DNA of 26,620 nucleotides from a virus. The position numbers were made by a program, and so were the translations under genes. Location: positions 1-26,620 of the IMG/VR virus record IMGVR_UViG_3300033182_000574; one strand, 5' to 3'. Positions 1 through 26,620 of the stretch are shown piece by piece. Below the pieces are notes generated by a model. That model was not told the origin of the DNA and did no database searches. It was given only the letters and a program-made list of their open reading frames with translations. The number at the start of each line of letters is the position of its first letter. Position 1 is the first letter of the stretch.

Positions 1-141
1 AACAAGCAGCACCATTATATGCTGATTCAGTAAGAGATGCCGCTATTGCAGAAGGATTGTTTAAGAGTGGTACATTGGCTAACTCTTATTCTTCTCAAGT
101 GGTGGTAAGACAGAATAAGATAAAGATTCAGATATTAGGTG
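1..141. repeat. Terminal direct repeat, left copy (circular overlap)
   Basis: The first 141 bases are identical to the last 141 (26480-26620). The repeat lies inside an open reading frame that continues smoothly across the junction, so it marks a circular (or terminally redundant) molecule rather than a gene boundary. An overlap of exactly 141 nt equals the largest default k-mer of a common metagenome assembler, so it is more likely an assembly overlap than a packaged terminal repeat. Unique genome length is about 26,479 bp. Confidence 0.95.
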
Positions 142-434
142 AAGATTATGGTGTTTATCAGGATACAGGTGTTAATGGATTAAAGAAATCTTATACCAAA
201 CCTGCTGAATCATTGTACCCACCTGGTCAGTTTAAATCAAAAGTAATCGGTGGCCCACTACCTTTCGCGGTTAGAAAATCAATTGCTGAGAATGGTTTAA
301 GACCACGTCCTTTTATACAAAAGGGTATAGATAGAGTTACTAATAATTTCCTAATTCCAAAGGGGGAAGAAGCAGGAATCGAAGATATTGAAAATATAAT
401 CATACCCCCATCAACTTTTATAGAGGTTAAATAA
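1..434 (+). CDS. HK97 gp10-like tail/neck protein (5' end wraps to 26446)
   Basis: This is the 3' part of a 155-residue protein whose ATG lies at 26446 on the other side of the circular junction. The reading frame is continuous from base 3; a TTG at 57 is internal and not the start. The protein has an N-terminal helical segment, then a compact region with GEDYGVYQDTGVNG and a C-terminal RPRPFIQKG motif, the pattern of HK97-gp10-like head-tail/tail completion proteins (motif: a dYa.yvn.Gt-like stretch followed by a pRPFi motif). In that family the protein acts during tail or head-tail joining. It follows the tail-terminator-like gene with a 1-base overlap (TAATG) and precedes the distal tail gene by 1 base, consistent with a morphogenesis role. 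Family assignment is by motif resemblance only. Confidence 0.72.
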   Translation, partial: QAAPLYADSVRDAAIAEGLFKSGTLANSYSSQVVVRQNKIKIQILGEDYGVYQDTGVNGLKKSYTKPAESLYPPGQFKSKVIGGPLPFAVRKSIAENGLRPRPFIQKGIDRVTNNFLIPKGEEAGIEDIENIIIPPSTFIEVK

Positions 435-435
435 A

Positions 436-1773
436 ATGGCTATAACGGAAAGACAAGCACCTACAACACCAAATCAAGCTGAATCGGATTTATTATTTTC
501 GGTTACATCGAACAATGGTAGTAGACCACAATTTCAATTTGTTGCAAAGATTATTGATGAAAGAGATGGTAATGAGGTTCTGATTAAACAACAACCTATG
601 CCTGCTGGTTCATTACCAGCTGCTAAGGCAATATTCAATATCAATCAAATCACATCCGATTATATGGGTACTGATAAGATATGGAAAACTGCAAAGATAT
701 CCACTAATACATCTGCAAATGAGTTTAGTGTAATCTTCTATGAAGAGACTGGTTCATCGGTATCATCATCGGTTAGTATTGTAAATGGTACATCAGGTTC
801 ATCAGTATATCTATTAGATGGTGTAGTAGAAATGAATAGTGGAGATTGGAACTGGCCTTCTGGTTCTTATTATACTGCATCAATTCTTTTAAATGATGAT
901 GCATATCGTGTTCAACACGCATTAACTAACTCACCACTTACACAAAGTATTAGAGATGGTGAATATGCAACTCTATCAGTTATCAATGGTAACTTTGATA
1001 ATTCAGACGAACAAGCACAAGATATCTATCAAGTAGAATTCGCTGTGTATGATGAGGGTGGTAGTAACATTCAAAACTTATCTTATTATAATACAGTAGC
1101 AAATGGTGGAGGTCCGAGAACCAGTGGTGCTTATTTTTGGGATGACGTTGGCGTATTTGATTCACAAACCATTGGTACTAAAATGTTACACATTGGTGTT
1201 GGGCCTGAGAACTTAGTAGATGCAGTAGCAACATTAGATTCCGATTGGGCATATTATAGAGTTAGAGTAGTACAACAAGAATCAGATGGTACTGCATCTC
1301 AGATATCTTCATACTTTGAGAAATGGTTTACTAAACAAACACCTGAATGTGATTATGAAGGTACAAGATTTGCATGGTTAAATGAGTTAGGTGGATGGGA
1401 TTACTTTACATTCCCATATGCTAACTCTAAGAGTGATAGTATTGAAAGAAAAACGTATCAGCAGGGGTTTGTAAACTACTCAGAGAACTCTGGATATCTT
1501 GCAACATATGATATTAGTAGAAGAGGTTCTCGTCAATACTCAACGAACTACGAAGAAACAAGAGTAGCAGAGAGTGATTGGTTAACAACTGAGGAAGCAG
1601 ATTGGTTAAGAGAGTTGGTAGAATCACCCAATGTTTATATTCAGAGTGGTACTGATTTCTTACCAGTAGTAATGGATACTGCAAACTTTGATTATAAAAC
1701 TAACCCTCGTAGTCAGAAGATGTATAGGTTAACCCTAAGTTATAAATTAGCAAATAATAGAAGAAGTAGATAG
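436..1773 (+). CDS. Distal tail (Dit-like) structural protein
   Basis: A 445-residue virion protein. The first two thirds are Ser/Thr/Asn-rich beta-type sequence. The C-terminal 140 residues hold an aromatic stretch (WLNELGGWDYFTF), then a segment in which a tryptophan-rich WLTTEEADWLRELVESPNVYI is followed by strands ending in YRLTLSYKLAN. That ending, a helix presenting a SP-V-Y-I strand and then a terminal beta strand, resembles the distal-tail/hub proteins of siphoviruses. It starts 1 base after the gp10-like gene and ends 1 base before the large hub protein, so the three are translationally linked. A role at the tail tip, joining tube to hub, is inferred from this and from position upstream of the tape measure. 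It could instead be a generic minor tail protein. Confidence 0.55.
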   Translation: MAITERQAPTTPNQAESDLLFSVTSNNGSRPQFQFVAKIIDERDGNEVLIKQQPMPAGSLPAAKAIFNINQITSDYMGTDKIWKTAKISTNTSANEFSVIFYEETGSSVSSSVSIVNGTSGSSVYLLDGVVEMNSGDWNWPSGSYYTASILLNDDAYRVQHALTNSPLTQSIRDGEYATLSVINGNFDNSDEQAQDIYQVEFAVYDEGGSNIQNLSYYNTVANGGGPRTSGAYFWDDVGVFDSQTIGTKMLHIGVGPENLVDAVATLDSDWAYYRVRVVQQESDGTASQISSYFEKWFTKQTPECDYEGTRFAWLNELGGWDYFTFPYANSKSDSIERKTYQQGFVNYSENSGYLATYDISRRGSRQYSTNYEETRVAESDWLTTEEADWLRELVESPNVYIQSGTDFLPVVMDTANFDYKTNPRSQKMYRLTLSYKLANNRRSR

Positions 1774-1774
1774 T

Positions 1775-4700
1775 ATGGCAAGTAATGGATTAGTATTAAG
1801 ATGTACATATGGTGGAGAGAAGTATGACCTCGATACCTTTGAAGATATTGCGTTTAGATTAGATGTATCTGCAATTCAAAACAATGAGATTGGTTCTAAC
1901 TTTGGTATTGCATCTCAGAATGTAACACTACCTGGTAGTAAGAATAACAATAAATTCTTCGTTGCTGCATACAATGTTAATTCACCAAATGCAAGAGGAT
2001 TCAAACAATCCATTCCCTGTCAAGTTCTTCAGAATGGTGCTGAGGTATTTAATGGTAACCTTATTCTCAATGATGTAATTACTGATACTTACAATGATAC
2101 TATCTATAACATTACATTAGTAAATGAGACTGTTGATTTTGCATCTCTCATATCTGAACAATATCTTACTGAGTTAGATTTCTCAGATTTGAATCACTTA
2201 TATACACCTGGTAACGTAACCGCATCTTTTGAAACTTCATCATTTTTAAATGGTGATGTATTCTATCCTCTTGTTGAGTATGGAGTAGATGGTACACTTC
2301 CTAATATGTATTCTATTGCTATGGGAGGTCAGACTGGTAAAGTAGATAACATCAACACTCCAATGTTGATTCAACAATTCAAACCAGCAATTAGAGCAAA
2401 AGCAGTAATTGATAGAATCTTTGATTCAGTAAACTATCAGTATTCATCATCATTCTTTGATTCGGAAGAATTTAGTTCGATGTACCTACTCACTACTAAT
2501 AGTGATAAGAATGGTATCGTATTAGAATCTCCTACTGATTCAGGATTTAGAGCAACTGGTACGACTCCTCTTACACTCACAGGTATACCATCTTCATTTG
2601 GTGTACTTAGTTTCGGAACTGAGATTTATGACCCAGGTAACTCATATAATACTAGTACATCAGAATTCACAGTTGTAAACACAGGTCAGTACGCATTCCA
2701 AGCTTCCATTCCTTATACTCATGGACCTACTGGTCAAGGTGGACTTAGTATATTTTATTTATATTTGAAAGTAAATGGTACTGTCGTAGCACAACAATTT
2801 TATAATATTACATTTGCGAATAATGGTACGATTGGTTTTTCTACTGCTGGATTAAATTTAACTGCGGGAGATGTAGTAACTTTAGAATACTATTATGAAG
2901 GTAATACCAATGCACTTGCAACAGTAGATTTATATTTACCAACATCACGTACATTCCAAACCCTATACGCTCCAGTCGCTGTAGTAGGTGCAAATGTTGA
3001 TATGGCTCAACAATTTGACCCAACAATTAAATCATTGGATTTCTTAAAAGGAATTATACAAAAGTTTAACTTAGTATTAGAACCTAAGAAGAACGAACGT
3101 AATACTCTTATTGTAGAACCATTTGATACATGGGCTGATGCTGGTGTAGTTAAAGATTGGAGTGATAAATACGATAGAGCAGAAAAGATATCGGTAAAAC
3201 ATCCTATTGCTAATCAGCCTCTTAGAATGAAGTTTGAAGATTCATTTGATTCTGATGTACTTACTGATTACGCTAAGAATAACTTTAACGATACACGTCC
3301 TTATGGTTCTTATACTTATGTTGCTAATTCAGATGTTCCAAATGGAGAACGTAAGATAGGTGGATTCTTTTCACCAATACCAACCAAAGGTATACCTGGT
3401 GCACCGAATATGATTATACCACTTTTATATCGTTCGGAAGTACCACAAGCAAAGGCATATAAGTTCAAACCAAGATTAGGATATAGATTAGATAATCAAG
3501 GAGCAATAGGGGCAAGTAGTGGACAATTCTATTTAGATGACCCAACCGCAAATACCATTCCTATTTCACAATATTCTACTCTTTCATCTATACAAAGTTA
3601 TCCTGTAAATGGTGGTAACTCTATTCACTTTGATGGTAAGTGGTATCCATTCCATCAAGCACAAGCAGATGGATTTACACCATTTGGTACATTCAACCAA
3701 TATTGGAGTAGATACATAAATGAATTGTACGATGATGATTCAAGATTACTTACTCTTAATATGAACTTTAAACCAACTGATTTAATTGATATTCAGTTGA
3801 ATGATAAAATCTTCATAGACAACGCGTACTATCGTATAAATAAGATTAGTGGGTTCAACATCAGTAATGATGATACAGTTCAAGTAGAACTCTTAAAAGC
3901 ACCTATACGAAAGACTAAATACAATCGTAGAAGAATATGGACGGTTGATGATATGTTAGGTGATGGAGAAGCAACAGATGTTTACAATGGTCCTGATGAT
4001 TTTGAACCTAGAGGTACAGTTGTAGTTAGAAATGTAGAAGATGATTCTGTTATTACTGATGAAAAAGTTCTAAAGAAATTTGCAGCAATACAAGGGTATA
4101 AATTCATATCAGGTTCAGTTTATTGGAATAGTAATTTCAATAATAATAATTTAGATGTTAAATCAGAACAACAGGTTAGAGGTAGTGTTACAGTAGACCC
4201 ATCAGCTGGAACTGTGATAGGTGCTGCAGATAGTGGTTCTATTGGACAGGATGTAGATAAGGTATTTGTAATTGGTACTGAATTAACTATTGAAAGAGAA
4301 GTACACAACTCATACGTTGGTGGAGATGATATTCTTATTGGCTCATCTTCTGATAATGTATCGGTATTCTCATCAGTTAATTCTGAGATAGGACCGGGTT
4401 CTGAAGATGTTACTTTGATATCAACTTCAGGTTCTTATACTAATGGAAGTTTAAATACACAACTTGCTACATTTGCTTCTACAATTGAGAGTGGTGCTAT
4501 ACAATCTACCTTAATTGGTACAAGAGGAATTACTTTAGATAATAGTTACCATACCTTTGAAAGACATACACACATTGGTGGTAATAAGTTTGAATACTAC
4601 CAAACAGGTTCGGGTGAAAGTTATACTAACTCAGTAGGATTAGGTCAATTACCTGATAAACCAACTAATGCTGGTGTAAGTAAAGAAAACAAAGTCATCA

Positions 4701-5050
4701 TCGGTGATTCTATGTACACAGGTGGTGTATGGTTGAAGATAGAGAATAAAGTAGCAACTGCTGGTGGTGTTGATGATATCATTGGAGATACATCAACCTT
4801 TACAATAAGTTATACTTGGAGTGGTGCTAATGGTACATACTACTTAACCCTACCTGATGCTACTGAGAATAGAGGTAGATGGTTACAATTCTTTACTGAT
4901 GGAACATTTAATGGTTCTACTACTTTGAACTTAGTTGCTTCAGGTTCTCAATCTATCAATGGAAACCCAGAGTATCCTATTTACCAATCATATGAAGGTG
5001 CTGGTATTATCTCTGATGGTAATGATTGGTTTGTAATTGGGGGAGTGTAA
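1775..5050 (+). CDS. Large tail tip / baseplate-hub-like protein
   Basis: The largest protein of the genome (1091 residues). The N-terminal part (about 1-150) contains DVSAIQNNEIGSNFG and TLPGSKNN, a pattern of hub-type proteins in phages I associate with Bacteroidota. Residues about 410-720 look like the hub core (FDPTIKSLDFLKGIIQKFN, then EPFDTWADAG, and an RLLTLNMNFKPTDL segment with beta-rich surroundings). The last 300 residues are low-complexity Ser/Gly/Thr beta sequence ending in an IISDGNDWFVIGG motif typical of fibre-like tail ends. Likely role: tail tip hub that anchors fibres and touches the host envelope. No peptidoglycan hydrolase domain was recognised. The stop overlaps a 22-codon reading frame by TAATG; that frame is listed as rejected. 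Confidence 0.55.
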   Translation: MASNGLVLRCTYGGEKYDLDTFEDIAFRLDVSAIQNNEIGSNFGIASQNVTLPGSKNNNKFFVAAYNVNSPNARGFKQSIPCQVLQNGAEVFNGNLILNDVITDTYNDTIYNITLVNETVDFASLISEQYLTELDFSDLNHLYTPGNVTASFETSSFLNGDVFYPLVEYGVDGTLPNMYSIAMGGQTGKVDNINTPMLIQQFKPAIRAKAVIDRIFDSVNYQYSSSFFDSEEFSSMYLLTTNSDKNGIVLESPTDSGFRATGTTPLTLTGIPSSFGVLSFGTEIYDPGNSYNTSTSEFTVVNTGQYAFQASIPYTHGPTGQGGLSIFYLYLKVNGTVVAQQFYNITFANNGTIGFSTAGLNLTAGDVVTLEYYYEGNTNALATVDLYLPTSRTFQTLYAPVAVVGANVDMAQQFDPTIKSLDFLKGIIQKFNLVLEPKKNERNTLIVEPFDTWADAGVVKDWSDKYDRAEKISVKHPIANQPLRMKFEDSFDSDVLTDYAKNNFNDTRPYGSYTYVANSDVPNGERKIGGFFSPIPTKGIPGAPNMIIPLLYRSEVPQAKAYKFKPRLGYRLDNQGAIGASSGQFYLDDPTANTIPISQYSTLSSIQSYPVNGGNSIHFDGKWYPFHQAQADGFTPFGTFNQYWSRYINELYDDDSRLLTLNMNFKPTDLIDIQLNDKIFIDNAYYRINKISGFNISNDDTVQVELLKAPIRKTKYNRRRIWTVDDMLGDGEATDVYNGPDDFEPRGTVVVRNVEDDSVITDEKVLKKFAAIQGYKFISGSVYWNSNFNNNNLDVKSEQQVRGSVTVDPSAGTVIGAADSGSIGQDVDKVFVIGTELTIEREVHNSYVGGDDILIGSSSDNVSVFSSVNSEIGPGSEDVTLISTSGSYTNGSLNTQLATFASTIESGAIQSTLIGTRGITLDNSYHTFERHTHIGGNKFEYYQTGSGESYTNSVGLGQLPDKPTNAGVSKENKVIIGDSMYTGGVWLKIENKVATAGGVDDIIGDTSTFTISYTWSGANGTYYLTLPDATENRGRWLQFFTDGTFNGSTTLNLVASGSQSINGNPEYPIYQSYEGAGIISDGNDWFVIGGV

Positions 5051-5102
5051 TGTGTAAAGAAAATCAGGTATATTATTTCCCTTCAGAACTTAAAGTACTT
5101 AA

Positions 5103-5112
5103 TTATATAAGT
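5103..5112. promoter_or_regulatory. AT-rich palindromic motif, candidate late promoter element
   Basis: The 135-base gap before the tape measure gene contains TTATATAA followed by GT. The octamer is its own reverse complement and recurs in three other late intergenic gaps (7185, 9301, 11606), there followed by TG. It overlaps a TAAGTTTG (5108-5115), which fits the Bacteroidota -7 consensus TAnnTTTG, but no TTTG -33 partner is visible at the right distance. Read as a -10 element it would serve the tape measure gene, whose start is about 75 bases downstream. Confidence 0.35.
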
Positions 5113-5185
5113 TTGTAAGAGAGTTGGGCAGTATTTTAGAAAAAAAGATGTAATTTAGAATGATTAAAAATAAGGAAACGATATA

Positions 5186-7168
5186 ATGGCTAAAACAATT
5201 CAATTTGATGTAGAAGTAGACTCGGGTAATTCGGTCAAAACGCTTGGTTCTCTCAGAGATGAATTAGAAGAAATCAATGAGGAATTAGAGAAAGTTCCCG
5301 TCGGTTCGAAGGCGTTTACTGAGTTATCAGATAAAGCAAGAGGTGTATCTTCAGAGATTAAAACCTTAGAGAAAACTTTTGAAGGGTTAGAACCTGGTCA
5401 AAAGGCAGAAGCATTTGTTGGTGCTTTTGAAACCATTGCTGGTGCTAGTGCAATTGCTGCTGGTTCGTTTTCCTTATTTGGAGTAGAATCAGAGAAGTTA
5501 GGTCAGATAGAAGAGAAAGTACAATCTACCATTGCTATCGCAGTTGGTGCTCGTTCAGTTGCTGAAGGGGCATTACAAGCAAAGATTGCTGCGAGATTGG
5601 CAATAGAGAAAGCAGTACAGGTTGCTGCTAAGGCTCAGATTGTAGTACAAACCGCACTTAATGCCGTTCTTAATGCAAACCCAATTGGATTGATTCTATT
5701 GGCTGTTGCTGGAGCAGTTGCAGTATTTACTAAGTTTGGTAATAAAATTAAATCATTTATCAAAAACTCATTAGGTCCTCTTAATGATGCATTGGAAACA
5801 GTTGGTGGATGGTTAGAAAAGTTAGGTCAGGCAATTGGTATTACTGCATCTGAAGAAGAGAAAGCAGCAGAGAGGGCAAAGGAACTAGCACAATCTAAGA
5901 TAGAACAATATGATAGAGAATTAAAACTTGCTAAAGCAAGAGGTGAAGATACTATCAAATTAGAGAAGAAAATCTTAGATGAGAAGATGAAACTCTATGA
6001 GAAAGATTCTAAGGAATACAAAGATTTAGTTGCTGATAAGAAAGCATTAGATTTACAAAGAGAAAGAGAAGTAGAGGAACAAAGAAAAGCAGAAGAGAAG
6101 AAGAGAGCAGAGGATAGAAAGAAACGTATTGCCGATTATAGAGCAAGATTAAAGGATGCTAAGAAGTTAGAATCTGAGATTGCTGCAGAAGCTGAGTTGA
6201 TTGGTTTAACTGAAACTGAAAAAGCAATTGAGTTAGAAAATCGTAAATACGAAGAGAGATTAGCAATTCTAAAGAAGTACAACTTAGATACAACTGAGTT
6301 GGAAAGATTACATCAGGAAGAATTAAATAAGATTGAAGCTGATGCAGAAGCTAAGAGACAAGCAGAGAAGGATGCGAAGGATAAGGAACAAAGAGATAAA
6401 GAGATTGCTGCTGAAGAAGAGAAACAAGCATTACTCTTAGAGATTAGAGATGCAACTGCAACTTCAGAACAACAACAAAGAGATTTAGAATTAACTAAAT
6501 TAGCTGAGTACTATGACCAATTGATTCTTGCAGCTCAAGAGGCTGGTTTGGAAACTCAGAACTTAGAAGATGCTAAGAACGCTGCACTTTCTATGAAGAA
6601 GGATGAGTTCAGAGCTAATGATGCTGAGAAAGAGAAGGCATATCAACAACAAATCAAAGACCTTACTATTGGTGCAGCAACTGATGTTATCTCAACTCTA
6701 TCATCACTTAATGAATTGTTTGCTGGTGAAAGTGAAGCAGAACAGAAGAAAGCGTTTAAGAGACAACAAGCATTACAAATTGCACAAACAATTATTGATA
6801 CATTCCGTTCAGCGACTGGTGCATTCCAATCACTTGCTCCTATTCCAATTGTAGGACCTGCATTGGGTGGTGTTGCAGCCGCAGCTGCTGTTGCTGCTGG
6901 TTTGGCTAACGTTAAGAAGATTAAACAACAAAAGTTTGAAGGTGCTAGTGCTAGTGGTGGAAGTACACCATCTGCTGGTGGACAAGGTGGAAGAGGTGGT
7001 GGATTAACTCCATCTACTGGAACACTTACAGTACCTGAAGGTAGTATCAAAACTCCTAATGTACCAATTGGTGGTGGGAGCGGTGCAATCAAAACTTATG
7101 TACTTGCTGGAGATGTTACTAATGGACAAGAGGCAGAGAAGAAGATAGAACAAAGAAGAACAGTATAA
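5186..7168 (+). CDS. Tape measure protein
   Basis: A 660-residue protein with the classic layout of a tail tape measure. An N-terminal beta/helix segment (1-60) is followed by a hydrophobic alanine-rich region with NPIGLILLAVAGAVAV near residues 163-180. Next comes a very long charged coiled coil rich in Lys/Glu/Arg/Ala (about 215-500), and then a second hydrophobic segment (PIVGPALGG, about 550-575) and a Gly/Ser-rich tail. In siphoviruses this protein fills the tail tube and sets its length; at the usual 1.5 angstrom per residue it predicts a tail of roughly 100 nm. It is preceded by AAGGAAACGATATA-ATG. Unusually, the tail chaperone that should act on it lies about 7 kb upstream on the circle instead of directly before it. 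Confidence 0.88.
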   Translation: MAKTIQFDVEVDSGNSVKTLGSLRDELEEINEELEKVPVGSKAFTELSDKARGVSSEIKTLEKTFEGLEPGQKAEAFVGAFETIAGASAIAAGSFSLFGVESEKLGQIEEKVQSTIAIAVGARSVAEGALQAKIAARLAIEKAVQVAAKAQIVVQTALNAVLNANPIGLILLAVAGAVAVFTKFGNKIKSFIKNSLGPLNDALETVGGWLEKLGQAIGITASEEEKAAERAKELAQSKIEQYDRELKLAKARGEDTIKLEKKILDEKMKLYEKDSKEYKDLVADKKALDLQREREVEEQRKAEEKKRAEDRKKRIADYRARLKDAKKLESEIAAEAELIGLTETEKAIELENRKYEERLAILKKYNLDTTELERLHQEELNKIEADAEAKRQAEKDAKDKEQRDKEIAAEEEKQALLLEIRDATATSEQQQRDLELTKLAEYYDQLILAAQEAGLETQNLEDAKNAALSMKKDEFRANDAEKEKAYQQQIKDLTIGAATDVISTLSSLNELFAGESEAEQKKAFKRQQALQIAQTIIDTFRSATGAFQSLAPIPIVGPALGGVAAAAAVAAGLANVKKIKQQKFEGASASGGSTPSAGGQGGRGGGLTPSTGTLTVPEGSIKTPNVPIGGGSGAIKTYVLAGDVTNGQEAEKKIEQRRTV

Positions 7169-7184
7169 CACCATAGGTTGTTAT

Positions 7185-7194
7185 TTATATAATG
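7185..7194. promoter_or_regulatory. TTATATAATG motif, candidate late promoter -10
   Basis: Exact 10-base motif in the 39-base gap between the tape measure and holin-like genes, identical to copies at 9301 and 11606. TATAAT inside it is a perfect sigma70-type -10 hexamer. A conventional -35 box is not seen. An AGG trinucleotide lies roughly ten bases upstream in all three copies. If used as a promoter, the leader before the ATG at 7208 would be very short, which weakens this particular copy. Confidence 0.35.
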
Positions 7195-7207
7195 AGATAG
7201 ATACGAT

Positions 7208-7447
7208 ATGAAAAAAATAATTAACTGGTTTAGTGGTTTATTAAAGGATGAGAAGGGAACACCATCATCTAAAAGATTCATAGGAATAATCGCAGGATTA
7301 TCTTTATGTATAACACTATTTGCAAATCAATTTACAGATGAATATATTGCACCAGCATCAACGTTGGTACAAGCAGTTACAGCACTTGCCTTTGGGGCAT
7401 TGGGATTGGCATCAATAGATAAAATTTGGGGTAATAAAAATGAGTGA
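7208..7447 (+). CDS. Holin-like two-segment membrane protein
   Basis: A 79-residue protein: a basic N-terminus (KKIINWF, then KDEKGTPSSKR), a first hydrophobic segment at about 24-41 (IGIIAGLSLCITLFA), a short loop with acidic residues, a second hydrophobic segment at about 50-71 (ASTLVQAVTALAFGALGLAS) and a charged C-terminus. Size and layout match small class II-type holins, which form the inner-membrane lesion that times lysis. It sits between the tape measure and the prohead protease and overlaps the protease start by 8 bases. No endolysin is adjacent, so the lysis role rests on topology alone. It could instead be a structural membrane-associated protein. Confidence 0.6.
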   Translation: MKKIINWFSGLLKDEKGTPSSKRFIGIIAGLSLCITLFANQFTDEYIAPASTLVQAVTALAFGALGLASIDKIWGNKNE

Positions 7448-9299
7448 GTCAATAAAAGTAATTAAGTTAGACATCGATGAGATGGATGAACTATCAGGTG
7501 TTGATGCAATTGCATTAGTAGAAGAACCTGCCATTGAGGCAGATTTTATGTATTTTACAAAACACCAACCACATGCATTTGAATCTTATTCAGATTATCC
7601 TGATGCAGTTTCTAATAATGCTAAGAGAGGTATTGAACTGAATGAGAAGGTAAATAACAAATGCGCAACTCAAGTCGGCAAGGTACGTGCACAACAACTT
7701 GCAAAGGGTGAAAAGATTTCAGTAGAAACAATTAAACGCATGTATTCGTATCTAAGTAGAGCTGAGGAATATTATGATGAATCTGATACTACTGCTTGTG
7801 GGACTATCTCATATTTGTTGTGGGGTGGTCTTGCTGCTAAGAGATGGAGTGAATCAAAACTCAAAGAATTAGGATTATTCGAAGGTGATGTAGATGTTAG
7901 TGGTTTACCTGACTATGTAAACGAACCAAGTGGTTCAGTAATCCCTAAAGACATCTTCGTAACTCCATCAGCCGGAGAAACTGAAGAAGAGTTTATTGGC
8001 AGATGTATCCCAGTCGTTAGAGGTGAAGGATATGATGAGGACCAATCTATTGCAATTTGTTATTCTTATTGGAGAGAGAGAATGGAAATCAACAACTATA
8101 TGGAAGAACTCTTTGATTTTATGGGTTACATCGATGGATTACCTGTATTCTCAACACCAGAAGAAGCTAGTGAAGTTGCAGAGATTGCGGGATGTAGTGG
8201 ATACCACGAACATCCAATGGGTGAATTCTTAGTTTATATGCCTTGCGAAATACATGAACCAGAGATGGATGAGGTTTTGAATGAAGCATATGAAGTTTGG
8301 AAGAAATCTAAACAAAAGAGTTGGCATGATTTAGATGATAAAACTCAGGAAGATGTTCTAAACTACTTAGAATCAGTAGCTGAAGAAGCACCTAGCAAAG
8401 AAGGATTCAATACAATCAAATCAATTCCTGGTGGAAGAACTCAAAAGCAGACAATCGATACTGTATCATTTATGGATACACCAACTACTAAGACAAGATA
8501 TGTATATGATGTAAGACCTGGACACGGTAGTAGATTACAAGGTAATAGTAGAGATTTTTGTAGAGAGTTGATTACGAGATTCACCAATAGAAATAAAGTA
8601 TTCAGAAAAGAAGATATCAACAATATGAGTATTGCTGGTGTTAACACAGGTTTCGGACCAGGTGGTGTTGACCAGTACGATATCTTTAATTACGTTGGTG
8701 GAAACAATTGTAGACACGAATGGAGAACTGTAACATATAGATTAGAGAATGGTAATTGGGTAGATTCAACTATGAAAGTTGTATCTCCGGTTGATAAGCA
8801 AGAAACCGAATCATCTATTGATATTATTACAGGCAGAACCATTACTGAATTAGGTATTGGTACTGGATTCTCACATCAAAAATTTGAAGAACAACAAATA
8901 GTGGCTGGACCACTAATGATTCCAAATAAGTTAATCTATCGTTTCGATTTAGAGAATGGTGAATATTATGTTTACTTCTCAGAAGAAACAATTAAGAAGA
9001 TTGCTTATAAATGGATGGAAAAGAAATATACTGATAGTACCAATATTGAACATGATATGTCTGACCCATTGAGTGATGTATATGTAGTTGAGAGTTGGTT
9101 AGTATCAGACCCAGATAGAGATAAATCATCTATTTATTCTAATGGGGAAAAATATCCTAAAGGTACTTGGTATGGAATGATGAAAATCAAAAACAAAGAA
9201 GTTTGGGATAATTATGTAAAGACAGGAAAAGTAAAAGGTTTTTCTGTTGAAGGGTTCTTTATCGATGAATTATTAAATAATTCACAGATAAAGGATTAA
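7440..9299 (+). CDS. Multidomain XkdF-type prohead protease / capsid-associated protein
   Basis: A 619-residue fusion. Residues 1-35 (VIKLDIDEMDELSGVDAIAL, then VEEPAIE) match the start of XkdF-like (Peptidase_S78_2) proteases, and the C-terminal part from about 487 to 610 matches its body (VAGPLMIPNKLIYR, a histidine in IEHDMSDPLSD, VVESWLV, GTWYGMMKI and GFSVEGFF, a plausible catalytic serine region). Between them are separable modules. At 59-145 is the phage motif with AKRGIELNEKVN, SVETIKRMYSYLSR and LLWGG. At 185-212 is a GRCIPVV...AICYSYW motif. At 228-272 is a small Cys/His segment (GCSGYHEHPMGEF, MPCEIH). At 361-430 is a segment ending in CRHEW that recalls the end of Mu-F-like minor head domains. 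Its position just before scaffold and capsid genes fits a head maturation protease. Catalytic residues are inferred, not proven. Confidence 0.72.
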   Translation: MSESIKVIKLDIDEMDELSGVDAIALVEEPAIEADFMYFTKHQPHAFESYSDYPDAVSNNAKRGIELNEKVNNKCATQVGKVRAQQLAKGEKISVETIKRMYSYLSRAEEYYDESDTTACGTISYLLWGGLAAKRWSESKLKELGLFEGDVDVSGLPDYVNEPSGSVIPKDIFVTPSAGETEEEFIGRCIPVVRGEGYDEDQSIAICYSYWRERMEINNYMEELFDFMGYIDGLPVFSTPEEASEVAEIAGCSGYHEHPMGEFLVYMPCEIHEPEMDEVLNEAYEVWKKSKQKSWHDLDDKTQEDVLNYLESVAEEAPSKEGFNTIKSIPGGRTQKQTIDTVSFMDTPTTKTRYVYDVRPGHGSRLQGNSRDFCRELITRFTNRNKVFRKEDINNMSIAGVNTGFGPGGVDQYDIFNYVGGNNCRHEWRTVTYRLENGNWVDSTMKVVSPVDKQETESSIDIITGRTITELGIGTGFSHQKFEEQQIVAGPLMIPNKLIYRFDLENGEYYVYFSEETIKKIAYKWMEKKYTDSTNIEHDMSDPLSDVYVVESWLVSDPDRDKSSIYSNGEKYPKGTWYGMMKIKNKEVWDNYVKTGKVKGFSVEGFFIDELLNNSQIKD

Positions 9300-9300
9300 C

Positions 9301-9310
9301 TTATATAATG
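9301..9310. promoter_or_regulatory. TTATATAATG motif, candidate late promoter -10
   Basis: Exact copy of the recurring motif, two bases after the protease stop and about 115 bases before the scaffold gene. It would give a long leader containing a small stem (TTCTTT / AAAGAG around a TGCG loop, 9351-9366) ahead of the scaffold and major capsid genes, the most heavily expressed genes of a phage. This is the most convincing promoter position among the copies. An ATG within the motif opens a 34-codon frame (9308-9412), listed as rejected. Confidence 0.4.
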
Positions 9311-9424
9311 TATAATAAGGAAGATGAACGAATAGTAAATGTCGAGATATTTCTTTTGCGAAAGAGTATAAAGTATTTGGGTTCGTTTTATTCAGTATGT
9401 TTAACACAGTAAAGGATTCATTAA

Positions 9425-10081
9425 ATGGAAATCAAAGAATTAGTTAAAAAGCATTTCAATTTAGTAGATGCACCTAAGACATCCTTTGGCGAAATCAAGA
9501 CAGCTGATGGTGAACTTACTCTTAAATACGAGGGTGAAGAACTTTCAGAAGGTCTTGCTGTTTTCGTTGTAACCGCTGATGGCGATGTTGCTGCACCAGA
9601 TGGTGAGCACACATTAGAAGGTGGAATTACAGTCGTTACTAAAGATGGTAAGATTGAATCTATTTTGGAAACTGAAGTTTCAGAAGAAGTAGAAGAAGTT
9701 GCCGCTGCAGAACACGATGAAGAAAAGATGGAAGAGGAAGTTGAGGAAGCTTTAGAAGAAGAAGAGAAATTGGAAGAAGAAGAAGCAGAATTGGCTGAGC
9801 ACGAAGAAGAAGAGATGCAAGAAGAAGAATCTGAATCAATCAAAGAAGAAGTGATTGAAGCAGTAATTTCAGAAATTGCTGAGGTTGTAACTGAGAAGAT
9901 GAAAGAGTATGAAGAGAAATTAAAAGCGATGGAAGAGAAGTACAACGCTTTCGCTAAATCTCCAGCAACTTCTAAGACAACAGCAATGAAAGAGTTTAGT
10001 AAAACCGCGAAGAGTGTAGAATCACCTGCAAGAAATCAGGATATGATTGATGCTCTTATCGCAAAGAAAAGAAAAAAGTAA
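9425..10081 (+). CDS. Acidic capsid scaffold protein
   Basis: A 218-residue protein encoded immediately before the major capsid protein. Residues 1-80 form a beta-rich module (GEIKTADGELTLKYEG, then VVTADGDVAAPDG). Residues about 85-140 are an extreme run of glutamates with Lys and Ala (EEALEEEEKLEEEE is typical). Residues 140-175 are predicted helix or coiled coil (EAVISEIAEVV...EKMKEYEEKLKAMEEKY), and the C-terminus is basic (IAKKRKK). Acidic, helical and lying between a prohead protease and the major capsid protein with a basic C-terminal tail is the usual scaffold pattern: the tail contacts capsid subunits and the protein is then digested or expelled. The N-terminal beta module could alternatively remain in the head as a decoration. 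Confidence 0.7.
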   Translation: MEIKELVKKHFNLVDAPKTSFGEIKTADGELTLKYEGEELSEGLAVFVVTADGDVAAPDGEHTLEGGITVVTKDGKIESILETEVSEEVEEVAAAEHDEEKMEEEVEEALEEEEKLEEEEAELAEHEEEEMQEEESESIKEEVIEAVISEIAEVVTEKMKEYEEKLKAMEEKYNAFAKSPATSKTTAMKEFSKTAKSVESPARNQDMIDALIAKKRKK

Positions 10082-10099
10082 ATTTAAAAGGAAAAGATT

Positions 10100-11029
10100 A
10101 TGGCATTTGACGTAACAGCATTAGACGCTTTTAATAACGAAACCGCAGGGGAATTAGTTGTTAAGGCTATTATGGCCGGTAGCACTATCGAATATGCTAC
10201 GGTTAAAGAGGGTGTAAAATACCTCGAGCCAATCAACTTGTTTGAAGTTGATTTGGATATTGTTGATGGGTATGGTTGTGTAACTGACACAGCAGGTACT
10301 GCATCATTCTCACAAAGAGATATCCAAGTTTGTCAGCGTTCATCTCACGATGGATTGTGTTTGAGAGACTTAGACCAAAAGTACTTAGGTGTACTTCAAC
10401 CAGCTGGTTCTTACAACGAATCATTCACTTTGATTCAAGAGTACACAGACCAATTGGTTAAAGGTTTCCAAAAAGCAAACGACCAATTCTTATGGGGTGC
10501 TACAACTGCAGCTGGAGATTGTGTTGATGGTTTGAAAACTATCATCTCTGGTTCAACTACTGGTGTTGTAGTTCCTAACTCAATTACAGGTTCTGCTCCA
10601 ACTTCAACTACTATCGGTGATAATATCGATGTAATGATTGAAAACTTGGCTGCAGATGTACAGGATAGAGATGACTTGACAGTATTCATGTCAATCACTA
10701 ACTTCCGTAAGTATGTAACTTGGTTGAGAAACGAAAACAACTACTACTACGACCCATCTTCTGTTGATAACAGAGTTAATATGATGGCTATGAAACACCC
10801 ATTCACTCCGAATGTAACTATCGTAGGTACTATCGGTTTGCAAGGTTCTAACCGTTTGGTTCTCGGACCTGCTAAACACATTGTAGTTGGTACTGATTTA
10901 TTATCAGATGTAACTGACTTCCAATTGTGGTATGATATCAATGGTGATAAGTTGAAGCACAGAATTGTAACTAAGTTGGGTGTGAACATCGCATACCCTT
11001 CGTTCTGGGTATCTAACGACCAAGCTTAA
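10100..11029 (+). CDS. Major capsid protein
   Basis: A 309-residue protein directly downstream of protease and scaffold, with AAAAGGAAAAGATT before the ATG. The sequence has features seen in HK97-fold capsid proteins of this size: an N-terminal helix (ALDAFNNETAGELVVKAI), a strand-rich E-loop-like region with RDIQVCQRSSHDGLCLRDL, a helical spine segment (ESFTLIQEYTDQLVKGFQKANDQFLWG) and a C-terminal domain with VFMSITNFRKYVTWLR and RLVLGPAKHIVVGTDL. The four cysteines between about 60 and 90 are unusual for a capsid protein. The assignment rests on position, size and this layout. The next gene is a tail-tube-like protein, 30 bases downstream. Confidence 0.8.
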   Translation: MAFDVTALDAFNNETAGELVVKAIMAGSTIEYATVKEGVKYLEPINLFEVDLDIVDGYGCVTDTAGTASFSQRDIQVCQRSSHDGLCLRDLDQKYLGVLQPAGSYNESFTLIQEYTDQLVKGFQKANDQFLWGATTAAGDCVDGLKTIISGSTTGVVVPNSITGSAPTSTTIGDNIDVMIENLAADVQDRDDLTVFMSITNFRKYVTWLRNENNYYYDPSSVDNRVNMMAMKHPFTPNVTIVGTIGLQGSNRLVLGPAKHIVVGTDLLSDVTDFQLWYDINGDKLKHRIVTKLGVNIAYPSFWVSNDQA

Positions 11030-11059
11030 TTGTTGAATAATAAAAGAAAAGGATAAGAT

Positions 11060-11602
11060 ATGAGTACTTGTGATATTACTTCAGGATTTACACTAGGTTG
11101 TCGTGACAACACTGGTGGTTTGAAAAACATCTATATCTTGTCTGGCTCAATTGATTCAACAAGTGGTACGACTGGTTTGTTATCAGCGATTTCTGGTTCT
11201 GGTACTTTCTACAAATTTGAATTAACTCGTCAGACTGGTGATTTCACCGAAGCGATTAACTCAAATGTAGAAAACGGAACTATTTTCTATGAGCAAACTG
11301 TAAACGCACCATTCCATAAGTTACAGTCAGCGACTCGTAACCAAGTAAGAGTACTTGCTAAAAACCCAGATATCAGAATGGTTGTTGAAACCAACAATGG
11401 TTCTGAAGATGGTGTAGGTGTATTTTTCTTACTTGGTCAGACTCGTGGACTTTCACTTAGTGGTGGACAAGGTCAGACAGGAACAGCGTTCGGAGACCTC
11501 AATGGTTACACATTGACGTTTACTGGACAAGAACCAGAACCAGCATCAGAACTTTCAGGTTCAAGCCTAACGGCTGTACTTTCGGGTATCACCGTAGGGT
11601 AA
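11060..11602 (+). CDS. Major tail (tube) protein
   Basis: A 180-residue beta-rich protein with an SD-like AAAAGGATAAGAT before its start. Segments such as YKFELTRQTGDFTEAINSN, a THNQVRVLA-like stretch (TRNQVRVLAKNPDIRMV) and a final GDLNGYTLTFTGQEPEPA resemble tail tube subunits, which often end with a strand of the form G-Y-x-x-T-F-T-G-x-E-x-x-P. The last 25 residues are a Ser/Gly/Leu-rich extension. The gene follows the capsid gene closely and is followed by a strong hairpin (11622-11646), suiting a very abundant product. An alternative is a head decoration protein, but the tube pattern is better. Confidence 0.65.
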   Translation: MSTCDITSGFTLGCRDNTGGLKNIYILSGSIDSTSGTTGLLSAISGSGTFYKFELTRQTGDFTEAINSNVENGTIFYEQTVNAPFHKLQSATRNQVRVLAKNPDIRMVVETNNGSEDGVGVFFLLGQTRGLSLSGGQGQTGTAFGDLNGYTLTFTGQEPEPASELSGSSLTAVLSGITVG

Positions 11603-11605
11603 TTT

Positions 11606-11615
11606 TTATATAATG
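11606..11615. promoter_or_regulatory. TTATATAATG motif, candidate late promoter -10
   Basis: Third exact copy of the motif, four bases after the tail-tube gene. If it is a -10 element, transcription would begin near 11621, which is where the hairpin at 11622-11646 begins. The new RNA would then carry a 5' stem, or readthrough transcription would be attenuated there. Confidence 0.35.
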
Positions 11616-11621
11616 TAATGA

Positions 11622-11646
11622 GGTAGAGGGGGGTAACCCCTCTGCC
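11622..11646 (+). terminator. Strong hairpin after tail-tube gene (terminator or attenuator)
   Basis: A 10-pair stem, GGTAGAGGGG with CCCCTCTGCC including one G-U pair, closes a GGTAA loop. It is followed by CTTTACTTT, which is a poor U tract, so it is likely a partial terminator or an mRNA-stabilising stem that lowers expression of genes from 11669 onward relative to capsid and tube. Confidence 0.65.
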
Positions 11647-11668
11647 CTTTACTTTATAAAGGAAACTA

Positions 11669-12094
11669 ATGATATATTTATTTACCTCAGCATCAAACGA
11701 CATCGCATTTATCCCATCTGCATCTTTTGCTGATGGAGAAACGTTACAATTAGTATTCACCAATAGATTCTCAGAGGTATCATCATCAGTTTCACTTCCA
11801 TTTGCTGAAAGTGGTAGATGGAGAAACACAACAATAACACTCCCAACAGATGTCGATTTAAAGGGAGGTTCATACGATTTAGTATTCCAAAAGATTATTT
11901 CGCAAGGTGATTCACAAATATGGGGAACATCTACTGAAGTATGGGATACATCAAATGTAGTATGGAACTTAGGAGTAGTTCCATCAACCTATATAACCGA
12001 TACGACAACAACTGCGTTCGTTTCAGAGAGTATAAGTAAATTTAGATATACTTCTACTAATGAAAATGGAGCATATGTAGTGTACAATGGATAG
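11669..12094 (+). CDS. Structural protein of unknown role
   Basis: A 141-residue protein with a TATAAAGGAAACTA-ATG start. It is beta-rich throughout, with short repeated tryptophan motifs (QIWGTSTEVWDTSNVVWNLG) in the second half and Ser/Thr-rich linkers. No enzyme motif or membrane segment is visible. It lies between the tail-tube and portal genes and begins just after a hairpin, so a minor virion component such as a head decoration, a tail decoration or a fibre attachment protein is plausible. The spaced W-G-x-S-x-x-V-W repeats recall surface-exposed beta modules. I do not recognise the family. Confidence 0.5.
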   Translation: MIYLFTSASNDIAFIPSASFADGETLQLVFTNRFSEVSSSVSLPFAESGRWRNTTITLPTDVDLKGGSYDLVFQKIISQGDSQIWGTSTEVWDTSNVVWNLGVVPSTYITDTTTTAFVSESISKFRYTSTNENGAYVVYNG

Positions 12095-12098
12095 ATAA

Positions 12099-13289
12099 AT
12101 GGAAAAGAACAAGCATAAATTTAGTATTATCCCAAAATATAGTGAGTACCTATATCCAGATAGCGCTCAGTTTGAAGATGATAAAGGGGATATAGTTTAC
12201 TTTGGACAGGATAATAAATTTCCACAATTACTAATTGATTTGTATCACAAATCATCTGTCCATGCAACAGCAGTCAATGCAAAACATCAATCAGTAATAG
12301 GACAAGGTCTTACTGGTATCGATGAAGATATTTTAAAAGTAGCAAACTTAGAAGGTGAAACTTGGAACGATATCTATTCTAAAGTTGCTTTAGATAGAGT
12401 AGTTTATGGTGGATTCGCATTAGAAGTAATTTGGTCGCAAGATAGGACTAGAATTGCTGAAGTGTATCACGTAGATTTCTCATACGCTAGAGCAAAGAAG
12501 ATGGATGATAGAGGAAATACACCAGGTTATTACATATATAGAGATTGGGGTAAGACAAGAGGTATAGTACCTCATAAAGATAACTTACCTTATCTACCTA
12601 AATTTAGTAGAAGAGATAGAACTGAACCATCTCAGTTAATTTACTTTAAACCTTATACCACAGGTTTGGATTATTATCCACTACCTGATTATATGGGTGC
12701 ATTAAAAACAATTGAGTTGGATACTGAAGTAGATAACTTCCACGTAAACAACTTAAAGAATGGTTTAGCACCATCATTAGCAATTACAACATTCACCGAT
12801 GCTAATGAAGAAGAAAGAGGTGAAATTGAAAGACAATTAAGAGATGCATATTCAGGTACTGATAATGCAGGTTCTCTGATGTATATGGATGTTGCTGATA
12901 TTAGTCAGAAGCCAGAGATTACACCAATTCCACAAAATGGTGCTGATGGATACTACAATGTGGTAAACGATATGGTTACTCAGAAAATCCTAACAGGTCA
13001 TAGAATTACTTCACCTATGTTAGTAGGTATTAAGACAGAAGGTCAGTTAGGTGGTAGAGCAGAACTATTAGATGCATATTCACATTTCTTAACAACTGTA
13101 ATTTATCCAATGCAATCCGATATACTTAAAACATTCGAAATGATTTTTAGTGTTAACGGAATTGATACTACATTAGGTGTTGAACAAATCAGATTGTTCT
13201 CAGATGGTGAAGAAGAAATTGATGTGGTTACATCAGTAGAAGCAGAAGCCGGTGAAGATATAGAATTGGAAGAAAGAATAGAAGGATAA
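12099..13289 (+). CDS. Portal protein
   Basis: A 396-residue protein of the phage portal superfamily, short for the family (usually 400-550). It has an N-terminal region with GQDNKFPQLLIDLYHKSSVH and AVNAKHQSVIGQGL, a wing domain with DRVVYGGFALEVIWSQD and VYHVDFSYARA, a stem/crown-type helical segment (ALKTIELDTEVDNFHVNNLKNG) and a C-terminal GRAELLDAYSHFLTTVIYP helix. Portal dodecamers form the DNA entry vertex and dock the terminase. The last 25 residues are strongly acidic. It lies after the capsid gene instead of next to terminase, which is about 8 kb away. Preceded by GGATAGATAA-ATG with little SD. Confidence 0.85.
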   Translation: MEKNKHKFSIIPKYSEYLYPDSAQFEDDKGDIVYFGQDNKFPQLLIDLYHKSSVHATAVNAKHQSVIGQGLTGIDEDILKVANLEGETWNDIYSKVALDRVVYGGFALEVIWSQDRTRIAEVYHVDFSYARAKKMDDRGNTPGYYIYRDWGKTRGIVPHKDNLPYLPKFSRRDRTEPSQLIYFKPYTTGLDYYPLPDYMGALKTIELDTEVDNFHVNNLKNGLAPSLAITTFTDANEEERGEIERQLRDAYSGTDNAGSLMYMDVADISQKPEITPIPQNGADGYYNVVNDMVTQKILTGHRITSPMLVGIKTEGQLGGRAELLDAYSHFLTTVIYPMQSDILKTFEMIFSVNGIDTTLGVEQIRLFSDGEEEIDVVTSVEAEAGEDIELEERIEG

Positions 13290-13301
13290 AAAGGAAATAC
13301 C

Positions 13302-13880
13302 ATGACTGATACATTGTTTATTTCAGAGAACAAATTAAAGAACTTTACCGATTTAAATCAATCGGTTGATGCTGATTTACTGAAGAATGCAGTAAGAGAA
13401 GCACAAGACATTAACATTCAGAGAATGCTTGGGTATGAATTGTATCAAGCTATGATTACAAGAGTTAAGAACGATACCGTAACAGGTAACTACGAAACTT
13501 TGATGAGATATGTACAAGATGCATTACTTTATTGGTCATACTATGAAGCATTAGAATCAATTTGGTTAAGACCTCGTAACAATGGTTTGTTGATTCCACA
13601 AGGTGGAGAACAAGCACAGCCGGCTGACCAGATTATATATGATAAAAAGAGAACCTCAGTAAAGAACAAAGCTGAATGGTATTCAGAAAGATTGGTTGGA
13701 TATCTAATTGATAACCAAAGTAATTTTCCTGAGTTTGGAACTGAGACAGGAATGGAAATAGTTCCAGACCAAACATCTCAACTACGTTCACCTTTTGTAA
13801 CACGCAGAGGTTATGTAGCTGAAATGGATAAATTAGGAATTAAAATAACAGATTCAAGGTACAAATACTTACCACAATAA
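13302..13880 (+). CDS. Head-tail connector (DUF6712-like)
   Basis: A 192-residue mostly helical protein directly after the portal, with AAAAAGGAAATACC before the ATG. The opening LFISENKLKNFTDLNQSVD followed by AVREAQDINIQRMLGYELYQAM and YVQDALLYWSYYEALES is the pattern of gp6/gp15-like head-tail connectors; I associate the form with the DUF6712 family in Bacteroidota phages. Such proteins form the ring below the portal that seals the neck. The C-terminal 50 residues look extended. Confidence 0.68.
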   Translation: MTDTLFISENKLKNFTDLNQSVDADLLKNAVREAQDINIQRMLGYELYQAMITRVKNDTVTGNYETLMRYVQDALLYWSYYEALESIWLRPRNNGLLIPQGGEQAQPADQIIYDKKRTSVKNKAEWYSERLVGYLIDNQSNFPEFGTETGMEIVPDQTSQLRSPFVTRRGYVAEMDKLGIKITDSRYKYLPQ

Positions 13881-13893
13881 GGAATAGATAGAG

Positions 13894-16764
13894 ATGGCGA
13901 ATTATAATCTTACCTCACAACAAATCAAAGATACCTATCAGCAACTTGCACAAGTAAGTGGTTCGGTAATCGTTGATGGTACAGGTTCAGCAGTTACTTC
14001 ATTAGATGTTTCTGCATCCTATGCTACATCGGCTCTTACAGCATCTTACGCATTGAATGCTGAAGGTGTATCAGTAGATACTGGTTCTTTGATAACTACG
14101 GCATCTGCCGCACTTAATGTTATTACCTTTACTAAAGGAGATAACTCAACATTTAACGTAACAGTAGATACTGGTTCAGGTGCTGGTGGTGGATTAACAC
14201 CTTCAGAGTTTTATACTTATACCGCATCCAATGATGCAAGGGTAGATTCCTTAACTGCTGCAACATCTTCTTATTTAACTTCTGCTGATATTAGTAATAA
14301 GTTAGATACATCGGTGTTCAATACCTACACTTCATCAAACGATAGTAGAGTGGATTCTCTAACTGCTGCAACATCTTCTTATTTAACTTCTGCTGATATT
14401 AGTAATAAGTTAGATACATCGGTGTTCAACGCTTACACATCATCTAATGATTCAGAAGTAGCTGGTAAGTTAAATACATCAGTATATACAACTAATTCAT
14501 CTTCAGTAGCGAGTAGATTAACTACAAATGAAGGTAATATTAGTACAAATACATCTAATATCTCTACTCAAACATCTCGTATAGATAGTTTAGTATCAGC
14601 TACTTCATCTTACGCAGTAAAGAGTAGTAATAATGTATTTAGTGGAACACAAACATTCAATAACATTGCAGTAAATGGAACTGCAAGTGTTTCTTACTTA
14701 GAACAGGTAACAGGTTCTGCTAAGGTTATTGGAGATTCATTCATTATCTTAAACGCAGAGTCTCCTCCACAAAGATACGCAGGTATAAAAGTATACGATA
14801 GTGGTTCTTCACCAGTATCAACAGGTTCATTACAATTTGATAGTCAGAACAACGATTGGTTCTATGAGTATCAAAAAGATGATACTGATTACGCAGTTGC
14901 TCTATTTGGACCTGAGTTTGCTACTAAGGGTTCTCCAACTTACCCTGGAAACAATGTAATCCAAAAGGGTACAGGTGGCCACCACTTGACTGGCTCTTTA
15001 TTGAGTGATGATGGTTCTACTGTTTCTATGACAGGTACATTTGATGTAACTGGAGCAGTTAGTTCATCAGTTGGATTTAAAGGAAGTTTAGATGGTAACG
15101 CATCAACTTCAACAACAGCATCATTCGCACTAACTGCATCTTATGTAGAAGGTGGAGCAGAGGCTGGGTTAGTTAATGGTAGTGGTACTTACTCACTCCA
15201 AAACGCAGATTCTTTAGTTGGTATACCAGCAAATGCTAGTGGTAATTATTCAATTGCTATTGGAATGAATGCATATAGTTTAGGTGATAGTTCAATTAGT
15301 ATTGGTGGTTACTCAGAAGCATCTGGTCTTAAAAGTGTTGGAATCGGTAGTGGTTCACTTTCTACTGGAGAAAGTTCAACTGCAGTTGGTGGTTACTCAG
15401 AAGCAACGAATCAAGAATCTAGTGGATTTGGATATCGTGCAAGAGCAACTGGATTTGCAGCAACTGCAATAGGTGGACAAGCTCGTGCAAGTTCAAATTC
15501 CGCAATTGCTCTGGGTGCTAATTCTGAAGCAAGTGCTAATAGAAGTATTGCAATCGGTTATTCTGCAGTAGCCAGTGCACAATATGGAATTGCAATGGGT
15601 TACGCATCATATGCATTAGGAACTGATACAGTTGCAATAGGATATGATGCAAATGCATATACTACTGGTACTACCGTAGTTGGTAAATCTGCATCTGCAA
15701 CAGGTACTAATAATACCGCAATCGGTAAGAGTGCACTTGCTGGTTTTGGTGGACAATCCTTTACCAAAGCAACTGCAGTTGGAGAAAATGCTGCAGCGAA
15801 AGGTAATCAAAACGTAGCAATTGGAGCTGATTCAAATGTAGATTATAACAAAGACCAGGGTGTAGCAATTGGTGTTAGTTCAAATGTATATGCAGATAAA
15901 GGTATCGCTATTGGATATGATGCAAATACTGGAACTGGTATTGAGAACGTAGTAGTAGGTGCATCTGCACAAGCTGGTTTTGGTGGAGATGCGGGTAATA
16001 CAAGAAGTACAGCAATTGGATATGGTGCAAGAGCATACGGTGCTAATGATGTTTGTTTAGGTGGTAATACATTTATTGATTCATCAAATGATAATAGTAT
16101 TGTTATAGGTAATAATAGTTCTGCATACGCAAATAACGCTATCGTTATTGGTATTGCTAAGACTGCAAGTAATACTAATGAAATCAATATAGGTGATAAA
16201 TTTAAGTACGATGGTTCATCTGCTATCACATTAGATTCATCTACTATTAAAGTTGCTGCAAGTGGTTCTCAAACAGGTTCTCTGATTGACAACATTCACC
16301 CAGCAATTGCATCATCATCAGCACAAATCAATCACATTGTTACATTAACTGAAGCTCAGTACACTGCAGTAAGTAGTAGCGGAAACGCTCAAGATGATAC
16401 AATTTATATAGTATCTGATGAAGGTGATTATATCCACAATGGTAATTTAGGAATCTCAGGTCAGTTATACTCACCATTCTCAACATCAACGGTTGCATCA
16501 TCTACATCATCAATTGATTTCAATGAGAGTAACTTCTCTAACTTATCATTAACAACAGCAACATACATTGATAACCCATCGAATCTGAAGAGTGGTACTA
16601 CCTATACATTGGTAATCACATCGGGTTCTCTGATTTCAAACTTCAATACAGCATGGAAGTTTGCTAGTGGAGCTACACCAACATTTAGTAATGGAACTGA
16701 TGTACTAACAATGGTTAGTGATGGAAGTAACTTATACGCAACCGCATTGACAGATTTCCAATAA
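13894..16764 (+). CDS. Tail fibre with YadA-like head repeats
   Basis: A 956-residue fibre. The N-terminus (1-100) holds repeated ASYATSALTASYAL-type motifs seen in phage structural proteins. Residues about 110-190 contain a duplicated 36-residue unit (see the repeat at 14230-14445). About 240-330 is a globular part with AGIKVYDSGSSP and WFYEYQKDD. Residues about 430-770 are a long series of 14-15-residue repeats of the form S-x-A-I-G-x-x-A-x-A, the left-handed beta-roll of YadA-type trimeric adhesin heads. The last 150 residues carry the DTIYIVSDEGDYIHNGNLGI module and a GTTYTLVITSGSLISNF domain common at fibre ends. A trimeric receptor-binding fibre is the likely form. It sits with two other surface proteins downstream, SD AAGGAATAGATAGAG. 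Confidence 0.85.
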   Translation: MANYNLTSQQIKDTYQQLAQVSGSVIVDGTGSAVTSLDVSASYATSALTASYALNAEGVSVDTGSLITTASAALNVITFTKGDNSTFNVTVDTGSGAGGGLTPSEFYTYTASNDARVDSLTAATSSYLTSADISNKLDTSVFNTYTSSNDSRVDSLTAATSSYLTSADISNKLDTSVFNAYTSSNDSEVAGKLNTSVYTTNSSSVASRLTTNEGNISTNTSNISTQTSRIDSLVSATSSYAVKSSNNVFSGTQTFNNIAVNGTASVSYLEQVTGSAKVIGDSFIILNAESPPQRYAGIKVYDSGSSPVSTGSLQFDSQNNDWFYEYQKDDTDYAVALFGPEFATKGSPTYPGNNVIQKGTGGHHLTGSLLSDDGSTVSMTGTFDVTGAVSSSVGFKGSLDGNASTSTTASFALTASYVEGGAEAGLVNGSGTYSLQNADSLVGIPANASGNYSIAIGMNAYSLGDSSISIGGYSEASGLKSVGIGSGSLSTGESSTAVGGYSEATNQESSGFGYRARATGFAATAIGGQARASSNSAIALGANSEASANRSIAIGYSAVASAQYGIAMGYASYALGTDTVAIGYDANAYTTGTTVVGKSASATGTNNTAIGKSALAGFGGQSFTKATAVGENAAAKGNQNVAIGADSNVDYNKDQGVAIGVSSNVYADKGIAIGYDANTGTGIENVVVGASAQAGFGGDAGNTRSTAIGYGARAYGANDVCLGGNTFIDSSNDNSIVIGNNSSAYANNAIVIGIAKTASNTNEINIGDKFKYDGSSAITLDSSTIKVAASGSQTGSLIDNIHPAIASSSAQINHIVTLTEAQYTAVSSSGNAQDDTIYIVSDEGDYIHNGNLGISGQLYSPFSTSTVASSTSSIDFNESNFSNLSLTTATYIDNPSNLKSGTTYTLVITSGSLISNFNTAWKFASGATPTFSNGTDVLTMVSDGSNLYATALTDFQ
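14230..14445 (+). repeat. Tandem 108-bp duplication inside the fibre gene
   Basis: Two 108-base units follow one another, each encoding 36 residues. A 70-base core is identical in both (14252-14321 and 14360-14429) while the flanks differ at several third positions. Perfect identity of the core argues for a recent duplication or gene conversion, and the in-frame length means it simply lengthens the fibre shaft. Confidence 0.9.
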
Positions 16765-16774
16765 AAGGTAATTT

Positions 16775-17644
16775 ATGATATACAAAGGTAACAAACCACT
16801 TATATTATCACTTAGAAATGGGTTTGATAACATATCAAGAATCTATAAAGGTAATGATGCAGTTTATGCTGCACCTTCACAACCCTTTCCAATAGCATCT
16901 GGTGGAACTATTTTTTATAATGGTGATAAAGTAATCCACGTTATTACATCAACTGGTACGTTTACCCCAGCAGCTGTTGGACAATACGAAGTATTCTTAG
17001 TTGGACAGGGTGGAGATGGTGCTGATGAAAATGCTGCTAATAAACCAGGTAGTGGTGGTGCTGGTGGACAGATTGTTACTCGTACCTACAACTTAAATAC
17101 AAGTACCTACAACGTAACCATAAACTCTTTAAATACACAATTCGATTCATTTATCTCAGTTGAAAAAGGATTAGATGCAGACTTTAATAATTCTAACATC
17201 GGTGATGGTGGAGATTATGTAGCATATGGTGGAACAACCACATTTACAGGTGGTACTGGATTTAATGTATTTGCAGAATACGGCGGTGGTGGTGGAGCTG
17301 GTGCTAGTGAAAATGGTGCAAATGCAACTTCCAATAATGGTGGTGGTGGTGGTGATGGATTCTATATTGATTGGTTAGTCGGTGTAGATGTATCAGGAAC
17401 ATTAGGCGCAGATTGGGATAACTATGTTGCAGGTGGTGGAGCTGGTGCTAGTAATAGTGGAGATAACGTAGGTGGATTAGGTGGAGGTGGAGATGCATAC
17501 CCAACCGCACCTACAAGAGATGGTGGAGATGGTAGAGCCTTCACTGGTGGTGGAGGCGGTGGTGCTGGATATGGTGCTGGTACTTACACTGGTGGTACTG
17601 GTGGTTCAGGACTTTGTTTAGTTAGATACAATAGATACTATTAA
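16775..17644 (+). CDS. Glycine-rich tail tip adhesin
   Basis: A 289-residue protein. The N-terminus has the paired motif IYKGNKP and RIYKGNDAVYAA, which is common at the start of phage tail surface proteins. After a beta segment (VIHVITSTGTFTPAAVGQYEVFLV), residues 85-285 hold many glycine runs (GSGGAGGQ, GGGGGAGAS, GGGGGDG, GGGGGGAGYGAG). This resembles the glycine-rich receptor-binding domain of gp38-type adhesins, in which polyglycine helices form a sandwich presenting variable loops. The final GSGLCLVRYNRYY is a typical ending of such domains. It follows the fibre gene by 10 bases and is probably an adhesin carried on it or beside it. Confidence 0.7.
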   Translation: MIYKGNKPLILSLRNGFDNISRIYKGNDAVYAAPSQPFPIASGGTIFYNGDKVIHVITSTGTFTPAAVGQYEVFLVGQGGDGADENAANKPGSGGAGGQIVTRTYNLNTSTYNVTINSLNTQFDSFISVEKGLDADFNNSNIGDGGDYVAYGGTTTFTGGTGFNVFAEYGGGGGAGASENGANATSNNGGGGGDGFYIDWLVGVDVSGTLGADWDNYVAGGGAGASNSGDNVGGLGGGGDAYPTAPTRDGGDGRAFTGGGGGGAGYGAGTYTGGTGGSGLCLVRYNRYY

Positions 17645-17654
17645 GGAATAGAAT

Positions 17655-18515
17655 ATGTTTACACCAACTGGATTTTTTAAACCCGCTGCAGTACGATTCG
17701 ACCCAACATTAGATGGAACATTATCCCTTGCATATCATTGGGATTGGACAGATTCATCAACAATGACTTTAGATGGTACTGATGTAGATGATATTACTGA
17801 TAAGGTCCAATCAATAACATTAGATTCTTTTTCAACAGTAGCAGGTTCAGGCACATCAGATGCAACATTCTCTACTGATAAAACTGTATTTAGTGGAGAT
17901 AGTGCATATTACAATCCAAATGGTGGAGTTTCTTGGGTGCCTGATGAACTGATGGGAGACCAAGACTTTACTGTTGTTCTTTTATGTACTACTGATTTTA
18001 GTTCTTTTCCTAGTAATTCAATTATTGCACCTTGGCAGATATCTGGTAAACAATCAGATGATGATAACGGACATAATAATACGAGAATGACTCAGTTTTA
18101 TCCAGGCTATGACCCATACAGTAATCCTGATTGTTCAACAACAGGAGATTACTATTACTCTATTATGAGATTCGATGGTGGTTTTACTGGTCAGAAACAA
18201 AGATATGACCAAACTACTGGAGAAGCTGAAAGAAATATGTACACATATATTAACGATTATTCTAATACTGATATAGCTGTAAATCTTAACAATAATACAA
18301 TATGTTCAAGGAGTGAAATCTTCACTTTCCCAGAAGGTGCAACTTCTAGAGCAGGTATGGTTATAGGTGCTAGGTCAGAAGGGAACGTAGCATCAGGTGG
18401 TAGTATTGATGGTGAATGGTATGGTGATATGTACCATGTGCTTGTATATTCTTCAGCATTAAGTCAAACAAATATCAATGATTTATATACCGAATGGGTA
18501 ACATCTTATTCATAA
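17655..18515 (+). CDS. Lectin-fold (LamG/ConA-like) tail protein
   Basis: A 286-residue beta-rich protein and the last gene of the late operon. The ending, GEWYGDMYHVLVYSSALSQ followed by NINDLYTEWVTSY, is the usual signature of laminin-G/concanavalin-like domains (gxixdvrvYnraLs..ei..ly). Before it, SMTLDGTDVDDITDKVQS and DFTVVLLCTTDF are consistent with the beta-jelly-roll core. Such domains bind glycans, so it may add sugar binding to the tail surface. The first 20 residues look like an attachment peptide. Two terminators follow within 65 bases. Confidence 0.65.
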   Translation: MFTPTGFFKPAAVRFDPTLDGTLSLAYHWDWTDSSTMTLDGTDVDDITDKVQSITLDSFSTVAGSGTSDATFSTDKTVFSGDSAYYNPNGGVSWVPDELMGDQDFTVVLLCTTDFSSFPSNSIIAPWQISGKQSDDDNGHNNTRMTQFYPGYDPYSNPDCSTTGDYYYSIMRFDGGFTGQKQRYDQTTGEAERNMYTYINDYSNTDIAVNLNNNTICSRSEIFTFPEGATSRAGMVIGARSEGNVASGGSIDGEWYGDMYHVLVYSSALSQTNINDLYTEWVTSYS

Positions 18516-18521
18516 AACTTC

Positions 18522-18541
18522 CACCGATTTAAGGTGTTTTT
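18522..18541 (+). terminator. Weak terminator after the late operon
   Basis: CACC and GGTG pair around a GATTTAA loop and are followed directly by TTTTT. The stem is only 4 pairs, so on its own it would be inefficient. Confidence 0.5.
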
Positions 18542-18553
18542 ATATATATCAGG

Positions 18554-18580
18554 CCACTCCAATAGGGGTGGTTTTTTTTT
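18554..18580 (+). terminator. Strong rho-independent terminator of the late operon
   Basis: CCACTCC pairs with GGGGTGG (7 pairs, one G-U) around an AATA loop and is followed by nine T residues. It ends the run of genes that terminates with the lectin-fold protein. Confidence 0.9.
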
Positions 18581-18589
18581 GACATGAAA

Positions 18590-18631
18590 AACCCCCAAGC
18601 AAGCAATAGGAGATAAAGCAACTTGGGGGTT
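18590..18631. other. 10-bp perfect inverted repeat with 22-base loop
   Basis: AACCCCCAAG (18590-18599) and CTTGGGGGTT (18622-18631) are perfect complements, GC-rich in an AT-rich genome. On the minus strand the second arm is followed by TTTTT, so it would act as a terminator for any leftward transcript. On the plus strand there is no U tract, so there it is more likely a protein site or part of an RNA. No minus-strand gene is visible to the right that would need it. Confidence 0.7.
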
Positions 18632-18654
18632 AATCCGCATAAAAACTAAAGAGT

Positions 18655-18724
18655 AACGTAAACATGGCAGTGTTTCATTACAGTATATTATATGTTTAAC
18701 TTTATATACTGATACGTTTTTTTT
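18655..18724 (+). ncRNA. Candidate three-way-junction RNA element
   Basis: AACGTA (18655-18660) pairs with TACGTT (18713-18718). Inside this closing stem are a small hairpin (AACA with TGTT, 18661-18674) and a longer one (CAGTATAT with ATATACTG, 18681-18688 and 18704-18711). Eight T residues begin within the closing stem and run to 18724. This could be a terminator-tailed small RNA, the leader of the early operon, or AT-rich chance pairing; the T run after nested stems favours an RNA 3' end. Confidence 0.35.
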
Positions 18725-18732
18725 AAAATTTC

Positions 18733-18740
18733 TATATTTA
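18733..18740 (+). promoter_or_regulatory. Candidate early promoter -10
   Basis: TATATTTA lies in the AT-rich 40 bases before the first early gene and differs from the Bacteroidota -7 consensus TAnnTTTG only in its last base. It is followed by AATAAGGAGTATATGA-ATG, with the best ribosome site of the region. No clear upstream box is seen. Position after the late terminators makes a promoter here necessary; the exact element is uncertain. Confidence 0.3.
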
Positions 18741-18765
18741 TATTAAACTAATAAGGAGTATATGA

Positions 18766-19281
18766 ATGAATATGGAGAAATATTTAGAGGTACATTACAA
18801 AGAAATCCGAAATAAGGTTCGTAAGGTTACAAAGAATCATCAAAATTCAGATGATTTATTAAACGATTTAATCATTAACTTACTGGAAAAACCATCTCAC
18901 TACCAATATGATTTGTTAGAAAAGAATAAAGTGCAGAATTGGTTTACCACATCAGCTAAGATGCAGTTCGCATCAAAGACATCACCTTTCTTTTACAAAT
19001 ACAAAAAGTTCTCAATGAATTCTAATGAACTTCAGTTGTGGAAATATGCTGAAGAAGAGAATAGTGATTTGGATATTGAGAAAATGAGGAAAGATATCAG
19101 TTCAGTTACCGAAATATATAATGTATATGAGAAAACGTTGTTAAGAGAACATCTACTTTACGGAAAATCATTCTCTGAAATTAGTAGAGAGTATAAAATA
19201 AATCGAAAGTATATCTCAGAAACAATAACCCCTCGTAAAAAAGAAGTTATAATAAAATTAAAGAAGTTATGGAACAAATAG
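18766..19281 (+). CDS. Sigma-70-like transcription factor
   Basis: A 171-residue protein with the layout of a minimal, ECF/gp55-like sigma factor. Residues about 5-75 resemble region 2: a helix (YLEVHYKEIRNKVRKVT), an acidic SDDLLNDLIINLLEKP helix typical of core-polymerase contact, and QNWFTTSAKMQF. Residues about 117-168 resemble region 4, with a helix-turn-helix at 134-154 (KSFSEISREYKINRKYISE). The linker is charged. It is the first gene of the early operon, with AAGGAG ahead of its start, as expected for a factor that redirects host RNA polymerase to later phage genes. Candidate targets are the TTATATAA motifs in the late gaps. It could also be an anti-sigma or plain DNA-binding regulator, but the two-domain pattern favours sigma. 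Confidence 0.65.
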   Translation: MNMEKYLEVHYKEIRNKVRKVTKNHQNSDDLLNDLIINLLEKPSHYQYDLLEKNKVQNWFTTSAKMQFASKTSPFFYKYKKFSMNSNELQLWKYAEEENSDLDIEKMRKDISSVTEIYNVYEKTLLREHLLYGKSFSEISREYKINRKYISETITPRKKEVIIKLKKLWNK

Positions 19282-19445
19282 TATTTCAAGTAATCGGTGT
19301 CTTAGCAACAATAGGTTTGTTAGGATTTGGATTATCAAAACTAATTTTGTATATTAAGTACAATTGGGTTTGGAGTAATCCATTAAAACAATACATCAGA
19401 AAAGTAGTGATGGATTATTTAAAAGAATTGAGTAAAGATGATTGA
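19269..19445 (+). CDS. Small membrane protein, 58 residues
   Basis: This short gene starts inside the end of the sigma-like gene (13-base overlap) and itself overlaps the next ATG by 8 bases. It encodes a single hydrophobic N-terminal segment (VFQVIGVLATIGLLGFGLSKLIL) followed by YIKYNWVW and a basic, amphipathic C-terminal helix (QYIRKVVMDYLKELSKDD). A single-span inner membrane protein with a cytoplasmic tail is predicted. Its overlaps on both sides support it as real. Function unknown. Confidence 0.65.
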   Translation: MEQIVFQVIGVLATIGLLGFGLSKLILYIKYNWVWSNPLKQYIRKVVMDYLKELSKDD

Positions 19446-19695
19446 GATAATTGGATTAGCGATACTATGTAACTTATTTGTACACTGGTTCGAGCCCGTG
19501 CAACAACCTAAGTTATGGATTATAGAAAAATTAAGGATGCCTGATTGGATGGCAATGCCTTTTATTTGTAGTAAATGTGCAGGATTATGGTTTGGTTTAC
19601 TATACTTTCAGAATCTATGGTTAGGAGTAATCACATCGTTGGTTGCATACCTAATTGATAATCTAATTTACTATGTTGAATTTAAGAAAAGATAA
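19438..19695 (+). CDS. Membrane protein with a CxxC motif (DUF1360-like)
   Basis: An 85-residue protein with an N-terminal hydrophobic helix (EIIGLAILCNLFVHWF), a central PFICSKCAGLWFGLLYF motif and a final membrane segment (LWLGVITSLVAYLIDNLIYY). The P-F-x-C-x-x-C-x-x-L-W-x-G pattern resembles the DUF1360 type, small membrane proteins with a CxxC next to a tryptophan. A metal or redox role for the cysteines is possible. It is coupled with the preceding small membrane protein by overlap, suggesting they act together, perhaps at the host envelope. Confidence 0.6.
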   Translation: MIEIIGLAILCNLFVHWFEPVQQPKLWIIEKLRMPDWMAMPFICSKCAGLWFGLLYFQNLWLGVITSLVAYLIDNLIYYVEFKKR

Positions 19696-19699
19696 TATT

Positions 19700-19936
19700 A
19701 TGAATGCAAAAAGAATAAAACAATTACACGCTGGTGGTAGAAGTATTTCATCACTTGCTCAACAATTTGAGGTATCTGAGAAGGAAATAAAGGCGGTTCT
19801 ATATGTAACTACCATTTACAATGAGAAACCTCAAGAGAACAAAAATGAGAAGGTAATTGAACAATTAGAAGAGTTTTTGGGTTTTAACGAAGAAGAGGAT
19901 TATGGCTACGATTCAGAAGAAGATGGAGAAGAGTGA
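19700..19936 (+). CDS. Small helix-turn-helix protein
   Basis: Read from the ATG at 19700, 78 residues. An upstream in-frame ATG at 19673 overlaps the previous gene and has no advantage. Residues about 5-35 (KQLHAGGRSISSLAQQFEVSEKEIKAVL) form a helix-turn-helix of the resolvase/Trp-repressor-like type. The C-terminal half is very acidic (LEEFLGFNEEEDYG, DSEEDGEE). A short DNA-binding head with an acidic tail fits a transcriptional regulator or a partner of a DNA-binding protein. It overlaps the next gene by 35 bases. Confidence 0.6.
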   Translation: MNAKRIKQLHAGGRSISSLAQQFEVSEKEIKAVLYVTTIYNEKPQENKNEKVIEQLEEFLGFNEEEDYGYDSEEDGEE

Positions 19937-20249
19937 ATTAGATAAGTTTGTAGAGATTTATTTAGATAGAAAGAAAACAACACCAAAGATAGATAGAGTT
20001 GTTACTTATAAACTTTACAATGCATTCTTTCCAATGAAACAAAGAGATGTTAATGCATGTACTTGTATGGATAGAGATACTGATGCTAAGGTTGCTAAGT
20101 ACATTGAAACAAATTATACATTAGAAGAACCTCTACCAATTGAATCAACTACTGAGATTGATATGAGTTCTATGCTAGCACCAAAACCTAAAAGGGGTAG
20201 ACCTAAAGGAGGTAAAAACAAAAAGAATGAGAGTAAGACTAACGGATGA
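19902..20249 (+). CDS. Hypothetical protein with basic AT-hook-like tail
   Basis: A 115-residue protein with AAGAGG just upstream of the ATG. The N-terminal part is helical (ELDKFVEIYLDRKK), the middle contains a C-T-C cysteine pair (NACTCMDRDTDAKVAKYI), and the C-terminus has KPKRGRPKGGKNKKN. That includes R-G-R-P, the core of an AT-hook that grips the minor groove of AT-rich DNA. A DNA-binding accessory protein, perhaps for replication or packaging, is plausible. It overlaps both neighbours (35 and 23 bases), so the four genes from the HTH protein to TerS form one translational block. Confidence 0.5.
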   Translation: MATIQKKMEKSELDKFVEIYLDRKKTTPKIDRVVTYKLYNAFFPMKQRDVNACTCMDRDTDAKVAKYIETNYTLEEPLPIESTTEIDMSSMLAPKPKRGRPKGGKNKKNESKTNG

Positions 20250-20655
20250 AATGATTAGAAACAACTCAGGAGGAGACCTGTGGGATTATCTTTTTGAAGG
20301 TGTACCTTTACCTAAAAGAATAGTAGATAGTATCTCAGAAGAAGAGAAATGGAAATCTGAAGGAATCGAATGGGTGGAGAGTTTATTATTAGAAGATGAA
20401 GAATATCAAATATTAGAAACTGATGATAGATATGCTTACACTTCTAAAGGTAGAGTTTTTAATTTGAAATATAAAAACAAAATAAAAGTGATGAAGTATG
20501 CTAATTCACTCAGATGTCATATGGGTAAAAAGATTCACAATATGAATAAGTTAATTAAAGATAAATGGGGTGAAGATGTAAGTTATGAAACACTTTGTAA
20601 GGAAGCAAAGGAAATGGTTACACAAATAGATATGTCATCATCAAGAAGGAGATAA
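20227..20655 (+). CDS. Hypothetical protein with NUMOD-like segment
   Basis: A 142-residue protein. The ATG at 20227 overlaps the previous gene by 23 bases; a second in-frame ATG at 20251 also exists, and AAAGGAGG at 20205 is 14 bases before the first. Residues about 60-95 (TDDRYAYTSKGRVFNLKYKNKIKV) look like a NUMOD4-type beta module with the usual Y-x-x-S-x-x-G-R-V-x-N/S-L pattern. The rest is helical and basic (ANSLRCHMGKKIHNMNKLIKDKWG), with no intact HNH motif. It may be a DNA-binding protein derived from a homing endonuclease, or an accessory protein for TerS, whose gene begins 5 bases downstream. Confidence 0.45.
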   Translation: MRVRLTDEMIRNNSGGDLWDYLFEGVPLPKRIVDSISEEEKWKSEGIEWVESLLLEDEEYQILETDDRYAYTSKGRVFNLKYKNKIKVMKYANSLRCHMGKKIHNMNKLIKDKWGEDVSYETLCKEAKEMVTQIDMSSSRRR

Positions 20656-20659
20656 TATT

Positions 20660-21043
20660 ATGGGAAGGAAACCTGGCGATACAAATAAGAAAGCAGAAGC
20701 TCATATCAATGAGTGTATTGTTTTTATTACAAGAGATTCCATTTCACATGGTGATTGGTGTAGATATGCTGTAAAAGAGTATGGTATGACCACAAGAAGA
20801 GCTGAGATGATTTGGAGTAAGGCATGGGATGTGTTAAGAGAACGATATCAGAAAGATGCTGAAGAGAATCTAACACAAGCTTTATTACGTTTAGATGATT
20901 TATATCGTAAAGCAACTGAAGAAGGTGGAGATTGGAATACAAGAGCAAACATCCTAAGAGAGAAGAATAAACTATTGGGGTTACATACTGAGAAGATTGA
21001 AACCAAATCACAAATAGAACTCCGTTTCGATTTCGATGAATAA
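20660..21043 (+). CDS. Terminase small subunit
   Basis: A 127-residue protein with a helix-turn-helix-like N-terminal region (CIVFITRDSISHGDWCRYAVKEYGMTTRRAEMIWSKAW) followed by long helices (LTQALLRLDDLYRKATEEGGDWNTRANILREKNKLLGL) and an acidic end. The ending RLD-D-Y-x-x-A...N-x-x-x-x-L-R-E-K-N-K-L-L-G is typical of TerS-type proteins, in which the ring-forming helices follow the DNA-binding domain. It would recognise the packaging site and pass DNA to the large subunit. TerL is about 760 bases downstream, separated by the initiator-like gene, an uncommon arrangement. Confidence 0.72.
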   Translation: MGRKPGDTNKKAEAHINECIVFITRDSISHGDWCRYAVKEYGMTTRRAEMIWSKAWDVLRERYQKDAEENLTQALLRLDDLYRKATEEGGDWNTRANILREKNKLLGLHTEKIETKSQIELRFDFDE

Positions 21044-21098
21044 AGATTTGGATAATTCAGAATTATTTTGTATATTAGTAAAAACTAAAAGGAGTAAC

Positions 21099-21797
21099 AT
21101 GGCAAGTAAATTAAAAAGAATGATGGGTAATAACGCCCATTGGACAATCAACAAGTATTTAGCAAAGAAGATAGGTTTAAATGAAACCTTAGTTCTACAA
21201 CATCTAATTGATTGGAGTGATTACCATAAAAAAGGTGAGATATTCCAAACATACGAACAAATGATTGGGGAATTAAGTTTATCAGAATATTCTATCAAAC
21301 AAGCGGTTAAGAAACTGAAAGAACTTAACCTTATATCAGTAGAGAGAAAAGGTATTGGTTATAAGAACTATTACCTACTGAATGAAGATGAAATTTATCA
21401 TATTTTACAATCTCCCACTAGTGAGGTGAATTCAACTCACTGGTCAGAGAAATCTTCAGAACATACTAATTCAACTATGAGTGAGGGTGAAATCAACTCA
21501 CCAGTGAATACTAATTCAACTATGAGTGAGGGTGAAATCAACTCACCAGTGAATACTAATTCAACTATGAGTGAGGGTGAAATCACTACCACTGGTGATG
21601 GTGAAATTGGTAGGACCATTAACAAGAATATAGCTAACAACAATATATTTAGTAACAATGTACTTAAAAAGAATATAGTTAAGCAAAGGGCATCAGTTTC
21701 ATCTAACGATTCAACTGATGGAGAGGTTGAAGATAGTCCTGTAAAATATTCTAAATCTCAGATGGATAAATTTTATGAAGTATTTGGAGATTCTTAG
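21099..21797 (+). CDS. Winged-helix replication initiator-like protein
   Basis: Read from the ATG at 21099, which has AAAAGGAGTAAC before it, giving 232 residues. An in-frame ATG at 21036 overlaps TerS and looks less likely. Residues about 10-100 form a winged helix (WTINKYLAKKIGLNETLVLQHLIDW, then YEQMIGELSLSEYSIKQAVKKLKELNLISVERKGIGYKNYY), the fold of phage replication initiators and DnaD-like loaders. Residues about 122-166 are three copies of a 15-residue repeat, and the C-terminus is a Ser/Asp-rich linker with a short tail (KYSKSQMDKFYEVFGDS), the size of a helicase- or primase-contact peptide. Its likely role is to melt the origin and recruit host replisome parts; the phage encodes no polymerase of its own. 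Confidence 0.6.
   Translation: MASKLKRMMGNNAHWTINKYLAKKIGLNETLVLQHLIDWSDYHKKGEIFQTYEQMIGELSLSEYSIKQAVKKLKELNLISVERKGIGYKNYYLLNEDEIYHILQSPTSEVNSTHWSEKSSEHTNSTMSEGEINSPVNTNSTMSEGEINSPVNTNSTMSEGEITTTGDGEIGRTINKNIANNNIFSNNVLKKNIVKQRASVSSNDSTDGEVEDSPVKYSKSQMDKFYEVFGDS
21417..21620. repeat. Iteron-like repeats and palindrome inside the initiator gene
   Basis: Three direct 45-base units begin at 21462, 21507 and 21552 (the third diverges after about 33 bases). Each contains ATGAGTGAGGGTGAAATCA, and the first two also hold CAACTCACCAGTG. Upstream, 21420-21441 is a near-perfect 22-base palindrome (AGTGAG, TGAATTCA, CTCACT) related to the repeats by GTGAG and CTCAC. Direct repeats inside an initiator gene are the layout of the lambda origin in O, so this is a good candidate replication origin. 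The matching peptide repeat may be a by-product. Confidence 0.6.
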
Positions 21798-21799
21798 CA

Positions 21800-23035
21800 A
21801 TGAAGATAACAGGATTTAAACCACATAAGAAACAAAAAGATATAATTGATTCTATCCTTTCAGATGAAACTATGTTTCACTCTGTTGTAGTGGGTAGACA
21901 GTTTGGCAAGACTTTAATGTCTATCAATCTACTTATGTACTTTGGGTTGAATAACAACAATTCTAAGATACTATGGATATCTCCAGTATATTCACAATCA
22001 GCAAAAGTATTCCAACAAATCTTTCAATCCCTACACCCAGCAGGATTGATTAAATCTGCAAACAAATCTGATTTCGTTATTCAGTTAATCAATGGTACAA
22101 CCATTTGGTTTAAATCATCAGAAAGACCTGAAACTATTAGAGGTTTATCTATTCAGTATGCATTCATTGACGAATCACAAGATGTAAAGGATATTGCTTG
22201 GAAACAATCTATTCTACCTACTCTAACTGCAGCAGGTAAGAAGTGTATCATCACAGGTACTCCTAAAAGAAAGAATTGGTTCTATGATATCTTTATGATG
22301 GGTAAATCAGATACACATACTAACTATCGTTCATATCATGGTGCATCAATTGATTCTCCTTATGTTTCACAACAATTTATTGAAGAACAAAAGAGAACCC
22401 TACCACCAAAGATATTTAAGCAAGAGTTCTTGGCTGAATGGCAAGATAATGAAGGTTCAGTATTTCAAGGAATTGATAATGTTTGTATTTGGGATAATTG
22501 GCCTGATAGACATAGAGATATGAGGGTATATGGTGGATTGGATATTGGTAACAAAGGTGATTATACAGTCCTTACTATTATAGATGAGTTAGGTAGAGTA
22601 TTGTATATATGGAGAGAGAATAAGACTGAGTACTCTCTAATCGTAGATAAAGTTGTGGAGATATGCAAACACTATAAGGTATCAGATTTACTCTTAGAAG
22701 TAAACGGAGTGGGAGACCCGATATACGAAATGGTAAAGAAAAAATATAGTAGAACAACACCACTAACACAAACACAACAAACAAAAGAGAATATCATCAG
22801 AAGATTGATGGGTGATATACAAGACCATGCAATAGAACTACCATCACATAACTTATTTCCTTCTCTAAGTGAAGAACTAGAAATATTTGAGTATGAGGTA
22901 CTACCATCAGGTAAAATACGTTATACACATCCACAAGGGTTTCACGATGATTGTGTAATATCTCTTGCAATGGCAAATTGGAATAGAGTAAATTCAAAGA
23001 GAGGTAGTGGTATAAAGATAGGAAGCTTACGATGA
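21800..23035 (+). CDS. Terminase large subunit
   Basis: A 411-residue protein with both domains of TerL. Walker A is GRQFGKT at 32-38, Walker B is YAFIDE at 120-125 with the catalytic glutamate E125, and the coupling motif is TGTP at 152-155. The RNase H-fold nuclease carries D248 in GGLDIGNKGD, E300 in LLLEVNGVGD and the acidic pair D383-D384 in GFHDDCVISLAMA. It pumps DNA into the prohead and cuts it. The gene follows the initiator by 2 bases and overlaps the next small gene by ATGA. The length is on the short side of the family. Confidence 0.95.
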   Translation: MKITGFKPHKKQKDIIDSILSDETMFHSVVVGRQFGKTLMSINLLMYFGLNNNNSKILWISPVYSQSAKVFQQIFQSLHPAGLIKSANKSDFVIQLINGTTIWFKSSERPETIRGLSIQYAFIDESQDVKDIAWKQSILPTLTAAGKKCIITGTPKRKNWFYDIFMMGKSDTHTNYRSYHGASIDSPYVSQQFIEEQKRTLPPKIFKQEFLAEWQDNEGSVFQGIDNVCIWDNWPDRHRDMRVYGGLDIGNKGDYTVLTIIDELGRVLYIWRENKTEYSLIVDKVVEICKHYKVSDLLLEVNGVGDPIYEMVKKKYSRTTPLTQTQQTKENIIRRLMGDIQDHAIELPSHNLFPSLSEELEIFEYEVLPSGKIRYTHPQGFHDDCVISLAMANWNRVNSKRGSGIKIGSLR

Positions 23036-23178
23036 AAGGTAAAGAAAAGAAATTTACAACTAATGATTTGGGTATTACTGATATCCATGTATATCTAAAC
23101 AACTTACTATACATTCAGATGTTAAAGGATGCTAAGAACGATAAAGAAATCAAATACGAAATCCAAAAACAAAAGTAA
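23032..23178 (+). CDS. Small hypothetical protein, 48 residues
   Basis: This gene overlaps the TerL stop by ATGA and the next gene's ATG by 1 base (TAATG), which strongly supports it despite its size. The sequence is basic and helical (DIHVYLNNLLYIQMLKDAKNDKEI). No motif is recognised. Position between TerL and a GIY-YIG-like protein suggests a packaging or DNA-processing accessory. Confidence 0.6.
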   Translation: MKGKEKKFTTNDLGITDIHVYLNNLLYIQMLKDAKNDKEIKYEIQKQK

Positions 23179-23582
23179 TGTGGTATTATAAAGATACTAA
23201 CATAGTAGTAAGGGATACACCAGATAGAGCGGTAGGATTCATTTATATGATAACTCATCAACCTACTGGGTTATATTACATTGGTAAGAAATCACTTTAC
23301 TCAAATAGAACCCTTCCACCACTAAAAGGTAAGAAACGTAAACGTAGAGTAACGAAAGAAAGTGATTGGAGAGAATACTATTCATCTAATGATTGGATTA
23401 GAGAAATGGTAAGAGAAGGTAAAGAGGATGAGTTTAGAAGAGAGATAATCGATTTTTGTTATTCAAAGAAATCATTGGGTTATTATGAAGTTTACTTTCA
23501 GATGTATTATGGTGTATTGGAAGATGATAATGCACTCAACGGAAACATCTTAGGTAAGTACTTTAGGAAAGATTTAACATAA
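23178..23582 (+). CDS. GIY-YIG-like nuclease next to TerL
   Basis: A 134-residue protein. Residues 20-38 (GFIYMITHQPTGLYYIGKK) carry a G-F-I-Y...Y-Y-I-G version of the GIY-YIG motif. A basic stretch follows (LPPLKGKKRKRRVTKESDW, about 47-65), then EYYSSNDWIREMV and FRREIIDFCYSKKSLGYYEVYFQ, whose glutamate is a plausible metal ligand. The layout with K-R-rich loop, ESDW and YY-S is one I associate with a family of small phage endonucleases. Role uncertain: intron-less homing, host DNA damage, or processing at the packaging site, given that it lies directly after TerL. Confidence 0.6.
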   Translation: MWYYKDTNIVVRDTPDRAVGFIYMITHQPTGLYYIGKKSLYSNRTLPPLKGKKRKRRVTKESDWREYYSSNDWIREMVREGKEDEFRREIIDFCYSKKSLGYYEVYFQMYYGVLEDDNALNGNILGKYFRKDLT

Positions 23583-23592
23583 ACTTATGTTG

Positions 23593-23600
23593 TATATTTG
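23593..23600 (+). promoter_or_regulatory. Candidate Bacteroidota-type promoter -7 element
   Basis: TATATTTG fits TAnnTTTG exactly and lies 10 bases after the GIY-YIG-like gene, at the start of a 450-base stretch without a clear gene. The expected TTTG about 20 bases upstream is only weakly present (TTTA at 23562). It would transcribe the start-less ORF, the structured segment and the HNH gene. Confidence 0.3.
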
Positions 23601-23611
23601 TAGAGTAATAA

Positions 23612-23770
23612 GTAATAAACAGCAAATCAAATTTCAAAACAAGCAATCTTAGATTAAATTTAGAATTTAGTAACAAACGACTAAAAGATTTAAAAACTAA
23701 GTATAAGTTTGAATCTGAGATGAACTTCGATAGTTTAATTACTGATTCAGTAAAAGTAAATAAAATATGA
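23612..23770 (+). pseudogene. Start-less small ORF, RHH-like sequence
   Basis: A 52-codon open frame with no ATG, GTG or TTG until an internal ATG at 23720 and an upstream stop at 23609. The translation looks protein-like: NKRLKDLKTKYKFESEMNFD followed by SLITDSVKV, the spacing of a short ribbon-helix-helix-type DNA-binding protein (L-K-x-L-K-x-K...S...DSLI). Either it starts at a non-standard codon or it is the decayed end of a gene. The AT-rich surroundings make chance openness possible. Confidence 0.35.
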
Positions 23771-23852
23771 GAAACAATTAAGATTTCGAAGAACACTTGC
23801 TATTAGTATCTATTCCCAAAGAGAATGTATAAGCTCCTTAGAACTCTTTAAA

Positions 23853-23927
23853 ATCCATCCTGAGAGATGCTAGGAAGGATTATCCAGCCTTCTCCCTACT
23901 TCGGTTTGGGGAGGGGAATAAATCCTT
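23853..23927 (+). ncRNA. Candidate structured RNA with alternative stems, upstream of HNH gene
   Basis: Three stems share one segment. ATCCATCCT (23853-23861) pairs with AGGAAGGAT (23872-23880), one mismatch. AAGGATT (23875-23881), part of that arm, can instead pair perfectly with AATCCTT (23921-23927). Enclosed in the latter is a GC-rich hairpin (23889-23916, CTTCTCCC with GGGAGGGG by Watson-Crick and G-U pairs with a bulge) capped by C-TTCG-G. Stable UUCG loop and mutually exclusive stems suggest a regulatory or catalytic RNA rather than coding sequence. No U tract follows. Family not recognised. The rest of the gap (23771-23852 and 23928-24003) shows nothing I can name. Confidence 0.45.
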
Positions 23928-24031
23928 ACTTGGAATCATTCTAAATTATACAAATTTTGGTGGTTTTACTTTTAGATAGTATATATATTATAAACGGAGA
24001 AGCATGAAAACAATTCACAAAGGATATAAAT

Positions 24032-24526
24032 ATGTCTACACAACAGTATAAAGATACAATCTTCTCAGTAGATGAGCAAGGTAATTGTTATGGTTCACGC
24101 GGTACAAAGATTGGAAACACTACTTCAAGAGGATATGTTAGAGTAGGTGAATCTATCGGTAAAAAGAATGGTGTTCGTAAGAAGAAATACTATAAAGTTC
24201 ATAGGATGATTGCTGAAACCTTTATTCCTAATCCCAACAATCTACCTCAAGTCAATCATATCAACGGAATCAAAACTGATAATCGAGTAGAAAACTTAGA
24301 ATGGTGTAATACTTCTCAGAATATGCAACACGCATTTGATAGTGGGTTACATAGTGGTGTAGGAGAGAATCATTATATGGCTAAGGTATCAGATGATGAA
24401 GTAAGGTACATTAGAGAACAATACTCAACTGGTAAGTACACTATATCTAAGATAGCTAAAGTATTCAATATGAGTTATCACAGTTGTTATAATATTGTAA
24501 AACGAAAAACAAGAAAATATATTTAA
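24032..24526 (+). CDS. HNH homing endonuclease
   Basis: A 164-residue protein in three parts: an N-terminal NUMOD4-like segment (1-50, GNCYGSRGTKIGNTTSRGYVR), an HNH_3-type nuclease with H57 in VHRMIAETF, NHINGIKTDNRVENLEW at 75-91 (H76, N84, N88) and a final QNMQHAF, and a C-terminal helix-turn-helix (DDEVRYIREQYSTGKYTISKIAKVFNMSYHS) that helps DNA recognition. Free-standing enzymes of this kind cut related genomes that lack the gene and spread by repair. The start at 24032 has AAAGGATATAA before it; an overlapping 15-codon frame begins at 24004 after CGGAGAAGC. It is flanked by structured RNA candidates on both sides. Confidence 0.85.
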   Translation: MSTQQYKDTIFSVDEQGNCYGSRGTKIGNTTSRGYVRVGESIGKKNGVRKKKYYKVHRMIAETFIPNPNNLPQVNHINGIKTDNRVENLEWCNTSQNMQHAFDSGLHSGVGENHYMAKVSDDEVRYIREQYSTGKYTISKIAKVFNMSYHSCYNIVKRKTRKYI

Positions 24527-24546
24527 TATATTATATGCAAAACAAA

Positions 24547-24605
24547 AACTGAGGCAGCATATCCTCGTTTGCTTTATGGTTGGTTACCGTCTAAAGTCCT
24601 CAGTT
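24547..24605 (+). ncRNA. Candidate small structured RNA before terminator
   Basis: AACTGAGG (24547-24554) pairs perfectly with CCTCAGTT (24598-24605), closing a 43-base interior with possible small stems (GGT with ACC near 24578-24590). The closing stem ends exactly where the terminator stem begins (24606), so the two helices could stack. A stem-closed element adjoining a terminator is the usual shape of a small phage RNA 3' domain. It may also be the 3' end of the HNH transcript. RNA family not recognised. Confidence 0.45.
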
Positions 24606-24636
24606 CCTCCAGTCAGTTCTTTGGCTGGGGGTTTTT
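24606..24636 (+). terminator. Rho-independent terminator before the tail operon
   Basis: CCTCCAGTCA (24606-24615) pairs over 10 positions with TGGCTGGGGG (24622-24631), using two G-U pairs, around a GTTCTT loop, then TTTTT. It separates the HNH gene from the tail chaperone, so the tail genes need their own promoter between here and 24692. The AT-rich sequence AATAATATAAAGTATAAAGG just before the gene is the only candidate. Confidence 0.85.
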
Positions 24637-24691
24637 ATGTTTTATACAATCAACTAATTTAACGAATAATATAAAGTATAAAGGAATGATT

Positions 24692-25417
24692 ATGGCAGAG
24701 AAGAAAACAATTAAGGTAGAATTACCTGAATACTTTAGTATCCAGCACTACAAAGCGATGGGTTCTTTCGAACATTTAGATGATGTCGAAAAGATTATTA
24801 TGACTGTTAGTGCATTGACTGGACATGATGTAGAAGAGATTGAGAGATGGGCATTAACCGATTTGATGAAAATCTACAATGAGGCTGGTAAGATAATGCA
24901 TAACACAGGTGGACAATTCTATCCTGTCTTTGAATTTAAAGATACTATCTATGGATTCCAACCCTTATCTAAGATGAGTGTTGCTGAGTTTATGGATTTG
25001 GAGAAGAGGTTGCAAGACCCTATGAATAACTTAGAAGAGATACTAGCAATCCTTTATAGACCTATTACATCACATAAGTTCAATGGAATGGAGTGGATGC
25101 ATAAATCATACATTAAGATTCTTAAAGGTGAGAACGAATCAATGTTCAAATACTATGAAGTAGAAGAGTATGATACAGAGAAAAGAGATTGGCGAGTAGA
25201 TATATTCAAAGAGTTACCATTGGAATATTGTATTGGAGTTCTTAGTTTTTTTTTGGGCTTAGGACTACAACTCTCTCTAAGTTCAGTAATATCTTCGGAA
25301 AATCTGACACCAGTGGAGAAGGAGACGATGATAGAAGTGATAGAGGAGGCCCTTCTATCGCTGAACATTACGGATGGCTCTATATCCTCAGAAACCTCGA
25401 TACAAGAAGAATCTTAG
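24692..25417 (+). CDS. Tail assembly chaperone, short form (gpG-like)
   Basis: A 241-residue product read without frameshifting. The ATG at 24692 is chosen because AAAGGA lies 7 bases upstream; ATG 24686 is in frame and adds two residues, and an earlier ATG at 24569 would cross the terminator. Residues about 65-130 contain VFEFKDTIYGFQPLSKMSVAEFMDLEKRL and LEEILAILYRPI, and residues about 165-195 contain FKELPLEYCIGVLSFFLGLG, a pattern I know from small phage proteins thought to be tail chaperones. In siphoviruses the short form coats the tape measure while the longer frameshifted form adds a tube-recruiting domain. A T9 tract at 25246-25254 provides the shift. Confidence 0.68.
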   Translation: MAEKKTIKVELPEYFSIQHYKAMGSFEHLDDVEKIIMTVSALTGHDVEEIERWALTDLMKIYNEAGKIMHNTGGQFYPVFEFKDTIYGFQPLSKMSVAEFMDLEKRLQDPMNNLEEILAILYRPITSHKFNGMEWMHKSYIKILKGENESMFKYYEVEEYDTEKRDWRVDIFKELPLEYCIGVLSFFLGLGLQLSLSSVISSENLTPVEKETMIEVIEEALLSLNITDGSISSETSIQEES

Positions 25418-25557
25418 ATATTACAGGTGGTAGTAGTGTACTGAAAGAGAACATTATATTTATTCTTAATTGGTTATCGATGGAAACGGAGATAGCTAAA
25501 CAAAAGGAAAGAGAAGAACGGCAAATGAGATTAGCAAATAAAGCAAGGTATAACTGA
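24692..25557 (+). CDS. Tail assembly chaperone, -1 frameshift product (gpGT-like)
   Basis: Slippage of one base back on TTTTTTG (25249-25255) joins 24692-25255 to 25255-25557, giving about 288 residues. The -1 frame stays open for 100 codons past the shift and codes a convincing domain: an Asp/Ser/Gly-rich linker (SDTSGEGDDDRSDRGGPS), then EHYGWLYILRNLDTRRILDI, NIIFILNWLSMETEIA and a basic helical end. The +1 frame meets a stop within four codons. It stops at TGA that overlaps the ATG of the next gene. This dual-output arrangement is the hallmark of lambda G/GT-type chaperones. Confidence 0.72.
25246..25255 (+). promoter_or_regulatory. -1 ribosomal frameshift site
   Basis: Nine T residues then GGG, read in frame as AGT TTT TTT TTG GGC. 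The heptamer T TTT TTG fits the X XXY YYZ slippery rule in the right phase. After the slip the ribosome reads GGG CTT. No strong stem was found just downstream, so a bacterial-type weak stimulator, or none, may apply. Confidence 0.75.
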
Positions 25558-26006
25558 TGAAAACGATAAAAGGATTAGAAGGATACTACATTACTGAAGA
25601 TGGTAAGGTATGGTCAGAGAAACGAAATAAGTTTCTAAAGACAAGATTGGATGAGAATGGTTACGAACGAGTTTCATTCAACATCTCAAAGGATGAGAGA
25701 TATGTAAAATCAGTTCATAGGTTAGTTGCTCAAGCATTTTTGGATAATCCTGAAGGCAAAAGGGAAGTAGCTCACTTGAATCACAATAGAAGTGACAATA
25801 GAGTAGAGAACTTACAATGGACAACACGAACGGAGAATATGCAGATGTCAGCACAAGAAGATAGGTTGATATCTATACCACGACCTAAAAGACAAAAGAT
25901 AAAGGCAATGTATGAGACTGGTAAGTATATTCAATATGAACTTGCTAATATATTTGGTATTAGTCAAGGTCGTGTTTCAGTAATCATAAATGAGGAGAGA
26001 TTATAA
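25557..26006 (+). CDS. NUMOD4-HNH homing endonuclease inside the tail operon
   Basis: A 149-residue protein: NUMOD4 at 1-40 (IKGLEGYYITEDGKVWS), HNH_3 nuclease with H54 in VHRLVAQAFLDNP, VAHLNHNRSDNRVENLQW (H73, N75, H76, N80, N85) and a QMSA end, then a C-terminal helix-turn-helix (KAMYETGKYIQYELANIFGISQGRVSVII). The start ATG overlaps the frameshift product stop (TGATG) and its stop overlaps the next gene's ATG (TAATG), so it is fitted without spacers into the tail operon. It is the same architecture as the endonuclease at 24032 but clearly diverged. Confidence 0.88.
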   Translation: MKTIKGLEGYYITEDGKVWSEKRNKFLKTRLDENGYERVSFNISKDERYVKSVHRLVAQAFLDNPEGKREVAHLNHNRSDNRVENLQWTTRTENMQMSAQEDRLISIPRPKRQKIKAMYETGKYIQYELANIFGISQGRVSVIINEERL

Positions 26007-26446
26007 TGCGCACTTACAAAGAAATAGTAGATAAATTTAACAATGCAGCTACATACCACGACCACATAAAGTCGTTTGGGCATGGTTCATTAGATAAGTT
26101 GAATGATGTGGTGAATCAACCGTATCCACTATTGTGGTTACGTCCGATGGCATCATTAGGTATTCAACCTTATGGACAGAGAACTTTAACTTTCGAAGTA
26201 TATGTTTTGGATGTACCTAAATTGGATAGAACAACTGATATACAAACTATGTCAGATTGTGAACGTACCTTATATGATGTATATGCATACTTTAGGGATG
26301 GACAAGACCAACAATCATACGAAGTAAATATGACTGGTATTACACCAGTACAAGAAGCATTTCAAGATAGATTATTTGGATGGTTAGGTAACTTTGATAT
26401 TATTACTGATTCATCAGGTCTTACATATTGTAATATTCCAAGCTAA
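26006..26446 (+). CDS. Tail terminator-like (tail completion) protein
   Basis: A 146-residue protein with a helical start (RTYKEIVDKFNNAATYHDHIKSFGHGSLDKLND), a PYPLLWLRPMASLG strand and a beta core (RTLTFEVYVLDVPKLDRTTDIQTMSDCERTLYDVYAYFRD). The layout, with helix, P-L-L-W-L-x-P, strand F-E-V-Y-V-L-D and then a helix with Sx-x-E-R-x-L-x-D-V, resembles tail terminators that cap the tube at the neck, in a version seen in Bacteroidota phages. It overlaps the HNH stop and the gp10-like start by 1 base each. The assignment rests on layout and neighbours. Confidence 0.55.
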   Translation: MRTYKEIVDKFNNAATYHDHIKSFGHGSLDKLNDVVNQPYPLLWLRPMASLGIQPYGQRTLTFEVYVLDVPKLDRTTDIQTMSDCERTLYDVYAYFRDGQDQQSYEVNMTGITPVQEAFQDRLFGWLGNFDIITDSSGLTYCNIPS

Positions 26447-26620
26447 TGGGTGATTTTCCAAACATAGAGAAAGTAGTAGAACAAGCAGCACCATTATATG
26501 CTGATTCAGTAAGAGATGCCGCTATTGCAGAAGGATTGTTTAAGAGTGGTACATTGGCTAACTCTTATTCTTCTCAAGTGGTGGTAAGACAGAATAAGAT
26601 AAAGATTCAGATATTAGGTG
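26446..26620 (+). CDS. HK97 gp10-like tail protein, 5' part (continues at base 1)
   Basis: True start of the gene that ends at 434. The ATG overlaps the preceding stop (TAATG) and opens with MGDFPNIEKVVEQAAPLYAD. The frame runs unbroken into the repeat and on through base 1 of the window, giving 155 residues in total. Confidence 0.8.
   Translation, partial: MGDFPNIEKVVEQAAPLYADSVRDAAIAEGLFKSGTLANSYSSQVVVRQNKIKIQILG
26480..26620. repeat. Terminal direct repeat, right copy
   Basis: Identical to 1-141; see the left copy. It starts inside the gp10-like gene at codon 12, not at a gene boundary. Confidence 0.95.

Follow-up and report, generated by a model that had tools for sequence, protein, structure and literature searches.

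A viral gene with a conserved T9 slip site and two endings shares the anatomy of the lambda G/GT pair

The 26,620-nucleotide viral sequence IMGVR_UViG_3300033182_000574 (hereafter, the window) contains a frameshifted gene with a conserved slip site and two conserved endings, and its -1 frame is confirmed as real. In its anatomy the gene matches a lambda G/GT pair, and it lies in the tail-gene block. The best explanation of the whole, which we consider reasonably likely, is a chaperone pair of the G/GT kind produced by a ribosomal slip. The original prediction of a programmed -1 shift yielding a C-terminally extended product is strongly upheld, since a wide family has kept the slip site and the two frames.

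The 0-frame gene (24692-25417) would encode a short, G-like product of 241 aa. It starts at ATG 24692, which has AAGGA on its 5' side, although translation could instead begin at the in-frame ATG at 24686. The N-terminal domain (24692-25252, 187 aa) is common to both products and is kept in all full-length homologues. The slip run consists of nine T (T9, 25246-25254) with the core T_TTT_TTT at 25246-25252, and is read in the 0 frame as AG[T TTT TTT] TTG GGC. The 0 frame then continues through a C-terminal tail of 54 codons plus stop (25253-25417, stop at 25415-25417), which is mostly two predicted helices (residues 177-200 and 207-223 of the 241-aa product in the AlphaFold model); the predicted T9 run and the 54 further sense codons are both borne out by the sequence. 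The -1 frame, expected to be open past the run, runs on to TGA 25555-25557 and encodes a T-like, predicted helical domain of 101 codons plus stop (25252-25557), so that the long product, of about 288 aa, is the N-terminal domain fused to the -1-frame domain. A -1-frame stop (TAG, 25243-25245) abuts the run, as it does in 6 of 20 representatives, so the shift is possible only at or after the run. The +1 frame is closed, as had been claimed, with stops after two to three codons in the window. The doubly coding overlap (25255-25417), in which substitutions are even over the three codon positions, was correctly described as richer in G+C than its flanks (43%, vs. 35% upstream and 33% downstream). 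Just 5' of the gene, an intrinsic-terminator-like hairpin followed by a T tail was found at 24606-24631, also given as 24606-24641 (two found in a consensus scan vs. 0.6 expected), which suggests that the frameshift gene may have its own transcription start. All of these features are on the plus strand.

The open -1 frame is more than a product of chance. When codons were resampled with the 0-frame protein held fixed, the -1 frame was open over the overlap in 0.5% of trials, with a mean of 4.3 stops. None of the 4,177 other in-gene positions of the window has a -1 frame open for at least 101 codons, and in-frame T_TTT_TTT is absent from all other long genes tested in the window. Furthermore, T9 is the sole run of at least eight T or A within a gene; two more exist (18572 and 18717), both of them between genes.

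Relatives were collected from IMG/VR, bacterial genomes and GenBank phages, giving 59 other homologous records (57 IMG/VR contigs, one of which is P12024L; P12024S; and the Flavobacterium MAG contig L014). Comparison among these homologues, the check proposed for the T run and both frames, supports the frameshift: the run is exactly T9 in 54 of the 59 records, T7 in three and T8 in two. The T7 records belong to two independent lineages (L016/L003 and L042), which retain the heptamer and both frames. The T8 records (L036, near 6549, and L077, near 424) are otherwise almost identical to T9 contigs, and their shorter runs are probably errors or defective copies. Beyond the slip, all T7 and T9 records have a -1 frame that stays open for 81-101 codons (in L024 it ends at the contig end) and specifies one and the same domain, and their +1 frame is shut within about 11 codons. 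The single uninterrupted gene that had been held to speak against a frameshift was found in none of the 59 records; no frames are fused and no run is T10. The original prediction erred in expecting eight or eleven T to fuse the frames, since seven or ten T would do so, whereas with eight T, the case of L036 and L077, reading passes to the +1 frame, which is closed.

The in-phase T_TTT_TTT heptamer is invariant in all 20 representatives. It replaces the T_TTT_TTG heptamer first proposed, as the codon after the conserved site is variable (TTG, TTA, ATG, ATA, TCA and TAT among the 20 representatives). The codon before the heptamer varies as well (AGT, AAT, CAT, ACT, GCT, GTT and CTT, encoding S, N, H, T, A, V and L). 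Elsewhere in the representatives' genes, TTT makes up only 50% of Phe codons. If independence is assumed, the probability that all 20 preceding codons end in T is ~10^-7 and that all 40 Phe codons are TTT is ~10^-12, both figures being overstated given shared descent. Still, the 0-frame protein cannot by itself account for a base that stays fixed while the amino acids change. In L050 and P12024S the T9 run begins and ends one base earlier, and a Leu codon after the heptamer is always TTG or TTA among the representatives.

Substitution rates at the three codon positions were compared over 13 pairs. Upstream, in the 0 frame, the rates are 0.18/0.10/0.43; in the overlap they are flat (0.25/0.19/0.26); and past the 0-frame stop, in the phase of the -1 frame, they are 0.22/0.15/0.40. 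The flat rates followed by rates in -1 phase indicate double coding and then single coding in the -1 frame. Among the closely related members of the L050 clade, variation affects 137 of 157 third positions upstream, 13 of 102 sites in the overlap, and 41 of 52 third positions of the -1 frame past the overlap. Selection thus acts on the -1 frame and, within the overlap of 54 codons, on the 0 frame as well.

A homopolymer run could reflect a sequencing or assembly error, or a decaying or phase-variable gene, and T8 does occur in two contigs (L036 and L077), but with exactly T9 in 54 other records, no T10 or fused record, and selection on both frames, this explanation is hardly credible. It is also very improbable that the locus consists of two separate genes, the second translated alone or by reinitiation. 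P12024S is annotated in this way (gp38 and gp39), and codon 26 of its -1 frame is an ATG; however, 18 of the 20 representatives have no ATG, GTG or TTG ahead of the -1 domain, the other exception being L043, whose codon 4 is TTG, and conservation of the -1 frame reaches all the way back to the T run.

Ribosomal -1 slippage is favored, and is probably the mechanism, because the heptamer is in phase everywhere and two lineages manage with T7. Slippage of RNA polymerase alone, by which one U would be added on T9 and the resulting U10 mRNA translated into the -1 frame, is a serious rival because T9 is of textbook length and no RNA stimulator was found. Nine bases is the classical length, reported to be slippage-prone in vivo for RNA polymerase (PMC5009743; PMC1088944), and the run is held at exactly nine T in 54 of 59 records, including L050 and P12024S where it is shifted; the restriction of the following Leu codon to TTG or TTA points the same way. 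No downstream RNA structure was detected by pseudoknot-free folding (z-scores -1.6 to +2.3, most of them positive), nor any conserved Shine-Dalgarno-like stimulator upstream of the slip site, and in E. coli U_UUU_UUU is a weaker site than A_AAA_AAG (PMC5009743). Against polymerase slippage as the sole cause, which we regard as unlikely, both frames persist in L016/L003 and L042, where the run is just T7, and the phase of the heptamer is never lost. Unlikely, too, is the broader proposal that slippage of the host RNA polymerase on T9, alone or together with ribosomal slippage on U_UUU_UUU, sets the ratio of the chaperone pair; if true, the ratio would not be governed by a stimulated ribosomal frameshift of the type described for other tailed phages.

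Under ribosomal slippage, most ribosomes would stay in the 0 frame and make the 241-aa G-like protein, whereas a minority, with tRNA-Phe in both the P and A sites on U_UUU_UUU, would slip one base back. Both tRNAs would re-pair with UUU in the -1 frame, and translation would proceed in that frame to give the GT-like protein of about 288 aa, whose C-terminal domain would be separate and helical. If lambda is a guide, the role of the N-terminal domain would be to cover the tape-measure protein, and that of the T-like domain to recruit the tail tube protein.

The window itself has a perfect direct repeat of 141 bases at its ends (1-141 = 26480-26620), and so probably represents an entire genome, about 26.5 kb long, that closes into a circle. 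Three homing endonuclease genes, one GIY-YIG SegE-like and two HNH, crowd the frameshift gene (23178-23582, 24032-24526 and 25557-26006), and the last of these genes starts on the A that closes the stop codon of the -1 frame (TGATG overlap). In relatives the homing endonucleases are different or missing; L014, for example, lacks one in the stretch that separates the frameshift gene from the gene after it. For the large terminase (21800-23035), the closest counterparts come from a Halorubrum phage and from Thermus phages (27-29% identity), not from the flavobacterial phages in the collection. For the portal protein, the closest is the one of Nonlabens (Persicivirga) phage P12024S, at about 25% identity. 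A 619-aa protein encoded at 7440-9299 has a C-terminal XkdF-type protease domain (Peptidase_S78_2) preceded by a long N-terminal part.

The tail-gene block is ordered terminase, frameshift gene, a 146-aa gene, a phrog_29822-related gene, genes of 445 aa and 1091 aa, and the tape-measure gene (5186-7168), and its front recurs in relatives. The P12024S member of the phrog_29822-related gene also matches a tail completion/Neck1 family. The frameshift gene adjoins the terminase and not the tape-measure gene, with five genes (one of them HNH) before the latter, and so does not occupy the usual chaperone position between the major tail protein and tape-measure genes. The interval 5051-5185, just ahead of the tape measure and where a chaperone gene would usually sit, contains no gene. 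A function in tail assembly as a chaperone is nevertheless quite likely by analogy, given the short and extended products, the tail-gene block, and the empty place before the tape measure.

Homology searches neither named the gene nor linked it to a known chaperone. Sequence searches of Pfam, PHROGs and PDB with single members and profiles returned no named family, and no sequence similarity to lambda G, lambda T or HK97 gp13 was detected. Since known chaperone pairs have low sequence similarity among phages (PMC5009743), a missing match is weak evidence. The two parts, the 241-aa product and the -1 domain, were modelled apart. The N-terminal domain with the 0-frame tail is predicted as a compact fold (AlphaFold, pLDDT 78) that matches 30 predicted phage proteins with E < 0.001, none with a named function, and Nonlabens P12024S gp38 with E 3e-8 and rmsd 3.3 Å. 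Foldseek gave no match in PDB; two BFVD matches named tail assembly chaperone (E 0.12 and 0.87) are not significant. The model of the -1 domain is helical and of low confidence, and Foldseek returned nothing usable from it. By tblastn, the window's -1 domain matches L050 (E 2e-7); this is the independent link, because the -1-domain profile A5 contains L050 as a row and an hhalign comparison between them, being circular, was not used. The match of A5 to P12024S gp39 is weak (hhalign, probability 14%, E 0.002), so the homology of gp39 rests on the N-terminal domain, the position and the slip site.

The tail chaperone claim of the original prediction therefore stands in part: anatomy and gene neighborhood fit it best, and homology to any named chaperone is lacking. 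That lack, and the placement beside the terminase instead of the tape measure, could be expected of a frameshift-extended protein with another job, e.g., a scaffold or a head-tail joining factor. We consider this unlikely, as a common domain with an extended form, in a tail-gene block with no other chaperone candidate before the tape measure, is the G/GT pattern, and no Ig-like or capsid-like domain was seen in the -1 extension.

Frameshifted tail chaperones are well known (reviewed in PMC5009743). As in lambda G/GT, one gene in the tail-gene block here would give a short and a -1-extended product with a common N-terminal domain, and the extension lies in a separate, later-ending frame. The slip site is U_UUU_UUU here and GGGAAAG in lambda, and, set against lambda, the 0-frame tail after the slip has 25-65 codons and the extension about 80-100. 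HK97 gp13/gp14 likewise has a -1 frameshift in a tail protein gene with short and long forms (annotated in NC_002167), and has no sequence similarity to the gene described here. The HK97 gene comes after the major tail subunit and before the tape measure; in lambda, too, the frameshifted gene lies between tail tube and tape measure, whereas here it is beside the terminase. Transcriptional slippage with two products is proven for the nine-base run of Thermus thermophilus dnaX (PMC1088944), but there the longer product is the in-frame one, and polymerase slippage is only a rival for the gene here.

To our knowledge, recoding has been little studied in flavobacterial and related phages. Nothing on frameshifts in flavobacterial phages was found in the literature searched, and no paper describing this frameshift family in a library thin in subscription journals. 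We could not find the family described, and with its own slip site, position and long overlap it is apparently new to the literature. It contributes a U_UUU_UUU/T9 site for which no stimulators were detected and a double-coding overlap of unusual length, and offers a likely function and a hidden second product for hypothetical phage proteins, including the 30 fold-matched predicted structures.

The closest counterparts are P12024S gp38/gp39 and P12024L gp40/gp41, which share a homologous N-terminal domain, a T9 run with T_TTT_TTT in the same place, a -1 frame open into gp39 (gp41), and a terminase directly upstream. They differ in their shorter 0-frame tail (25 codons) and in having each been deposited as two unrelated hypothetical genes. 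Each of these pairs is one frameshifted gene (L015 23136-23830), and the annotation of gp38/gp39 should be joined. Two genes of a cultured marine phage thereby gain a likely function, and P12024S and its host make the frameshift directly testable.
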